Origin: an uncultured Woeseiaceae bacterium
GTDB lineage: Bacteria > Pseudomonadota > Gammaproteobacteria > Steroidobacterales > Woeseiaceae
Assembly (NCBI GenBank): GCA_945787845.1
Contig: CALZJH010000006.1
Coordinates: 1-64,000, forward strand
Reading direction: 5' to 3'
DNA length: 64,000 bases
The notes below the pieces were generated by a model. It was not told the DNA's origin. It was given only the letters and a program-made list of their open reading frames with translations, and did not search any database. Both the position numbers and the translations under genes were made by a program. Shown here in pieces: positions 1 through 64,000 of the stretch; position 1 is the first letter of the stretch; each line of letters starts with the position of its first letter.

Positions 1-1
1 G

Positions 2-88
2 GCCGAATTCGACGAATTCATGCAATCGCTTGAGATCGCCGAAGAAAAGAACAACGACCCACGTTTAAGCAAGATAACCGGCGAATAA
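2..88 (+). CDS. C-terminal end of an unidentified protein (partial)
   Basis: This frame is open from the window edge to a TAA at 86-88. It encodes the last 28 residues of a protein, hydrophilic and acidic-basic mixed, ending in SKITGE. No domain can be recognised from so short a tail. It runs directly into the hairpin terminator that it shares with groEL on the opposite strand, which supports a real gene end here. Confidence 0.5.
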   Translation, partial: AEFDEFMQSLEIAEEKNNDPRLSKITGE

Positions 89-118
89 AAAAAGGCCCGG
101 CAATGCCGGGCCTTTTTG
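87..118. terminator. Bidirectional intrinsic terminator between the edge gene and groEL
   Basis: Perfect 11-bp stem: AAAGGCCCGGC (91-101), loop AAT, GCCGGGCCTTT (105-115). It is flanked by an A run on the left and a T run on the right, so it can end transcription from both directions: the edge gene on + and groESL on -. Confidence 0.9.
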
Positions 119-142
119 TTCTTGCGAGAAGCAAGCGGCTTC

Positions 143-1801
<1,659 letters not shown>

Positions 1802-2092
1802 TTAACCTTCGATGACCGCCATGATGTCGTCTTCCTTCATCACGAGCAGATCTTCACCTTCAACTTTGACTTCCGTACCGGCGTACTTGCCGAACAGAAC
1901 CGTGTCACCGACCTTGACGTCGAGGGCGCGAATTTCGCCACTCTCGAGGATCTTGCCGTTTCCGGCAGCAACGATTTCGCCCTTGATGGGCTTTTCAGCC
2001 GCGGCGTCAGGAATAACGATTCCGCCGGGCGATGTGCGCTCTTCTTCCATGCGCTTAACGATGACCCGGTCATGAAGCGGACGCATCTTCAT
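1802..2092 (-). CDS. groES: GroES co-chaperonin, 10 kDa subunit
   Basis: Heptameric lid of the GroEL chamber. It has 96 residues, the family's usual size, starting [12 protein letters not shown]. The mobile loop that contacts GroEL ([12 protein letters not shown]) is near residues 17-28, and [10 protein letters not shown] lies near the C terminus. An AGGAGATAT ribosome-binding site precedes the ATG. It is the first gene of the groESL operon, directly downstream of a perfect CIRCE element, so heat-shock control is expected. Confidence 0.99.
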
Positions 2093-2157
2093 GGTGCATA
2101 TCTCCTATAAACTATTGATTTAAAACCGTATTTTTTCGGCTTTCGGGCCGGGCGCTG

Positions 2158-2184
2158 TTAGCACTCGGCCGCAAGGAGTGCTAA
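2158..2184 (-). promoter_or_regulatory. CIRCE operator (HrcA binding site) of groESL
   Basis: Perfect inverted repeat TTAGCACTC (2158-2166), nine-base spacer, GAGTGCTAA (2176-2184), which is the canonical CIRCE consensus. It sits just downstream of the predicted -10 of the groES promoter, where bound HrcA would block transcription. hrcA itself is not in this window. Confidence 0.95.
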
Positions 2185-2212
2185 TAATAGGGATACGCAT
2201 AGGTTTTTCAAG
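2185..2212 (-). promoter_or_regulatory. Overlapping sigma32-like / sigma70-like promoter of groESL
   Basis: Read on the - strand, CTTGAAA (2212-2206), a 13-nt spacer and CCCTATTA (2192-2185) resemble the sigma32 consensus CTTGAAA / CCCATnTA. The same bases also read as TTGAAA, 16 nt, TATTAT, a good sigma70 promoter. Transcription would start inside or at the edge of the CIRCE operator. Confidence 0.65.
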
Positions 2213-2261
2213 CACAATTCCCCAGGAAACTTTCAGCATTGGCCCGAATCGAAGGAACCTG

Positions 2262-2807
2262 ATGACCAAGCACCTCACAACGCTGACAACAGCGGCCGTG
2301 TTGGCGGCACTATTCTCGGGTTGTGCTGACGCCGAGCCGCCCGAGCCGGCTGTTTCGCTCGAGCGCCCGTCCACGTCGACCGTGTTCTCGTCACAGAGCA
2401 GCGACCAGCCGCTGCCGGCGGACGACGTGTTCTTCCCCGACGCGTTCGCAGAGGACAACACCCTTTACTTCCGGGTCCAGATGCTGCCGGGCTACTACCT
2501 GTACAAAGACAAAATTGGCCTGCGGTCGCTTTCAGACGGCGTCGACGTTGACGGTGAACCGCTCGACGACAAGTGGAGTGTGAGCGAAACGATCGTTGAT
2601 GAGTGGTTCGGGGAACAGGCTGTCTTTTATATCGAGGCAAGCGGAGCCGCCAGGCTCGCTCAGCAGGAGACCGACGTTCGCTCCGTGGATATCGAACTGA
2701 CCTACCAGGGCTGCAAGGAAGACGGCCTGTGCTACCTGCCGGTGTCGAAAGTCCTGAGCGTCGAGATGCCGGCTCAGTTAGAATCCGCCGCTGATCAAAC
2801 GGAGTAA
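2262..2807 (+). CDS. DsbD alpha-domain lipoprotein (thiol-disulfide exchange)
   Basis: A 181-residue lipoprotein. The signal peptide ends in lipobox LFSGC (Cys21), and the rest matches the N-terminal (alpha) domain of DsbD, the periplasmic domain that passes electrons to partner proteins. The redox pair is Cys151/Cys157 in the motif GCKEDGLCYLP. The start is ATG 2262, six bases after GAAGGA; a longer reading from 2178 would run through the groES control region and lose the lipobox position. The membrane (beta) and thioredoxin (gamma) domains of full DsbD are absent here. The next gene, 4 nt downstream, is a TlpA-like thioredoxin, so the two may form a split periplasmic relay; the membrane electron donor is not visible in this window. 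Confidence 0.85.
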   Translation: MTKHLTTLTTAAVLAALFSGCADAEPPEPAVSLERPSTSTVFSSQSSDQPLPADDVFFPDAFAEDNTLYFRVQMLPGYYLYKDKIGLRSLSDGVDVDGEPLDDKWSVSETIVDEWFGEQAVFYIEASGAARLAQQETDVRSVDIELTYQGCKEDGLCYLPVSKVLSVEMPAQLESAADQTE

Positions 2808-2811
2808 GTCT

Positions 2812-3414
2812 GTGCCACGAGTAATGCTGATTTTCGCGACGGCGCTGGTCGCTCTGATGGCCGGCGCGCTGTTCTATGCGGCACGCATCCCCACAGAAAT
2901 TGCAATACAGCAGGCGCCGCCACAACCAGCGATGCCCGACCCTGTCACGCACCCCGCTTTCACGCTTCCCGATGTGGATGGGGTCGACCGCGAATTCTCC
3001 GACTGGGACGGCACGCACCGCCTGATCAACTTCTGGGCAACCTGGTGTGCGCCCTGTCGCAGGGAAATCCCGCTGCTTAATGCCTTCCAGGAAGAACACG
3101 GTGATGACGGCTTTCAGATCATCGGCATCGCCGTTGATTTCCCCGACCTCGTCGCCGAGTTCGCCGAAGAAGTGGAGTTCAACTACCCGATTCTCACGGG
3201 TCAGCAGGACGCGATGGCCGTCGCCGAAACCTCGGGCGTCGAATTTATCGGCATGCCATTCACGATGATTGTGGCGCGCGACGGCGAGCTTCTGGGTGCC
3301 TATCTCGGCGAGCTGCACCAGAACCACCTGGACGACATCGTCACCATCCTGTCACGCCTCGACGAAGACGACATCAGCAAGGACCAGGCCAGCGCCGCAC
3401 TCGACCTGCTCTGA
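2812..3414 (+). CDS. TlpA/ResA-like membrane-anchored thioredoxin
   Basis: A 200-residue protein with an N-terminal membrane anchor (about residues 4-24) and a periplasmic thioredoxin fold. The active site is WCAPC (Cys79, Cys82), followed by IPLLNAF as in TlpA/ResA proteins; the cis-proline region reads GMPFTMIV. Likely a periplasmic disulfide reductase, for example in cytochrome c maturation. The start is GTG 2812, seven bases after GGAG; an ATG four codons later is an alternative. It is co-transcribed with the DsbD-alpha lipoprotein. Confidence 0.85.
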   Translation: MPRVMLIFATALVALMAGALFYAARIPTEIAIQQAPPQPAMPDPVTHPAFTLPDVDGVDREFSDWDGTHRLINFWATWCAPCRREIPLLNAFQEEHGDDGFQIIGIAVDFPDLVAEFAEEVEFNYPILTGQQDAMAVAETSGVEFIGMPFTMIVARDGELLGAYLGELHQNHLDDIVTILSRLDEDDISKDQASAALDLL

Positions 3415-3423
3415 CTCCGAAAT

Positions 3424-3454
3424 TTGCACAAAAATCGGAAAAAAGGGTTAGAAT
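3424..3454 (+). promoter_or_regulatory. Candidate sigma70 promoter of aroQ-accB-accC
   Basis: TTGCAC (3424-3429) and TTAGAA/TAGAAT (3448-3454) are spaced 18-19 nt. They sit in the only gap before the aroQ-accBC run, about 40 nt upstream of the aroQ start. The spacing is slightly long, so this is tentative. Confidence 0.45.
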
Positions 3455-3493
3455 TTCCGCCATCTTCGGCAAACTCGCCAAAACGACAACAAA

Positions 3494-3943
3494 ATGTCCG
3501 ATCTGCTGCTCGTCAACGGCCCCAATCTCAATTTGCTGGGCTCACGTGAACCCGATGTCTACGGTGCTGATCGTCTCGAAGACATTGAGGCGCGCTGTAC
3601 AGAGATGGCGACATCATTGGGTCACAGCTTGCAGTGCTTCCAGAGTAATGCCGAACACGAATTGATCGACCGGGTGCAGCAAGCCGCCAGCGACGGCGTT
3701 GCATTCATCATCCTGAACCCGGGGGCGTTTACGCACACGAGCATTGCATTGCGCGACGCGCTGCTCGCGGTTCAGATTCCGTTTATCGAGATTCACCTGA
3801 GCAATACGTTTGCCCGGGAAGAATTTCGGCATAACAGCTACTTCAGCGATATCGCGAATAGCTGCCTGTTTGGGTTTGGGGCATATGGCTACGAACTGGC
3901 GGTGCAGGCCGCCAGCCAGTACGTCGGGCGAGCCGAGGGCTAA
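3494..3943 (+). CDS. aroQ: Type II 3-dehydroquinate dehydratase
   Basis: Cytosolic enzyme of the shikimate pathway that converts 3-dehydroquinate to 3-dehydroshikimate. It has 149 residues, normal for the type II dodecameric enzyme. Visible motifs are [17 protein letters not shown] (catalytic Tyr23), the [11 protein letters not shown] loop, NPGAFTHTS and [17 protein letters not shown] (catalytic His101). The ATG at 3494 has no clear Shine-Dalgarno. It is the first gene of a tight run, with accB following 2 nt later. This aroQ-accB-accC order is common in gammaproteobacteria. Confidence 0.97.
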
Positions 3944-3945
3944 AG

Positions 3946-4431
3946 ATGGACATTAGAAAAGTAAAAAAACTGATCGAACTACTGGACGAATCCGGCATTG
4001 CGGAGATCGAGATTACCGAAGGTGAGGAATCGGTAAGAATCAGCAGGTACTCCGCGCACGCACCCGTCGCAGCTCCCGCAGTGGCGGCGGCGCCAGTGGC
4101 TGTGCCGGCTGCGCCCGCCGCGGCACCAGCTGCACCAGCGGCAACACCTGCCGCGGCGCCGGCGGAGATTGTCGAGGAAGACGGATACGAGGTCACCGCA
4201 CCGATGGTCGGGACCTACTACTCCTCATCGTCACCCGGTGCTGCCCCCTACGTGCAGGTGGGTGATCGCGTGAATGAAGGCGACACGCTCTGCATCATCG
4301 AAGCGATGAAGATGATGAACCAGATCGAAGCCGACGTCTCTGGCGTCGTCAAATCGATACGAATCCAGAATGGCGAACCGGTCGAGTTCGGACAGACATT
4401 GTTTGTCATCGACCAGCGCCAGGGTGACTAA
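3946..4431 (+). CDS. accB: Biotin carboxyl carrier protein of acetyl-CoA carboxylase
   Basis: Carries carboxybiotin between the biotin carboxylase and carboxyltransferase subunits in the first step of fatty acid synthesis. It has 161 residues: an N-terminal helical part ([16 protein letters not shown]), an Ala/Pro-rich linker at about residues 40-72, and a C-terminal biotinyl domain with EAMKMMNQ, the biotinylated residue being Lys122. It starts 2 nt after aroQ ends, and accC follows after 14 nt. Confidence 0.98.
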
Positions 4432-4445
4432 GCGAGTCCGTCGAC

Positions 4446-5789
4446 ATGTTGGAAAAAATTGTAATAGCCAACCGCGGCGAGATCGCGCTACGTATCTTAC
4501 GTGCCTGCCGGGAAATGGGCATCAAGACCGTTGCCGTTCACTCGACCGCGGATAACAACCTGAAGCACGTCCTGCTCGCCGACGAGACGGTCTGCATCGG
4601 CCCGCCGCAGTCGAACGACAGCTACCTGAACATGCCCGCGATTATCAGCGCGGCGGAGGTCACTGACGCGACGGGTATTCACCCGGGCTACGGCTTCCTG
4701 TCGGAAAACGCCGACTTTGCCGAGCGTTGTGAATCGAGTGGCTTTACGTTTATCGGGCCGAAAGCCGATTCGATTCGCCTGATGGGCGACAAAGTTTCAG
4801 CCATCAAGGCCATGAAGGCGGCTGGCGTCCCCTGCGTCCCGGGCTCCGATGGCCCGCTTGGCGACGACCCGGATGAGAACATGCGGCTCGCGCGCGAGAT
4901 CGGCTACCCGATCATCATCAAAGCCTCCGGCGGCGGCGGCGGTCGTGGTATGCGCGTCGTGCATGCGGAAGCATCGCTGATCGCGGCCATCACGGTAACC
5001 AAGGCCGAAGCGCGTGCCGCCTTCGCCAACGATGTCGTGTACATGGAGAAGTTCCTGGAAAAACCACGACACGTGGAGTTCCAGGTACTGGCAGACACGC
5101 ATGGGAATGCGATCCATCTTGCCGAACGTGACTGCTCCATGCAGCGCCGCCACCAGAAGGTTATCGAGGAAGCCCCTGCCCCGGGCATCACGGAAGAGCA
5201 GCGCAAACGCATCGGCGAGCGCTGTGTGAATGCCTGCCTGGAGATCGGTTACCGCAGTGCCGGTACGTTCGAATTCCTGTACGAGGACGGCGAGTTCTAC
5301 TTCATTGAGATGAACACACGCCTGCAGGTCGAACACCCGGTGACCGAGATGATCACGGGTGTCGACATCGTGCGCGAGCAATTGCGTATTGCCAGCGGTG
5401 AGGCACTGACCATCAAGCAGGAAGACGTCAAGATCCTGGGCCACGCGATCGAGTGTCGTATCAATGCCGAGGACCCGAAGACCTTCATGCCATCGCCTGG
5501 ACTCGTGACGCTCTGGCACTCGCCCGGCGGCCCGGGCATTCGCATGGAGAGCCACGTATACAGCGGCTACAAGGTACCGCCCTACTACGACTCGATGATC
5601 GGTAAGCTGATTGCGCATGGCGAAGACCGGGATGCGGCGTTCGCCCGCATGAAGAACGCACTGTCGGAAATCGTCATCGAAGGCATCAAGACCAACGTGC
5701 CGCTGCACCAGGAAATCTTCCAGCACGCAGCCTTCCAGGCGGGTGGAACGGATATTCACTACCTCGAGAAACGTCTCGGGCTGACCTGA
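4446..5789 (+). CDS. accC: Biotin carboxylase subunit of acetyl-CoA carboxylase
   Basis: ATP-grasp enzyme that carboxylates the biotin of AccB using bicarbonate. Its 447 residues match the family. It begins [20 protein letters not shown], has the glycine-rich ATP loop [11 protein letters not shown] and the core [17 protein letters not shown], with [10 protein letters not shown] near residue 80. It lies in the same run as accB and just upstream of prmA. Standard in every respect. Confidence 0.98.
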
Positions 5790-5803
5790 CGGAGCAGAAG
5801 ACG

Positions 5804-6703
5804 GTGCAATGGCGGCAGTTCGTCATGGACCTCGACGCGCTGGATCCCACTATCGTTGAGGATGCATTCCTGCGGCACGGCGCCCATTCGGTCACTCTGT
5901 CCGATGCCGGAGATGACCCTGTCCTCGAGCCGGGGCCCGGGGAAGCGCCTTTGTGGTCGAACACGCGTGTCACGGGATTGTTTTCCGGCGGCACCGACCT
6001 GGCGGCATTTCGCACTGCACTCACGACCGAACTTGGTATCGAACGGCTCCCGTCGCACCATATCGAGGAACTGGCCGACCGCAACTGGGAGCGCGAATGG
6101 CTGAAGGACTTCGGTGCCATGCGGTTTGGCGAACGCCTCTGGATTTGCCCGACAGGCGACACGGTCGATGCGGCGGCGGCGGTCGTCGTCGACCTCGACC
6201 CCGGGCTCGCGTTTGGAACGGGCACGCATCCAACCACGGCAATGTGCCTCGAGTGGCTGGACGGTCTCGATCTCGCCGGCAAGAGATTGCTCGACTACGG
6301 ATGCGGCTCGGGGGTTCTCGCCATTGCCGCCCTGAAGCTGGGCTGCCGGTCAGCAACGGCAATGGACATCGACCCGCAGGCTATTATCGCCACGCAGCAG
6401 AACGCCGCCCACAACCGGGTCGATCAAAATTTGCGCGTGACAGGCAGCCCGGACGGTATTCAGGGGAAATTTGACGTCGTCGTCGCGAATATTCTTGCCG
6501 GACCGCTTGTCCAGTTTGCCGATTCCATCACATCACTGCTGGCGGGGGGCGGTATCCTTGCCTTGTCGGGCGTATTATGTGAACAAGCCGACGATGTAAT
6601 GCAGGCTTACAGGCCCTGGATCGCGTTCGATGAACCCGTTTTCAGGGAACAGGACGGCCAGATATGGTCACGATTGACAGGTTTGAAACGGTTAGACGAC
6701 TAG
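5804..6703 (+). CDS. prmA: Ribosomal protein L11 methyltransferase
   Basis: SAM-dependent cytosolic methyltransferase that trimethylates ribosomal protein L11. It has 299 residues, with an N-terminal substrate-recognition domain, then DPGLAFGTGTHPTT (typical of PrmA), the SAM motif DYGCGSGVLAIAA, and NILAGPL, the N-x-L catalytic motif. The start is GTG 5804, nine bases after GGAG. It follows accC by 14 nt and abuts the next gene without a gap. Confidence 0.96.
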   Translation: MQWRQFVMDLDALDPTIVEDAFLRHGAHSVTLSDAGDDPVLEPGPGEAPLWSNTRVTGLFSGGTDLAAFRTALTTELGIERLPSHHIEELADRNWEREWLKDFGAMRFGERLWICPTGDTVDAAAAVVVDLDPGLAFGTGTHPTTAMCLEWLDGLDLAGKRLLDYGCGSGVLAIAALKLGCRSATAMDIDPQAIIATQQNAAHNRVDQNLRVTGSPDGIQGKFDVVVANILAGPLVQFADSITSLLAGGGILALSGVLCEQADDVMQAYRPWIAFDEPVFREQDGQIWSRLTGLKRLDD

Positions 6704-8983
6704 ATGTATACGCAATGCCCTGATTGCAGCACCGCGTTTCGCGTAACGGCGGATGTTCTGAAGCAGGCCGCCGGAAAAGTCCGTTGCGGCGGCTGCGGCA
6801 ACGCGTTCAATGCACTTGCCTACCTGTCGGAAACCATGCCCGAGCAGCAGGTTCCCGTCGATGCCGATGCCGCTTTACCGGAACTCAAACCAGAGGCAGC
6901 CCCTGGTAACGGGCTCCCCAAGTCCATTTCGGCAAAGCAAAGCGCCGCCCTCTTGAAAACACTGGATGAGCTGGCTGGCTCAGATATTCGCATCGAGGAC
7001 ACGGGCGTCGAGTGGCGCGTGCTGGATGACGATGAAATTGGCGAGGCCGCGGCCGACGACCTGGTAGCCGAACTGGCCGCTGACCCTGCTGCTGACCTGG
7101 TTGCAGACTCGCTTGCCAACGAGCCCGCGGCTGAGGCGGCTTCGGGCGACCTCGTAATCGATGAAATTCTGGATGAGTCGCCGACACCGATCGATCAGTT
7201 CCTGACCGAAACGCCTGCCGTCGTCGACGCGCCCGAGATTTTTGAGGAACCAGCCAACGACTTCACCAGAACGTCTGTCGACGAAATTCGCTTTGACGAC
7301 AACACGCCGCTGCCCGAGAATTTTGCACTGGATGACGACGGCTATATCGAGGGCGATTTCGCGACTGAAGACCCGGAGCCGGACCCTGAGCCCGAGGACC
7401 CCGAACAAGCCATTGAGGTCGAGCCCCGGGCAGATCTCGACCTGAGCGAGCCGGATGAGTGGAACGATATTCTCGGCGAATTCGCGGACCTCGCTGAGGC
7501 TGTGGCGGCGCCGGCCGATGTCGTGATCGACGCGCTCGGCGAGCCCGACCTGGCGGACGAACCTGACGTACCGCAGGATCTCGAGCTACCCGACGACGAC
7601 GTCGCCAAAGCCATCGAGGCCGCGACCGAGGAAGTCGATCTCGAGGATGTTGACCTGGAAAATGTCGACCTCGACGAACCGCTCGACATGGATTCCCAGT
7701 TCGCAATCCAGGCCGAGGCAATGGGCATCGACCTGAGCGGCATGCACGAAGCCCTCGACGCGCAGCAGGAACTACCCGTCGAGGACGACATCGATCTCGA
7801 CGAGCTGCTCGCCGACAGCAACGACGACGACCTCGAGCTCGAGGACCTGCTCGACGAAAACCTGGTCGATGAAGTCGACGAAGCGGATCTTGATACGATG
7901 TTCCAGTCGGTCGAGGAATCTGAGCCTGAAGGCGCCACGCAACTCGAGCTGATCGGGGACGAAGAGCCCCGGGATGAGGGTGAGGCAGTGCCTCTGGAAG
8001 ACCTCGACGACGAACTGGTGGCAGACCTCGAAGAGGAACCGGCGGCAGATCTCAACGAGGACGACGGCGAAGACCAGGAGCCGGGCATCGTTGACGAAGG
8101 CGATCCGGATGATCGATACAACGTGCCGCCAATGACGGAAGAGGAACAAACAATCAACCTGCAGATCGACCAGGATCTGCTCGCACTTGCCGTCGAAGAC
8201 GAGGACGGCTTCGCTTCGACCATCATCATTCCCGAGGCCGACGCCGAGGGCAAGGCACGAAAAGACAAGAAGAAAGCGAAAAAGCGCAAGGCCGAGGAAG
8301 CGCTCAAGGACACGGGTGCCGGCTTTGAAACAATAATCATGGAAGGCGAAGCCTTCCGCTCGTCCGGGGACCTTGACCCGACAGAGGTAGACACCGCCGT
8401 AGCGGCGGAAGCGTTGGCCAGCATCGCTGCCGCACGGCGCGAAACGGAGAAGACCGAACACCACACCGGCGGCCGTCGCTATGGACTCATCGCCGGCGTC
8501 ATTCTGCTACTGCTTATCCTTGGCGTGCAATACGTGCACCAGTCTCGCGATACGCTCGCGACGATTCCGGCGTTCAATAATGCGATCGGGCCACTCTATC
8601 GTGCCCTCGGCAGGCCGTTGTCCCCCGAGTGGGACATTACAGGCTGGCGCTTCGAAGCCACCAAGGGAAGCACCGACGAGGGTGACGAAAACCTGACGAT
8701 CTATTCACGTGTCGGCAACAAGTCTGACAAGCCTCTCCCCTACCCGTTGATTGGCATTTCATTGACTGATCGGTTCGAAGAGACTATAGGCAGCCGCGTT
8801 CTCGACCCCGCAGACTATCTGTCCAATGACCTCGATCCGCGCAAGCTGGTTGAGCCCGGCAACACATTTAATGCCGTTATCACCATCGAATCACCCGATA
8901 TTGCCGCTGCGAGCTTCAGGCTCCGGGCCTGCTACCGCACAGCGGATGCCCAGCTGCGCTGCAAGGACGACGGCTTCAAGTAA
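6704..8983 (+). CDS. MJ0042 zinc-ribbon / DUF3426 membrane protein with a long acidic region
   Basis: A 759-residue protein of unknown function. The N terminus is an MJ0042-type zinc ribbon (Cys5, Cys8, Cys28, Cys31). Residues of roughly 45-520 are extremely rich in Asp and Glu with recurring LEDVDLENVDLDE-like stretches. A Lys-rich patch (RKDKKKAKKRKAEE) follows, then one transmembrane segment (about residues 594-612) and a C-terminal DUF3426 domain, probably periplasmic. Family members with this ribbon and DUF3426 next to prmA are known but usually much shorter. It starts immediately after the prmA stop and precedes dusB by 1 nt. The acidic part could bind cations or basic proteins; that is conjecture. 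Confidence 0.85.
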   Translation: MYTQCPDCSTAFRVTADVLKQAAGKVRCGGCGNAFNALAYLSETMPEQQVPVDADAALPELKPEAAPGNGLPKSISAKQSAALLKTLDELAGSDIRIEDTGVEWRVLDDDEIGEAAADDLVAELAADPAADLVADSLANEPAAEAASGDLVIDEILDESPTPIDQFLTETPAVVDAPEIFEEPANDFTRTSVDEIRFDDNTPLPENFALDDDGYIEGDFATEDPEPDPEPEDPEQAIEVEPRADLDLSEPDEWNDILGEFADLAEAVAAPADVVIDALGEPDLADEPDVPQDLELPDDDVAKAIEAATEEVDLEDVDLENVDLDEPLDMDSQFAIQAEAMGIDLSGMHEALDAQQELPVEDDIDLDELLADSNDDDLELEDLLDENLVDEVDEADLDTMFQSVEESEPEGATQLELIGDEEPRDEGEAVPLEDLDDELVADLEEEPAADLNEDDGEDQEPGIVDEGDPDDRYNVPPMTEEEQTINLQIDQDLLALAVEDEDGFASTIIIPEADAEGKARKDKKKAKKRKAEEALKDTGAGFETIIMEGEAFRSSGDLDPTEVDTAVAAEALASIAAARRETEKTEHHTGGRRYGLIAGVILLLLILGVQYVHQSRDTLATIPAFNNAIGPLYRALGRPLSPEWDITGWRFEATKGSTDEGDENLTIYSRVGNKSDKPLPYPLIGISLTDRFEETIGSRVLDPADYLSNDLDPRKLVEPGNTFNAVITIESPDIAAASFRLRACYRTADAQLRCKDDGFK

Positions 8984-8984
8984 G

Positions 8985-10040
8985 GTGGCCGAGCAACGTC
9001 AGCCGCTCCGCATAGGCCCCTACACGCTCACAAGCCCCTTTGTGCTCGCACCCATGGCCGGCGTGACCGATGCGCCGTTTCGGCGCATCTGCCGACGTTA
9101 TGGCGCGGGCATGACGACCTCGGAAATGACCACGGCGGATACGAGTCTCTGGCAAACGCCGAAATCGCGGCATCGACTTGACCTGGACCTCGACGCAGAA
9201 CCCGTTGCCGTGCAGATCGCCGGTTCCGAACCGGACCAGCTCGCGATCGCCGCGCAGGCGTGTGTCGAGCGCGGCGCACAGATCATCGATATCAACATGG
9301 GTTGCCCGGCAAAGAAAGTGTGCAATAAGGCGGCGGGATCGGCGCTACTACAGGACGAGAAGCTCGTCGCATCCATTCTCAGTACCGTCGTAAACGCTGT
9401 CGACGTGCCGGTAACCCTGAAATTCAGGACAGGCTGGGACCGGGAGCATCGCAATGCGGTCCAGATCGGAAAAATTGCGCAGGATGCCGGCGTGCTCTCG
9501 CTGGCCATCCACGGACGAACTCGCGCGGATCGGTACAAAGGCGACGCCGAGTACGAGACGATTGCGCGCGTGAAGGAAAATGTCGAGATCCCTGTTATCG
9601 CCAACGGCGACATCGCCACAGTTAAGAAGTCGCTTGAGGTTTTGCGCCTAACGAATGCTGACGGCTTGATGATCGGCCGGGGCGCGCAAGGCCATCCATG
9701 GATCTTTCGCGAGCTTAACGCCGCGCTCGATCCTGTTGCGGTAAATACGCAGCTAGAAAAAAATGAATTGCGTGATATTATGCTCGACCACCTTGACGAA
9801 CTGCACCGGTTTTATGGGGAAACCACCGGTGTCAGGGTGGCCCGCAAACATCTGACCTGGTACTGCGAAAACCTGGAAAACGCCGAAACATATCGGCATC
9901 GGGTGGTGCGTGTTGACAGCGCTTCGGAACAACTACGTTTGACGGAGCAGTACTTCTCGGGGATGGACCAACGTGGCACAGAAAAAGAACAAAAAAACCA
10001 ACCTGAACTCCAGCAAGAAGCCACTCTGCAAACACACTGA
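8985..10040 (+). CDS. dusB: tRNA-dihydrouridine synthase B
   Basis: FMN-dependent enzyme that reduces uridine in the tRNA D-loop. The most likely start is GTG 8985, one base after the previous stop, giving 351 residues. An upstream extension would lie inside the preceding gene. Motifs are APMAGVTDAPFR at the N terminus, INMGCPAKKV with catalytic Cys107, the HGRTR loop and VIANGDI. The 3' end overlaps fis by 68 nt, the usual dusB-fis arrangement in gammaproteobacteria although there the genes are normally adjacent. Its low-complexity Lys/Gln tail is a by-product of the overlap. Confidence 0.95.
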   Translation: MAEQRQPLRIGPYTLTSPFVLAPMAGVTDAPFRRICRRYGAGMTTSEMTTADTSLWQTPKSRHRLDLDLDAEPVAVQIAGSEPDQLAIAAQACVERGAQIIDINMGCPAKKVCNKAAGSALLQDEKLVASILSTVVNAVDVPVTLKFRTGWDREHRNAVQIGKIAQDAGVLSLAIHGRTRADRYKGDAEYETIARVKENVEIPVIANGDIATVKKSLEVLRLTNADGLMIGRGAQGHPWIFRELNAALDPVAVNTQLEKNELRDIMLDHLDELHRFYGETTGVRVARKHLTWYCENLENAETYRHRVVRVDSASEQLRLTEQYFSGMDQRGTEKEQKNQPELQQEATLQTH

Positions 10041-10245
10041 AGATGCCCTCGATCAGTATTTCGCCACACTCAATGGTGACCGACCCGGCGAGTTGTATGA
10101 TCTCGTTATTGGCGAAGTAGAACGCCCGCTTTTCAAAGCCGTGATGGACTATACGCACGGTAACCAGAGCCAGGCTGCAGGAATCCTCGGCATTAATCGA
10201 GGCACGCTGCGCAAGAAACTCAGATCGTACTCACTAATTCAGTAA
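9973..10245 (+). CDS. fis: Nucleoid-associated regulator Fis
   Basis: DNA-bending nucleoid protein and regulator of rRNA and recombination. It has 90 residues against about 98 in E. coli. The C-terminal helix-turn-helix is clear (HGNQSQAAGILGINRGTLRKKL). The start is GTG 9973, inside dusB and overlapping it by 68 nt; no ATG occurs before the conserved core, so the start must lie in the overlap. The basic Lys/Asn-rich head replaces the usual N-terminal beta-hairpin region. Translation is probably coupled to dusB. Confidence 0.92.
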   Translation: MAQKKNKKTNLNSSKKPLCKHTEDALDQYFATLNGDRPGELYDLVIGEVERPLFKAVMDYTHGNQSQAAGILGINRGTLRKKLRSYSLIQ

Positions 10246-10264
10246 CCCTTCCCCAGGATAGAAC

Positions 10265-11815
10265 ATGTTCAATGTAAGACGCGCGCTGGTCAGTGTTTCT
10301 GACAAGCGTGGACTGGTTCCTTTTGTAAAAGGCCTCGCCGAACTCGGCGTCGAAGTGCTGTCAACCGGGGGCACCTGCCGCCAGCTCCGTGAAGCCGGCC
10401 TCAAGATCGTCGAGGTATCCGAAAAGACCGGCTTTCCCGAAATTATGGACGGGCGCGTCAAGACGCTGCACCCCGTGATTCATGGCGGTCTGCTGGGCCG
10501 CCGCGGCACCGACGAAGCCGTCATGGATGAACATGGCATCGAGCCGATCGACCTGCTCGTCGTCAATCTCTACCCGTTCGAGCAAACGATTGCCCGCGAG
10601 GACGCCACGATCGACGACGCCATCGAGAATATTGATATCGGCGGTCCCGCGATGATTCGCGCGGCCAGCAAGAATCACGACGGCGTGGCCGTTTGCGTCA
10701 GCCCGGACGACTACGACTCGGTTCTGGGAAAACTGCAGGGCGGTGGCCTGGAACTCGAGGACCGCCGGCGACTGGCCGCCAGGGCTTATGCACATACGGC
10801 GAGCTACGACACGGCGATTACCAAATACCTTTCCGCATCGCTTGGCGATGACGTACTGGGCGAACGGTTCCTTTACTCCGGCGGACTGTCCGAAAGACTT
10901 CGGTACGGCGAAAACCCCCACCAGGAAGCGGCGTTCTATGTCGATCAACAGGCCGCTCCGGGCTCGCTGGCATCAGCCACGCAGGTGCAGGGCAAGGCCC
11001 TTTCCTACAACAATATTGCGGACAGCGACGCGGCGCTCGAGTGCGTCAAGCAGTTCGAGAGCCCGGCCTGCGTCATCGTCAAACACGCCAACCCCTGCGG
11101 CGTTGCCGTCGCCGGAGACATCCTCGAGGCCTATGAAAAGGCGTTCAGGACGGACCCGACATCGGCCTTTGGCGGGATTATCGCCTTTAACCGCGCGCTC
11201 GATGCGAGGACGGCGGCGGCGATTATCGAAAAGCAGTTTGTTGAAGTGATTATCGCGCCGACGATCGCAGCCGATGCGGCCAACGTCTGCGCAGCCAAGA
11301 AGAACGTCCGCGTGCTCGAAACCGGCCCATGGTCGGATGCCGCAGCCGGCGGATTCGACTTCAAGAAAGTTTCCGGCGGCCTGCTCGTACAGACCAGCGA
11401 CCTCGGGGTCATTACAGCCAACGACCTCAAGGTCGTTACGGAAAAAGCACCGAGTTCCGAGCAGGTCCAGGACATGTTGTTTGCCTGGACCGTCGTTAAA
11501 TACGTCAAGTCCAACGCCATCATCTTCTGCAAGGACAACATGACCATCGGTGTTGGCGCCGGCCAAATGAGCCGCGTCTACTCAACGAAAATCGCGGCGA
11601 TCAAGGCCGCGGACGAAGGCCTTGAGGTCGGTGGTTCTGTCATGGCGTCCGATGCCTTCTTCCCGTTCCGCGACGGCATTGACGCGGCCGCGGAAACCGG
11701 AATCTCGGCAATCATCCAGCCCGGCGGCTCGATGCGGGACGACGAGGTCATCGCGGCTGCCAATGAGCACGGTCTCGCGATGGTCTTTACGGGTATGCGA
11801 CACTTCCGGCACTAA
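10265..11815 (+). CDS. purH: Bifunctional AICAR transformylase / IMP cyclohydrolase
   Basis: Catalyses the last two steps of de novo IMP synthesis. It has 516 residues: an N-terminal MGS-like cyclohydrolase domain (residues about 1-150, [28 protein letters not shown]) and a C-terminal transformylase domain with [15 protein letters not shown] and the final SDAFFPFRD...[15 protein letters not shown] site precedes the ATG. It overlaps purD by one base (TAATG), which implies coupled translation. Confidence 0.98.
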
Positions 11816-13101
11816 TGAAAATTCTCATAATTGGTTCAGGTGGCCGCGAGCACGCGCTGGCCTGGAAATGCGCCCAGTCGCCGCGCGTCGACGAGGTCCT
11901 CGTGGCGCCCGGCAATGCCGGCACCGCGCGCGAGGACAAAGTACGCAACGTCGACGTTTCCGCCGACGACATCGAAGCGCTCGCGAGGCTGGCGCAGACC
12001 GAAGGTCTCCACCTGACCATCGTTGGGCCCGAGGCGCCCCTCGTGGCCGGGATCGTCGACAGGTTCAACGCATTGGGCCTGCCCTGCTTCGGGCCGACCG
12101 CCGCAGCGGCACAGCTCGAGGGATCCAAAGCGTTTACCAAGGACTTCCTGGCGCGGCACGCTATCCCGACAGCTGCCTACGGGAACTTCTCGGAACTCGA
12201 GCCGGCCATTGACTACATCCGGAAACAGGGCGCGCCGATCGTCATCAAGGCCGATGGCCTCGCGGCCGGCAAAGGCGTTATCGTCGCCATGACGCTCGAA
12301 GAAGCCGAACAGGCGGCAACCGATATGCTCGCCGGTGGCAGCTTCGGCGAAGCAGGCGCGAAAATTGTCGTCGAGGAGTTCCTGGATGGCGAAGAAGCGA
12401 GCTTCATCGTAATTACGGACGGTGACACGGTCTTGCCGCTGGCCACCTCTCAGGATCACAAGGCGCGCGACGAAGGCGACGTCGGCCCCAATACGGGCGG
12501 TATGGGCGCTTACTCCCCCGCACCGGTCGTCACGGCGAACATCAAAAAACGCATCATGGATGAAGTTATCCAGCCAACGCTCGACGGCATGAAAGCAGAC
12601 GGCAATCCCTACCTCGGCTTCCTGTATGCGGGACTCATGATCATGGACGACGGCACGCCCAAGGTCATCGAATTCAATTGCCGCATGGGCGACCCCGAGA
12701 CTCAGCCTGTCCTGGCCCGGCTCAAGTCCGATCTCGTCGACATCTGCCTGTCGACGCTCGAAGGCGACTTGCGGGAGCGGGACGCCTCCTGGGATACGCG
12801 CGCGGCACTCGGCGTCGTCATGGCGGCAGGCGGCTATCCGGGGAGGTATGCGAAGGGCAAGGTCATCACGGGCCTCGACGATGCCGACAGCAACACGCAG
12901 AAGGTCTTTCATGCGGGTACCACAATGGATGGCGACAAGGTTGTCACCAGCGGCGGGCGCGTATTGTGCGTCGTCGGCCTCGGCGACACCGTTGCGGAAG
13001 CTGCGCAGGACGCCTACGCCGCGGTCGACAAGATTGACTGGGAAGACGCCTATATCCGACGCGACATCGGGCACCGAGCGATCGCGCGGGAGCGTGCATA
13101 G
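11815..13101 (+). CDS. purD: Phosphoribosylamine-glycine ligase (GAR synthetase)
   Basis: ATP-grasp ligase, second step of purine synthesis. It has 428 residues, the family length. Motifs are IIGSGGREHALAWK at the start, VGPEAPLVAGIVD, KADGLAAGKGV, the ATP-grasp QDHKARDEGDVGPNTGGMGAY segment (quoted in part) and FNCRMGDPETQ. It overlaps purH by one base at the 5' end and moeA by one base at the 3' end (TAGTG). Confidence 0.98.
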   Translation: MKILIIGSGGREHALAWKCAQSPRVDEVLVAPGNAGTAREDKVRNVDVSADDIEALARLAQTEGLHLTIVGPEAPLVAGIVDRFNALGLPCFGPTAAAAQLEGSKAFTKDFLARHAIPTAAYGNFSELEPAIDYIRKQGAPIVIKADGLAAGKGVIVAMTLEEAEQAATDMLAGGSFGEAGAKIVVEEFLDGEEASFIVITDGDTVLPLATSQDHKARDEGDVGPNTGGMGAYSPAPVVTANIKKRIMDEVIQPTLDGMKADGNPYLGFLYAGLMIMDDGTPKVIEFNCRMGDPETQPVLARLKSDLVDICLSTLEGDLRERDASWDTRAALGVVMAAGGYPGRYAKGKVITGLDDADSNTQKVFHAGTTMDGDKVVTSGGRVLCVVGLGDTVAEAAQDAYAAVDKIDWEDAYIRRDIGHRAIARERA

Positions 13102-14297
13102 TGCTGACCACAGCCGAGGCGCTCGACAGGATTCTGGCCGCCATGCCGGAGCTGCCGGCTGAGGCTGTCGACCTGTCTCTTGCAGCCGGGCGCGTACTAC
13201 GCCAGGTTGTGAGGGCCGAGCGCGACCAGCCGCCTTTCGACCGCGTCATGATGGACGGTATCGCAATCGCTCATGCGGACTTCGCGAGCGGTCAACGCCA
13301 GTTTGCCATTCAATGCACACAAATGGCCGGCGATGCCGCCGTCGAGCTCGCGCCGGGACATTGCATAGAAATCATGACGGGCGCGTCGCTCCCGGCCAAT
13401 GCAGATTGCATCATCCCGGTTGAACGCATAGGTGTGAATGACGGCGTTGTGACGCTCGAAGAAGGTTACAACGCACAGGCGCAGCAGTTCATTCACCCGC
13501 GCGCATCGGATCATGCCGCGGGAAGTCACCTGCTTGGGCCCGGCAAACGCATTGCACCGGCGGACATAGCTGTTATCGCGTCGGCCGGCCTGGCCCGCGT
13601 CGAGCTTAGCCGACTGCCCGTCATTCGTGTCATATCCACGGGCAATGAACTCGTCGCTGCGGGCGCTCCCATCGAACCACACCAGATACGATTATCGAAC
13701 GGTCCGGCCATCCAGGCGCTGCTGGCGCAACACGGCTATTCCGACTGCGCGCACGATCATCTCGTCGACGAGCGCGACGTGCTGCGTGAACGCATTGCCG
13801 GGCACTTGCGGGAGGCGGATGTGCTGATCCTGAGCGGCGGGGTTTCCATGGGCAAAGCCGACTACGTGCCCGAAGTCCTCGCCGAGCTCGGCGTTCGAGT
13901 GAGCTTCCACAGGATCAGCCAGCGCCCAGGCAAGCCGATGTGGTTTGGAACGGCGCCGGGCGGCAAGGCCGTGTTTGCCTTGCCGGGCAATCCGGTGTCG
14001 GCGCTGGTATGTTGTCGACAGTACGTGATTCCGGCACTGTCGAAGGCATCGGCAGCAAACTCTCGACCACCCGAGTTCGCTACGCTGACATCCGACGTAA
14101 GCTTCGAGCCCGCGCTGACCTGCTTCCAGCCGGTGCGCCTCGTCTCCAGTGCGGCGGGTGAGGTCCTTGCCATGCCGGTCAAGACCAACACGTCCGGTGA
14201 CTTCACGGCGTTGACGGGCACCGATGGCTATGTGGAGCTTGCGATGGAAGAGTCACACTTCGCCGCTGGTACACCCGTCTTCCTCTATCGGTGGTAA
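13101..14297 (+). CDS. moeA: Molybdopterin molybdenumtransferase
   Basis: Inserts molybdate into adenylated molybdopterin during molybdenum cofactor synthesis. It has 398 residues: the N-terminal region with PPFDRVMMDGIA, the MoCF domain (VISTGNEL, LSGGVSMGKADYVPEVL, PGKPMWFG, ALPGNPVSA) and the C-terminal beta domain. The start is GTG 13101, overlapping the purD stop by one base. This links a cofactor gene translationally to purine synthesis; the precursor GTP comes from that pathway, but the grouping may be incidental. Confidence 0.95.
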   Translation: MLTTAEALDRILAAMPELPAEAVDLSLAAGRVLRQVVRAERDQPPFDRVMMDGIAIAHADFASGQRQFAIQCTQMAGDAAVELAPGHCIEIMTGASLPANADCIIPVERIGVNDGVVTLEEGYNAQAQQFIHPRASDHAAGSHLLGPGKRIAPADIAVIASAGLARVELSRLPVIRVISTGNELVAAGAPIEPHQIRLSNGPAIQALLAQHGYSDCAHDHLVDERDVLRERIAGHLREADVLILSGGVSMGKADYVPEVLAELGVRVSFHRISQRPGKPMWFGTAPGGKAVFALPGNPVSALVCCRQYVIPALSKASAANSRPPEFATLTSDVSFEPALTCFQPVRLVSSAAGEVLAMPVKTNTSGDFTALTGTDGYVELAMEESHFAAGTPVFLYRW

Positions 14298-14306
14298 TGT
14301 CTGGAC

Positions 14307-14906
14307 ATGATTTCTGCAACTGAGTCCATTGAGCGCCTGCAAGACGGTAATCGACGCTTTGTATCCGGCACGAGCAAGATCGATGAAGCCGTACGCGAGG
14401 CAAAGCGAGCTGAACTTGTCACCGGGCAAAGCCCCTTCGCCATCGTGCTCGCCTGTTCCGACTCCCGTGTACCTGTAGAGCTCGTTTTCGACCAGGGACT
14501 GGGTGATTTGTTCGTCATTCGTGTGGCCGGAAATGTCGTCGCGCCGTCGCAAGTCGGTAGCGTCGAATATGCGGCGGCACAGTTGGGAACCCGGCTGGTC
14601 GTCGTGCTCGGACACAGCAATTGCGGAGCCGTTGACGCGACCCTCAAGGAACTGCGCAGGGAGCAGGCGCATCGGTCGCCAAACCTGCGGGCGATCGTGG
14701 ACCGCATCCGACCTGCCGTCGAGCCGCTTCTTGAAGAGAACGAGCACGTGTCGCTGCAGGATGCCGTGATCGCCAACGTCATTCGTTCTGTCGAGCGCCT
14801 GCACCACGGATCGATCATTCTCGAAGAACTCGTGAAGTCCGGCGATCTACTGATCATCGGGGCCGAGTATTCGATAGAAAGCGGCGTCGTGACCTTCCTG
14901 GATTAG
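14307..14906 (+). CDS. Beta-class carbonic anhydrase
   Basis: Zinc enzyme that interconverts CO2 and bicarbonate in the cytosol. It has 199 residues. The zinc ligands are Cys50 (in ACSDSR, with the Asp52/Arg54 dyad), His103 and Cys106 (HSNCGA). It lies 9 nt after moeA and is probably co-transcribed. Bicarbonate is a substrate of AccC upstream, a plausible but unproven link. Confidence 0.95.
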   Translation: MISATESIERLQDGNRRFVSGTSKIDEAVREAKRAELVTGQSPFAIVLACSDSRVPVELVFDQGLGDLFVIRVAGNVVAPSQVGSVEYAAAQLGTRLVVVLGHSNCGAVDATLKELRREQAHRSPNLRAIVDRIRPAVEPLLEENEHVSLQDAVIANVIRSVERLHHGSIILEELVKSGDLLIIGAEYSIESGVVTFLD

Positions 14907-14928
14907 CCTGACGCGACCGATTTTTCTC

Positions 14929-14969
14929 CTCCTGACCGTCTTACCGGGTAGCCCCCAAACAGTCAGGAG
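14929..14969 (+). promoter_or_regulatory. Inverted repeat covering a ribosome-binding site
   Basis: CTCCTGAC (14929-14936) is perfectly complementary to GTCAGGAG (14962-14969), with a 25-nt loop. The right arm contains the AGGAG Shine-Dalgarno of the gene that starts at 14978, so an mRNA hairpin here would hide the ribosome-binding site. Confidence 0.5.
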
Positions 14970-14977
14970 AGATAAAC

Positions 14978-15787
14978 ATGAAAACCAACTACCTGTGTAT
15001 CGGAACGGGCGTCGCCGCGTTGCTGGTCGCACCAGCGTTCGCCGACGATCACGACGAAGACGAGATTCCCTGGGACGTCGCGGAAGTCTTCTTCGAGCTC
15101 AACAACACCGATGGCGACCTCGGCATCCATGCGCTGGTCGACGGCGGTCCGTGGAAGCGGATGCAGATCGAAGATATGAACGAGCGCACCATACTCAATG
15201 TGCATGCGCGAGGTCGCTTGCGCCGGCAGGGTGTGACGGAGATCTTTTTCGAAAGCGCCGAACCAACCTTCGATGAACTTGCGCCGGAGCAGTTCTTCCA
15301 TCGTTTCCCCGAGGGCACCTACGAAGTCGAGGGTGTGACTCTTGATGGTGAGGAACTGGAAAGCGAGACCGAAATTACGCATGCCATGCCCGCCCCACCC
15401 GCGCCGACGGTCAATGGCGTTGCCGCGGCCATGCAGTGCGACGACGAGGAGCCTGGTTACGATGCGCCGGTCATCGATGCCGACGAGTACGTTATCGCGT
15501 GGCCCCAGGTTGCGCTGACGCACCCGTCACTGGGTGACCCGCAGAACTCTCCCGATATCACGATCATCAATTACGAGGTCGTCGTCGAAGCCGAACTCGA
15601 GACGCCTGACGGAGAAGAGTTCACGAGTGTCCTCAGTGTCATCCTTCCCCCTGATGTCACTGAGATGACGATTCCGGACGAGTTTCTCGAGCAAAGCGAC
15701 ACCTTCAAATACGAGGTGCTCGCACGCGAAGAAAGCTGGAATCAGACGGCCATCGAAAGTTGCTTCCTGACGGAAGTTGATGACTAG
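14978..15787 (+). CDS. Exported acidic protein of unknown function
   Basis: A 269-residue protein with a Sec signal peptide (hydrophobic run GTGVAALLVAPAFA, cleavage before DDHDED). The mature part is acidic and beta-rich in appearance. The second half resembles a fibronectin-III-like pattern (APPAPTVNGV, VIAWPQVALTHPS, YEVVVEAELETPDG, YEVLAREESWN), suggesting an Ig-like fold that may bind at the cell surface. Two cysteines (one in MQCDDEE, one in ESCFLTE) could pair. A good AGGAG site lies in a hairpin. It overlaps the next gene by 8 nt, so the pair is probably co-translated. I do not recognise a named family. Confidence 0.75.
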   Translation: MKTNYLCIGTGVAALLVAPAFADDHDEDEIPWDVAEVFFELNNTDGDLGIHALVDGGPWKRMQIEDMNERTILNVHARGRLRRQGVTEIFFESAEPTFDELAPEQFFHRFPEGTYEVEGVTLDGEELESETEITHAMPAPPAPTVNGVAAAMQCDDEEPGYDAPVIDADEYVIAWPQVALTHPSLGDPQNSPDITIINYEVVVEAELETPDGEEFTSVLSVILPPDVTEMTIPDEFLEQSDTFKYEVLAREESWNQTAIESCFLTEVDD

Positions 15788-16235
15788 GTGGCAAACAGCA
15801 CTGCAATGCGGGGCCGTTCTCGGCCTCGCGTTGCTTTTTTCCGGTGTTGCCCAGGCGGACGAGACGCTTCGCGAACGTATTCATCGCGAATACAAGCACC
15901 AGAGCTACATGCTCGTCGAAGGCCCGGACGGCCATCGCCTGTACCTTTTCTCGCCGGGTGACGAAGCAGTCCGGGCGATCGACGTTGCGCTTCCAGGTGC
16001 GTCGTTGACCACCGCGTTCGCGAAGACGCGGAGCGCAGACCCCCGCGAAAGGACGCTGGGCCTCACCCAGCTGGCCGGCGTGCCGGATGCCGAAGCCCTC
16101 GATATCGCACTCAGCCTGCTCACGGACCCCGTTGCGGCAGTTCGAAACGAAGCCTCGCAACTTATCCTCGATCATCCGCAAGGTGCGCCGCTTGCAATGA
16201 CACTCGGGCTGGTACACGACGATGAGGAAGACTGA
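15780..16235 (+). CDS. Small exported HEAT-repeat-like protein
   Basis: A 151-residue protein starting at ATG 15780, which overlaps the previous gene. A signal peptide (QCGAVLGLALLFSGVAQA) is followed by a short stretch and then helical pairs that look like HEAT repeats (RERTLGLTQLAGVPDAEALDI, quoted in part, and DPVAAVRNEASQLIL). Such repeats mediate protein contacts. The tail is acidic. It likely works with the upstream exported protein. Family assignment is tentative. Confidence 0.7.
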   Translation: MTRWQTALQCGAVLGLALLFSGVAQADETLRERIHREYKHQSYMLVEGPDGHRLYLFSPGDEAVRAIDVALPGASLTTAFAKTRSADPRERTLGLTQLAGVPDAEALDIALSLLTDPVAAVRNEASQLILDHPQGAPLAMTLGLVHDDEED

Positions 16236-16767
16236 CCTGGTCATCGGCCATATCAACCTCAGGAAAGCTTTCGACCGCTCGGGCGAGAACTTCGTAAGTC
16301 TCGTTGAAGGCCTGCAAAGAAGAGGTGTCGCACAGCACGTGCTGGTGCGCAACGCGACGCTGGCGGAGCGCCTCAGCACCATGGACAACGTCGTGGTCGG
16401 GCCCGTCGTCCGCTCCGCCGTGATGGCCTATTGCCAGATGCCACAGCTGGACATCGTGCATATTCACGACATGGCGGCTGGCCAGGCCGGACTGCTGCTT
16501 ACCCTGACCCGGTCGATACCGTTCGTTCTGACACATCGCGGCGACTTTGAGGGCGGCACGGGTGCGCTGGCGCAGGCGATCTACCGGCGCGCAAGTCGCA
16601 TCATTTGCTGCGACGACAGCGAGGTGTCTATCCTGCGGCATCTCGAACCGACCTTACGTATCGAGATCATCCCCGACATCGAGCGATCCGGTGCCGCGGA
16701 CGCGCACCTTCGGGTGTATCAGAACTCCCAGAGAATGCCGACAGCCGGCAGCAACGGCATCCAGTAA
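16222..16767 (+). CDS. Glycosyltransferase family 4-like N-terminal half (truncated?)
   Basis: 181 residues resembling only the N-terminal Rossmann domain of GT-B glycosyltransferases: GHINLRKAFDRSGENFVSLVEGL at the start (quoted in part), DIVHIHDMAAGQAGLLL in the middle, FVLTHRGDF and ASRIICCDDSEV. The C-terminal nucleotide-sugar domain with the E-x7-E motif is missing; the frame stops after a non-homologous tail. Its 3' end overlaps the receptor gene on the other strand by 49 bp. This may be a degraded gene or an acceptor-binding half that acts alone. It overlaps the HEAT-like gene by 14 nt at its 5' end. Confidence 0.6.
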   Translation: MRKTDLVIGHINLRKAFDRSGENFVSLVEGLQRRGVAQHVLVRNATLAERLSTMDNVVVGPVVRSAVMAYCQMPQLDIVHIHDMAAGQAGLLLTLTRSIPFVLTHRGDFEGGTGALAQAIYRRASRIICCDDSEVSILRHLEPTLRIEIIPDIERSGAADAHLRVYQNSQRMPTAGSNGIQ

Positions 16768-19022
16768 TCAAGACTGTGTTCGAGCTGTTGATTTCCCGCC
16801 TCATCTTCATCGAGATCCCAGTCGATGCAGCACACATTGCGGCGGTTCGTGGCGTTAGACACTTCGATAAATGCCAGCAACGTGCCTCGCCTGACGTCGA
16901 AGGTCCGACTCAGGCGAAGATCCAGACTGGCAAACGTCGGCAATCTCTCGGCGTTGCGCGGGCCCGGCACAGCCGTGTCTTCCGACACCAGGGCCAGGTC
17001 CGTTGTCGGCCACCCGGAATGGATGCTCGCAGCCGCCGAGAAATTCCATCTCTCGTTATGCCAGCCAAACCCGCCCTGGACCGCGTGTCGCTGGTCCCAA
17101 CTCCGCGGGACGTCGCGGCCGTCGATCCGATCGTTCACTGTCGACCAAGTGTAGGATCCCCACCAGTTCCAGGACCCGCTTGTGCGGTCGGCCGAGAGCT
17201 CAACGCCGCGCGCCCTGCCACGCGCAGGATCGAGCCTGACGCGATCTGCCTGCAGTTCCGGCATGACACCCAGCGGGTCGAATAGATTCTCGAAGCGCGG
17301 GCGCAGGTCGCGAATTTCCTTTTGAAAGACTTCGGCCCGAAGCGCCGTGTCGTTGCCTGCCAGGAAGCGAATTCCCGCAATAATGTGATCGGCCCGCTGT
17401 GCCGGCCAGAACTCCGTGACCCCATCCTCGATCTGCAGTGACTGGATCGGCTGAGACTGGTGGTATCTGCCCACGCTGAGGCGCAGCTCAAGATTTTCAC
17501 GCGGATGCCAGAGCAGGCTGAATCGCGGGCTCAACTGCGAGTCGGACCCGAGGTCCGTGTAAGTCTGGTCGTCCCAGCGCAGCCCCCATTCCAGGGTCGC
17601 CTGGTCCGACACCTGCCAGCGATCGGAAACGTACAGCGCGTAGCTGCCTCCGTCCGGACTCGCCGACAGGGTTCGATTGACGTCGGGAACGCCGTACAGT
17701 TCCTGCAAGCCGAAGTACCTGGCGGTGCCGTCATACACGTAGTCCGCTTCACCAAATACAGCGTGGATGCCCCACTGGGTTCGATGCTGCGATGACGCAC
17801 TCCAGACCCAGTCCTGGCGCAGGCCAACCTGCCTGACGTCGCGATCGTCCCGCACAGCAGCGATCATCTTCTCGGGGTCGTTCGCCGCGCCGCTACGGCG
17901 GTTCGAATAGTCGACGAACGACAATACCGTTGTGCTTGCCAGTGTCGGTGACCAGTTACTGTCCATGCGCAACCAGACTTGGGCATTCCGCGTATCGCTG
18001 ACGATCGCCTCGCGTTCCGCCGGGTCCGTCTCGAGCACCAGTTCAACCTGGTCGTGTGCGAACAGGGCGTTTACCGACAGTCGCATGTTCGGCGAAAGCT
18101 CGAAGCCGTACTCGCCGAACACGTCAAAGTAGGATGGCTGGCCGAATTTCGGATCGATAACGAGATCCAGGTTTCCGCGGCGGGCGGAGAACAGCCAGTT
18201 GTGATCGCCCTCGCGTCCGGCAGTGAGGAATGATGTGTTGAAGACGCTGACACCAATTTCATGGTGGCGGGATTCATCGGCATCCAGGGAATCCATCAGC
18301 ACCATGCCACTCATGCGATCCCCGTAGCGCACTGGGAAACCGCCCGTGTACACCTCGACCCCGTCGATGGCTCGTGCGTCGATGGCGCTGAATATATTCT
18401 GGTAGTCGCGCATGTGAAACGGGTCGAACAACCACTGCCCGTTGAGCATGATGCCGATCTCGTTTTGCTCGCCACCCCGGAAATGGGCGACGGCAGAGGC
18501 GCCGCTGGCCGCTGTTCCCGGCAATCGCTGGCTGACCCGAATCGGATCCTCACCGATGTCGGGCATGTTCTGGATAGAACGCTGATCCATGGAAAACGAC
18601 GACGCAGCGATGTCGCGCGAAATTTCGTAACGGCTCGCAGCGACGATGACGGTTTCGATATCCGGGCGGGCCGCCCGGGTAGCTGTGGCTGGTTTCTCAT
18701 CGGGCGCAGCACGATCAGCGTCACGGACGATCACGTATAGCCCCGGCTCCTCGAGGATGGTCAGGTGATGCGGCCTGAGGATTTGCAGCAGAACTTCGAG
18801 CGGCGTTCCGGGCTCGGGTTCGAAAGCGACGTGCAGATCGTCGGTTACGACGTTGGTGCTGTAGACGAGCTTTACGCCACTCTCGCGAAATTCCTCGATG
18901 ACGCTACTTACCTGTCGCCCGGCGTAGGCCGTATCCTGCCCGTCCGCTGGCGTACCGAACGCCAGCAGGCACAGCGCAGCGACAATGCTGCAACCCAGCG
19001 AGTTACTGAATTTCGGTGATAT
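16719..19022 (-). CDS. TonB-dependent receptor with N-terminal STN signalling domain; non-AUG start
   Basis: Outer-membrane transducer of about 767 residues. Going upstream of the first GTG (18734), the same frame stays open to 19026. It encodes a signal peptide (SIVAALCLLAFGTPADG) and an STN domain (about residues 35-105: VIEEFRESGVKLVYSTN and TPLEVLLQILRPHHLTI), then the plug (VAHFRGGEQNEIGIMLNG; YTGGFPVRYGDRMSGMV) and a barrel ending in GILWEF with terminal Phe. Starting at 18734 would delete the signal peptide and STN. No ATG, GTG or TTG exists upstream; the best-placed codon is ATA 19022, six bases after GAGGGAG, with CTG 18998 as alternative. It overlaps the FecR gene by 20 nt. The STN contacts the FecR-type regulator. 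The substrate is unknown. Confidence 0.8.
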   Translation of the reverse strand: MSPKFSNSLGCSIVAALCLLAFGTPADGQDTAYAGRQVSSVIEEFRESGVKLVYSTNVVTDDLHVAFEPEPGTPLEVLLQILRPHHLTILEEPGLYVIVRDADRAAPDEKPATATRAARPDIETVIVAASRYEISRDIAASSFSMDQRSIQNMPDIGEDPIRVSQRLPGTAASGASAVAHFRGGEQNEIGIMLNGQWLFDPFHMRDYQNIFSAIDARAIDGVEVYTGGFPVRYGDRMSGMVLMDSLDADESRHHEIGVSVFNTSFLTAGREGDHNWLFSARRGNLDLVIDPKFGQPSYFDVFGEYGFELSPNMRLSVNALFAHDQVELVLETDPAEREAIVSDTRNAQVWLRMDSNWSPTLASTTVLSFVDYSNRRSGAANDPEKMIAAVRDDRDVRQVGLRQDWVWSASSQHRTQWGIHAVFGEADYVYDGTARYFGLQELYGVPDVNRTLSASPDGGSYALYVSDRWQVSDQATLEWGLRWDDQTYTDLGSDSQLSPRFSLLWHPRENLELRLSVGRYHQSQPIQSLQIEDGVTEFWPAQRADHIIAGIRFLAGNDTALRAEVFQKEIRDLRPRFENLFDPLGVMPELQADRVRLDPARGRARGVELSADRTSGSWNWWGSYTWSTVNDRIDGRDVPRSWDQRHAVQGGFGWHNERWNFSAAASIHSGWPTTDLALVSEDTAVPGPRNAERLPTFASLDLRLSRTFDVRRGTLLAFIEVSNATNRRNVCCIDWDLDEDEAGNQQLEHSLDYWMPLLPAVGILWEF

Positions 19023-19998
19023 AGATCACTCCCTCTTCAATTTGCCAGTCGAGCGCGGCTGACAGGAGCCCTTGTCGCAAGGCGTCGTTCGCTCCTGCTC
19101 TGAAGTCTCCGCGAATCTCAGCTGTTCTGGCGACCTCGACCAGTTCATCGTCAAAATGAAAGTCGAGGCCCAGTTCCCGGCTCACCCAGGTCATGAAATC
19201 GTACACCGTCTGTCCCTTGACCTCTCTCGGCGGCATCGTCGCGTGCACCCATTCCCAGGCCTCGCCGCTGCGACTGAAGTTCGACACGCTCGGCAGCTGG
19301 CGGCCGGCCATCAGCACCTGGTGGCCCGACGATATCTTCTGTTCGTGGAATTTACCGTCCACGAGAACCTCGCCCTCGCGCACGCTGACAATCAGCGCAT
19401 CGCCGACGACTTCGCCCATGTACTGCGTCCCGACGTGATACACGTCCCCGAGCTCCGTTCGCAATGTAAACGCGGGCGTATCGCGGCCATCGATTCCGGC
19501 GACGACAGCCTCGGGCAGCGAATCAAAGTAAGCGCGGCCTGAAATGAGAAAAACCGATTCGTCGTCCATAAATTCGATGCGGGTATTTGCGCCAACACGC
19601 AAAGAACCGCCATTGCCCCAGGCGAGCGCCAGTCCGGCATCGTCCCGGGTAACAATCGTCTGGCCAGGGTAAAGCGCGATCTCGTTGGTCACTTCATGCA
19701 ATTCCGACTGGTCGCCGAGTACAAATACCGAGCCAATGCTCTTCTCTATCAACGCGACTCGAACGGCGTCGACCGGCGGCGTACGCAAAACATTGAGTAC
19801 GCCGAAGACGCCGAGCAGGACGGTCGCTGCGACCGCGTATTGCACCACGCGCCGGCGGGAGCGACGCCCGGCGGTCACGTGTCGCCATTCGTCGCGAACC
19901 GCCGCTCGCGCCATGGCCTCATCGCCGGGTGAGGGGACAGGGCGTGGGGCCGCCTGCTTCAGCAGTTGTTCAAGGCTATCTTGCTCAATATCACTCAT
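19003..19998 (-). CDS. FecR-family transmembrane anti-sigma/regulator
   Basis: 331 residues from ATG 19998. A cytoplasmic N-terminal part is followed by a basic RRSRRR patch, one membrane segment (VVQYAVAATVLLGVFGVLNVL), then the periplasmic FecR domain (LALAWGNGGSLRVGANTRIEF, quoted in part; GRAYFDS; VHVGT-like segment YHVGTQYMGEV) and a C-terminal STN-like/DUF4974-type domain. It senses receptor occupancy and controls the ECF sigma factor. The start overlaps the sigma stop (ATGA), so the two are translationally coupled. A longer reading from 20163 lies inside the sigma gene and is rejected. Confidence 0.92.
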   Translation of the reverse strand: MSDIEQDSLEQLLKQAAPRPVPSPGDEAMARAAVRDEWRHVTAGRRSRRRVVQYAVAATVLLGVFGVLNVLRTPPVDAVRVALIEKSIGSVFVLGDQSELHEVTNEIALYPGQTIVTRDDAGLALAWGNGGSLRVGANTRIEFMDDESVFLISGRAYFDSLPEAVVAGIDGRDTPAFTLRTELGDVYHVGTQYMGEVVGDALIVSVREGEVLVDGKFHEQKISSGHQVLMAGRQLPSVSNFSRSGEAWEWVHATMPPREVKGQTVYDFMTWVSRELGLDFHFDDELVEVARTAEIRGDFRAGANDALRQGLLSAALDWQIEEGVIYITEIQ

Positions 19999-20615
19999 GG
20001 TTTCACTGACTCGCTCTGTTGCCGGTTCATGCCGTCGGTCAACGATGAATAGACGTCGGCGAACGCCCGCCGGGCGCGCGCCAGTAGTGACTGGGTGGCT
20101 TCGGTGCCAATGTTCATGCGCGCCGAAATTTCCTTGACCGAGTAGCCCTCGATGTACTTCCACTCAAGGGCATCACCGTACTTCGGCGGCAGCGCGTCGA
20201 GCGCGACCTGGATGAGCCGCACGAGCTCGACGCGGCGATAGTGTTGATCCGGTCCCGGCGGTTCGACGATGCGGAATGATTCGACGGCAGCCTGCACCTC
20301 GGGAAACTCCTCGGTCAGAACGATGTGCTCGCGGTACCGCCCCTGCTTCGCCAACCAGTCACTGGTCTCATTTCGACAGATCGAACACAGCCAGGTGAAG
20401 AGCGCGGCTTCGCCTTTGTACGTGTGTATTTTGCGTACGGCCTTGGACAGCGTGATCTGGGCAACCTCTCGTGCCGCATCCGGATCGTCGGACAGGCGCG
20501 TGAGACAGAAGCGATACAGGCGGCTGAAATTCTCGTTGAAAAACTGGTCGAAAGCTCGCTCATTGCCGGCAAGCAGCTGTTTTACAAGCTTTTTGTCTTC
20601 CAACCAGACCGCCAT
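19995..20615 (-). CDS. ECF sigma factor of the FecI type
   Basis: 206 residues with region 2 (NERAFDQFFNENFSRLYRFC, DDPDAAREVAQITLSKAV, TYKGEAALFTWLCSICRNE) and region 4 (LDALPPKYGDALEWKYIEG, YSVKEISARMNIGTEATQSL). GGAGGGG precedes the ATG. It is the first gene of sigma-FecR-TonB receptor, the classic order for cell-surface signalling. The 123-nt gap upstream should hold its promoter; I could not identify a convincing one. Confidence 0.94.
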   Translation of the reverse strand: MAVWLEDKKLVKQLLAGNERAFDQFFNENFSRLYRFCLTRLSDDPDAAREVAQITLSKAVRKIHTYKGEAALFTWLCSICRNETSDWLAKQGRYREHIVLTEEFPEVQAAVESFRIVEPPGPDQHYRRVELVRLIQVALDALPPKYGDALEWKYIEGYSVKEISARMNIGTEATQSLLARARRAFADVYSSLTDGMNRQQSESVKP

Positions 20616-20738
20616 GTACGCACCCCTCCGGGTATTTCACCGTTAGACGGTTGCAGCAACCGAAATCGGTCGCAAACGCAGCTTATTGTACCGTTCCGGT
20701 AGTTCGACAGGTCGGTAGTTCGGGTCTAGACTGATCGT

Positions 20739-21113
20739 ATGGTCGCTCAATACACCATTGAATATGTCAACTCGATCATCGAGGTGCATGTCACGGGCCT
20801 GCCGGATCGGCAGTCAATTGCGCAAATGTGGAAGGACATCATCAAGGCCTGCGAGGAACACGGGTGCTTGACCATCCTGGGTGTGACCAACATGGATCGC
20901 CCGCTCAAGCTCGCCGATGCGATAGACCACCAGGCGATCTTCCTCGAGGCAGGAGTCACTATCGATCACCACATTGCCTGGGTCCAGCTAAACCCCGCGG
21001 CCTACGAGAGGACCCAGCTAGTCGAATCAGTGCTGTTGAATCGCGGACTCGTCAACGGTCGCCTTTTTAGCGACGAACTCGAAGCGCGCCGCTGGCTGGA
21101 CAGGCGCGGCTAG
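20739..21113 (+). CDS. SpoIIAA/STAS-like small protein
   Basis: 124 residues. The alternating strand-helix pattern (YTIEYVNSIIEVHVTGLPD, then IAQMWKDIIKACEEHG, CLTILGVTN, IDHHIAWVQLNP, ERTQLVESVLLNRGL, and the ending FSDELEARRWL) fits the SpoIIAA-like fold shared by STAS and SEC14-like stand-alone proteins. Function unknown, possibly ligand or lipid binding. It has a weak ribosome-binding site. Its stop overlaps that of the convergent gene in the palindrome CTAG. Confidence 0.75.
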   Translation: MVAQYTIEYVNSIIEVHVTGLPDRQSIAQMWKDIIKACEEHGCLTILGVTNMDRPLKLADAIDHQAIFLEAGVTIDHHIAWVQLNPAAYERTQLVESVLLNRGLVNGRLFSDELEARRWLDRRG

Positions 21114-21916
21114 TTTGCGACGCTGTTCACCTTGATACTCCTGATCTCGGTGACAATCTCCATGCCGCCGCCTGCAGCCATCTGCTTCATCATATCGATT
21201 TTCGGCCGCATCATATTTTCCACCATCTGACGCTGACCCTCCGGCATGCTCGCAAGCTGCTGCTCCATCTCGGCCATTTGTACCTGGGCTTCCTGGAGCT
21301 GCTTCTGCTGCTTCTCATCCAGAACGCCACTCACCGTCGTCACCTGGTGGTAAGCCTCGTACAGGTTGCTGCCGGGCACCTTGCGGTAGTCGGTGTCCAC
21401 CTTCTCCATCACGACCTCGCGCGTGCCTTCGGGCGTTGTCGCGGTCCCATGAATGATCATCTTCAGCGGCACGTACTCGTCGGTGTCCAGCCAGATTTCG
21501 AACATGTCGAAAACAATGGTCTCGTCACCGGATTCCTCGACATGCTCGACATCATCCGCCTTCAGGTGAAAGGCGTTACGCCCACCGACCGATTCGGTGC
21601 CGAGATACTTCGCTGTCCTGGCGATGTCCTGCATCTCGTCGAAATTGACGATCGATCCATCGCCATCCTGAGCTGACATTCCGGCAAGGCCCGACCTTGG
21701 TGCAATACGAAACGAGGTTTCGTCGACGCGAATGTAGTCGATGGTTATCGTCGAGCCAGCCACAGACTGTTCGACGGTGTAGTTATCTACACCGTCCCAG
21801 CGGGCGAGCTGCATTTCCCGGGCTTTCGCGAGGATGGACTCGGCGTCCAGCGCATGCGCGCCCTGTGGAAGCAAAGAACTGACAATCAGTAACAAGCAAG
21901 CCTGGGTTGTGCGCAT
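21110..21916 (-). CDS. Exported LolA-like fold protein of unknown function
   Basis: 268 residues with a signal peptide (ACLLLIVSSLLPQGAHA). The mature part begins LDAESILAKAREMQLARWDGV, quoted in part, and has strand patterns (YTVEQSVAGSTITIDYIRVD, FDMFEIWLDTDEYVPLKMII) like lipoprotein-sorting or outer-membrane lipid-binding proteins. A Gln/Met-rich helical stretch near residues 205-250 (EAQVQMAEMEQQLASMPEGQ) is an unusual insertion. It lies 16 nt upstream... of nothing on its own strand other than the intergenic sequence after rho; it follows rho in the transcription direction by 16 nt. GGGAGA precedes the ATG. Confidence 0.65.
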   Translation of the reverse strand: MRTTQACLLLIVSSLLPQGAHALDAESILAKAREMQLARWDGVDNYTVEQSVAGSTITIDYIRVDETSFRIAPRSGLAGMSAQDGDGSIVNFDEMQDIARTAKYLGTESVGGRNAFHLKADDVEHVEESGDETIVFDMFEIWLDTDEYVPLKMIIHGTATTPEGTREVVMEKVDTDYRKVPGSNLYEAYHQVTTVSGVLDEKQQKQLQEAQVQMAEMEQQLASMPEGQRQMVENMMRPKIDMMKQMAAGGGMEIVTEIRSIKVNSVAN

Positions 21917-21932
21917 GCGATAATCTCCCGAT

Positions 21933-23363
21933 CTAGCGTTTCATTGCCTCAAAGAATTTTACGTTGGTCTTCGTGTCCTGCAGCTTGTTGAGCAGGAACT
22001 CAATCGCGGCGAGCTCGTCCATGGGATGCAACACCTTGCGGAGAATCCACATCTTCTGCAGTTCCTCGTCTTCGGTGAGCAGCTCCTCTTTTCGCGTGCC
22101 CGAGCGGTTGATGTTGATCGCCGGGAATACGCGTTTTTCGGCAATACGACGATCCAGGTGGATCTCCATGTTGCCCGTGCCCTTGAACTCCTCGTAGATC
22201 ACTTCGTCCATCTTGGAACCCGTGTCGACCAGGGCCGTCGCGAGAATGGTCAGGCTGCCGCCCTCTTCAATATTGCGCGCAGCACCAAAGAAGCGCTTCG
22301 GCCGATGCAATGCGTTGGCGTCGACACCACCGGTAAGAACCTTGCCTGAGCTCGGTACCACGGTGTTGTAGGCGCGCGCCAGGCGCGTTATCGAGTCGAG
22401 CAGGATGACGACGTCGCGCTTGTGCTCTACGAGTCGTTTGGCCTTTTCGATGACCATGTCGGCAACCTGAACGTGGCGGCTGGCCGGCTCGTCAAATGTC
22501 GACGATACGACTTCGCCACGCACGGTGCGCTCCATTTCGGTCACTTCCTCAGGACGCTCGTCGATCAGGAGCACCATGAGGTCGACTTCGGGGTTGTTGG
22601 CACAGATCGCGGAAGCAATGTTCTGCAGCAGCATCGTCTTACCGGCCTTTGGCGGCGAGACGATCAGGCCGCGCTGGCCTTTACCGATCGGCGCAACCAT
22701 GTCGATGATGCGCGCTGTGAGATCCTCGGTACTGCCGTTGCCCTGTTCGAGCACGAGACGGTCTTTCGGAAACAGCGGCGTCAGGTTCTCGAACAGAACC
22801 TTGGTGCGCGCGTTCTCAGGTGCATCGTGGTTGATCTGGCCGACTTTGAGCAGCGCGAAGTAGCGCTCGCCTTCCTTCGGCGGACGGATCAGGCCCGAGA
22901 CCGTATCGCCCGTGCGCAGGTTGAAGCGACGTATCTGGCTCGGGCTGACGTAGATATCGTCAGGGCCGGCAAGATAAGAGCTGTCGGACGAGCGCAAGAA
23001 GCCGAAGCCGTCCTGCAGAATTTCGAGGACACCGTCACCGTAGATATCTTCACCCTGCGCCGCATGTGCTTTCAGGATCGAGAAGATCATGTCCTGCTTG
23101 CGCGACCGAGCCATGTTCTCGATACCGAGAGACTCACCAAGTTCAACGAGCTTCGCGGCCGGACGGGTTTTGAGTTCCGTCAGGTTCATCACGTTCTTGC
23201 TGGCCTCGAGCTGTTCGGGCGGAATTACCTCAAGGCTGCCTTCATCGTCCGGATACATGTCATTTTGCGGACGACGACGCCTGCGGCGATTCGGATTTCC
23301 TTTCCCTTTGTTGCCCGACTTATTCGGGCGTGTTTTATTTGAAGTACCCAAGTACCCTCTCAC
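21933..23363 (-). CDS. rho: Transcription termination factor Rho
   Basis: Hexameric RNA helicase/ATPase that ends Rho-dependent transcription. It has 476 residues, against 419 in E. coli. The core from [10 protein letters not shown] is standard: RNA-binding domain ([18 protein letters not shown]), Walker [13 protein letters not shown], Walker [17 protein letters not shown] and the R-loop. The extra about 57 N-terminal residues carry a basic stretch ([12 protein letters not shown]). The start is GTG 23363 overlapping the trxA stop (GTGA); internal ATGs at the MYPDDE and MNLTEL positions are alternatives. The trxA-rho pairing is typical. Confidence 0.97.
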
Positions 23364-23686
23364 AGATTAGTGTCCAGAAACTCTTCGAGCTGACGCATTG
23401 GCATCGCGCCCATCAATTGCGCCTGTACGGCGCCATCCTTGAATAAGATCAAGGTAGGTATGCTGCGAATTCCGAACTTCTGGGCAACATTCGGGTTCTC
23501 GTCAACATTGAGCTTGACCACGTCAAGCTTTTCTTCGTATTTGTCTGCGACCTCATCGAGCAGCGGTGCAATCATCTTGCACGGGCCACACCATTCGGCC
23601 CAGAAGTCGAGCAATACCGCTTTGCTGTTTTCTAATACATCGGCGTCAAATGCCGAATCCGAGGTGTGCACAATCTTGTCGCTCAC
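23360..23686 (-). CDS. trxA: Thioredoxin 1
   Basis: Cytosolic dithiol reductant. It has 108 residues, the family length. Active site WCGPC (Cys33, Cys36) within [14 protein letters not shown], and the cis-proline loop RSIPTLILF. The start is GTG 23686 after GGAG. It overlaps rho by 4 nt. A 281-nt gap separates it from divergent rhlB and should hold both promoters. Confidence 0.98.
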
Positions 23687-23967
23687 CGGCTAACTCCTTC
23701 AGAAAAATATCTACTTTGGGTATGGAATTGCCCGTTGCAAGCCAGGCTTGGGAACGGACATTTCGAAAACGGGTGACGCTGCCTTGTCTATCAGGCAATA
23801 TGTCGCAGCTTTACTGCCGATGAATTCCGGATTTTATCCGGATTATTTCTGGATCGTTGAAAGCGAAACTGGCGGGTGCGACGAGTGTCGCGTCGAATTA
23901 AGGCCAATTTGAACGCTTCGCGAGCCATTTTGCAAGCATTTAACGCATATTTTCTGGTTCTATTTTT

Positions 23968-25254
23968 ATGTCTGAAAACCATCTGAGCGACCTCAGATTC
24001 GACTCCCTTGAGTTACATGAATCCATTCAGGCCGGTATCCGTGATGCCGGCTTCGAGTTCTGTACGCCCATACAGGCCAGTACGCTGCCGATCGCGCTGC
24101 GGCCCAGCGATGTCGCAGGCCAGGCGCAGACCGGCACGGGCAAGACCGCAGCCTTTCTGGTCGCCGCCTACCAGCGCCTGATGACCTCCGAAGTGGATAC
24201 CGGCGAAACGCGCCAACCGCGGGTATTTGCGCTGGCTCCGACCCGGGAACTGGCCGTACAGATCGCCAACGACGCCGAGGTACTCGGCAAGCACACCGGG
24301 CTCAAAATCGGCCTAGCCTTCGGCGGCACCGATTACGAGAAACAGCGAAGAATCCTGCAGGACGGCGTCGACCTGCTCATCGGTACCCCGGGCCGCATTA
24401 TCGATTACTACAAGCAGGGCGTCTTCAAGCTGGACTTTGTCCAGGTCGCCATCCTCGACGAAGCGGACCGCATGTTCGACCTCGGTTTCATCAAGGACAT
24501 TCGCTACCTGCTGCGGCGCCTGCCGCAACCGGACAAGCGCCTGAACATGCTGTTCTCCGCAACCTTGTCGCAGCGCGTCATGGAACTCGCTTACGAGCAC
24601 ATGAACGAGCCGGAGCTGATTCGCATCGAGCCGGACAAGGTCACAGTCGACCGCGTACGCCAGGCGATCTTCTACCCGGCCAACGAGGACAAGCTGCCGC
24701 TCCTGGTCGGCCTGGTGAAGGAAATCGGTGAAGTCCGCGTCATGATCTTCGTCAACATGAAGCGTGAGGCCGAACGCGTGCAGGATGTACTCGAGGCCAA
24801 CGGCATTCATGCCGCGGCCATCTCGGGTGACGTGCCGCAGAAGAAGCGCCTGCGCATGCTCATGCAATTCCAGAGCGGGGAGCTGCCGGTCCTGATCGGG
24901 ACCGATGTCGCCTCGCGCGGCCTGCATATCCCGGATGTCGAATACGTCATTAACTACGACTTGCCGCAGGACGCGGAGGATTACGTGCACCGCATCGGCC
25001 GCACAGCCCGAGCCGGTGCGTCGGGCAACGCACTCAGTATGGCCTGCGAAACCTACGCCGTGTCATTGCCGGATATCGAGGCATACATCGGCCACAAGAT
25101 TCCGTTCGCGAACTACGACCCGGACGATCTCCCCGAGATCGTCATGCCGAAACGGCGGCCACGCAAACCGCGCGGCGGCCCACGGCGCAGGCCTGGCGGC
25201 AAGGATCACAACAAGCACTCAAAGGGCCAGCGCCAGCGGTCGCGCAGAAGCTAG
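23968..25254 (+). CDS. rhlB: DEAD-box ATP-dependent RNA helicase RhlB
   Basis: RNA helicase of the degradosome and mRNA turnover. It has 428 residues. Motifs in order: Q motif FEFCTPIQ, AQTGTGKT, PTRELAVQ, GGTDY, TPGR, DEADRM, FSAT, the C-terminal HRIGRTARAG, and a basic tail (RRPRKPRGGPRRRPGG...) for RNA binding. The divergent position next to trxA-rho is the one RhlB occupies in E. coli and supports the name over other DEAD-box paralogues. Its stop shares CTAG with the convergent HAD gene. Confidence 0.93.
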   Translation: MSENHLSDLRFDSLELHESIQAGIRDAGFEFCTPIQASTLPIALRPSDVAGQAQTGTGKTAAFLVAAYQRLMTSEVDTGETRQPRVFALAPTRELAVQIANDAEVLGKHTGLKIGLAFGGTDYEKQRRILQDGVDLLIGTPGRIIDYYKQGVFKLDFVQVAILDEADRMFDLGFIKDIRYLLRRLPQPDKRLNMLFSATLSQRVMELAYEHMNEPELIRIEPDKVTVDRVRQAIFYPANEDKLPLLVGLVKEIGEVRVMIFVNMKREAERVQDVLEANGIHAAAISGDVPQKKRLRMLMQFQSGELPVLIGTDVASRGLHIPDVEYVINYDLPQDAEDYVHRIGRTARAGASGNALSMACETYAVSLPDIEAYIGHKIPFANYDPDDLPEIVMPKRRPRKPRGGPRRRPGGKDHNKHSKGQRQRSRRS

Positions 25255-25916
25255 GGCAGCATATCCCTGACGCCCTCGACGCCGTGGAAGCTGGAGCCAC
25301 GGGCGGCCGGGGCTGACGTGTCCGGACGCGTAACGCGCAACAGCATCCCGACGCCGTAATCCGCCGCACTCTGCAGCACAGGCTCACTGTCGTCGACGAA
25401 CAGCGTCGTCTCGGCGTCGAATTCAACCTCCTCCCGCAGTGCCTCCCAGAACGACTGCGATTCCTTGGCGTGGCCGAATGCGTGCGAGCTATAGAGACCG
25501 TCAAAGTAGTCGGCCAGTCCCGTCACCGCATCCTTGAGGGCGAGCGTGTCCGGGTGTGAGTTCGTGACAAGCAGGACGCGGACCTCGCGCTTGTGCATGG
25601 TCCTGAGGAACTCCAGCGCGCCGGGCAGGTAACCGATGCGGTGCGTGACGTCGTGGTGAATCTTGACGACATCGATGCCGAGCCGGTCATTCCAGTGATC
25701 GAGGCAGTACCATTCGAGATCACCCTGCACAGCTGCGTACTTCTCGAACAGGCGCCCGCGTGCCTCCTCGAACGTCAGGCCGTTCTCCGCCGCGTACCGG
25801 CGCGGCACGAGGTCCTTCCAGATGTAATTGTCGAACGCCAGGTCGAGAATGGTGCCATCCATGTCGAGCATCAGCGTCTCACAGCGCTCGAGTGCGGTTT
25901 GCGGGTCATAATTCAT
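25251..25916 (-). CDS. HAD-family nucleotidase (YrfG/GMP-IMP nucleotidase-like)
   Basis: 221 residues from ATG 25916. HAD motifs are LMLDMDGTILDL (nucleophile Asp in DMDGT), VTNSH (motif II), and LFVDDSEPVL (motif IV). A helical cap contains DLEWYCLDHW, typical of the YrfG group that dephosphorylates GMP/IMP. The upstream start at 25952 lies in the cysQ promoter region and is less likely. It converges on rhlB and diverges from cysQ, with 39 nt between the two starts. Confidence 0.85.
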   Translation of the reverse strand: MNYDPQTALERCETLMLDMDGTILDLAFDNYIWKDLVPRRYAAENGLTFEEARGRLFEKYAAVQGDLEWYCLDHWNDRLGIDVVKIHHDVTHRIGYLPGALEFLRTMHKREVRVLLVTNSHPDTLALKDAVTGLADYFDGLYSSHAFGHAKESQSFWEALREEVEFDAETTLFVDDSEPVLQSAADYGVGMLLRVTRPDTSAPAARGSSFHGVEGVRDMLP

Positions 25917-25925
25917 TGCTATACT
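25899..25925 (+). promoter_or_regulatory. Candidate promoter of cysQ
   Basis: A good -10 TATACT (25920-25925) lies about 30 nt before the cysQ ATG, followed by a GC-rich discriminator. The best -35 is TTGCGG (25899-25904) with a short 15-nt spacer. It overlaps the divergent HAD gene start. Confidence 0.4.
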
Positions 25926-25955
25926 GCGCGCCCGGTTAGTCAGCAGGAACAAGAC

Positions 25956-26759
25956 ATGGAATTGAAGTCACTCGTTGAACCCATTGTGGCGCTCGCCGAA
26001 GATGCCGGCCGCGCGATCCTCGAAGTCTACTCGACGGATTTTGACGTGCAAAGCAAGGACGACGAATCACCGCTTACGCAGGCGGACCTGGCGTCGCATC
26101 GCTGGATCGATGCGGGCCTGAAATCGCTGACACCGGACATCCCGGTCATCTCGGAAGAAGAGGGGCTCCCGGATTTTGCGGAGCGCAGCCAGTGGCAGCG
26201 ATATTGGCTTATCGACCCGCTGGATGGCACTAAAGAGTTCATCAGTCGCAACGATGAATTCACGGTCAATATCGCCCTGATCGAGAATCACAGGCCGATC
26301 CTGGGCGTCGTGCATGTACCCGTCTTTGGACGGACCTACGTGGGTTGCGAGGGCGTTGGCGCAAGCCGTCGCGATGGCGATGGCGAGCCCGTGGCCATCC
26401 GCGTTGCTGCGCAAAGCGCCTCGCCCGCACGAATCGTGGGCAGCCGCTCGCATCGCGGCGCAAGTCTCGACGCGTACCTCGAAAATGTCGGCGATTACGA
26501 CATGGTGCCAATGGGCAGCTCGCTTAAATTCTGCGTCGTTGCCGAAGGCGGCGCCGACCTGTATCCGCGTTTGGGCCTGACGTCCGAGTGGGACACCGCA
26601 GCCGCCCAGGCGGTCGTCGAACAGGCCGGTGGCAGCGTCGTGACGCTTGACGGCAAACCCATGAAATACAATGCAAAAGAGGACATCCTCAACCCGTTCT
26701 TTTTTGTGATTGGTGCGGCCGACCGTGACTGGTTGGCACTACTGCCTGACAGCGAGTAG
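25956..26759 (+). CDS. cysQ: 3'(2'),5'-bisphosphate nucleotidase
   Basis: Hydrolyses 3'-phosphoadenosine 5'-phosphate to AMP, recycling the by-product of sulfate assimilation. It has 267 residues. Metal-binding motifs of the inositol-monophosphatase superfamily are ISEEEG, DPLDGTKEFI and SEWDTAAAQAVVEQAGG. The start ATG 25956 follows CAGGAAC; upstream sequence in frame belongs to the divergent gene. The small helical gene after it is 9 nt away and may be co-transcribed. Confidence 0.95.
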   Translation: MELKSLVEPIVALAEDAGRAILEVYSTDFDVQSKDDESPLTQADLASHRWIDAGLKSLTPDIPVISEEEGLPDFAERSQWQRYWLIDPLDGTKEFISRNDEFTVNIALIENHRPILGVVHVPVFGRTYVGCEGVGASRRDGDGEPVAIRVAAQSASPARIVGSRSHRGASLDAYLENVGDYDMVPMGSSLKFCVVAEGGADLYPRLGLTSEWDTAAAQAVVEQAGGSVVTLDGKPMKYNAKEDILNPFFFVIGAADRDWLALLPDSE

Positions 26760-26768
26760 CATGGCCGT

Positions 26769-26984
26769 ATGGCTGACAAGATCGATACCGAATCGTTTGC
26801 AAAACTTGAGCGATTGCGCGAACTCCGGGTAAGCCATAGAGATCTCGACTACCTGATCGATCGCCTGCAGGAAGACCCCATGGTCGACCAGCTCCGCATC
26901 CGCCGACTCAAGAAACGCAAGCTCCTGCTCAAGGACATGATTGCCATGCTTGAGAGCGAGCTGATTCCCGATCTGGACGCCTGA
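26769..26984 (+). CDS. YdcH/DUF465-family small helical protein
   Basis: 71 residues, nearly all helix and strongly charged: LERLRELRVSHRDLDYLIDR and LRIRRLKKRKLLLKDMIAML. The H-R-x-L-D and R-x-K-K-x-K-L-x-L-K-D pattern is that of the YdcH/DUF465 family of unknown function. Probably a two-helix antiparallel hairpin. Confidence 0.88.
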   Translation: MADKIDTESFAKLERLRELRVSHRDLDYLIDRLQEDPMVDQLRIRRLKKRKLLLKDMIAMLESELIPDLDA

Positions 26985-26997
26985 TCGGAACACGCTG

Positions 26998-27159
26998 CTA
27001 GGCGGAATCCAGGAACAGGATTACTGCCCACGCCGCGAACAGCAGCACCGTGGCCGCGAAGAGTCCACTCAGAACGATGACCAGTCTGCGTTGCCAGCGG
27101 GGTGCGTCCTGCTTCCTGTATTTCCTGTTGTCCAGTTTGCTATTCCGGAGGTGAGTCAA
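26998..27159 (-). CDS. Small single-pass membrane protein (53 aa, TTG start)
   Basis: A short - strand frame ends at TAG (27000-26998). It encodes a basic, hydrophilic head (NSKLDNRKYRKQDAPRWQRR) followed by one clear membrane helix (LVIVLSGLFAATVLLFAAWA, then VILFL). The distribution, positive residues before the helix, is that of a real inner-membrane protein and it lacks a shadow gene on the other strand. The start is uncertain: TTG 27159, 20 nt inside the end of the lipoprotein gene. There is no strong ribosome-binding site, so translation may be coupled. Confidence 0.4.
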   Translation of the reverse strand: MTHLRNSKLDNRKYRKQDAPRWQRRLVIVLSGLFAATVLLFAAWAVILFLDSA

Positions 27160-27829
27160 CTACCTGGAAGGTTTCCGGATCAATCCAGGGTCCTCCATCG
27201 GCTCGCTTAAAATCCAACCTGAGCTTCTGGCCAGTCTTTGAATCAAATAGCCCGTATTTGTAGCGCTTGGTGCATTCGTAATAACCGGGCTGATCTTTGC
27301 AAAGAAGCGCTTCAATCACGAATGCACCGTCGGAGTTTGTTCGGGCAGCAACGAGGTCTCGACCGCTTTGAAAGAGAAACGTGGAAATCGCGGGTTCAAA
27401 ATCGACATCCTCAGCCCCCTCTGCGGGGACGAGCGCCTTAACATACGTCGCCAGAACCATCGGGACGTGGAATAGCTTAACCCTGGTCCATCCTCTGATG
27501 TTGCTGGAAAAATCCTCCAGTCTCAGATCGGGTTGGCGATCGACTTCCCACCGTTCGAACGACTTGGCATAGTTTTCGTACTCAGACTCAGTGTCTTTCG
27601 GCGCAATCTCGCGATAGGCCGAAACGGTACCTACGACAATGACACCGGTGACCGGCGTACCTGATGCGCTCGAGGTCGTGTCGGATTCCGCATCAGCCAG
27701 CTGAGTATGATCCACGATCATTGTGCTGATGTACGGGTCCGACAACATGCCAACGCCCTCCCTGGTGACGCATCCGGAACTGACAATCGTTGCCAATATC
27801 AGAGTTAGAATACTGCGGTGTCGGACCAC
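27140..27829 (-). CDS. Lipoprotein of unknown function
   Basis: 229 residues. The signal peptide ends in lipobox SSGC (Cys20). The mature part includes GTPVTGVIVVGTVSAYREIAP, quoted in part, and a later block with cysteines (EALLCKDQPGYYECTKRYKY) that resembles a carboxypeptidase-regulatory-like beta fold ('TNSDGAFVIEALLC'). The start is GTG 27829 after AAGGA. It is the last sizeable gene of the leftward glycosylation cluster, 25 nt after the STT3-like gene. I do not recognise a family. Confidence 0.75.
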   Translation of the reverse strand: MVRHRSILTLILATIVSSGCVTREGVGMLSDPYISTMIVDHTQLADAESDTTSSASGTPVTGVIVVGTVSAYREIAPKDTESEYENYAKSFERWEVDRQPDLRLEDFSSNIRGWTRVKLFHVPMVLATYVKALVPAEGAEDVDFEPAISTFLFQSGRDLVAARTNSDGAFVIEALLCKDQPGYYECTKRYKYGLFDSKTGQKLRLDFKRADGGPWIDPETFQVVDSPPE

Positions 27830-27854
27830 ATTGCTTTCCTTGCCGGATCAGGAC

Positions 27855-29624
27855 CTAGTGAACGGCGAATGCTCGGGCGTACAGTAGCGGCTGCCCGTCT
27901 TTCTCGACCCAGACTTCCTGGATCGGTTCGAAACCTTCGGGCAGGCTCGAGCCATTCATGAGCGCCGAGACCAGCGGGAAGCCGTCGGCAATCCCGATCT
28001 GACCGTCACGCACGACGTAGAAGTCCCATGCCCGGATCAGCACGTACTTGATGTCGGTCGAGCTCGAGCGCAGCGTCTGTGGCGTCATGCGCATCATCTC
28101 GTCGAATTGTTCGACGCGACGCAGGTCGTCGGTCGTCAGCATGAAGTTGTTGCTGACCACGCTGCAGTCGGTATGGAACAGCAGGTAGTTGCCATCGTGC
28201 TTGTCCGCGAGGATAACGCCCGGGTCTTTGGCGCAGCGCTCGCCGAGTTCGAGGAATACAGGCCTTGCTCGCTCATAAATGGGAGCGGCGCCCAGCGCGT
28301 ACACATCGAACAGCTTGCCGCGCAGCGGCGGCTGATAGGCGACGAGAATTCCACCGAGCAAGGCGACGAATACCAGGCCGCGATGCCAGTCGTATTGCGC
28401 GGCAAGCCGCTGCACGACGAACACCGTACCGACGATGAGTGCAAACAGGCCAAAATAGTGGAAGCGGAACTGCATCAGCATGAAGCCGAGACCGAATACG
28501 CTTGTCACCGCAAAGAACAGTTCGCGAGGCTGGCTTTCCCGGGTGGCGCGCCAGAGGTACCAGACGAGCAATGGCGGAGCTAGCAGCAGCAGCCAGCTAT
28601 AGTGCGCGGCTGTCCACGAGACGCCGAATTGACCCATCAGCGTGAACGGGTCTGTCGCTTCGATCACGTTTTCAAGGAAGGAAAGGTCGCGAGAGACGAA
28701 CGCTGCACCGTGCAGCACCTGCCCAAGAATCGGCAACACGAGCAGCACGCAGATGGCGGCCAGTAACCCCAGGGATTTCTTGTCGAAGCGCTTCCGGCCG
28801 ATGAACACCAGCACGACGCTCGTGCAGGCTGCGACATACAGGTGGAAGCCGGAAAGCAGGCCGAACTGGAACATGCCCTGCCGGAATGGCGCAGACGGGA
28901 CGACGATAAGCAGGGTCGCGAGCATCAGTGAGACTGCGAGCGCGTGCAGGTTGAATCGTGAGAACTGCGAACCGCGCAGCCACAGGATGCCCGCGCAAAC
29001 CAGCACCGGGATTTGCAGGACGAACAGGCCGTTGTGGAAACCCGGTGCAAGTCCCAGCGCAATACCGAGGCCGATCGCCGCAACCCTGTCCTCAGTCTTT
29101 GCAAACCAGCGCAGGCCGAGCCAGGTTACGAGCAGGACGCACGTGAATTCCATGAAGTGGTGATCGACTTTGCCGATCATATGCATGAGCTGCACGAACG
29201 GTGCGATGGCGAACGCCAGCATCGCCAATGCGCTGTAACCGAGCTGCAATCCGGCCTGGCGCGTGGCCGCGAGGAACAGCGCCGCATTGACGGCAAGCCA
29301 CGCCACGGGCACGTACACCAGGAAGCCCATCGGGTCGGTCGAGGGGCGCAACCAGACGGCGAGCGCGGCCGCCTTGCCCATCAGCCAGTCATACGCCCAC
29401 GGCCAGGGAATCCAGATCCCCTCCGGCGCGTCAATGCGCGCGTCGAACTGGTAAAAGCCGGCCCCGACCGCCGTGTCGAGCATGCGGCGCGCATGATAGA
29501 AGGAGTCGTTGCCGGTCGGGATGTACTCGCCGTCAATATACGCGGCCTCGAAGACGAGAAGCGACAGGAACATACTGATCGCCGTCGCGCCGAGCCATAG
29601 CAGCACGCCGCCCCACCATTGCAT
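27855..29624 (-). CDS. STT3-like GT-C membrane glycosyltransferase lacking WWDYG
   Basis: 589 residues from ATG 29624, with about 11-12 membrane segments and a short C-terminal periplasmic domain. Two motifs match the STT3/PglB/AglB oligosaccharyltransferase family: NDSFYHARRM in the first external loop, and GKVDHHFMEF, like the DHH loop of STT3. The WWDYG signature, which reads the acceptor sequon, is replaced by DKHDGNYLLF followed by VSNNF. So it probably transfers a sugar from a polyprenyl carrier, but not necessarily to N-x-S/T. It follows the methyltransferase by 16 nt. A longer start at 29699 would overlap that gene and add a non-membrane head. Confidence 0.75.
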   Translation of the reverse strand: MQWWGGVLLWLGATAISMFLSLLVFEAAYIDGEYIPTGNDSFYHARRMLDTAVGAGFYQFDARIDAPEGIWIPWPWAYDWLMGKAAALAVWLRPSTDPMGFLVYVPVAWLAVNAALFLAATRQAGLQLGYSALAMLAFAIAPFVQLMHMIGKVDHHFMEFTCVLLVTWLGLRWFAKTEDRVAAIGLGIALGLAPGFHNGLFVLQIPVLVCAGILWLRGSQFSRFNLHALAVSLMLATLLIVVPSAPFRQGMFQFGLLSGFHLYVAACTSVVLVFIGRKRFDKKSLGLLAAICVLLVLPILGQVLHGAAFVSRDLSFLENVIEATDPFTLMGQFGVSWTAAHYSWLLLLAPPLLVWYLWRATRESQPRELFFAVTSVFGLGFMLMQFRFHYFGLFALIVGTVFVVQRLAAQYDWHRGLVFVALLGGILVAYQPPLRGKLFDVYALGAAPIYERARPVFLELGERCAKDPGVILADKHDGNYLLFHTDCSVVSNNFMLTTDDLRRVEQFDEMMRMTPQTLRSSSTDIKYVLIRAWDFYVVRDGQIGIADGFPLVSALMNGSSLPEGFEPIQEVWVEKDGQPLLYARAFAVH

Positions 29625-29640
29625 GCTGGTCTCGCCGGGC

Positions 29641-30354
29641 TTAGTCAACCGACCTCTCCGAATGTGTTCTCGCGGCCACGACAGCGAGGTTCTTGCCAAA
29701 GCTGCCGAGCGTCAGGATGTCGATCACGCGGCTCACGGGGAACACGACGGAATCGTAGAGCGCGACGCTGCCCGGGCTCACGCCGCCAGACTTGTCACCG
29801 ATGAGCTTGTAAACGAGTGTGGCGAGGAAACCGAGGCTATCAACGTAGCGGGCCGACATCACCTCGAAGCCCGCCGCTTCAAGCAGCTTCACGAGCGGCT
29901 TGCGCCGGTACCGACGAAAGTGGCCAACGTGAGTATCCATCTGGCTGTAAAGGACCTGGAACGCGGGGACATACACGAGCAGGCGACCGCCGGGCTTCAG
30001 GCATCGATACAGTTCTTTTATCGCCTGGCCGTCGTCCCGGATGTGCTCCAGCACGTTGAGCGTGTACGCGTAGTCAACAGAGCCTTCCTCGATGTCGGCC
30101 AGCGATGCCGTGACCCCGAGCCCGGACTGTGCAAGCTCATCGCGAAGCCCGTCGTCCGGCTCCATGCAGACAACGTTGAGACCGCTGGCCGCGACAGGCC
30201 GCGCAAACGTCCCCGCACCTGCACCATGGTCGAGTACGCGCTTGCCGGCCGCATTGCTGCGTATGAGGTTGACCAGGAAAGCGTTGTACCGGGTCGCCTG
30301 TTTCATGGCCTCAAGGTTGTCGCGACCGCTGTAGCTGTTGTCAGGTGCGTTCAT
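29641..30354 (-). CDS. Class I SAM-dependent methyltransferase
   Basis: 237 residues from ATG 30354. SAM-binding motif VLDHGAGAGTFARPV, then VVCMEPDD, LNVLEHIRDDGQAI (motif typical of UbiE/COQ5-like enzymes) and KPGGRLLVYVPAF. Towards the end FLATLVYKLIG and the segment near VSRVIDILTLG are amphipathic and could associate with membrane. The start overlaps the GtrA-like gene by 14 nt. Likely methylates a lipid- or polyprenyl-linked sugar, judging only from its neighbours. Confidence 0.85.
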   Translation of the reverse strand: MNAPDNSYSGRDNLEAMKQATRYNAFLVNLIRSNAAGKRVLDHGAGAGTFARPVAASGLNVVCMEPDDGLRDELAQSGLGVTASLADIEEGSVDYAYTLNVLEHIRDDGQAIKELYRCLKPGGRLLVYVPAFQVLYSQMDTHVGHFRRYRRKPLVKLLEAAGFEVMSARYVDSLGFLATLVYKLIGDKSGGVSPGSVALYDSVVFPVSRVIDILTLGSFGKNLAVVAARTHSERSVD

Positions 30355-30742
30355 AGTCTGCAAACACGAAGCGTCGTGACGCGCCGAAGTTGAAAAGCAG
30401 TGCAACGCCGGCGCCCAGCGCCAGCGGGATCACGGGAATCGCTTTGAGACCGGCGATGAGCTCGATCACGGCGACAAACACGAGCAGGTTGATCATCGCC
30501 CCGATCACCTGCACGACGACGTAGGACATGTATTCCCGGCCGCTCATCCGCACTGCCCGCCGGTCGAACACCCAGCGGCGGTTCAGGTACCAGGTCGTGG
30601 TGACCGCGGCCGGGAACGATATCGCGCGTGCCGCGTAATGGTGCATTTCGAAACCGGCCATAAGGGTCGTGAGAATTCCTGCATCAACCAGGAATCCGAT
30701 AGTGCCAACAACGGCAAATCCCGGCAGCAGCCGACTAATCAC
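30341..30742 (-). CDS. GtrA-family polyprenyl-phosphate-sugar flippase
   Basis: 133 residues with four membrane helices (PGFAVVGTIGFLVDAGIL; AISFPAAVTTTWYLNRRWVF; YVVVQVIGAMINLLVFVAV; IPLALGAGVALLFNFGASR). NRRWVF and the final FGASRRFVF are hallmark GtrA features. GtrA proteins are thought to flip polyprenyl-phosphate-linked sugars to the periplasm. The start is GTG 30742, overlapping the GT2 gene by 8 nt. Confidence 0.9.
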   Translation of the reverse strand: MISRLLPGFAVVGTIGFLVDAGILTTLMAGFEMHHYAARAISFPAAVTTTWYLNRRWVFDRRAVRMSGREYMSYVVVQVIGAMINLLVFVAVIELIAGLKAIPVIPLALGAGVALLFNFGASRRFVFADYERT

Positions 30743-31706
30743 ATTGGCCGCCGCGGTGCCGCGCGATGCTGTTGTAATGGAGGCGCTTCATTTCCTGGCG
30801 GCCGCGCGTCACGGTGTCGAGGATGAGGCCGCAGGCGAGACTCAGGAAGCCCAGCAGCATGAGACCGGTGGACAACACGGCGGTCGGCAGGCGCGGTACG
30901 AGGCCCGTCTCCAGGTAGGTAAGCGCCAGCGGCCACGCAAGGACGGTTGAAGCCACTGCGAGCACGGCGAAGATGGCGCCAAAGAACGGCAGCGGTCGTT
31001 CAGTTTTCGTGAGCAACAGGATCGTCTTGAGAATTCGCCAGCCATCACGGAACGTGTTGAGGTTGCTTTCGGAGCCTTCCGGTCTCGCGCTGTAAGGCGT
31101 TTCGATCTCGGCTATCGGCATGCGCAGCTCGAGAGCATGCACCGTTAGTTCCGTTTCGATCTCAAAGCCACCCGCAAGAGCAGGAAAGGACTTGACGAAG
31201 CGTCGCGAAAACACGCGGTAACCGGACAGGAGGTCGGAAATACGATTCCCGAAAATCGTGGCGACGATGCCGCTCAGGAGAGCATTGCCGAAACGGTGGC
31301 CCGGGCGATACGAGTCGTCTTCGGCCGAGGCACGCGCGCCGTTAACCATGTCGAGCATTTCAGCTTCCAGCTTCTGGATCAACTTGCTCGCGCTCGCGGC
31401 ATGGTACGTGGCGTCACCGTCGACGAGAACATAAATGTCGGCTTCGACGTCGGCGAACATGCGACGCACCACATTGCCCTTGCCGGGCAGCGCTTCCTTG
31501 CGAACGATTGCGCCAGCTTCGCGAGCGATCTTCGCGGTGTCGTCGTCAGAGTTGTTGTCGTAGACAAAGATGGTCGCGGTGGGAACCGCTGCTCGAAAGT
31601 CCTCTACTACCCGGGCAATGGCGGCTGCTTCGTTGCGGCAGGGAACGATAACGGCGATCTGAACGTCCTCATGCGGAACGAACGCCGCCTCTCCGGATGA
31701 CTCCAT
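30735..31706 (-). CDS. GT2 polyprenyl-phosphate glycosyltransferase with C-terminal membrane anchor
   Basis: 323 residues. The GT-A domain is like dolichyl/bactoprenyl-phosphate glycosyltransferases: IAVIVPCRNEAAAIARVVED at the start, VYDNNSDDDT, GKGNVVRRMF, VDGDATYHA (metal-binding DxD) and DLLSGYRVFSRRF. Two membrane helices follow (FAVLAVASTVLAWPLALTYL; LSTGLMLLGFLSLACGLIL), as in GtrB. It would load a sugar on undecaprenyl phosphate at the inner face. First gene of the leftward cluster GT2, GtrA, methyltransferase, STT3-like, each overlapping or within about 16 nt. Confidence 0.92.
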   Translation of the reverse strand: MESSGEAAFVPHEDVQIAVIVPCRNEAAAIARVVEDFRAAVPTATIFVYDNNSDDDTAKIAREAGAIVRKEALPGKGNVVRRMFADVEADIYVLVDGDATYHAASASKLIQKLEAEMLDMVNGARASAEDDSYRPGHRFGNALLSGIVATIFGNRISDLLSGYRVFSRRFVKSFPALAGGFEIETELTVHALELRMPIAEIETPYSARPEGSESNLNTFRDGWRILKTILLLTKTERPLPFFGAIFAVLAVASTVLAWPLALTYLETGLVPRLPTAVLSTGLMLLGFLSLACGLILDTVTRGRQEMKRLHYNSIARHRGGQCD

Positions 31707-31782
31707 GCGAGGTCGTCTACCAGGCTAGAAAGTGAGATTATAGCGTGCCGTCGACCTGCGAACCACTGCGGCGCGTAAAAGG

Positions 31783-32214
31783 TCATTCGCCCTGTTCGCG
31801 CTTCCTCAATCTCAATGCGTAGATAGCCGTACCAAGCACGGCAAACCCGATAATCAACCAGATCCACGGTTGCGACGGACGCTGGTATCGGTAGTAGATC
31901 CTGTTGGGGTTATTCGTCATGTACGTGATTGAAATTTTCTCGCCGGCAAGCAAGCGTTCAGCCACGTCGTTGGAAACGGCCTTTTGCGGCATATCGACCC
32001 TGCCCGCGTCGCTGACATAGGTGATGTCGAGAGTCCGCGTGCTTAGCACGTCCTTGTACGATACAACCTCCTTGTCGGGGTCAGTCAATTCCATGGTTGC
32101 TGCCTGGCCGTTGAGCCAAAAATCGACGTTCTCGTACAGGCTTATACTCCCACCCACCAACGCGCACAGCGCGAGTACGAACAGCCCTGCGATGAATTCA
32201 GTCTTGCTTTGCAT
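31783..32214 (-). CDS. DUF3592-like membrane protein
   Basis: 143 residues from ATG 32214 (GGGAG before it). Two membrane helices, near residues 7-27 (FIAGLFVLALCALVGGSISL) and 115-135 (WIWLIIGFAVLGTAIYAL), flank an external beta domain (VVSYKDVLSTRTLDITYVSD and EKISITYMTNNPNRIYYRYQ). This helix-strand-helix layout resembles DUF3592 proteins. Function unknown. It precedes the glycosylation cluster on the same strand, 76 nt from GT2. Confidence 0.7.
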   Translation of the reverse strand: MQSKTEFIAGLFVLALCALVGGSISLYENVDFWLNGQAATMELTDPDKEVVSYKDVLSTRTLDITYVSDAGRVDMPQKAVSNDVAERLLAGEKISITYMTNNPNRIYYRYQRPSQPWIWLIIGFAVLGTAIYALRLRKREQGE

Positions 32215-32599
32215 ATGAGTCGGCTCCCAGCGTCGGATACATCCTACAAGTCGGTACAGAATACAGCGAGAACTCGAAAAAGTGATTGTCCGGAATTGTG
32301 TCAATAGTCTTTGTCCCGGATTGTCAGCACCCTGGCCTATTTGTAGATTATGTGCGCTTGGCGTAGGCGCGGCCGTCTCGGACGGCAGCCCGTGCCTTCT
32401 GCGGTACCTGCCATCACGGCAAGGCAACGGCGGTCCATGCGGCCAATTCCGCGCCCGCCCAGAGGTCGGCGGCGGAGCCTTACCTGCCGATGGGCGACCT
32501 CACTGAACAGGTGAAAAGGTGCTGGATAGCCGCATGCCAGGCAATCGTTCAGATCCTTGAGGCTCCGGGCAGAGCCGCATATGCGGCTTGGAGGTAATC
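32215..32599 (+). other. 385-nt non-coding region with structured 3' end
   Basis: No coding frame is convincing on either strand. The right half (about 32503-32594) contains nested inverted repeats leading into the Shine-Dalgarno of the gene at 32600 (see the separate entry). The left half holds the expected promoter of the DUF3592-like gene and an imperfect repeat of TTGTCC[C]GGA at about 32285-32320; I see no tRNA, IS end or known riboswitch consensus. Confidence 0.6.
32503..32594 (+). promoter_or_regulatory. Candidate cis-regulatory RNA leader with alternative hairpins
   Basis: Three inverted repeats lie in series. CTGAAC (32503-32508) pairs with GTTCAG (32547-32552) and encloses CTGG/CCAG (32522-32525 / 32537-32540). 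GGCTC (32561-32565) pairs with GAGCC (32572-32576). AGCCGCAT (32573-32580) pairs with ATGCGGCT (32581-32588), a perfect 16-bp palindrome that ends 2 nt before GGAGG (32590-32594). The last two share bases, so they exclude each other. The 16-bp palindrome could equally be a protein-binding operator. Confidence 0.4.
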
Positions 32600-33157
32600 A
32601 TGCGCACTGACATTTTACGTGGCGTATTGCTCGGCATCCTGCTGCTGGGATTTTCGGTTCCTGGCATCGCGCTCGCAGAGGACAATGAGAAAGGCTGCTC
32701 GAACCTTGGCACCTGGTTCGGGGTTTTTGCACCCGGTGACACGCGGTTGACGGGATATTCGGTAACTGTGACGGGCAATTCCGAGAAAATGGGCACCAAC
32801 AATTTCGAGTTCCCGACGTTCGATCCCTCGTTTCCGGACATCCCCGAGCTCGTGGGTGTAGAACCTTTCGCATCCGCGGTTTCTATCGGTGGCCTGCGCG
32901 GTAACTGGAAACGCGTTGGCAAGAGCAGGTTCGCCTATACCTTCATGGGTCTTGCTTTCGACGAGACCGGCAACCCGGTCTACATCGCGAAGGTCAGCGG
33001 CGAAACCGAGGTCTTCGACAACTGCCGGTATCAGCGCGTCACGGCGGTAATGGAAGTCTTCCGGCCGTGGATGAGCCCGTTCCATGGCGAACCGGAATTT
33101 ACGATTCCGATGGGCGAATTCTACGGGTATCGCGCCATGGTCGATTTTCCGTACTAG
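32600..33157 (+). CDS. Exported protein of unknown function
   Basis: 185 residues. The signal peptide is ILRGVLLGILLLGFSVPGIALA. The mature part begins EDNEKGCSNLGTWFGVFAP and is beta-rich, with two Cys (one near the start, one in FDNCRYQRV) that may pair. No named family is recognised; segments such as GNWKRVGKSRFAYTFMGLAF recall lipocalin-like or extracellular beta-barrel domains. GGAGG is 5 nt before the ATG. It is alone between a structured leader and a terminator. Confidence 0.75.
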   Translation: MRTDILRGVLLGILLLGFSVPGIALAEDNEKGCSNLGTWFGVFAPGDTRLTGYSVTVTGNSEKMGTNNFEFPTFDPSFPDIPELVGVEPFASAVSIGGLRGNWKRVGKSRFAYTFMGLAFDETGNPVYIAKVSGETEVFDNCRYQRVTAVMEVFRPWMSPFHGEPEFTIPMGEFYGYRAMVDFPY

Positions 33158-33181
33158 CCATAAGCGGACGATCGATAATCG

Positions 33182-33205
33182 AGCCCCGGCCCCGGCCGGG
33201 GCTTT
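33182..33205. terminator. Hairpin terminator after the exported protein gene
   Basis: AGCCCCGGC (33182-33190), loop CCCG, GCCGGGGCT (33195-33203), followed by TTT. The GC-rich stem is strong but the T run is short. It lies between convergent genes (33157 on +, cusA stop at 33217 on -), so it may act on either. Confidence 0.7.
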
Positions 33206-33216
33206 CCGCAAGCCCA

Positions 33217-36200
33217 TCAAAGGGTTGGATCATCCGGCCGTAGCGCATAGCGCCGCTGCTGCCAGAGAACAAATAGCGCCGGTATTACCACGAGAGTCAA
33301 CAAGGTCGCGCTGACCATACCACCGACCATCGGCGCCGCAATGCGGCGCATGACCTCGGAGCCCGTGCCGCTGCCGAACATGATTGGCAGCAGGCCGCCA
33401 ATAGTCGCGGCGACCGTCATGATCACCGGGCGAATGCGAAGCAATGCACCTTCGATCACTGCGGCTCGCACGTCGGCTCGCGTCGCGATCGTTCGTCGCT
33501 CCAGCGCCTGGTTGAGGTAAACGAGCATGATGACGCCGATTTCGACGGCGACACCTGCCAGTGCAATGAAGCCAACGCCGACAGCAACGGATAAATCGTA
33601 CCCGAGCAGGTAAAGAAGCCAGAGACCACCGATGAGAGCCATTGGCAGCGTGCCCATGATGATCGCAACCTCGGTAAAGCGGCCGAAGTTGATGAACAGC
33701 AGCAGCAGGATAACCGCCAGCGTGATGGGTCCCACGACCGTGAGGCGCTCCTGGGCCCTGACCATGTACTCGTACTGCCCCGACCACGCGAGGGAATATC
33801 CCGGCGGCAGTTCGATCGAATCGGCGACGACCTGCTGCGCCTCGGCGACATACGACCCGAGATCGCGATCGACGATGTCAACGTAGGTCCAGCCATTCAG
33901 CCGTGCATTTTCGCTCTTGATCACGGGCGGTCCGTCCACCACCCTGACGTCAGCGACGTCGGCGAGTGCGATACGCGCTCCGGCCGGCGTGACGATAGGC
34001 AGCAGTCGCAGCTGCTGCACCGAGTCGCGTACGCGCTGCGGATAGCGCACATTGACCGGGTAGCGCTCCAGTCCTTCGACGGTCTGCGTGACATTCATCC
34101 CGCCGACCGCAGAACGAATAATGTCCTGCACGTCGTTGATATTCAGCCCGAACCGCGAGGCGCGTTCACGATCGATATCCACGTCCACGTAGCGACCACC
34201 TACGACGCGTTCGGAATACACCGACGCGGTTCCAGGTACCGTCTCGAGAATCTGTTCGAGCCGTTTGTCGATGCTTTCGATGACGTTCAGGTCAGGGCCC
34301 GCAACCTTGATACCGACCGGCGTCTTGATGCCGGTCGCGAGCATGTCGATGCGTGTCTTGATCGGCATGACCCAGGCATTCGTCAGGCCCGTGTACTGGA
34401 CGGATCTATCCAGCTCTGCACGCAGTCGTTCGGGCGTCATGCCTTCACGCCATTCGCTGCGTGGTTTGAGCTGGATAACGGTTTCAATCATTGTCAGCGG
34501 CGCCGGATCCGTCGCCGTTTCCGCGCGTCCGATCTTGCCGAAGACACGCTTCACCTCGGGCACTTTCTTGATCATCTTGTTCGTGTGCTGGAGGATCTCC
34601 CGCGCCTTGTCGATGGACACTCCGGGGTACGTCGTCGGCATGTACATCAGGTCACCTTCGTCGAGCGGTGGCATGAACTCGGAACCGAGACGCGTCGCCG
34701 GCCACAGGCCGATCACGAGGATGATCGCCGCAAGTACCAGCGTTGCACGCGGCGAACGAATAACGGCACTGATCACGGGCCGGTATGCGGCTATCAAACC
34801 GCGATTCACCGGGTTCTTGCCCTCATGGATAACCTTGCCGCGGATGAAGTAGCCCATTAGGACAGGCACAAGCGTGATCGACAGACAGGCCGCCGCGGCC
34901 ATCGCGTAAGTCTTGGTAAAAGCCAGCGGCGCAAACAAACGGCCCTCTTGCGCTTCGAGTGTGAACACGGGCAGGAAACTCAACGTGATGATGAGCAGCG
35001 AAAAGAACAGCGGCGAACCGACTTCGGCTGCTGCGTCCGCCATGATGCGCCAGCGATTGTTTTCTGTGAGCGCCTCCTTCTCGATATGCTTGTGCACGTT
35101 TTCGATCATGACGATGGCCGAATCCACCATGGCACCGATCGCGATGGCGATGCCGCCGAGCGACATGATGTTCGCGTTGATTCCCTGTGCCCGCATGATA
35201 ATGAACGCAACCAGCACGCCGAGCGGCAGACTCAGCACGATGACTGCGGACGAGCGCAAGTGGAACAGGAAGATGGCGCACACCAGCGCCACCATCAGGA
35301 ACTCCTTGACCAGGGTGTTCTTGAGCGTATCGACAGACCGCTCGATCAGAGCCGAACGATCGTAGGTTACGACGATCTCGACACCATCCGGGAGGCTCTT
35401 CTCCAGTTCGGCCAGCCGCTCTTTCACCGCGTCGATGGTCGCCGAGGCATTTTCGCCCCAGCGCATGACCACCACCGCACCGACAACCTCGCCCTCTCCG
35501 TCGAGGTCTGCGATGCCGCGCCGAATCTGCGGGCCAATGCGAATCTCCGCAACGTCGGACAACAGCAGCGGCGTGCCGTGCTCGTTCACGCCCAGGGGAA
35601 TCGCGGCGAGGTCGTCGATGCCCTCCAGGTAGCCCGTCGCGCGAACCATGTACTCCGCTTCACCCATCTCGATGACGGAGCCACCGGTCTCCTGGTTGCC
35701 CTGCTGAATCGCCTGCTTGAGTTTCGCCAGCGTCACGCCGAAGGCACGCAGCTTGTCCGGGTCCACGACCACCTGGTACTGCCGCACCATGCCGCCGATC
35801 GTCGCCACCTCGGCAACGCCCGGCACGGTCTGCAGTTCATACTTGAGAAACCAGTCCTGCAGGCTGCGAAGCTGCGCAAGATCATGCTGCCCGCTGCGAT
35901 CGACGAGCGCGTACTCGAACACCCAGCCCACGCCCGTTGCATCGGGCCCCAGGGATGACTTGGCTGCATCCGGCAGGCTTGTCGATACCTGGTTCAGGTA
36001 TTCGAGCACTCGCGACCTTGCCCAGTAGAGATCGGTACCGTCCTCGAAGATCACATAGACGTACGAGTCCCCAAAGAACGAATAGCCGCGCACGGTGACC
36101 GCTTTCGGCACGGACAACATCGCTGTCGTCAGTGGATACGTCACCTGGTCCTCGACAACCTGCGGAGCCTGGCCGGGATACGAGGTCTTGATGATGACCT

Positions 36201-36336
36201 GCACGTCGGACAGGTCCGGCAGTGCATCGACCGGGGTTTCCTTAACCGACCAGACGCCGACCCCAGCGACGATAAACGCTGCGATGAGGACGAGAACACG
36301 GTTCGCGATCGACCAGCGGATGAGTGCAGCAATCAC
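33217..36336 (-). CDS. cusA: CusA/CzcA-type heavy-metal RND efflux pump
   Basis: Inner-membrane RND transporter of 1039 residues with about 12 membrane helices in two halves. Proton-relay segment GAMVDSAIVMIENVHKH, and the porter-domain segments LMYMPTTYPGVSI, TMIETVIQLKPRSEW and WVMPIKTRIDMLATGIKTP match the copper/silver (Cus) branch; Met residues in these correspond to the methionine ladder that binds Cu(I)/Ag(I). It overlaps cusB by 4 nt (ATGA). The terminator at 33.2 kb follows. Zinc or cobalt specificity cannot be excluded from sequence alone. Confidence 0.95.
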   Translation of the reverse strand: MIAALIRWSIANRVLVLIAAFIVAGVGVWSVKETPVDALPDLSDVQVIIKTSYPGQAPQVVEDQVTYPLTTAMLSVPKAVTVRGYSFFGDSYVYVIFEDGTDLYWARSRVLEYLNQVSTSLPDAAKSSLGPDATGVGWVFEYALVDRSGQHDLAQLRSLQDWFLKYELQTVPGVAEVATIGGMVRQYQVVVDPDKLRAFGVTLAKLKQAIQQGNQETGGSVIEMGEAEYMVRATGYLEGIDDLAAIPLGVNEHGTPLLLSDVAEIRIGPQIRRGIADLDGEGEVVGAVVVMRWGENASATIDAVKERLAELEKSLPDGVEIVVTYDRSALIERSVDTLKNTLVKEFLMVALVCAIFLFHLRSSAVIVLSLPLGVLVAFIIMRAQGINANIMSLGGIAIAIGAMVDSAIVMIENVHKHIEKEALTENNRWRIMADAAAEVGSPLFFSLLIITLSFLPVFTLEAQEGRLFAPLAFTKTYAMAAAACLSITLVPVLMGYFIRGKVIHEGKNPVNRGLIAAYRPVISAVIRSPRATLVLAAIILVIGLWPATRLGSEFMPPLDEGDLMYMPTTYPGVSIDKAREILQHTNKMIKKVPEVKRVFGKIGRAETATDPAPLTMIETVIQLKPRSEWREGMTPERLRAELDRSVQYTGLTNAWVMPIKTRIDMLATGIKTPVGIKVAGPDLNVIESIDKRLEQILETVPGTASVYSERVVGGRYVDVDIDRERASRFGLNINDVQDIIRSAVGGMNVTQTVEGLERYPVNVRYPQRVRDSVQQLRLLPIVTPAGARIALADVADVRVVDGPPVIKSENARLNGWTYVDIVDRDLGSYVAEAQQVVADSIELPPGYSLAWSGQYEYMVRAQERLTVVGPITLAVILLLLFINFGRFTEVAIIMGTLPMALIGGLWLLYLLGYDLSVAVGVGFIALAGVAVEIGVIMLVYLNQALERRTIATRADVRAAVIEGALLRIRPVIMTVAATIGGLLPIMFGSGTGSEVMRRIAAPMVGGMVSATLLTLVVIPALFVLWQQRRYALRPDDPTL

Positions 36337-37538
36337 CGTGCGCTCTCCATGCGTTCCAGGGCAACGTCGATATTCGACTCGGAGTCAATCAGGAACTGCG
36401 CCGACGTTACGACCCGCTCACCCTCCTTGAGCCCCCTGCGCACCGCGACGCGATCACCGGACTCGATACCGATGAGAACTTCGCGTGACTGGAACCGGCC
36501 GTCGCCGAGAGCGACGACGACGCGACTCGACGAGCCGCCACGGATTAGGGCCTCGCGAGGCACATGGACGATGTTGTCGATCGCAGATCCGTCGATAACA
36601 ACACGCGCAAACATGTTGGGTCGCAGAGTCTCGCCTTCATTGTCGAAGCGGAGGCGCACTTTGAGCGTCCGCGTTTGCGGGTCGAGTTCCGGATACACGT
36701 AGTCGACCGTCCCGCGCAGTAACTTGCCCGGCAGGTAGTCGAGCTCCACGGTCGCTTCCTGGCCGGGTTCCACCCATGCGGACTGGCGTTCGAACACTTC
36801 GGCCAGCACCCAGACACGATCAAGCCGCGCAACCGACATCACCTCCGTGGCCGGTGTCACAAAGATGCCCTCGCGGACGCCAAGATGTGCGATCACACCA
36901 TCCGACTGCGCATAGACGCGCACCCGCTGGCTCGCCTCGCGCTCCTTCTCCAGGCGCCGAATTTCCGCAGTGGTTACGCCGAGCGCCGTCAGGCGGTCGC
37001 GCGACGCATTGCGAAGCACGGTGTTGTTGCTCGCGAGTGCCGCCAGGAGTTCCTGCTGCGCATTCACGAGGGTTGGCGAATACAGCTCGAACAGCAGCTG
37101 CCCTTTCGTCACGGGATCGCCGGTCGCCGTGGTCGCGAGTTTCTCGATCCAGCCATCGACACGCGTGTGCACGTGCTGCAGCGTGTCTTCGTCGTAGCCA
37201 ATGTAGCCGACCGTCTCTATCCTGCGGGGCAACGTGCCCCGCTCGGCCAGGGCGGTGCGCACGCCGAGGTTATTGAGCAGCGTTGGGTCGATCGAGACGA
37301 CACCGCGCTCCGCCCCTTCGTCGCCGGCGTAGACGGGTACCAGGTCCATGCCCATCGGCGACTTGCCCGGCTCATCCCGCCGATAGTTCGGATCCATTGG
37401 CGCGACCCAGTAGAGAACCTCCGGACCTGAGTCCTCTTCCGAGCCGCCGCCTTGCACAGGCGCCCAGCTGCGTCCAACCAGTATCCCGATCATCAGCGTC
37501 ACCGCGATGGCGACGATAACTGCGATTCTTGAGTTCAT
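36333..37538 (-). CDS. cusB: CusB-type periplasmic adaptor of the RND pump
   Basis: Membrane-fusion protein, 401 residues. An N-terminal membrane anchor (IAVIVAIAVTLMIGILVG) is followed by a heavy-metal binding domain of the YHS-like type (YWVAPMDPNYRRDEPGKSPM, then GMDLVPVY, about residues 43-70), a helical hairpin and beta-barrel/lipoyl domains (HVHTRVDGWIEKLATTATGD, VYAQSDGVIAHLGVREGIFV). It joins CusA to CusC. It overlaps cusA by 4 nt and cusC by one (TAATG). Confidence 0.93.
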   Translation of the reverse strand: MNSRIAVIVAIAVTLMIGILVGRSWAPVQGGGSEEDSGPEVLYWVAPMDPNYRRDEPGKSPMGMDLVPVYAGDEGAERGVVSIDPTLLNNLGVRTALAERGTLPRRIETVGYIGYDEDTLQHVHTRVDGWIEKLATTATGDPVTKGQLLFELYSPTLVNAQQELLAALASNNTVLRNASRDRLTALGVTTAEIRRLEKEREASQRVRVYAQSDGVIAHLGVREGIFVTPATEVMSVARLDRVWVLAEVFERQSAWVEPGQEATVELDYLPGKLLRGTVDYVYPELDPQTRTLKVRLRFDNEGETLRPNMFARVVIDGSAIDNIVHVPREALIRGGSSSRVVVALGDGRFQSREVLIGIESGDRVAVRRGLKEGERVVTSAQFLIDSESNIDVALERMESAR

Positions 37539-38812
37539 TATTCCAGTCCTCCGAGCTTGGCCAGCACCGCATGGCTTTGCGCGCGCTGCACCTGCAGCCG
37601 AACGTGTTCAATTCGGGTGTTCAAATCGTCGATGTAGCCGCGCATGACGTCCGAGAAGTCACCGGTATCGCTCTGGTAGGCGAGCAACGCAGCCTGGGCC
37701 TGCCCTTTCGATTGTTCGAGGATTCGGGTTTCGTAGAGCCCGAGCCTGCGCGTCAGGTCGGTCCAGCGCGCATATTCGATGTCCAGCTCACTCGACAGGC
37801 GAGCCACGAGCTCCGCCTCGGAGGCAATTGCCGCTCGCCGGCTTCCCAGCGCGGCCGCGAGTTTTCGATCCTGTCGATTCCTGGCAAAGAACGGCAGGTC
37901 GACAGAGACCGACAGGCTCACGAAATCGGATCGCGGCGAACCGTCCGGCAGGAAACCGTCGCGGAAACCGTAACCGACATCGATCGCCCAGCCAGGCTTC
38001 TTGTTTTCCTCGGCGATCTCTACGCCGGCCTGCTGCGCCGTCACGCCGGCCCGGGCGGCCGCTATCGACGGATGCGAGTCGAGGCCGGCCTGCAGGACTT
38101 CCAGTGACGGAGGGGCGTCCCAGCCGGGCAGTTTCATGGCCACCGGGCGATACGCGTCCTGCCCCAACCAGCGCGAGAGCCTGGCCTGCGCCTCCGAGCG
38201 TGCACGCTCCGCCTCGATCAGGCGGTCGTCGAGGCGACTCAATTCGAGCTCGGCGCGCAGCACGTCGTATTGGGTTTTCCGACCCACGGCGTACATCGAG
38301 CGCGTGATCGTGACCAGGTCGGCGAAGAACGGCCGTGACTCACTGACCAGCATCCACGCCCGTTGCGAGTAGTACGTCTCGAGCCACGCGATGCGCGTGG
38401 CAGACAGCACGTCCCGGCCGCGCGCATCCGCGCCGCGGCTGAACGCCTCGGCCTCGGCACGCAAACGCGCCGACCCCTGCGCGCGGGCACGGGGAAACGA
38501 CTGGCGCAGTCCCAGCTGCGCCTGCGTCATTCCTTCGGTCGAAAAGCTACCGCTGTCGATCGGGTAGTTTGCGAGACCGACGCGCAGCACCGGGTCCGGC
38601 AGGCTACCGGCGGCAACCGCCTGTTCCTGCCTGGCCTCGGCCTGGGCGATGAGCGCCCGCTGCCCCGGCTCACCGGCCCGGGCGAGGTCTTCAGCCTCGG
38701 CAATGGTCAGGGGGACACGCTGCTGTGCCATGGCGAAAGGTGTCCACAGCATCGTGGCTGTGAACGCGAGTATTGCGATGTATACGGGCACTGGCCCGCG
38801 ACTGACTGACAT
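37538..38812 (-). CDS. cusC: CusC/CzcC-like outer-membrane channel
   Basis: TolC-like outer-membrane efflux protein, 424 residues, with a signal peptide (AILAFTATMLWTPFAMAQ). Two OEP repeats, each a long helical part and strand pair; AEDLARAGEPGQRALIAQAE and LDSHPSIAAARAGVTAQQAG start the two repeats. There is no lipobox, unlike E. coli CusC. AGGAG precedes the ATG. It is the first of three overlapping pump genes, 50 nt after a Cys-rich exported protein. Confidence 0.9.
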   Translation of the reverse strand: MSVSRGPVPVYIAILAFTATMLWTPFAMAQQRVPLTIAEAEDLARAGEPGQRALIAQAEARQEQAVAAGSLPDPVLRVGLANYPIDSGSFSTEGMTQAQLGLRQSFPRARAQGSARLRAEAEAFSRGADARGRDVLSATRIAWLETYYSQRAWMLVSESRPFFADLVTITRSMYAVGRKTQYDVLRAELELSRLDDRLIEAERARSEAQARLSRWLGQDAYRPVAMKLPGWDAPPSLEVLQAGLDSHPSIAAARAGVTAQQAGVEIAEENKKPGWAIDVGYGFRDGFLPDGSPRSDFVSLSVSVDLPFFARNRQDRKLAAALGSRRAAIASEAELVARLSSELDIEYARWTDLTRRLGLYETRILEQSKGQAQAALLAYQSDTGDFSDVMRGYIDDLNTRIEHVRLQVQRAQSHAVLAKLGGLE

Positions 38813-38862
38813 GATTCCAACTCCTGCGAGGAAAACCGAAAGGGTTTACAGCGCGGGGTTGG

Positions 38863-39240
38863 CTATCTCAGGTAAACGCAGAAGAGCTTGTGAAGCGGTG
38901 GCGGATTGCCGGGTGGACCGGGCGGTTCGACGACCGGCACATACTGAGCGAACGTCGGGTCGCGGTCGTGGGTGGCTGCAATAGCCGGAAGTGCCGCAAA
39001 CTCCGGAGAGTCGAAAGGTTTGAGCGTACCGGTACGGGCGTCGACGTTGACGTCGTCCAGTGCGCAGCATTCAGAGGCTTCGAGCTGGATCTCTGAGGGA
39101 CAGCAATCGTGTGCAGGTTCTGCCACCTCGAGCGCCATCGCGCAGGGCAGGATCGCCAGGTTCAGCGAAACCATAAGCAACAGGGCACTGACCCGGCGAC
39201 GGCCGAGGCGAGCCCAACGTTGTGTGAACCTGTGCATCAT
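38863..39240 (-). CDS. Small cysteine-rich exported protein of the cus operon
   Basis: 125 residues with a signal peptide (RRVSALLLMVSLNLAILPCA). The mature protein has two vicinal Cys pairs (HDCCPSEI and SECCALDD) and a conserved-looking proline-rich end PPGNPPPLHKLFCVYLR. Short proteins with this type of tail often sit just before heavy-metal RND operons; I know no defined biochemical role. The vicinal Cys pairs could bind Cu(I) or Ag(I). Two ATGs (39240, 39237) are adjacent. It may substitute for CusF, which is absent. Confidence 0.65.
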   Translation of the reverse strand: MMHRFTQRWARLGRRRVSALLLMVSLNLAILPCAMALEVAEPAHDCCPSEIQLEASECCALDDVNVDARTGTLKPFDSPEFAALPAIAATHDRDPTFAQYVPVVEPPGPPGNPPPLHKLFCVYLR

Positions 39241-39302
39241 CGTGTTTTTTTAGACGTTTATCGGCCGCAAAGCAAGGAAATGAATCAATATTCTGGCGGA
39301 AA

Positions 39303-41783
39303 TCAGGGCGTCTCGTCGCCCTCACCCGTCATGGTCAGGGAGAGAATACTGTGGCGAATCTCCTCGCCAAGCACGAGACGCGCATCCGCGCCGATCGACG
39401 TAATGTCGTCATCGAACTCGAACGTGCCCTCACCGTTACGCCGAAGCACATCCTGTTTCTCCAGCATCTTGATGAAATCGTGAAACAGCGTCTTGTTGAA
39501 GAAGTCGGGCGAATGCAGTCCATAGATCATCGAGAGACGTTCTGCGCTCTGCTGGCACATGGTCTCCAGCCGCGAGCGGGATAATTTGCCGGAACCGTTG
39601 CCCACGAGGATGGCAATGACGAGGTAGAAGCGCTGCAGCATCGGCACCATGGACTGGCCCAGCATGAGGAGTTGAAACGCCCTGGCTGACCCGGCCGGCG
39701 GCCTGACCAGCGTCTTCCTGCGCTTGCCGTAGCTCAGCAGGCCGAGGTCGTTGAGTGACTTGATCGCCTCGGTCGTGATGTCATCGATGTCGTCGTCGTC
39801 CCACTTGAGGCACAGTTCCTTCTTCATGAACGGGTAGATCAGGCGAATCAGGCGCTGCAACTCCGTGTGCGGGAGCTCCTGTCCCTGGATGAAACAGCAG
39901 GCGACCGATGCTGGGACCGCAAACAAATGCAGGATGTTGTTGCGGAAGTAGGTCATGAGAACGGCCGTGCGCTCTTCCATGTGAATGACCTGTCCCATGG
40001 GATGCGTGCTGCGCGAGATAACATCGAGTTTTTCGCCATGCCTGATAATTTCGTCCGGTGTCCAGTCAGGGAGTGTCACGAGATCCGAGTACTGGAAACG
40101 GCGCAGCAATTCGAGGCTGATCGCCAGCTGGCGACGCAACTCCTCGACACCGATGGCCTGCTTGGGTGTGGCGAGCAACACATGCGCCAACAGGCTGATC
40201 GGCGTCACCGCCGCGGCAGCATTGATGTTCTCCATGATTCGCTGCCCAAGGCCGTCCACGACGCCGGCCACCCAGGGTGGGCGATCACCATTCTCAGACT
40301 CGTGGTCGCGCCAGTCGGGATGCACATGGTCGAGCACAGGTTCAAGTTCGATCGGCTCGCCGATGTTGACGCTGACCTTGCCAAAGTGATCCCGCAGCGA
40401 CTTGATCGATCGAACGAGCCCGCCAAGGGTCTCCTTCTTCTTTTGTGCGCCGCCCAGTTCGCTGATGAAGGCGTCACCTTCGATCAGCTTCTCATAGCCG
40501 AAGTAGACCGGGATGAAGACGATCGGGCGCTGTGGTTTCTTAACATAGGAATTGACCGTCATGGCGAGCATGCCGCCTTTCGGCTGCAGCAGTCTGCCGG
40601 TACGACTGCGCCCGCCTTCGATGAAATACTCCATCGAGTAGCCCTTGCTCAGGACCTGCTGGATGTAGGAATCAAACACGGTCGCATACAGGCGATTGCC
40701 CCTGAAACTCCTGCGCAGGAAGAATGCGCCACCGCGACGCAGGATCCCGCCAACCACAGGCATGTTGAGATTGATCCCTGCCGCAATGTGCGGCAGGTGA
40801 AGCCCGGCTTCGTAGGTCACATACGCGAGCAACAGGTAGTCGAAATGGCTCCGGTGACACGGCACATAAACCACCTCTTTGTCCCTGGCAACGTCGTGCA
40901 CTTTCTCCATGTGATTGAGTTCGATGCCATCGTAAATCCGGTGCCACAGCCAACGCAGGACCCGCACGGCCACGCGGATGGTTGGATAGGAGATGTCCGC
41001 GGCAATTTCGAACGCGTATTTCTCGGCCTTGCGCCTTGCGACTTCCTGCTTGCGGAAGTCGTCGCCGCTCTCCGCGATGATCGCCCGGCGTACGGATGGT
41101 GCACGCAGCACTTCCCTGATCAGCGTGCGGCGATGCGAAAGGTCCGGGCCAACGGTTGCAACACGCCGTTTGCGAAAGTGTACACGCAGAATGCGGGACG
41201 CCTTGCGGTACGCGATCTCGGACGACCGTCCTTCAGCACCGAGCGCTCGCAGCGGCAGCGCGTTGCTGAAGCGCAGTAGCGTATCGCGGCCGAGCAGGAC
41301 CGTCGTAAAGAATTTTCGCGTGCGGCCGATCACGTCCCAGTTCTCGGAGAACAGCAGCTTCAGCAATGAGCGCTCTTTCTCCGGCGAGCGTCCCCAATAG
41401 ATCGCGACGGGAATAAGCAACAATTCCTGGTCGCCATTTTCGGCCGCCTCGATCAGGCGCTTCAGACGCTGCGACCCTGTCTTACGTGGGCGGCGATACC
41501 AGAAACCCTCCATGCGGCGCAGGACAATGAAACTCTTGTATTCCTGGTGGCCGCAGAACTCGATTGGCTGGGTTGGCGACGGCATGCCGTGCATGGCCGC
41601 GGCGCGCTCGAGCGCGAGCAGATCCGCCAGCCCGCCGTTTTCGAGGACATAGCAGACCTCGGCATCGCTGTCGGTTATCAGTTCGGTAGGAATCTCCGGC
41701 TGAATCGCCGGGCGTGCCCACATGGAGAACACCTTGCCCGCCAGCCAGTAGAGCGGGCGAATTAATAAGCCTGCGATGTTCAT
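39303..41783 (-). CDS. plsB: Glycerol-3-phosphate 1-O-acyltransferase
   Basis: First acylation step of phospholipid synthesis, at the inner membrane. It has 826 residues from ATG 41783 (a TTG three codons upstream is less likely). The acyltransferase motifs are PCHRSHFDYLLLAY (catalytic H-x4-D), GAFFLRRSFRGN, EYFIEGGRSRTGRLL and FIPVYFGYEKLIEG. The length matches the E. coli-type enzyme. A gap of 62 nt separates it from the downstream Cys-rich gene; it diverges from the MBL gene. Confidence 0.97.
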   Translation of the reverse strand: MNIAGLLIRPLYWLAGKVFSMWARPAIQPEIPTELITDSDAEVCYVLENGGLADLLALERAAAMHGMPSPTQPIEFCGHQEYKSFIVLRRMEGFWYRRPRKTGSQRLKRLIEAAENGDQELLLIPVAIYWGRSPEKERSLLKLLFSENWDVIGRTRKFFTTVLLGRDTLLRFSNALPLRALGAEGRSSEIAYRKASRILRVHFRKRRVATVGPDLSHRRTLIREVLRAPSVRRAIIAESGDDFRKQEVARRKAEKYAFEIAADISYPTIRVAVRVLRWLWHRIYDGIELNHMEKVHDVARDKEVVYVPCHRSHFDYLLLAYVTYEAGLHLPHIAAGINLNMPVVGGILRRGGAFFLRRSFRGNRLYATVFDSYIQQVLSKGYSMEYFIEGGRSRTGRLLQPKGGMLAMTVNSYVKKPQRPIVFIPVYFGYEKLIEGDAFISELGGAQKKKETLGGLVRSIKSLRDHFGKVSVNIGEPIELEPVLDHVHPDWRDHESENGDRPPWVAGVVDGLGQRIMENINAAAAVTPISLLAHVLLATPKQAIGVEELRRQLAISLELLRRFQYSDLVTLPDWTPDEIIRHGEKLDVISRSTHPMGQVIHMEERTAVLMTYFRNNILHLFAVPASVACCFIQGQELPHTELQRLIRLIYPFMKKELCLKWDDDDIDDITTEAIKSLNDLGLLSYGKRRKTLVRPPAGSARAFQLLMLGQSMVPMLQRFYLVIAILVGNGSGKLSRSRLETMCQQSAERLSMIYGLHSPDFFNKTLFHDFIKMLEKQDVLRRNGEGTFEFDDDITSIGADARLVLGEEIRHSILSLTMTGEGDETP

Positions 41784-41877
41784 GGCGCACAAGTCTACCC
41801 AAAAGAAGGTGCCAACAGGCCGTTGACAAACAAAAAAGTACGGCGCGGCAATATGCCGGACCTGCGCACCAAAACGC

Positions 41878-41883
41878 TATAAT
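41878..41883 (+). promoter_or_regulatory. -10 element suggesting a leaderless mRNA for the MBL gene
   Basis: A perfect TATAAT lies 6 nt before the ATG at 41890, so transcription would start at or next to the start codon. There is no Shine-Dalgarno in the preceding 20 nt. No good -35 is seen at 16-18 nt; the TTGACA at 41823-41828 is too far to pair. Confidence 0.4.
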
Positions 41884-41889
41884 CGCGAT

Positions 41890-42813
41890 ATGAAAATTCA
41901 CCTGGCTGCGGCAGCAGCGCTTCTCTCCTGCGGCCCCGTGCTGGCAGACGATGCAACGTCAATAGTAGTGCTCGGTATCGCCCAGGATGCCGGCTATCCC
42001 CAGACCGATTGCTACCAGCCGCATTGCATGCGCGCCTGGCACGATCCCTCGCTGCGGCGCATGGCGAGTTCGATCGCGGTGGTCGACGAGCGCAGCAAGT
42101 CGAAGTTCCTGTTCGATGCGACACCGGATATGCGCGAACAATTGTACGATCTGCACGTCGCGGCGCCCGACGGCGAGTATTCCCTCGACGGCGTTTTCCT
42201 CACGCACGGTCACATGGGTCATTACACCGGGCTCATGCACTTCGGACGGGAAGCCGTCGGCGCATCGGCAGTACCCGTCTACGCCATGCCCCGCATGCAC
42301 CACTACCTGTCGAACAATGGTCCATGGGGCCAGCTTGTACGTCTTGAGAACATCGAACTGCGGAAGCTGGCCGACGGCCAGCCCGTAGAGCTCAATTCAC
42401 GATTGACGGTCACGCCGTTCCTGGTACCGCATCGCGACGAGTACACGGAGACCGTAGGCTACCGGATCGACGGTCCAGACAAGTCGGCCGTGTTCATTCC
42501 CGACATCGACAAGTGGGCCATGTGGGAGACGGACATTCGCGACATCGTTCGCGACGTGGACTATGCGCTGGTTGACGCGACCTTCTTCAAGGACGGTGAG
42601 CTGGGCGGGCGCGACATGAGCAAGATCAGGCACCCATTTGTCGCCGAGAGCATGGACCTGCTACAGGACTTGAGCAAAGAAGAAAGGGCCCGTGTGATAT
42701 TCATTCACATGAATCACACGAACCCTTTGCTCATCGACGGCAGCCCGGAACAGGCCGCCGTGGAGAAACGCGGCTTCCGCTACGCGAGCGAAGGCCTGCG
42801 CCTCGAACTTTAG
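41890..42813 (+). CDS. Exported PqqB-related metallo-beta-lactamase-fold hydrolase
   Basis: 307 residues with a signal peptide (HLAAAAALLSCGPVLA). The start of the mature part (VLGIAQDAGYPQTDCYQPHC) and the overall layout resemble PqqB-related MBL proteins. The metal motif reads THGHMGHYTGL (His106, His108, His111): Gly110 occupies the position of the Asp in the usual HxHxDH. Later ligand candidates are VPHRDEY, FIPDIDKW and HMNHTNPLL. It is probably a periplasmic hydrolase with an atypical, perhaps single-metal, site. Substrate unknown. No pqq genes are nearby. Confidence 0.8.
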   Translation: MKIHLAAAAALLSCGPVLADDATSIVVLGIAQDAGYPQTDCYQPHCMRAWHDPSLRRMASSIAVVDERSKSKFLFDATPDMREQLYDLHVAAPDGEYSLDGVFLTHGHMGHYTGLMHFGREAVGASAVPVYAMPRMHHYLSNNGPWGQLVRLENIELRKLADGQPVELNSRLTVTPFLVPHRDEYTETVGYRIDGPDKSAVFIPDIDKWAMWETDIRDIVRDVDYALVDATFFKDGELGGRDMSKIRHPFVAESMDLLQDLSKEERARVIFIHMNHTNPLLIDGSPEQAAVEKRGFRYASEGLRLEL

Positions 42814-43166
42814 TCGTCGGTAGCGTCGTCGACCGCGGCGTCAACTTCTTCCGCTTTTTCCTCGATCATGTCACCAACTTGACCGGCCATGTCTTTGGCG
42901 TCGTTCATGGCGTCGGCAGCTGCGTCACCCATGCTATCAGCGCCTTCTTCTATAGCGTCCCCGGCTGCGTCCATCGCATCACCCGCGGCGTCCATTGCAC
43001 CGCCGGCAGCGTCTTCAGCTGCATCCGCTGCGTCACCGGCTGCGTCCATCGCTGAATCCGCAGCTTCTTCTGCCGCTTCTACGGCCTCGGTTACGGCAGA
43101 TTCTTCCGACTCGCCGCCGCTGCATCCCATGACCAGCAAACTCAGAACCAAAATCCAGTATTTCAT
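42810..43166 (-). CDS. Ala/Asp-rich helical repeat lipoprotein
   Basis: 118 residues with lipobox LVMGC (Cys15). The remainder is a low-complexity helix built from units like MDAAGDA and ADAAEDA between residues 38 and 90, ending EEKAEEVDAAVDDATDD. The pattern predicts an amphipathic or coiled helix tethered to a membrane, like entericidin/apolipoprotein-type envelope proteins. A 17-nt segment is repeated exactly at 42961-42977 and 43036-43052, indicating growth by repeat duplication. GGGAGGA precedes the ATG. The stop overlaps the convergent MBL stop by 4 nt. Confidence 0.8.
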   Translation of the reverse strand: MKYWILVLSLLVMGCSGGESEESAVTEAVEAAEEAADSAMDAAGDAADAAEDAAGGAMDAAGDAMDAAGDAIEEGADSMGDAAADAMNDAKDMAGQVGDMIEEKAEEVDAAVDDATDD

Positions 43167-43189
43167 GCTTGTCCTCCCAACTATTTAAC

Positions 43190-43690
43190 TTAAGTAATTA
43201 TATTCTTTAAAAAATACCGCAGATACTCGTTGATCTCATCGAGGTTTGCGGTCAGCCGGTGGTCCCCATCAACCAGGTGAAGAGTCGCACCGCAGCTACG
43301 CGCGTAACGAATACTGTTGTCTACGGGCACAATATCATCATGCCAGCCATGCACTATGCAAATCGGCATTTCCGGCGGTGGCGGCGTCAGCTCCTCATAT
43401 CCTTCCATGAAGTACGCCGGCGCCAGCACAAAGAGCCCTACCGCGCCGACCTGCGCTGCTGCGGCAGTGGCAACATGCCCTCCCATACTGGAGCCAACGA
43501 GCACGATATCGTCGTCGATTTCCGCACATTCCCGGGTGCACTTCTCGACCCGCTCGGTCGGGTCCGCGATGCCCTGGTAGTCGATACTGTCGGCGGCGCA
43601 CCCCAAGCCCTTGACCAGCTCCGCCATCGCGCGGATCTTCGTGCCCCAGGGCCCGCTTTCCTGCCCGTGTGAAAAAATTACCATCGTCAT
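43190..43690 (-). CDS. Small alpha/beta hydrolase (YqiA-like)
   Basis: 166 residues from ATG 43690. The nucleophile elbow is VLVGSSMGGHVA (Ser in GSSMGG); VHGWHDDIVP supplies the acid residue and VDGDHRL the histidine. The start FSHGQESGPWGTKI is the oxyanion-hole strand. This compact layout fits YqiA-type esterases. The ATG overlaps the stop of the DsbA-like gene (ATGA). A longer start at 43765 would run inside that gene. Confidence 0.82.
   Translation of the reverse strand: MTMVIFSHGQESGPWGTKIRAMAELVKGLGCAADSIDYQGIADPTERVEKCTRECAEIDDDIVLVGSSMGGHVATAAAAQVGAVGLFVLAPAYFMEGYEELTPPPPEMPICIVHGWHDDIVPVDNSIRYARSCGATLHLVDGDHRLTANLDEINEYLRYFLKNIIT
43197..43202 (-). promoter_or_regulatory. -10 element of the helical lipoprotein gene
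   Basis: TATAAT on the - strand, in a local AT-rich patch inside the 3' end of the hydrolase gene, about 30 nt before the lipoprotein ATG at 43166. The -35 region is weak. This would give the lipoprotein its own transcript. Confidence 0.4.
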
Positions 43691-45021
43691 ACCAGTATCC
43701 CGTCTCCTGTATCGCACATTTCCTCGATATGGCGCACCAGCAACCAGTCCCGATCCTGCCCCCAAAACACTTCGTCGCCAAGCCGGAGGGTCGGTACACC
43801 CCAGGAACCCGACTGCATCATGGCTTCGCGGTTGGCCTCGATCGGGGCGCGCCAGTCGTCGGACTTCATGACCGCCAGCACGTCGGGCCAGAACAGGCCC
43901 GTGCGCCCCGTTACCTTGCGCATGCCCTTGTCTGTCGCAACATCGACCGCCTCGCTCCAGATCGCCGTACCCGCGTTGAGCAGGAACTCCCGCCCCTTGC
44001 GCTCAGATTCGGCATACAGAAAAACCGCGAGACAGCGCTCGACGCCAGTGCCTACCGGGTCGGCGAGCTTCCCGTATGGCACGCCGAGCCGCTCTGCTTC
44101 GCGTGATGTGTCCTTCGCTATGTACAGCAACTTCTTGTGCGGCACCTGCATGCCGCGCATAACCATGGGCAAAACGGGCCGCACCTTCAGTTCCAGGCCG
44201 AACGCGTCGGCGATCTCAAAGCTGCGCTGCAGGCACAGGTAGGAATACGGGCTCCGGAAAGACACGAACAACTCGAGCGGCGGCAGCGCTTTCGCTGCCG
44301 ACGGCGGCCTCACCGGGAGCGACACCTGCATCGCCTGGCGCAGGGCCGCCAGTTTGTTGTTGCCGCCACTGTCCTTCTCGACGCCGACGTCATTGAGTCG
44401 CTGGACCAGGTAGTGCAACCGGTCCACGCCCCAGAACCACTCACCGCCGTAGTGCAGCATCGCGCTGTTGTAATGACCCAGGCGAGACTGCAGCGCCTGG
44501 GACGCTTCGATTTCCCGATCGGCGGATCCGGCCTCGCCTGTGTCGGAGCGTCGTGCTGCCGCTTCATTGTCACCGCGCCAATACAGCTCGAGGACGTCCC
44601 TGAATTCATCGAAGAAGTCCGGCGACCCGGCATGCGACGCCAGCTCGTCCAACAACCCGCGTCGATGTTCCACAGGCGGTGCGGCGCCGCGATCGAGAAA
44701 CGGGATGCCGAGTTCGCGCGCCAGCCGCTGCGCATCGGTGGCCGCGTATTCGGCAAGCATGTCGGGTGCGGGCTGGTATGCCTCGCCGCGTGCCTGCGAC
44801 AGGTACACGCGCAACTCGATGTCAAAGTGCGCCTGCAACTCCGGCAGGTAATACGCCAGCAGGTACGAATAGGGATCGTCCAGCTGCAGGAATGCCGACA
44901 CGACATGCGCTGATCCGGTGAGTCTGCGCCGCAGTTCGCTCGCCGAGCGCTGCATGCGCCGCGACCCCGGGCTCAGCAGCATATTGAGAAAATGAGACCG
45001 TGCTTTGCGCTTGATGCTCAA
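43687..45021 (-). CDS. Tandem DsbA-like (2-hydroxychromene-2-carboxylate isomerase-like) protein
   Basis: About 444 residues made of two DsbA/HCCA-isomerase-type thioredoxin domains. The first begins VVSAFLQLDDPYSYLLAYYL and the second LFVSFRSPYSYLCLQRSFEI; each has the helical insert and a W/F-W-G(V/Q)DR end (EWFWGVDRL; EVFWGQDRDW). The CxxC of true DsbA is missing, so glutathione-dependent isomerase or transferase activity is likelier than oxidation. The start is set at TTG 45021, overlapping the ATL stop (TTGA); GTG 45051 is an alternative. Duplication in one chain is uncommon for this family. Confidence 0.75.
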   Translation of the reverse strand: MSIKRKARSHFLNMLLSPGSRRMQRSASELRRRLTGSAHVVSAFLQLDDPYSYLLAYYLPELQAHFDIELRVYLSQARGEAYQPAPDMLAEYAATDAQRLARELGIPFLDRGAAPPVEHRRGLLDELASHAGSPDFFDEFRDVLELYWRGDNEAAARRSDTGEAGSADREIEASQALQSRLGHYNSAMLHYGGEWFWGVDRLHYLVQRLNDVGVEKDSGGNNKLAALRQAMQVSLPVRPPSAAKALPPLELFVSFRSPYSYLCLQRSFEIADAFGLELKVRPVLPMVMRGMQVPHKKLLYIAKDTSREAERLGVPYGKLADPVGTGVERCLAVFLYAESERKGREFLLNAGTAIWSEAVDVATDKGMRKVTGRTGLFWPDVLAVMKSDDWRAPIEANREAMMQSGSWGVPTLRLGDEVFWGQDRDWLLVRHIEEMCDTGDGILV

Positions 45022-45377
45022 TCTTCGTCCCAGGTAGAAGACGGCTTCCACAGGAGCTCGTCAAGATCCGGCTGCCAGCGATATTTTTCCATATCCACCT
45101 TGCCATTCAACATCACGACACCCTCCTCCGCGAGCCGCTCACGCTGCGTCCGGAACGCGTGGCTGTCCGGGGCGAACGCGCTCTTGCCCGACGACGTGAT
45201 GACGCGATGCCAGGGCAGTTCCAGGCCCTGCGGCGAATGCCGCAAGGCATAGCCGACCTGCCGCGCGCCGCGCGGAATTCCGGCGATCTCGGCAATCTGC
45301 CCGTAGTTCGCCACACTACCACGCGGGATATCCTGGATGGTCTCCCAGATACGGCGCATGCGGGTCTCACGATCCAC
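45018..45377 (-). CDS. Alkyltransferase-like (ATL) DNA repair protein
   Basis: 119 residues related to O6-methylguanine-DNA methyltransferase. The helix-turn-helix part (GSVANYGQIAEIAGIPRGAR, QVGYALRHSP) is intact, but the active site reads PWHRVI instead of PCHRV: Trp replaces the alkyl-accepting Cys. ATL proteins bind O6-alkylguanine and hand it to nucleotide excision repair without transferring the group. The start is GTG 45377, seven bases after GAGG. The gene overlaps the DsbA-like gene by 4 nt. Confidence 0.92.
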   Translation of the reverse strand: MDRETRMRRIWETIQDIPRGSVANYGQIAEIAGIPRGARQVGYALRHSPQGLELPWHRVITSSGKSAFAPDSHAFRTQRERLAEEGVVMLNGKVDMEKYRWQPDLDELLWKPSSTWDED

Positions 45378-45387
45378 TTAGTGTCCT

Positions 45388-46743
45388 CTACCGCAGCCCG
45401 AGGCGTGCCTGGATCTCGCGCCGCGCATCGCTGAGCACCGTGTCCCGCTCGAGCGAATCGAGGATTTCCTTGACGACTTTCTTTGGCCCGCCCTCGCCCC
45501 AGGACTTGCCTTCGGCAAGGTACTTGTCGGCTGCCTGGCCGACCAGGTACGTGCTGTAGTAGGCGATTGCGCCCTGTGCACCCGCCGTCAGAATGGTCGA
45601 GAGACCCAGTGTGCCAACTTTGAGCGCACTCGATACGAGGTGCAGCGCCCAGACCGTTGTCATGAGCGCAGCCGACTCGGCCACGATGACGCGCACGATG
45701 CCGCCCGCCTCCTTGCGACTCAGCGGCAGGTCGTAGACCCGTGACAGGTGCACGACCATCCCGACGTCGATGAACGCGGCGGCAAACAGGTCAGCGACCG
45801 GCACAGGATTAAAGGCGACGGCGATGCCCTTGCCAATGCAGTAGGTCCGTATGAGGCGATCGCCCAGTTCCCGGCGGGCCGCGAGAATACGTCGTCCAAC
45901 CTGGTCGGACAGGTCTGCCGCGAACAGGCTCGCGTTCAGCGCAGCCAGTGTCTTCCCCTCGGCCTCGAGTACGTCCCAGAGTTTGACGCGCAATGTCGTG
46001 ATGTCGGGTTCGCGTTGGCGCTCCGTCGTAAGCTCATTGCCTGCCGCGTCGATTTCGACCACGGCTTGCGCACGCGGCTGGGCCGCCGCCACGATGATGT
46101 GGTCGGGCTCGATCAGCCCTTCGGTCTTGGCGCGTATCGACGCGACGAGCGCATCGCTCTCGCCCGTCGTATAGAGGTCTGTCTTGTTGAGGACGACCAG
46201 GACAGGGCGCCCTTGGGCAAGCACCGCCTTGAGGGCATCAAGTTCCGTTTCGGTAATGTCACCATCGAGGACGAAAATAACGAGATCCGAACGCCCGGCG
46301 ACCTCTTTTGCGAGCGCCTCGCGATCTTCGCCACCCGCCTCATCCAGCCCGGGCGTATCGATGAGGAAGACGCCGCCGGCCTCGACCTCGTTCCACGCCT
46401 GCATCGAGGAAAACCGTGTTTCACCATGAATGGGACTGACCGAGAATCGCTCTTCGCCGATCAAGGCGTTGAGGAGAGATGACTTGCCGGTACTGACGCG
46501 GCCGAAGACCGAGAGATGGAGGTGCCCGTGTTCGATCTTGTCAAGCATGGACTGGACCGCATCGTAGTCGTGCGCGAGTGATTCGCGCACGCCAGCGGGT
46601 AAACGTGAGTCGTGCACGAGCTCGCGCAGGCTCTCGCGAGCCAGGCCGAGATGATCGGTGCCCGCATCGTCGCCGACGTCAGCCTTTTTTCTCGGCCAGG
46701 GCCATTTTGGCAACGCGGCGTACGCCCGCTTCCAGATGCTCAC
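45388..46743 (-). CDS. Era/dynamin-like GTPase with C-terminal DUF697-type membrane region
   Basis: 451 residues from GTG 46743, chosen for AGGAAGGA four bases before it. G domain: GRVSTGKSSLLNAL (G1), a T in SPIHGET, IDTPGLDE (G3) and LNKTD (G4). The C-terminal half has membrane-inserting segments (AFNPVPVADLFAAAFIDVGM, LMTTVWALHLVSSALKVGTL) like DUF697. It probably acts on the inner membrane. It overlaps the upstream GTPase by 65 nt, so they are made together. The partner relation suggests a heteromeric GTPase pair. Function unknown. Confidence 0.85.
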   Translation of the reverse strand: MSIWKRAYAALPKWPWPRKKADVGDDAGTDHLGLARESLRELVHDSRLPAGVRESLAHDYDAVQSMLDKIEHGHLHLSVFGRVSTGKSSLLNALIGEERFSVSPIHGETRFSSMQAWNEVEAGGVFLIDTPGLDEAGGEDREALAKEVAGRSDLVIFVLDGDITETELDALKAVLAQGRPVLVVLNKTDLYTTGESDALVASIRAKTEGLIEPDHIIVAAAQPRAQAVVEIDAAGNELTTERQREPDITTLRVKLWDVLEAEGKTLAALNASLFAADLSDQVGRRILAARRELGDRLIRTYCIGKGIAVAFNPVPVADLFAAAFIDVGMVVHLSRVYDLPLSRKEAGGIVRVIVAESAALMTTVWALHLVSSALKVGTLGLSTILTAGAQGAIAYYSTYLVGQAADKYLAEGKSWGEGGPKKVVKEILDSLERDTVLSDARREIQARLGLR

Positions 46744-48163
46744 TGATTCCTTCCTCGAATTCCTTTGCCGCCACGTCCGGCAGCAATTCGCCATGCTTCG
46801 ACAGCGTCAGCACGAGGCTGCGACCCAGTGCATCGAATATCAATCCATACGCCACGGCATGCACCAGACCACCGGCCACGGTACCCAGCCCGGGAAATGC
46901 CTTGAGCCCATTACCTGCTACCGCCAGCGACAGCGGCAACGCGCGACCCACGCGGCTCTGGCTCAGGGACAGGAATTCCTCGATATCGAGGTCGCGTGGC
47001 GCCGCCCCGTACAGCTTACAGAGCTGCTGCGTCATCGCGGTTCCAATGTAGCCCTGGATCAAAATGTCGGTGCCCGGGCTTATCGCCGCAAGCGCGCCGA
47101 CGATTGCCTTGCGCGTCGAACTGCGGATGACCTGCTCGGACCGCTGCAGGCGATACTCGCCCTCCGCTTCGGCGAGGCGCGCCGCCGCCATACGAAACAC
47201 GGCGCGCTCACGCCGCGCGTCCAGGCTTGCGCCCTCCTCGGCCAGCAAGCGATTGATCGCGACGACCAGCACGCCGATATCGGCCGGTCGCGTTCGCCGC
47301 GAGGGCGTCTCCTGGCCATCGGCACCGCGTTCGATGACGTCGACCTCGCCGCCGGCGGACACGGCGACCACATGATCGCGTTCGAGTGCTCCGCCAACGT
47401 CGTCAACACGATCGAGCAGTTGCTGCATCAGCGCCGCCTGCTCTTCGGCCGAATAGCGGTCCGCCTTGTTAAGCACGATGACGAGCGGCTTGTCGAACTC
47501 GAGCAAGGCCCTGATCGATGCGACCTCCGGCCGGGTCAGGTCGCTGTCGCAGACGAACAGCACGACGTTGGCGCGCCTGGCTTCGTCGACAGCGATATCG
47601 CTCAGGCCATCCTCGTGGCCACCGATTCCCGGTACATCAGTCAGGAGAATCTCGGCGCCGCTCTCGTCTCGCCAGCGATAGTGACGCACGTCATCAGTCG
47701 AACCACCCACAACGTCGACGACGACATTGGCTTCGGGCACCAGGGCCTTGATCAGTGAACTCTTGCCGGCGCTGACCTCGCCGAAGAAACACAGGTGGAC
47801 GGAATTCTTGCGCGCCGCCAGTTCCTTGAGTTCTGCCTGGGCGTCACTGACATCGACGCCCACGGCTTCTGCTTCGCGCAAGCGCGCCTCGATGTCGTCC
47901 TTCGAAAGCGGAGCCGCACTGACTTTCTTTTCTGGCGCGATCCTGCGTCGAATCACCAGGCGCCAGATCAGCCACAGCGCCGTAAGCAACAGCAGCAGCA
48001 TGATGCAGACGTAGGCGTAGAGCAGGAATGCGGGACCGGCCCTGAGCCGGTCCCAGACGTTCAGTGCGGATTCGGAAATGAACAGCAACGCGCCGGTCGC
48101 GACGATAAAGACCAGCAGTATGACGACCGCTATCGCGACACGAATGAACCGATCGAGTTTCAT
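46679..48163 (-). CDS. Membrane-anchored Era/dynamin-like GTPase
   Basis: 494 residues. Two N-terminal membrane helices (VAIAVVILLVFIVATGALLF and FLLYAYVCIMLLLLLTALWL) precede a G domain: GEVSAGKSSLIKAL (G1), TDVPGIGGHEDG (G3) and LNKADRYS (G4). The C-terminal part is a DUF697-like helical region (AIVGALAAISPGTDILIQGY, AFPGLGTVAGGLVHAVAYGL). It is the first gene of the pair. The DUF885 gene upstream on the same strand ends 9 nt before... its ATG at 48163, so it may be in one transcript. Confidence 0.87.
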   Translation of the reverse strand: MKLDRFIRVAIAVVILLVFIVATGALLFISESALNVWDRLRAGPAFLLYAYVCIMLLLLLTALWLIWRLVIRRRIAPEKKVSAAPLSKDDIEARLREAEAVGVDVSDAQAELKELAARKNSVHLCFFGEVSAGKSSLIKALVPEANVVVDVVGGSTDDVRHYRWRDESGAEILLTDVPGIGGHEDGLSDIAVDEARRANVVLFVCDSDLTRPEVASIRALLEFDKPLVIVLNKADRYSAEEQAALMQQLLDRVDDVGGALERDHVVAVSAGGEVDVIERGADGQETPSRRTRPADIGVLVVAINRLLAEEGASLDARRERAVFRMAAARLAEAEGEYRLQRSEQVIRSSTRKAIVGALAAISPGTDILIQGYIGTAMTQQLCKLYGAAPRDLDIEEFLSLSQSRVGRALPLSLAVAGNGLKAFPGLGTVAGGLVHAVAYGLIFDALGRSLVLTLSKHGELLPDVAAKEFEEGISEHLEAGVRRVAKMALAEKKG

Positions 48164-48172
48164 ACGCGCAGA

Positions 48173-49963
48173 TTACATCAATTGCGCCTCAATCCAGCGG
48201 TCGATCTTGGCCTCGAGCAGCGATAGGGGCATGGCGCCATCGCGCAGGACCTCGGTGTGGAAGGCTTTGACGCTGAACTTGTCGCCAAGTCGTTCCTCGG
48301 CACGATGGCGAATATCGCGAATCTTGAGCTGGCCGACCTTATACGCCAGAGCCTGGCCTGGAATCGCCATGAAGCGCTCGGCCTCGGACACGGCACGCGC
48401 CTCGGCTACCGCCGAGTTTTCATACATGTAGTCGAGCACCTGCTGGCGCGACCAACCCTTGGCATGAATACCGGTGTCAACGACGAGTCGAATCGAGCGC
48501 CAGAGTTCCGCGTTGAGTCCGCCGAAATACTGGTAGGGGTCGGTGTATACGCCGATCTCCTTACCCAGCGATTCGGCGTACAGTCCCCAACCCTCGGAAA
48601 AGGCCGTGAACCCGCCAAAGCGGCGGAAGTTCGGAAGCGCTTCGTTTTCGCGCTGGATCATGATCTGGAAGTGGTGCCCCGGGATGGCCTCGTGCAGATA
48701 CAGCGACTCCATGGCCCAGTTCGGCCGAGCGCTCAGGTCGTAGGCATTCGCGTAGAAAACGCCAGGTCTCGCGCCATCGGGTGTGCCGGCCTGGTAGGAA
48801 CCGCCGGATGCCGATTTCTCGCGAAACGGCTCGACGCGACGCACTTCGAAGTCCGTCTTCGGGAAGATCTCGAACAAGGCCATTGACAGGTTCGAAACGT
48901 GATCCGACATGTCACGATAGCCCTGGATCAGCTGTTCCGGCTCGGCGAAGAAGAACTGCGGATCGGTATTCATGTATTCGAAGAATTCCTTGAGGTCGCC
49001 CTCGAAACCAACCTCCTCCATGACGCTGTGCATCTCACCGTGAATGCGTGCAACTTCATCGAGCCCGACCTGGTGAATCTCATTGGGCGTCATTTCCGTC
49101 GTCGTGCGCAGACGTACCATGTACTCGTACCACGACACGCCGTTGGGCTGCGCATACAGGCCGACAGTCTCACGTGCATTGCCGAGATAATCGTCACCGA
49201 TGAAGTTGCTAATGCGCTGATACGCCGGAATGATCGTGTTCATGATCTTGTCTTCGTAGGCTGCGGTGAGGCGTTCGCGATCCGCATCGCTGAATTCCTC
49301 GGGCATGTTTCGGACCGGCGCATAGAAGTTGCTGTCCGCAACGTTCTCGACGACATGCGCGTCGATCTGTGGCAGCAGCTTCTCCATCAGGATGCGCGGT
49401 TGCGTCACGCCCTCGGTCATCCCCTGCTGCATGTTGGTCACGAGCTGATCAATGATTGCCGAGAAGTCATCCGCGCGGGACAGGAAGTCCTCGTAGTCCT
49501 TCACCGTCGTGAACCTGTGCGCGCTGGAACCGCTGCCGAGCTGCACAAAGAAGTTCGTGATCGAGTAAAACTGGTTGATCGGCTGCAGGTGGAACGGGAA
49601 CTGGTTGCCCTCAAGCGACTGCTCGCGGTTGGTGCGGAAGATGTCGTAGCTGAGCTTGTCCTGTTCGCCAAGTTGCGAGCGGTCGATGTCGAGAAGCCGT
49701 TGCAGGAACTCCTCGTCCATTGCTTCGGCCGCCGCACGGTATTCGGGGCTGTTGCTGTTCGCCATGCGATCGTTGTAGCGATAGTCGCCGATGAACGTCG
49801 CACTGAGCGGGTTCATCTCGAGATTCCGTTCGAAGTGCTCGTCGAAGAGCTCGTGCAGCGCGGTGCCGGCATCGACAGCTTCGCTTACAGCAGGTTCATC
49901 GTTGTCGCCGCACGCGGACAACAGGCATACGGCAGCCAGGACGGCTGTAGATCTCAAGTTCAT
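48173..49963 (-). CDS. DUF885-family lipoprotein (putative metallopeptidase)
   Basis: 596 residues. Lipobox LLSAC (Cys18), then a mostly helical body. The conserved metal-binding motif is YLHEAIPGHHFQ (H-E-A-x-x-G-H-H), which the DUF885 family shares with gluzincin-like carboxypeptidases; downstream EGWGLYAESLG supplies the likely third ligand. It is probably an outer-membrane or periplasmic peptidase. It is 9 nt from the GTPase gene downstream and 55 nt from the DUF1501 gene upstream. Confidence 0.9.
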   Translation of the reverse strand: MNLRSTAVLAAVCLLSACGDNDEPAVSEAVDAGTALHELFDEHFERNLEMNPLSATFIGDYRYNDRMANSNSPEYRAAAEAMDEEFLQRLLDIDRSQLGEQDKLSYDIFRTNREQSLEGNQFPFHLQPINQFYSITNFFVQLGSGSSAHRFTTVKDYEDFLSRADDFSAIIDQLVTNMQQGMTEGVTQPRILMEKLLPQIDAHVVENVADSNFYAPVRNMPEEFSDADRERLTAAYEDKIMNTIIPAYQRISNFIGDDYLGNARETVGLYAQPNGVSWYEYMVRLRTTTEMTPNEIHQVGLDEVARIHGEMHSVMEEVGFEGDLKEFFEYMNTDPQFFFAEPEQLIQGYRDMSDHVSNLSMALFEIFPKTDFEVRRVEPFREKSASGGSYQAGTPDGARPGVFYANAYDLSARPNWAMESLYLHEAIPGHHFQIMIQRENEALPNFRRFGGFTAFSEGWGLYAESLGKEIGVYTDPYQYFGGLNAELWRSIRLVVDTGIHAKGWSRQQVLDYMYENSAVAEARAVSEAERFMAIPGQALAYKVGQLKIRDIRHRAEERLGDKFSVKAFHTEVLRDGAMPLSLLEAKIDRWIEAQLM

Positions 49964-50018
49964 TTGGTTTCCCCGGCTAAAATCTATAGATCAAGAGACC
50001 AGCGTGGTCTCAAATCGT

Positions 50019-51377
50019 TCAGATGATCATAAACCCGAGATCCCGCTGGACGAAATTGCCGAGATTTGGCGCCACCACATCGAGGTCGACCTCCGGAATG
50101 CCGAACCACCGGGCGAGCGTTGCCGCGTACTGGTCCGCCGAGGTTGACGGAATCATGCGCCCGCCGCCCACATCTTCGGGACCACCGATCTCGAGTACCG
50201 GGTAGCTGCCATAGAGGTCGCCACCGTTAACGGCGCCACCCACGATCAGCTGGTTGCCGGCCCAGGCGTGGTCCGTGCCGTCGCCGTTGGAGGTCAGCGT
50301 GCGGCCGAAGTCCGACTGCGTGAACGTCGTGACGCTGTCTGCGATGTTCAACTCGACCGTTGCCGCATGGAATGCCGCGATCGCCTCGCTGATGCCGCCC
50401 AGCAATCCCGGCTGGTCCTCGTTCTGATTGTCATGCGAATCGAAGCCGCCGGTTGCCACAAAGAAGACCTGGCGTTGCATCTGCAGTTCGTCGCGCACCG
50501 CGATCAGGCGTGCGACTGTCTCCAGCTGCGTGCCAAGCTGCGACAATGGGAACACGGTATTGAGCGTGGGTGCATTGTCGATCGCGGTCGTCACCGTATC
50601 CGCCGCGTCAATAGCACGTCGCTGAACGGCCGCAAAACCCCGTTCGTAGATCGTGTCGTACCCGGCGTCGACAATACGGTTGAATGCGAGGCGTTGTTCG
50701 TTGAGCAGGTCGCCCGGCGTTGTCGAGAACCCTTCGAACTGCAGCGGGCCGTTCGGACCCATGACATAGGCCACGGTTTCGTCCGCCGACTGGAACAGGT
50801 TGGAACCGAACAGCGACGCATTGGTCGCCATCTGCTGGCCCGCCACGCCATCGCGAATCAGGTCCGCCATGCGCCCTGCCCAGCCCGTTTTGCTCGGCAC
50901 ATTGCCGCGCAGCGAGGTCCACTGGTCCTGCTGGTCATTGTGCGAAAACAGCTGCGGCGGCAGCGTCACGGATTTGTCAAAGTACTGATCCTTGGTCGTG
51001 GGTTCGACCAGCGGTCCGACATTGGTCACGAACGCTGCATCGCCGGACTGGAACAGTCCCTGGATGCCGCCCATCGATGGGTGCAGACCAAAGTCCGGCA
51101 TCCCGGACGATGCCGGGGTAATGGGCAGCAGATCCTGCTGCAACAGCGCAAGGTTTTGTCGTGAGGTTGCATAGGCTTCGTATTCCGCGCTCGTGTTTGG
51201 CACGAGCATGTTGTACGAATCGTTGCCACCGAACATGAACACGCAGACCAGGGCCCGGTAGTCCGTGAAAGCGGCCGAACCGCCAACCACCTGCGAATAG
51301 GCAAGCCCCGGCGTCGCAGCAAACAATGCGGCCGCGCCACTGGTGCGGAGAAAATCACGTCGATTCAGGGTTTTCAT
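50019..51377 (-). CDS. DUF1501 protein, Tat-exported
   Basis: 452 residues from ATG 51377 (AGGAGAAGA before it). A twin-arginine signal, NRRDFLRTSGAAALFA, leads to a sulfatase/alkaline-phosphatase-like fold typical of DUF1501: RALVCVFMFGGNDSYNMLVP, DFGLHPSMGGI, DFGRTLTSNGDGTDHAWAGN and YPVLEIGGPED. DUF1501 proteins regularly pair with DUF1800 proteins, as here (13 nt apart). The biochemical role of the pair is not established. Tat export suggests folding or cofactor binding before secretion. Confidence 0.93.
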   Translation of the reverse strand: MKTLNRRDFLRTSGAAALFAATPGLAYSQVVGGSAAFTDYRALVCVFMFGGNDSYNMLVPNTSAEYEAYATSRQNLALLQQDLLPITPASSGMPDFGLHPSMGGIQGLFQSGDAAFVTNVGPLVEPTTKDQYFDKSVTLPPQLFSHNDQQDQWTSLRGNVPSKTGWAGRMADLIRDGVAGQQMATNASLFGSNLFQSADETVAYVMGPNGPLQFEGFSTTPGDLLNEQRLAFNRIVDAGYDTIYERGFAAVQRRAIDAADTVTTAIDNAPTLNTVFPLSQLGTQLETVARLIAVRDELQMQRQVFFVATGGFDSHDNQNEDQPGLLGGISEAIAAFHAATVELNIADSVTTFTQSDFGRTLTSNGDGTDHAWAGNQLIVGGAVNGGDLYGSYPVLEIGGPEDVGGGRMIPSTSADQYAATLARWFGIPEVDLDVVAPNLGNFVQRDLGFMII

Positions 51378-51390
51378 GTGTCTTCTCCTC

Positions 51391-53031
51391 CTAGCGCTGG
51401 TACGCGAATTCAGGCGATGACGCGACGAGGTACACAGCCTCCGCGGCTCGCAGCACGGGCTCGGTTTCCGGAAGTCGGGCCAGCATGCCGGCCATTTCTG
51501 TTCGCAAGGTATCCGAGATCTCACCACCCAGGAGCTTTCCGGCCACCATGTCGATCAACGTATCGATGTCGGCGGCAACGTCCATTTCTTCCTGGAGATT
51601 GATAAAGATCTGGTCTTCTTCGAGATCCGGGTTCGTGTGATTCAGGCCGAAAGTCTGGAAGAACAGGTAATTGGTAAACAACGTATTCAGGTACTCAGTC
51701 GCGATCTCCAGTTCCGGCGCGACCAGGTTGCTGTCGCGGATTTCACCGGGCGGCGCGAAGAAGGGACTGAAGAAATTGAATACGGATGGCGACTGCAACG
51801 GCCCCTGTCCGAACAGGATGTACGAGGCGGCGAGCGGATAAGCGCCGCTTTGCGAGGTGGCGTCGTATGCCTTGAAGAGCTGCGTCAGTCGCAGCAGAGG
51901 TTCCTTCAGCTTGCCGTCGATCTCCATGGGCAGATCCGGGCGAGCTTCGGGATCGAGCAGGATAGCCTTTACGACGGCGCCGAGGTCACCTCTGACGCCG
52001 AAGCCGTTGTTGTTGAACACCTCGGCCACTCGCCGCACGTAGCCGGGCGACGGGTTACTGGTCGTGAGGCGCTGGATCAGGCGAATCGCCATGAACGGTG
52101 CGACGTTGTCGTGCTCAAAGATGTTGTCGAGCGCAGCATCGAGATCCTGCTCACCCGTCTGACCGGCGGGCAACACGGTTCCGTTCAACAGAAGCTTTTC
52201 ACCCGTATCGTGAAACTCGGGCCACAGCTGCATCGGAAAATACTGGCTGGCAACCGGCACGCGGCCGCTGCCGAACGTGGGTGAACCCAGCCAGGTCCAG
52301 CCAGTGAAGACATGGGCAAAACCCTCGATGACCTCCTGGTCATAGGTTGGAATCGGCTGGTTGTTCGCATCGAGCTTTTCGGTGCCGTCAATGTTGAGCT
52401 CGACGAGCCCGATGGAGAACAGCTGCATCAGCTCGCGAGCGTAGTTTTCATCGGGGCGGATATTAAGCGCGGGGTTCGGCTTTTCATTTCCCAGCATGCT
52501 CAGGTAAACGCCCATCGCCGGATGCAGGGTGACTTCCTCGATCAGGTCACGGTAGTTGCCAAATGCATTTTCGGCGAGCACATCGTAGAAATCGGCCACG
52601 GCGAAGGGCCGCGACTGCAACGCACCCAGTTGCGATACCACCAGGATTTCAGACAGGGCAAACGCGACCCGCTGCCGCAGCTGGTCTTCGCCGAGGAGAA
52701 CGTTACGGAACCAGATGTCGACGCGATCCGTATGCAGCTGACCCATGAACTGTGGCGGCGGCAGCGTCAGCATGTACGGCAACTGCAGCGATGCGGGCTT
52801 GGTCATCTGCTCATCGATCCACTGTTCCGGGCGCATGGCGATAACGTCGAGGGCTTCGGCCTCGGTGGCACCGAAGCTCGCCTGGTTCAGCAGCTGGAAC
52901 GCCTCCGCCTTGGTAACCGGCGGCGGAGGTGGTGGTGGAGGCGGTTCGTTCGAGCCACCGCCACCGCCGCCGCAACCGGCGACGCCGAGCAGAATCGATG
53001 CGAGCAATGAAACAGTGCGATTTACATTCAT
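51391..53031 (-). CDS. DUF1800 lipoprotein with poly-Gly/poly-Pro linker
   Basis: 546 residues. Lipobox GVAGC (Cys20) is followed at once by six Gly and then, after SNE, nine Pro. The linker could span peptidoglycan or project from the surface. The rest is the DUF1800 helical domain: LNQASFGATEAEALDVIAM, RVAFALSEILVVS, the Asn/Arg/Glu-rich ARELMQLFSIGLVEL and FTGWTW. Partner of the DUF1501 gene 13 nt downstream. The Spy-like gene lies 31 nt upstream on the same strand. Confidence 0.92.
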   Translation of the reverse strand: MNVNRTVSLLASILLGVAGCGGGGGGSNEPPPPPPPPPVTKAEAFQLLNQASFGATEAEALDVIAMRPEQWIDEQMTKPASLQLPYMLTLPPPQFMGQLHTDRVDIWFRNVLLGEDQLRQRVAFALSEILVVSQLGALQSRPFAVADFYDVLAENAFGNYRDLIEEVTLHPAMGVYLSMLGNEKPNPALNIRPDENYARELMQLFSIGLVELNIDGTEKLDANNQPIPTYDQEVIEGFAHVFTGWTWLGSPTFGSGRVPVASQYFPMQLWPEFHDTGEKLLLNGTVLPAGQTGEQDLDAALDNIFEHDNVAPFMAIRLIQRLTTSNPSPGYVRRVAEVFNNNGFGVRGDLGAVVKAILLDPEARPDLPMEIDGKLKEPLLRLTQLFKAYDATSQSGAYPLAASYILFGQGPLQSPSVFNFFSPFFAPPGEIRDSNLVAPELEIATEYLNTLFTNYLFFQTFGLNHTNPDLEEDQIFINLQEEMDVAADIDTLIDMVAGKLLGGEISDTLRTEMAGMLARLPETEPVLRAAEAVYLVASSPEFAYQR

Positions 53032-53062
53032 GTTCTTACCCCGTCCTGTCCAGGTGTTCGGG

Positions 53063-53479
53063 TTAACGGTCCCCGTACACGGATTCCAGGTGGCTAATCT
53101 GTTCAGCGGTCAGCAGGTTCTTGAGTCGAACGAGCATGGCCATCTGTTTCTTCTTGACCTGGTTCTCGGCCAGCAACGCCGTACTGGCATATTCCAGAAC
53201 CCTGTCCTCGTCGACGGGCGACTTGTCGAGCTCCAGCATGAGCGCCTGGTAGGCCTCCTGCATGTCCCACTCATGCTCGGCAACACCCGCCTGTACTTCC
53301 ACAACTGCGTCGCGAATTGCCGTGAACTGCTCCTTGCTTAAATCTAGCGCATCGCGATTTTCAAGAATGAGATTTGGTGCAAACAATTTGCCTTTGAATA
53401 CATCCTTGTTGTCCTGGGCCATCGCCACGCCAGTACACAGGCTGATCATCACCATCAGGCACAGAATTCCCCTCTTCAT
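53063..53479 (-). CDS. Spy/CpxP-like periplasmic helical protein
   Basis: 138 residues with a signal peptide (ILCLMVMISLCTGVAMAQ). The mature part is helical and has the LTxxQ signature twice in altered form: DLSKEQFTAIRDAV and LLTAEQISHLESV. Such proteins act as periplasmic chaperones or metal sensors (CpxP, Spy, ZraP). It overlaps the anti-sigma gene by 4 nt (ATGA), making it part of the ECF operon. It may be the periplasmic sensor arm for the ECF factor, as CnrX is for CnrY-CnrH. Confidence 0.82.
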   Translation of the reverse strand: MKRGILCLMVMISLCTGVAMAQDNKDVFKGKLFAPNLILENRDALDLSKEQFTAIRDAVVEVQAGVAEHEWDMQEAYQALMLELDKSPVDEDRVLEYASTALLAENQVKKKQMAMLVRLKNLLTAEQISHLESVYGDR

Positions 53480-53853
53480 AACAACGCTCCTTCTTCACTT
53501 CCGGTTGACTCGATGAGCACTGGAATATCCCGGTATATGTCAAATTGATGTTCAGGCAGCAGCACGTCACTCGGCGCCACCCAACTTGTGTTGTTCGCAA
53601 AGTCGTCGGGATCGACGAATTGCCAGTCGATTTCTGCAGGCCGCATCTGGGAGACCACGACGACGGCGATCAGCGCCAGGGAGGCCGCCAGGCTGCCCAG
53701 GGCCGTTATGCGTCTGCGCCCACGCTGCGCCGCCGCTTCCGCTGCGGCCCACGTCGTGTCGAAGTCCGGGACTCGCCCCGCTTCGGCCTCGCTCTGGCCC
53801 TGCTGCATTGCATCGCGCAACCTGCGCTCGCTGTCAGTCATGTCATTGTTCAT
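53476..53853 (-). CDS. Putative transmembrane anti-sigma factor
   Basis: 125 residues: a charged cytosolic head (about residues 1-48, TDSERRLRDAMQQGQSEAEA), one membrane helix (ITALGSLAASLALIAVVVVS) and a short periplasmic part. This layout, together with overlap of the sigma gene by 11 nt and of the Spy-like gene by 4, is that of an ECF anti-sigma factor. No zinc-binding ZAS motif is present. ATG 53853 is used; ATG 53841 is the alternative. Family assignment rests on context. Confidence 0.72.
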   Translation of the reverse strand: MNNDMTDSERRLRDAMQQGQSEAEAGRVPDFDTTWAAAEAAAQRGRRRITALGSLAASLALIAVVVVSQMRPAEIDWQFVDPDDFANNTSWVAPSDVLLPEHQFDIYRDIPVLIESTGSEEGALL

Positions 53854-54358
53854 TGGTCAACCTGCCCCGCAGTGCTTTCTTTGCGCGATCGTAATGAACA
53901 CGACCGGTTCCCGTTGTGACGCCCATGACGGCGGACGCTTCCTCAATCGTCATATCGCGGCAGAACACGAGCTCGACGATATCTCGCTGCCGCGCCGGCA
54001 GCGCCTGCACCGCGTTCCACAGCTCCCGATGCTCGCCCGGTTCCTCGGCCTGCACGACGTCTGCGTCGGATCCCGGCGCCACCTTGCCGAGCAGGCGCAT
54101 GCGTGCAGCCAGCCGGCGATAGCGATTGCGGGAGAGATTCTGCACAACGGCAAAGACGAAGGTCTTGAGCGACGATTCGCCGTCGAAACGCGCCTTACCC
54201 GTCAGTAATTCAACATAAGCCTGTTGCACAAGATCCTCCGCTGTCGCGTGGTCGAAATCGCAGCGGGAGAGGGCCCAGCCGAATACCTGGCCGTGCATGG
54301 CTTCCAGTGCCGATCGAGATACGTGCGGGTTGTTAACCAGGACATCGCTGTCTCTCAT
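53843..54358 (-). CDS. ECF sigma factor
   Basis: 171 residues from ATG 54358, chosen because GGGAGGGG stands just before it; a longer frame to 54406 lacks one. Region 2: FDHATAEDLVQQAYVELLTG, FDGESSLKTFVFAVVQNLSR. Region 4: LPARQRDIVELVFCRDMTIE, EASAVMGVTTGTGRVHYDRA. It heads sigma, anti-sigma, Spy-like, DUF1800, DUF1501, all within 31 nt of each other. It likely directs this operon's own expression; I found no clear promoter repeat. Confidence 0.92.
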   Translation of the reverse strand: MRDSDVLVNNPHVSRSALEAMHGQVFGWALSRCDFDHATAEDLVQQAYVELLTGKARFDGESSLKTFVFAVVQNLSRNRYRRLAARMRLLGKVAPGSDADVVQAEEPGEHRELWNAVQALPARQRDIVELVFCRDMTIEEASAVMGVTTGTGRVHYDRAKKALRGRLTNEQ

Positions 54359-54409
54359 ACCCCCTCCCGATATCTTGGTGGCACCTGGGCGGCGCTTATA
54401 TGACACGCG

Positions 54410-55963
54410 TCAGGCGCAATCCTCGACGGACGGTGCGAAGGCCGAGCTGCCCACACGGCAGCCCGCGGCTGTCAGGTGGAGCGTCATCGAGACAGATTCA
54501 TCGCAAGCAGCAGGCTGGAATACGAGGAGTATCGCGACGCCGTGCTCATCACGGTCGACCCGATCGCTGACGCCCGAATCGCACTCGACGACGAAACGAT
54601 CGTTGGCAAAAGCGCCGAGATCGTTGAGGCAATAGAAATAGGTCAGCACCTGCGCGCGAACACGGCGCGCCAGATTTTTGTCACTCGGCTCGAACACGGC
54701 CCACTGCGTCGCCGCTGACACGGTGCTGGCTATCTGCAGGCACATGCGTCGCACGGGCAGCTTCGCAAACTGGCGGTGCCCCTCGCTGCCACGCCCCATC
54801 GTGACCGAACCGGCGACGCGGCAACGGCGTGCGGCGCCGTCGACGATAACGTTGAGTCCTGCACGATTCAAAAGGTGCCGGTCTTCATCATCCAACTCGA
54901 CGGCTGGGTCAAGATGCCGCTGCAGACCCAGGCCCTGCTGGTCCAGCTCCTGCCACGGCCCGTAGGTGCGATCCTGCTTGCACAATAATCCGGCAATTGC
55001 ACCGCCGACCGGCCGCGCAATGTCGTCACTGCGTCGCTGCACCATGCGCGGAAAGTAGCTGAGCATGTTTGGACTCGCGTACCCCAGCTCACGCGTGCCG
55101 CGCACTGCCTGCCGCGGGGTTTCCCATTCGGCCCGGGGATCGACAATCAACATCGCGCGACGTTCGCGGCAATAGAGCTCGGCGGCGAGTATTGCCGCCG
55201 GACCGGTATCAATGCCTTTCCCGGGTGGCGGTAAATAGAGAATATCGAAATTGGGAGCCTGCTCCAGCGCGAACAGGCCGCTGCGGCTCTTGCGGGACCC
55301 GATAAGGTCATAGTCCGACAGTTCCGTCCCATCCGTACCGGCCTGTGCGTGATCGACGTAGGTCGAGCCGAATCGACCGCCGCCGTCAACCGTCGGCTCC
55401 GGTCGATGCATTGGCCAGGGTTGTTCAACACGTGCCAGCGTCGAGGTGAGCAATACATCGCCAACGAACTTCGCAGCGTCCTCTTCGTAGGACACCTTGC
55501 GAAACAATTCCTGGTCCTCAACGAGGCCCGTGCCCGGATTTACGCGTTGCAGTGTCAGGTTGAAGTGCGAGTCATCTTCTTCCTCATCAATGCCGTCGTA
55601 GTCAACAGCGGCACGGATGAACTCACTCGACCCCGGTTCGACCGCACGCAGCACGAGCGCGGACCCGCTCGCGGGTAGACAGATCATGGCGCCGCGCGCA
55701 TTGTTCGCAACGCGCACTATGTAAAGCTGCTTGCCGCCATGTTCGAAGAACTGTCTTACCGCCGGACCCAGGCTGGAACGCGACCAGACGTCGCCAAAGC
55801 GTCGGCGGAATTCGCCGAAATTCGTTACGAGGACGGGTGTATTGAGGGGACCACGAAGCGCACGGCCAACGAAGGCGGCCGTGGTCTCTGGCGACACATC
55901 GATGGGTTGATCCATCGCTGCGATTTCGGTGACCGTAATGCCGTGGTCAACTGCATCTGACAA
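54410..55963 (-). CDS. Orphan contractile-tail sheath protein
   Basis: 517 residues. The start TTG 55963 follows GGAGACAGG; a downstream ATG (Met17) is the alternative. N terminus: HGITVTEI, then SPETTAAFVGRALRGPLNTP, FGEFRRRFGD and FFEHGGKQLYIVRVANNA, which are hallmarks of phage/eCIS tail sheath proteins. Middle: NFDILYLPPPG and VDPRAEWETP. C terminus: FAKLPVRRMCLQIASTV, TQWAVFEPSDKNLARRVRAQ, and LGAFANDRFVVECD, matching the sheath C-terminal domain. No tube, baseplate, spike, ATPase or terminase gene adjoins it. It ends 51 nt upstream of an ECF sigma gene on the same strand. Confidence 0.88.
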   Translation of the reverse strand: MSDAVDHGITVTEIAAMDQPIDVSPETTAAFVGRALRGPLNTPVLVTNFGEFRRRFGDVWSRSSLGPAVRQFFEHGGKQLYIVRVANNARGAMICLPASGSALVLRAVEPGSSEFIRAAVDYDGIDEEEDDSHFNLTLQRVNPGTGLVEDQELFRKVSYEEDAAKFVGDVLLTSTLARVEQPWPMHRPEPTVDGGGRFGSTYVDHAQAGTDGTELSDYDLIGSRKSRSGLFALEQAPNFDILYLPPPGKGIDTGPAAILAAELYCRERRAMLIVDPRAEWETPRQAVRGTRELGYASPNMLSYFPRMVQRRSDDIARPVGGAIAGLLCKQDRTYGPWQELDQQGLGLQRHLDPAVELDDEDRHLLNRAGLNVIVDGAARRCRVAGSVTMGRGSEGHRQFAKLPVRRMCLQIASTVSAATQWAVFEPSDKNLARRVRAQVLTYFYCLNDLGAFANDRFVVECDSGVSDRVDRDEHGVAILLVFQPAACDESVSMTLHLTAAGCRVGSSAFAPSVEDCA

Positions 55964-56046
55964 ACCTGTCTCCGTACCTGGTCAGATAAGCGTGGGCCAA
56001 TACTAATTCATTCGCGCTACTCAATGCACTTCGATAATCTCGGGAT

Positions 56047-57117
56047 ATGAGTGATTCCTTGTCAGCGGCCTATCCCGAGCTCGGCAGACGCTTGCCCAAG
56101 CTACAGCTTGCCGATCTGCCGACACCGGTCGAACTCAAGGAGATACACACGCCGGCCGGAGTTCGACAAGTTGCGATCAAACGAGATGACATAAGCAGCC
56201 CCGTTTACGGCGGCAACAAAATTCGCAAACTCGACTATATTCTCCGGCGCGCGCTTGATCGAAACGCGACGCGCGTCGCGACCTTCGGCGCGGCCGGGTC
56301 CAATCATGCGTTGGCGACCGCGATACTCGCCAGGGAAATCGGCCTTGATTGCACTTGCTTTCTTACACACCAAAAATACTCGCCAAAAGTACCGCTCGCA
56401 CTGAATATGCACCGGCGCATCGGCACGGAGATCATTCGATTCGGTGGTTCGATTCCGACGTTGCCACTATTTCGGAAATACCTGCAAAACAGGAACACTT
56501 GGGTCGTCCCGCTCGGCGGGTCGAGCTGGCTGGGCGCGGTCGGTTTTGTCAATGCCGGGCTGGAGCTTGCGGAGCAGATCACGAGCGGCGAAGTGCCCTG
56601 CCCTGACCGGGTCTACATAGCTAACGGCACGATGGGCAGCACGGTCGGGCTCCTGCTGGGTCTCGCTGCAGTGGGCCTGAAAACCGCGGTTCATGCTGTG
56701 TGTGTGGTGGACGAACGATTCGGCAATCCGGAGATGCTCGGCCGCCTGATGCGAAAGACGGCAATGATGCTGAATCGCGTGGATGCGTCCTTTGATGTAG
56801 GAATCGCCGCCAGAACAAATCTCGCGTGGCGCGGCGACTTCCTGGCCGGCGGCTATGCCGCGTATGACGAGCAAACCGTGAAAGGCGTGGACGTGGCGAA
56901 GAACGAGCTCGGGCTAAGTCTTGAGACGACCTACACGGGCAAGGCCATGGCGGCAATGCTGCATGACCTGCAGCTGCCGGAATACGACGGGAAGACCTAC
57001 CTGTTCTGGAACACGCATAACTCGCGTGAGCTTCGGGTGACCAAGGACATGCCACCTTCGCTCGACAACATCCCGGACGAATTTTCACGATACTACGACG
57101 TAGATGGAGAAACCTGA
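56047..57117 (+). CDS. PLP-dependent D-cysteine desulfhydrase / ACC deaminase-like enzyme
   Basis: 356 residues of the tryptophan-synthase-beta fold. The PLP lysine is in YGGNKIRKLDYIL, with FGAAGSNHALATA as the phosphate-binding Ser/Asn loop and VYIANGTMGSTVGLLLGLAA as the glycine loop. Closest activity classes are D-cysteine desulfhydrase and 1-aminocyclopropane-1-carboxylate deaminase. GATAAT lies 8 nt before the ATG and no Shine-Dalgarno is seen, so the mRNA may be nearly leaderless. It overlaps the GST by one base (TGATG). Confidence 0.88.
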   Translation: MSDSLSAAYPELGRRLPKLQLADLPTPVELKEIHTPAGVRQVAIKRDDISSPVYGGNKIRKLDYILRRALDRNATRVATFGAAGSNHALATAILAREIGLDCTCFLTHQKYSPKVPLALNMHRRIGTEIIRFGGSIPTLPLFRKYLQNRNTWVVPLGGSSWLGAVGFVNAGLELAEQITSGEVPCPDRVYIANGTMGSTVGLLLGLAAVGLKTAVHAVCVVDERFGNPEMLGRLMRKTAMMLNRVDASFDVGIAARTNLAWRGDFLAGGYAAYDEQTVKGVDVAKNELGLSLETTYTGKAMAAMLHDLQLPEYDGKTYLFWNTHNSRELRVTKDMPPSLDNIPDEFSRYYDVDGET

Positions 57118-57731
57118 TGACCGATTACAAACTCACGTATTTCGATATGGACGGAGGACGTGCCGAACCTGTGCGCATCGCTTTTCACGCCGCGGGAATT
57201 GACTTTGACGATATTCGTATTTCGTTTTCCGATTTTGGAGAGATGCGGAAGAACTTCCGATTCACCTGCGTTCCCATACTCGAGATTGACGGCACAACAG
57301 TTACCCAGAGCAATGCGATGTGTCGATTCGTCGGGAAGAAGGCGGGGCTCTATCCCGAGGATGACCTGCAGGCAATGTATTGCGATGAAGCTCTCGGCGC
57401 GATCGAAGACCTGCTGCACGCCATAGTGCACACGTTCGGTCTCGAAGGTGACGCACTCAAGGAGGCGCGCAGGAATCTTGCCGACGGTTGGATAAGCGTA
57501 TACCTGGAAGGGCTGAAGGAAATGCTCGACCGCGGCGGCGACTATGTTGCTGACAATCGCCTGACCGTTGCCGATCTCAAGGTGAGTGGTATTACGCGCT
57601 GGCTCATGTCGGGCCAGCTCGATCATGTGCCTACGGACATTGTGGAACGCCTGGCGCCGAAACTAATCGCTCACGAGGAGCGCGTCGCGAACGACCCGCT
57701 TGTACTAGCCTACTACGGGGCACGCGGCTAG
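57117..57731 (+). CDS. Sigma-class-like glutathione S-transferase
   Basis: 204 residues. The N-terminal thioredoxin domain has the sigma/prostaglandin-D-synthase pattern YFDMDGGRAEPVRIAFHAAG (with Tyr at the usual catalytic position), VPILEIDG (cis-proline) and TQSNAMCRFVG. The C-terminal helical domain ends NRLTVADLKVSGITRWL. This class is more common in eukaryotes than in bacteria. Operon partner of the desulfhydrase-like gene. Confidence 0.9.
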   Translation: MTDYKLTYFDMDGGRAEPVRIAFHAAGIDFDDIRISFSDFGEMRKNFRFTCVPILEIDGTTVTQSNAMCRFVGKKAGLYPEDDLQAMYCDEALGAIEDLLHAIVHTFGLEGDALKEARRNLADGWISVYLEGLKEMLDRGGDYVADNRLTVADLKVSGITRWLMSGQLDHVPTDIVERLAPKLIAHEERVANDPLVLAYYGARG

Positions 57732-57762
57732 GGCGATTCAGGCGCCGGCGGCCTGCGCACGA

Positions 57763-58194
57763 CTACCCTGAGTCCGGAAGCTCGTAATCGTTGCGCTCCA
57801 ACGGATTGTCCGACAAGTACTGTACAAACTCCCAGTCATTACCGTCGGCATCGTAGAAGTACACGCGTTTCCGGTGCGGGTGCGTGTTCGGATACGTTGA
57901 GTCCCGGAAGCCGGCTGCGGCCAGCCTTTGTCGCAGCGCGTCAACGTCGTCGACTTCGTATCCGAGATGGTTGACACCCGGCTTACCGTCGTACGGCTTC
58001 CGACCCGGGTTCTGGTCAATGTTGGTTTCACTAAGGGCAATGTAGGTCTCGTCGGTTCCTATGTGCATCCAGCGAAGGCCGTCCGTGACGGCCTCACGGC
58101 GCACATGGAACTCGGGGAATGCTGCCTTCAGAAAGCGGACCGCGTCGTCAAAGTGGCGGACGTGCAGGTTTGCGTGTTCTAGTCGGATCATCAT
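57763..58194 (-). CDS. VOC-family (glyoxalase/bleomycin-resistance fold) protein
   Basis: 143 residues with two beta-alpha-beta-beta-beta units: RLEHANLHVRHFDDAVRFL begins the first, with metal ligand candidates His8 and a Glu; PGVNHLGYEVDDVDALRQRL begins the second (His), ending KRVYFYDADGNDWEFVQYL (Glu). This set of His/Glu is that of metal-dependent VOC enzymes. GGAGGG precedes paired ATGs. It is divergent from the XRE-cupin gene across 93 nt, which contain two palindromes. Confidence 0.88.
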   Translation of the reverse strand: MMIRLEHANLHVRHFDDAVRFLKAAFPEFHVRREAVTDGLRWMHIGTDETYIALSETNIDQNPGRKPYDGKPGVNHLGYEVDDVDALRQRLAAAGFRDSTYPNTHPHRKRVYFYDADGNDWEFVQYLSDNPLERNDYELPDSG

Positions 58195-58245
58195 TGGGCC
58201 CTCCTTTTCATGTGACGCAGTGTCAGTCCAGATGGTTATTGAAAC

Positions 58246-58280
58246 AACTAGATTGCTAGTTAAATAGCAAATTGCTATTT
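58246..58280. promoter_or_regulatory. Paired palindromic operators before the XRE-cupin regulator
   Basis: AACTAG-ATTG-CTAGTT (58246-58261) is directly followed by AAATAGCAA-A-TTGCTATTT (58262-58280), the latter a perfect 9-bp inverted repeat that ends 7 nt before the ATG. Both share the core TTGCTA. Their location between divergent genes fits autoregulation by the adjacent XRE protein. Confidence 0.65.
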
Positions 58281-58287
58281 TGCTGGC

Positions 58288-58836
58288 ATGACGGATATCA
58301 ACCGAAATCTCGCCGACAACATCCGTCGGCTACGCGTAGCGCGCAATATGTCGCAGCAGCAGATCGCCAGGCTGTCCGGCGTTCCCCGCCCCACGTGGGC
58401 AAGTCTCGAGACGGGTACTGCCAATCCGACGCTCGCTGTACTCAGCAAGGCCGCCAGTGCACTCAACGTTTCGATCGAAGAGCTGGTGGGACCGCCACGC
58501 AGTGAATTCGAATTTGTTCCCGCCGAAAAGGTGCGTGAACGCAAACGGCAAGATGCGAAGCTCAGGCCGTTGGTGCCTGAGACGCTGCCCGGCCTCGAAA
58601 TAACGCGCACGGAACTCGCGCCGGGCGGACGAATGGTCGGGGTTCCGCATAAGACGGGCACACGAGAATACCTGGCCTGCGAGCGCGGCCAGGTCGAGCT
58701 AGTTGCCGGTGGCGAACATCACTTGCTGAACGAGGGTGACATGCTGGTATTCAGGGGTGACCAACGGCACTCGTACCTGAATCCGAACAAGCGTCACGTG
58801 TCCGTTTCCATCTCCGTCGTCTGCTTCGCGAACTAG
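58288..58836 (+). CDS. XRE-family regulator with C-terminal cupin domain
   Basis: 182 residues. N-terminal helix-turn-helix (about residues 8-64: NIRRLRVARNMSQQQIARLS, LAVLSKAASALNVSIEEL) and a cupin domain at about 105-180 (EYLACERGQVELVAGGEHHL, GDMLVFRGDQRHSYLNPN) that would bind a small effector or metal. It likely controls the divergent VOC gene and itself through the two palindromes upstream. No clear Shine-Dalgarno between palindrome and ATG. Confidence 0.92.
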   Translation: MTDINRNLADNIRRLRVARNMSQQQIARLSGVPRPTWASLETGTANPTLAVLSKAASALNVSIEELVGPPRSEFEFVPAEKVRERKRQDAKLRPLVPETLPGLEITRTELAPGGRMVGVPHKTGTREYLACERGQVELVAGGEHHLLNEGDMLVFRGDQRHSYLNPNKRHVSVSISVVCFAN

Positions 58837-58931
58837 GCCACCAGAACCTGCTTTCAGGGGATTACGAGCAAGCCCCCTACAGTGTGACGCAGTTGCGGGG
58901 CGCAGAGGGCTCAGAGGGCTAATATTGCATA

Positions 58932-60239
58932 ATGTCTGCCGATGTCATTGCCCAAATTCTTGTTCTCGCCGCGGAAGCTGTGGTCGTCTGCGGCTTGGTT
59001 GTGTTCTTTTTTGGCCTCCGAAAGCGATTTGGCTATGCGCCGCTGTACGTGACCTTAGGCGGGTTTCAGTACCTGCAGACACTTTTGGCAGCCGCCCTGT
59101 ACATCGAGGTTTTCCCTGGCGTCAGCGTTAGCCCGGGTTCCGCGGTCTTGTTTACAGCCACGCTGTTCGCCGTATTGCTCGTCTATATCCGCGAAGACGC
59201 GGCGCAGACACGATCACTAATCGTCGGCATCGTATCCGCCAACCTGACGCTCAGCCTGTTTGTCGGACTTGCAACACTTCACCTGGACAGCGGTCTGCTG
59301 GTCGACACCGGGTACACGAGCGAACACCTGTTGACTTGGAACATGCGGGCGTTCGTCATCGGCACTGCAACGCTGATTCTGGATGTCGTCTTGATCATCG
59401 TGCTTTACGAGTTCTTCTTCCGATTATTTTCACGTTTCCTCATTGCGCGCATCCTTGCGGCCATGTTGACCGTCATCGCGTTTGACACCGTGCTGTTTGT
59501 GACGGCCACGTTCTACGGTAGCGATGATGTTTCGCGCATTCTCTTCGGCAGCCTGATCGGCAAGGCGGCGATAGGGGTTATCTACTCGGTAATGCTAAGC
59601 GGCTACCTGCTATTGACGCGGCCACACAAATCAGACGGCAGCGTGGTTCCGGAAAACTCCCATGATGTTTTTCACATCCTGACTTACAGGCAGCGCTACG
59701 AATTGCTTGAGGAAGAGTTTAAGCGTGATGGGCTGACCGGACTGTTCGATCGGCGTTTCTTCGACAAGAACATGTTGCGCGAATTGAATCGCGCGAAGCG
59801 GCTGTCGCACAGTCTGAACCTCGTGTTGCTTGACATCGACCATTTCAAGACGATCAACGACTCGCATGGACACAGTGTCGGCGACGAGATCATCAAGGCC
59901 CTTGCGGACAGCATGAAGACAGCCTTTCGTGCGGCCGACATCCCGTGTCGTTATGGGGGCGAGGAATTCGCGGTTATCATGCCAGACTCGTCCGTTGAAG
60001 CGGCATCGCTGGCGACCGAACGCCTGCAGTCAGAGTTTGCGGCCACATGCGCCGCCCGCAAATTACCTGGTGCCGGCAGTACGACGTTTACAGCCGGAAT
60101 CGCAAACTACCCGAAGGATGCGGATACCGTGGAAGACCTGATCGTTCGAGCTGACCAGCGACTGTATAAGGGAAAGGACGGCGGCCGAAATCAGGTGATG
60201 TTCGACACCGTCATTATGAAGGCGATGCGACCGCGTTAA
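58932..60239 (+). CDS. Membrane-anchored diguanylate cyclase (GGDEF)
   Basis: 435 residues. About seven membrane helices fill residues 5-235, then a GGDEF domain. The active site is RYGGEEF and the inhibitory site RAAD lies five residues before it, so both synthesis of c-di-GMP and product feedback are expected. DxLTGLFDRRFFDK starts the domain. The seven-helix sensory part has no named match that I recognise. AGAGGG lies about 13 nt before the ATG. Confidence 0.93.
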   Translation: MSADVIAQILVLAAEAVVVCGLVVFFFGLRKRFGYAPLYVTLGGFQYLQTLLAAALYIEVFPGVSVSPGSAVLFTATLFAVLLVYIREDAAQTRSLIVGIVSANLTLSLFVGLATLHLDSGLLVDTGYTSEHLLTWNMRAFVIGTATLILDVVLIIVLYEFFFRLFSRFLIARILAAMLTVIAFDTVLFVTATFYGSDDVSRILFGSLIGKAAIGVIYSVMLSGYLLLTRPHKSDGSVVPENSHDVFHILTYRQRYELLEEEFKRDGLTGLFDRRFFDKNMLRELNRAKRLSHSLNLVLLDIDHFKTINDSHGHSVGDEIIKALADSMKTAFRAADIPCRYGGEEFAVIMPDSSVEAASLATERLQSEFAATCAARKLPGAGSTTFTAGIANYPKDADTVEDLIVRADQRLYKGKDGGRNQVMFDTVIMKAMRPR

Positions 60240-60271
60240 GCATCGTTGGCGAATATCCGCCGCCGGTCCAG

Positions 60272-60748
60272 TCAAGCCTGGGGTTCTGCCGCTGACGGAA
60301 CCCGATCATGCGCCGCTTTTTGAAACATCCAGGCCGATAACAGCCATAGCGCGGCAAAAAACACGGTTAGTACCAGGACGTCCGCCGGCCAGCCCGGTCC
60401 GGAGGTGCCGAGACCCGCGGTTACGGCAATGACCGCAACCGCTACCTGTGCGATCGCCGTTGCAATCATTGCGCGCACCATGCCCACGGGCTGGAAACCT
60501 GCGAAGAACGCACTAATGATGCCAACCGCCAGCACACCGAAGAACATCAGGTTAGCGTCGTTATTCGAGCTCCCGATAATACCCACGGCACCGTTTACCC
60601 AGACAAGCAGGAACGCCGCCAGCAGCGCGATACCGACGCCAGCTCTATAGGCAGCATTTTCGGTCATGCGTCGCGCCAGCCAGAACGTACCGCCAACGCC
60701 CGCGAGGAGCCCACCGAATACCGCGAAATCGAGTACATCCCAGGACAT
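60272..60748 (-). CDS. Five-helix membrane protein of unknown function
   Basis: 158 residues with five predicted membrane helices (e.g. FAVFGGLLAGVGGTFWLA, AGVGIALLAAFLLVWVNGAV, LMFFGVLAVGIISAFFAGF, MVRAMIATAIAQVAVAVIAV, VLVLTVFFAALWLLSAWMF). The N-terminal MTENAAYRAGVGIAL is an element seen in small uncharacterised proteobacterial membrane proteins. Function unknown. It lies between a convergent GGDEF gene and the L,D-transpeptidase on the same strand. Confidence 0.72.
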   Translation of the reverse strand: MSWDVLDFAVFGGLLAGVGGTFWLARRMTENAAYRAGVGIALLAAFLLVWVNGAVGIIGSSNNDANLMFFGVLAVGIISAFFAGFQPVGMVRAMIATAIAQVAVAVIAVTAGLGTSGPGWPADVLVLTVFFAALWLLSAWMFQKAAHDRVPSAAEPQA

Positions 60749-60779
60749 GTCGTTCTCCTAATATTTGACGCTCACTGCG

Positions 60780-61925
60780 CTAGAGCGCTTCACCGGATTC
60801 GGCGGCTATCTCGGCCTCGACCTCTTCCATCATCTCGCGAACTTCGCTGAGCGTCGGTGCGTTCGGGTCTTCGACGACGGTGTTGTGAACGACCCGAGCC
60901 CTCGCCATGAACTCCGACGGGTTGTATTCCACGACCGCGACGGGCACGCCGTTCGGCTCGACCGTCAGGTCGCCGACATAATTCCTCAGATGTTCGTTGA
61001 GCGGCTGGCCCCCGGCGTCGACCTGTGCCTCGACCAGCTGCGCGAGCCGCTTTTCGGCAGGAACCTCGTCATCTTCGAGCGGTGCGTGCGCCTCGAAGTA
61101 CAGCGCTCCGCCACGAGTGCCAAACTGGTAAGGCTCGTTGATTATCGAGACCACTTCGCCGACATCGACGAGCGAGTATAGCGTCTCGATGTTTTCCGGA
61201 TACAGTCGCACGCAGCCATGACTCACGCGCATCCCGACGCCATAGGGCGCGTTGGTGCCGTGAATCAGGTAACCGGGCATGTCGAGCTTCAGCACACGAT
61301 GTCCCAGCGGGTTGTCGGGGCCTGGCGGCACGATCGACGGTAACGGGTTGCCCATCTCGGCATGTTCGCGGCGCACGGATGCCGGCACCCACCAATGCGG
61401 GTCTTTCGCCTTGGACACAACGGTCGTATCGCCCAGCGGCGTTTCCCATCCCACTCGGCCGATGCCGATCGGGTAGGTCATGACCTGTTGCGGCTCATCT
61501 TCTGCAATGGCGGGGAAATAAAACAGACGCTTGGTCGCGATATTCAGAATGACGCCGCGTCGCTCGATATCCGGCAGTACGTACTGCGTCGGCAAAACGA
61601 CGGGCGTGCCGGCACCGGGAAGCCAGGGGTCGACGTCCGGGTTGGCCGCGATGATCTCGTCGTACCCCAGACCATAGGTACGCGCCAGGTCAGACAAGGT
61701 ATCTTGTTCACGCGCGAACACGACCTGCGGTTCGCCAATAACAGACTGCTCCGCCGACTCAAGAGAAAAGATGTTGGGATTCAGCGGGTCCTGGACCGGG
61801 CGCTCATCGAGTGGCACGGCATCCGCGGAGCTTCCCTTGCCCAAAGACGACCACAGGTCATCGAGCGTCGCGCATCCGCCGAGCGCCAGCAGTGGCAGAA
61901 GCAAAATGGCGCGCTTTTGGATCAA
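60780..61925 (-). CDS. LysM L,D-transpeptidase lipoprotein (ErfK/YbiS family)
   Basis: 381 residues with lipobox ALGGC (Cys18). A LysM peptidoglycan-binding unit (about residues 77-113: TLSDLARTYGLGYDEIIAAN, quoted) precedes the YkuD domain; catalytic signature LIHGTNAPYGVGMRVSHGCV with Cys in SHGCVRL. It forms L,D-crosslinks or attaches an envelope protein to peptidoglycan. The acidic C-terminal tail (EVREMMEEVEAEIAAESG) is extra. The start is TTG 61925, the only codon in frame that keeps the signal peptide, with a weak ribosome-binding site. It is 9 nt downstream of the M48 gene. Confidence 0.93.
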   Translation of the reverse strand: MIQKRAILLLPLLALGGCATLDDLWSSLGKGSSADAVPLDERPVQDPLNPNIFSLESAEQSVIGEPQVVFAREQDTLSDLARTYGLGYDEIIAANPDVDPWLPGAGTPVVLPTQYVLPDIERRGVILNIATKRLFYFPAIAEDEPQQVMTYPIGIGRVGWETPLGDTTVVSKAKDPHWWVPASVRREHAEMGNPLPSIVPPGPDNPLGHRVLKLDMPGYLIHGTNAPYGVGMRVSHGCVRLYPENIETLYSLVDVGEVVSIINEPYQFGTRGGALYFEAHAPLEDDEVPAEKRLAQLVEAQVDAGGQPLNEHLRNYVGDLTVEPNGVPVAVVEYNPSEFMARARVVHNTVVEDPNAPTLSEVREMMEEVEAEIAAESGEAL

Positions 61926-61934
61926 GACTCTGCG

Positions 61935-62762
61935 TCACTCTACGTCGATGGGCGCAACACGCGGGCTGGCACCACCGCAATCGGTTTGGCGACCCTCCGC
62001 AACGGACTGGTTATACAAGGGCAGCGTCTTCTGCCATTCGCTAATCAGGTTTTCGATACGCGTTTCGCTCGAGGGGTGCGTCGACAGGAACTCGGCGGGA
62101 CGGTTTTCCGCGCCCGCGTTCATGCGCTGCCAGAGCGGCACCGATTCGCGCGGATCAAAGCCTGCGCGCGCCATGTACTCGAGACCGATGACGTCCGCTT
62201 CGGTTTCCTGGCCGCGTTTGTACGGGAGGCTGATGCCGAACGCGGCGCCGGCGGCCAGTGCCTGTTGTGCGGTATAGGTTGCACCGCTGTAACCGCCGCC
62301 GAGGATAATGGCAGCCGCATTGATGCCGATTCGCGTCATGTCAGAGTTCATCGCGCGATCCGCCGAGTGGTTGGCCGTGACGTGCGCGATCTCATGGCCG
62401 ATGACGGCCGCGAGCTGATGTTCGTTCTCGGTCACCTTGAGAATGCCGCTCAGGACGCCGATCTTGCCGCCCGGCATCGCGAACGCGTTGACCGACTCGG
62501 CCTCGAAGATAGCCAGCTCCCATTCGATATCGTTATAAGGTGGCTCGAGCACGGCAACGACCGCCTGGGCCACACACGCAACGAAATCAATTGTCTCGCG
62601 GTCCGTGACCAGCGGCATGCTGGCGCGCATCTGGTTGAAAGCCCGGGTCGCCTCGGCCTCCATTTCGGCCCTCGATTGCTGCGTTGGCGCAGACGCACAG
62701 GACGACAGCAGTAGCGACGCAGAAAGCAGTGTGGCTAACGTTCCGACTCGATGCTTGCTCAT
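61935..62762 (-). CDS. M48-family metallopeptidase lipoprotein
   Basis: 275 residues. Lipobox LLSSC (Cys22); zinc motif VIGHEIAHVTANH (HExxH) and third ligand in QETEADVIGLEYMARAGFDP (E-x3-D). The preceding NAFAMPGGKIGVLSGIL is also conserved. It resembles the outer-membrane/periplasmic LoiP/BepA group but lacks the TPR domain of BepA. Operon with the L,D-transpeptidase 9 nt downstream. Confidence 0.93.
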   Translation of the reverse strand: MSKHRVGTLATLLSASLLLSSCASAPTQQSRAEMEAEATRAFNQMRASMPLVTDRETIDFVACVAQAVVAVLEPPYNDIEWELAIFEAESVNAFAMPGGKIGVLSGILKVTENEHQLAAVIGHEIAHVTANHSADRAMNSDMTRIGINAAAIILGGGYSGATYTAQQALAAGAAFGISLPYKRGQETEADVIGLEYMARAGFDPRESVPLWQRMNAGAENRPAEFLSTHPSSETRIENLISEWQKTLPLYNQSVAEGRQTDCGGASPRVAPIDVE

Positions 62763-62855
62763 GGAAACTCCTTGGGATCTCGCAGGATTATAACGCCTTG
62801 GCAGGTCTCAGGCCTGCTCAAAGTTCGACCAGCGGTGCCCGGGGCAGTTCCGTGC

Positions 62856-63875
62856 CTAGCGCGGCAGGCGGGACTCGAGTTTGCGGCGCCAGCCGGCCTC
62901 CAGGGCCTTTTCGATCGCGCCGTCAACGTTGCCCATCACGCGCTTCTGCAGAGTCTGCTTGATCTTGTACTCGACGCGATAAAGATCCCGGTCCGCGGCC
63001 TTTTCGCCAAGCAGTTCGTCGCTGGTCCGGAGCTCATCCGCAAGACCCAGGTCCAGCGCTCGCGTGCCGTACCAGTATTCACCGGTCGCTACTTTGTCGA
63101 GATCGAGGTCGCTGCGGTACTTTGCGATCGCATCCTTGAACAGGGCATGCACGTCCTCGAGCTCTTCCTTGAGCTTGGCGCGGTCTTCGTCCGTGTTCTT
63201 GCCGAACATCGTGACCGTGCGCTTGTGCTTACCCGCCGTAATTTGCTCGAAGTCCACGCCGTGGTTGTCGAGCATGCGATTGAAGTTGGGCAGTTGCGCC
63301 AATACGCCGATCGAGCCGATGATGGCGAACGGCGCCGCGTAGATCTTCGATGCCACGCAGGCCATAAGGTAGCCGCCGCTTGCCGCCACCTTGTCAACGC
63401 AAACAACCAGCGGTATACCACGATCGCGAATGCGCGACAGCTGCGACGCAGCGAGCCCATGCTCGTGGACCATGCCGCCATGGTTTTCGAGACGCACGAT
63501 GACCTCATCGCCCTCGCCCGCGACATCGAGAATCGCACTTACCTCTTCGCGCAGCGATGCCACGGCACTCGCCTTCAGGTCGCCCTTGAAATCGATGATG
63601 TAGCTGCGCGGACGGGTCGATGTCTCCTTGCTCTCGGCTTTGTCGCGTTTCTTCTGCGCCTTGGCCGCCTTCTTCCGCTCGTCTTTGCTCAGGACGGCAT
63701 TGCGCAACGTATCCGCGATCTGCCGATACTTCTTGTTGAGGTTCTCGACCTCAAGGCCCTCGTGGGAAGCCTTGCGTCCCGCGGCTGCGGCAATAGCAAT
63801 GATGGCCCCGATCGCGATGACAATCGTGATGGCCTTCAGCAAAAACAGTCCGTACTCGGCAAAAAAAGCAGCCAT
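62856..63875 (-). CDS. sohB: Inner-membrane serine protease SohB
   Basis: Signal-peptide-peptidase-like protease of 339 residues. One N-terminal membrane helix (about residues 10-30, FLLKAITIVIAIGAIIAIAAA), a Lys-rich linker, and the ClpP-like core: VDKVAASGGYLMACVASKIY holds the catalytic Ser (ASGGY), and the Lys partner lies downstream (KHKRTVTMFGKNTDED). The length matches SohB rather than the longer SppA. It is 27 nt downstream of lipA. Confidence 0.92.
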   Translation of the reverse strand: MAAFFAEYGLFLLKAITIVIAIGAIIAIAAAAGRKASHEGLEVENLNKKYRQIADTLRNAVLSKDERKKAAKAQKKRDKAESKETSTRPRSYIIDFKGDLKASAVASLREEVSAILDVAGEGDEVIVRLENHGGMVHEHGLAASQLSRIRDRGIPLVVCVDKVAASGGYLMACVASKIYAAPFAIIGSIGVLAQLPNFNRMLDNHGVDFEQITAGKHKRTVTMFGKNTDEDRAKLKEELEDVHALFKDAIAKYRSDLDLDKVATGEYWYGTRALDLGLADELRTSDELLGEKAADRDLYRVEYKIKQTLQKRVMGNVDGAIEKALEAGWRRKLESRLPR

Positions 63876-63902
63876 GATTTCCTCTTGAGAATGCGGGTAT
63901 CG

Positions 63903-64000
63903 CTAGACAGCGATACCGACGTTATTTTTTTGCAGAACCTGCTCGGCTCGGTAACTGGAGCGCACCATGGGTCCTGCGACCACCTCGACAAAGCCTTTTT
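63903..64000 (-). CDS. lipA: Lipoyl synthase, C-terminal end (partial)
   Basis: The last 32 residues of a gene that enters from beyond the right edge: [20 protein letters not shown] followed by [11 protein letters not shown] and TAG at 63905-63903. The G-P-x-V-R-S-S-Y-x-A-(E/D) pattern is the conserved end of LipA, a radical SAM enzyme that inserts sulfur into octanoyl groups. Confidence 0.85.

Follow-up and report, generated by a model that had tools for sequence, protein, structure and literature searches.

A co-inherited module with an STT3/AglB-fold glycosyltransferase lacking WWDYG in Woeseiaceae and Steroidobacteraceae, and its linkage to type IV pilin genes in relatives

STT3 enzymes are the textbook case of sequon-directed N-glycosylation, and the question raised by the locus described here is what an STT3-like protein without the sequon-reading motif WWDYG, encoded together with a sugar loader and a flippase, may transfer, and to which acceptor. 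The locus is situated in the window, i.e. the whole stretch of 64,000 nucleotides analysed, from an uncultured Woeseiaceae bacterium (GCA_945787845.1, contig CALZJH010000006.1). The initial annotation had proposed that a single sugar, possibly methylated, is added to a protein or envelope polymer by a route unlike N-glycosylation. The target can now be narrowed, as the transferase is repeatedly encoded at a type IV pilin locus in relatives.

Gene content of the module

The module as a whole occupies positions 27855-31706 on the minus strand and consists of overlapping genes for a GT2, a GtrA protein, a methyltransferase and a GT-C protein, the start of each downstream gene overlapping the stop of the preceding one; all four genes were confirmed at the positions and in the overlapping order first described. 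The first of them (30735..31706, minus strand) encodes an AglJ/DPMS-like polyprenyl-phosphate sugar synthase, which matches Pfam PF00535 (Glycos_transf_2, 9e-15) and has two TM helices by hydropathy, both of them C-terminal. Its nearest NCBIfam model is TIGR04182 (AglJ), matched over the full length at 1e-59 and with 202 bits, below the curated equivalog cut-off of 325 bits, and its orthologues in GT-C-positive genomes share 58-76% identity. The description of this protein as a GtrB-like loader holds for its role as an Und-P-sugar synthase, but among NCBIfam models the nearest is AglJ and not GtrB. It is followed, with an overlap of 8 nt, by the gene for a GtrA-family flippase (30341..30742, minus strand; PF04138, GtrA_DPMS_TM, 8e-23; four TM helices by hydropathy) and then, with an overlap of 14 nt with gtrA, by that for a class I SAM methyltransferase (29641..30354, minus strand, ATG at 30354; PF13489, Methyltransf_23, 1e-17). 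The latter is an optional component that is missing from about half of the loci, and for this reason the idea of a methylated sugar, although the gene is present here, is a weak one.

The last gene (27855..29648, minus strand) encodes the STT3/AglB-fold GT-C protein without WWDYG, of about 597 aa, from a TTG start at 29648 or an alternative ATG at 29624 (residues are numbered from a 596-aa translation). Beyond a gap of 25 nt lies a lipoprotein-like gene (27140..27829, minus strand) for which neither a Pfam match nor a homologue at other module loci was found; as it is not conserved with the module, its membership is doubtful. The layout of Gtr systems is a GT2, a GtrA and a variable third GT, and the Gtr-like three-part logic assigned to the locus, with an Und-P-sugar synthase, a GtrA flippase and a periplasmic GT-C, was upheld.

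Fold and active site of the GT-C protein

Profile searches place the GT-C protein only remotely. It has no Pfam match, and PF02516 (STT3) is absent from all 32 members of its family and from the window genome, while the nearest NCBIfam model, archaeal STT3 TIGR04154, is matched at 7e-18 with 64 bits against a curated cut-off of 450; a phmmer search of the single protein against the PDB returned chance matches alone. A single-sequence structure model was unusable (pLDDT 44), and an AlphaFold (AF2) model built on an alignment of 32 homologues was used instead (mean pLDDT 91.9, pTM 0.92). Among solved structures its best match is AglB of Archaeoglobus fulgidus (Z 30.0, 567 residues aligned, 14% identity), which spans the whole length of the model, followed by eukaryotic STT3 (Z 24-28), PglB (about 22) and DPY19 (21-22), and at lower scores by PMT (about 20), ArnT (about 15) and Emb (about 12). 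Because the fold scores are highest for AglB, STT3, PglB and DPY19, the protein groups with enzymes acting on polypeptides. Its assignment as an STT3-type GT-C is thereby borne out by an AglB-like fold; an ArnT/PMT or unrelated fold, which had been named in advance as the contrary outcome, did not appear. However, since WWDYG is missing and no curated profile is matched above its cut-off, the family is best classed within the STT3/AglB fold group as a divergent branch without a name, and not as an oligosaccharyltransferase.

It has been shown for A. fulgidus AglB (AfAglB) that Asp47, Asp161 and His163 are the metal ligands and the TIXE residue Glu360 belongs to the second shell, that the lipid donor carries a single phosphate, that TIXE pairs with the backbone of the acceptor peptide, and that WWDYG and DK/MI form the pocket for the sequon Ser/Thr (PMC8342417). 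Invariant among the 32 GT-C sequences are D47, which is the first DXD aspartate and usually stands within GND, DHH161-163, E329 and R394, with E329 being the glutamate of a TIXE-like xIxE motif in external loop 5 (kept in 32/32); D47, D161/H163 and E329 correspond to AfAglB Asp47, Asp161/His163 and Glu360. The family thus possesses two DXD-type metal motifs and a TIXE/SVSE-type glutamate, and the STT3 carrier and DHH motifs recognised at the outset (DSFYHARR and VDHHFMEF) are both found in the window's protein.

WWDYG, on the other hand, occurs in none of the 32 members: neither tryptophan position holds W, the aspartate varies, and the loss is genuine throughout the family. The corresponding register reads DKHDG in the window's protein (codons at approximately 28194..28208, minus strand, as derived from the 596-aa numbering) and YSDDG, AQDDG, YNDAG, SNNFG and similar in other members. 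This placement is based on the full-length match of the model to AglB. It also draws on matches, weak if taken alone, between the family profile and the C-terminal domains of the A. fulgidus AglB-type chains 3vu0 (E 0.07) and 3vgp (E 0.2), where LSWWDYGNWILY is aligned over LadeddGhyiry and NNF is common to both sides. DKHDGNYLLF had been read as the replacement of WWDYG, which is correct for the five residues DKHDG, whereas NYLLF is an ordinary continuation, as NWILY is in AglB. The segment after the register is newly conserved as GH..RYHTDCSVIANNF, with C471, G485, C494 and N500 as invariant residues. Given that WWDYG forms the sequon Ser/Thr pocket and is absent, classical N-x-S/T recognition is not expected of the GT-C protein.

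Distribution and linkage to type IV pilus genes

Profile scans of genome contigs retrieved relatives of the GT-C protein when an alignment was used as query, whereas a single-protein query retrieved none. Homologues are present in 16 of the 196 genomes of the order and in 2 of the 369 genomes of the class sample, and 30 loci were found in a named genome collection, mainly in Woeseiaceae and Steroidobacteraceae; isolates with the gene are Peristeroidobacter agariperforans, P. soli and Steroidobacter gossypii, and a search of viral contigs found no copy and hence no phage carriage. Within the genomes sampled, the family does not extend beyond Woeseiaceae/Steroidobacteraceae-type Gammaproteobacteria. 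The same gammaproteobacterial locus also turned up in metagenome bins named as Rhodospirillales, Nitrosomonas, Pirellulaceae and Klebsiella (loci L042, L049, L054 and L066), where the contigs were probably mis-binned.

The GT2/GtrA/GT-C module is real. In about 22 genomes GT2 lies within about 5.5 kb of GT-C, usually with GtrA, while the flanks differ; the genes thus stay together across genomes as had been anticipated, and the separation that would have spoken against a module did not occur. GT2 was detected in 7/10 GT-C-positive against 0/20 GT-C-negative genomes (Fisher p 6e-5, indicative since the genomes are related), being missing from 3/10 of the former, and in G007, G062 and G347 GT-C stands alone, with GT2 and GtrA on another contig. 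GT-C duplicates occur in several genomes, and at five loci (L058, L068, L027, L030, L031) two paralogues are arranged in tandem or divergently, hinting at more than one acceptor site.

In relatives, GT-C is repeatedly encoded beside pilA, an observation that is new in this analysis. Its neighbours there include PF00114 pilins, a PilB-type ATPase, PilC, the prepilin peptidase PilD and a PilR-type regulator, and in nine genomes pilA lies within 5 kb of GT-C, within the pilSRABCD locus (L029/L064, L052, L054, L055, L056, L058, L061, L067, L068). In four more genomes (L024/L043, L025/L044, L026/L045, L047) the module is inserted between lpxC and secA, in a part of the chromosome that also contains zapD-coaE-pilDCB, and in G121 and G133 pilins are found on the module's contig at a distance of 14-15 kb. 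The pil-linked copies belong to three separate tree branches, and by a rough estimate about 1% of random 10-kb placements would meet a pilin locus, which makes even three independent placements in some 15 lineages improbable as a chance outcome; no other gene class beside the module recurs as the pilin locus does. Nevertheless, pilA loci keep their place in the chromosome over long periods, and some of the recurrent linkage is accounted for by vertical inheritance. No pil genes lie near the window's copy, near those of its two closest relatives or at roughly half of all the loci, the unlinked copies adjoining unrelated housekeeping genes and others such as aspS, thrS, gatB, metH and CusA-type genes. 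An apparent lack of a pilin in G157 was an artefact of the contig end, pilB beginning at base 455 of the contig.

Further transferase-like genes accompany some of these loci. Steroidobacter loci also encode GT87, a GT87-family mannosyltransferase-like gene (L056:5612-6844, with relatives in L055 and L068) being situated between module and GT-C at Steroidobacteraceae pil loci, which suggests that the pilin sugar is longer or that there is a second one. Membrane proteins of 636-641 aa with a YDEYSHWG loop motif and no Pfam/NCBIfam match are encoded beside GT-C at L024:9891-11801, L025:10128-12041, L025:12126-14042, L026:9894-11819 and L054:4088-6004, and are possibly another uncharacterised GT-C family.

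In the window genome itself, contig C16 bears an intact pilS-R-A-A-B-C-D locus, and neither of the two tandem pilins encoded there contains N-x-S/T. Such sequons are present in some pilins of GT-C-positive genomes and are equally common in GT-C-negative ones, and no pilin sequence feature separating the two groups was found. A C-terminal pilin signature, GGNILSxNAKWLPAACR, appeared to mark GT-C-positive genomes in the first 20 genomes only, and was dropped when KWLPAACR and near variants were found in GT-C-negative genomes too. Since no pilin feature tracks the presence of GT-C, the assignment of pilin as acceptor is based on the gene neighbourhood in relatives. As a rule, Woeseiaceae carry a tandem pair of distinct major-pilin genes upstream of pilB (L078:9209-10448; most Woeseiaceae pilA loci, L112-L131 and L140-L157), and in the window genome a pilin C-terminal domain is apparently fused behind a multi-pass membrane protein (G000 contig C1:65554-65871, minus strand; L079:5552-6949).

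Proposed function, alternatives and known systems

Taken together, we consider it reasonably probable that the module carries out periplasmic protein monoglycosylation from a polyprenyl-phosphate-monosaccharide donor, with type IV pilin as the likeliest acceptor. GT2 would load one sugar onto undecaprenyl phosphate at the cytoplasmic face, GtrA would bring the loaded lipid across to the periplasmic face, and GT-C, with its metal site and TIXE-like glutamate retained, would pass the sugar to a secreted protein, at a segment in extended conformation; this protein is most likely the major type IV pilin; where a methyltransferase is encoded, it would probably methylate the sugar. Owing to the loss of the WWDYG Ser/Thr pocket the transferase would need no N-x-S/T sequon, and acceptor choice would have to depend on another conserved surface, [D/x]GH..RYHTDCSVIANNF. 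The residues that hold the Asn amide in oligosaccharyltransferases are retained, as would suit a sequon-free N-linkage; an O-linkage is equally possible. A more far-reaching version, to be held tentatively and as somewhat less than probable, is that a bacterial STT3/AglB branch gave up sequon recognition and specialised in transferring a monosaccharide from polyprenyl phosphate to type IV pilins, the modified positions being set by a new conserved groove and the bond possibly sequon-free N-linked.

The same chemistry could serve a non-pilin acceptor, as in general or other periplasmic protein glycosylation (e.g. of an outer-membrane or surface protein), with the pil linkage being lineage-specific. 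Many loci, including those of the window clade, are indeed found in the unrelated neighbourhoods listed above, and the duplication of GT-C in several genomes points to multiple acceptors or sites; yet the pilin locus alone recurs beside the module, in nine genomes and three branches, and this alternative appears unlikely. The gene set of GT2, GtrA and a variable third GT would also suit a system of the Gtr type that modifies an envelope polysaccharide, namely the O-antigen or core of LPS, the STT3-fold protein acting as GtrC. This is rendered improbable by a fold nearer to the polypeptide-acting STT3, AglB and DPY19 than to ArnT or Emb, by a TIXE-like glutamate in 32/32 members whose AglB equivalent contacts the acceptor peptide backbone (PMC8342417), and by recurrent neighbours that are pilus genes and not O-antigen genes, none of the latter having been noticed beside the module at the loci examined. 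It is very improbable that the protein is a true N-glycosylation oligosaccharyltransferase with a merely diverged sequon reader that still targets N-x-S/T: while an STT3 fold, a complete metal site and sequons in some pilins of GT-C-positive genomes would agree with such an enzyme, the sequon-contacting W, W and D are all lost or variable family-wide, the two pilA-locus pilins of the window genome lack N-x-S/T, and pilins of GT-C-negative genomes are equally rich in it.

Monoglycosylation of a periplasmic protein, most likely pilin, would mean that a family without WWDYG but with a full metal site, a monosaccharide loader and a flippase shows how the oligosaccharyltransferase scaffold can be redirected to other acceptors in bacteria, and the family is proposed as a source of an enzyme that attaches single sugars to proteins. 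Should the target be pilin, Steroidobacter and Woeseiaceae would possess an unrecognised route of pilin modification, and the sugars on their pilins would be expected to change phage adsorption as in Pseudomonas (PMC11841053); a partial literature search found no matching report of a WWDYG-less bacterial STT3 or of Steroidobacter pilin glycosylation.

Several known systems resemble parts of the module. The GT2 matches the haloarchaeal dolichyl-phosphate hexosyltransferase AglJ in full length, but is bacterial, paired with GtrA and scored under the AglJ cut-off. Three-component GtrA-GtrB-GtrC systems (reviewed in PMC11127046) likewise co-encode an Und-P-sugar synthase, a GtrA flippase and a variable periplasmic transferase; here, in contrast, the third protein has an STT3 fold, the GT2 is nearest to AglJ, and the linkage in relatives is to pilin genes and not to O-antigen or prophage genes. 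TfpW of Pseudomonas aeruginosa group IV pili is a periplasmic GT-C whose gene lies at the pilin locus and which transfers D-Araf from a lipid carrier to type IV pilin; it has been described as unrelated to the other pilin GT (PMC11841053). The module would work like TfpW in its probable target, and a position at the pilin locus is seen for the GT-C in nine related genomes, not for the window copy; here, by contrast, GT2 and GtrA belong to the module and the GT-C fold is AglB-like. With AglB/STT3/PglB (GT66) the family has in common the whole fold, the first DXD (GND), the DHH, the TIXE-like glutamate and a conserved arginine, and with the short AfAglB forms the NNF after the WWDYG register; unlike them, it has neither WWDYG nor a PF02516 match, its C-terminal domain is shorter, and its module encodes a donor loader and GtrA with no genes for sugar-chain assembly. 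Finally, the tryptophan C-mannosyltransferase DPY19 combines an STT3-like fold with a Dol-P-monosaccharide donor, a sequon of its own and metal-independent catalysis (PMC10154233). It thus offers a parallel (Z about 22) for an enzyme of STT3 fold that transfers a monosaccharide and follows other acceptor rules, as the GT-C protein is presumed to do, although the latter keeps invariant metal-site residues and DPY19 is far more distant from it than AglB; a transferase dedicated to pilins would constitute, beside DPY19, a second STT3-fold route to single-sugar protein glycosylation.
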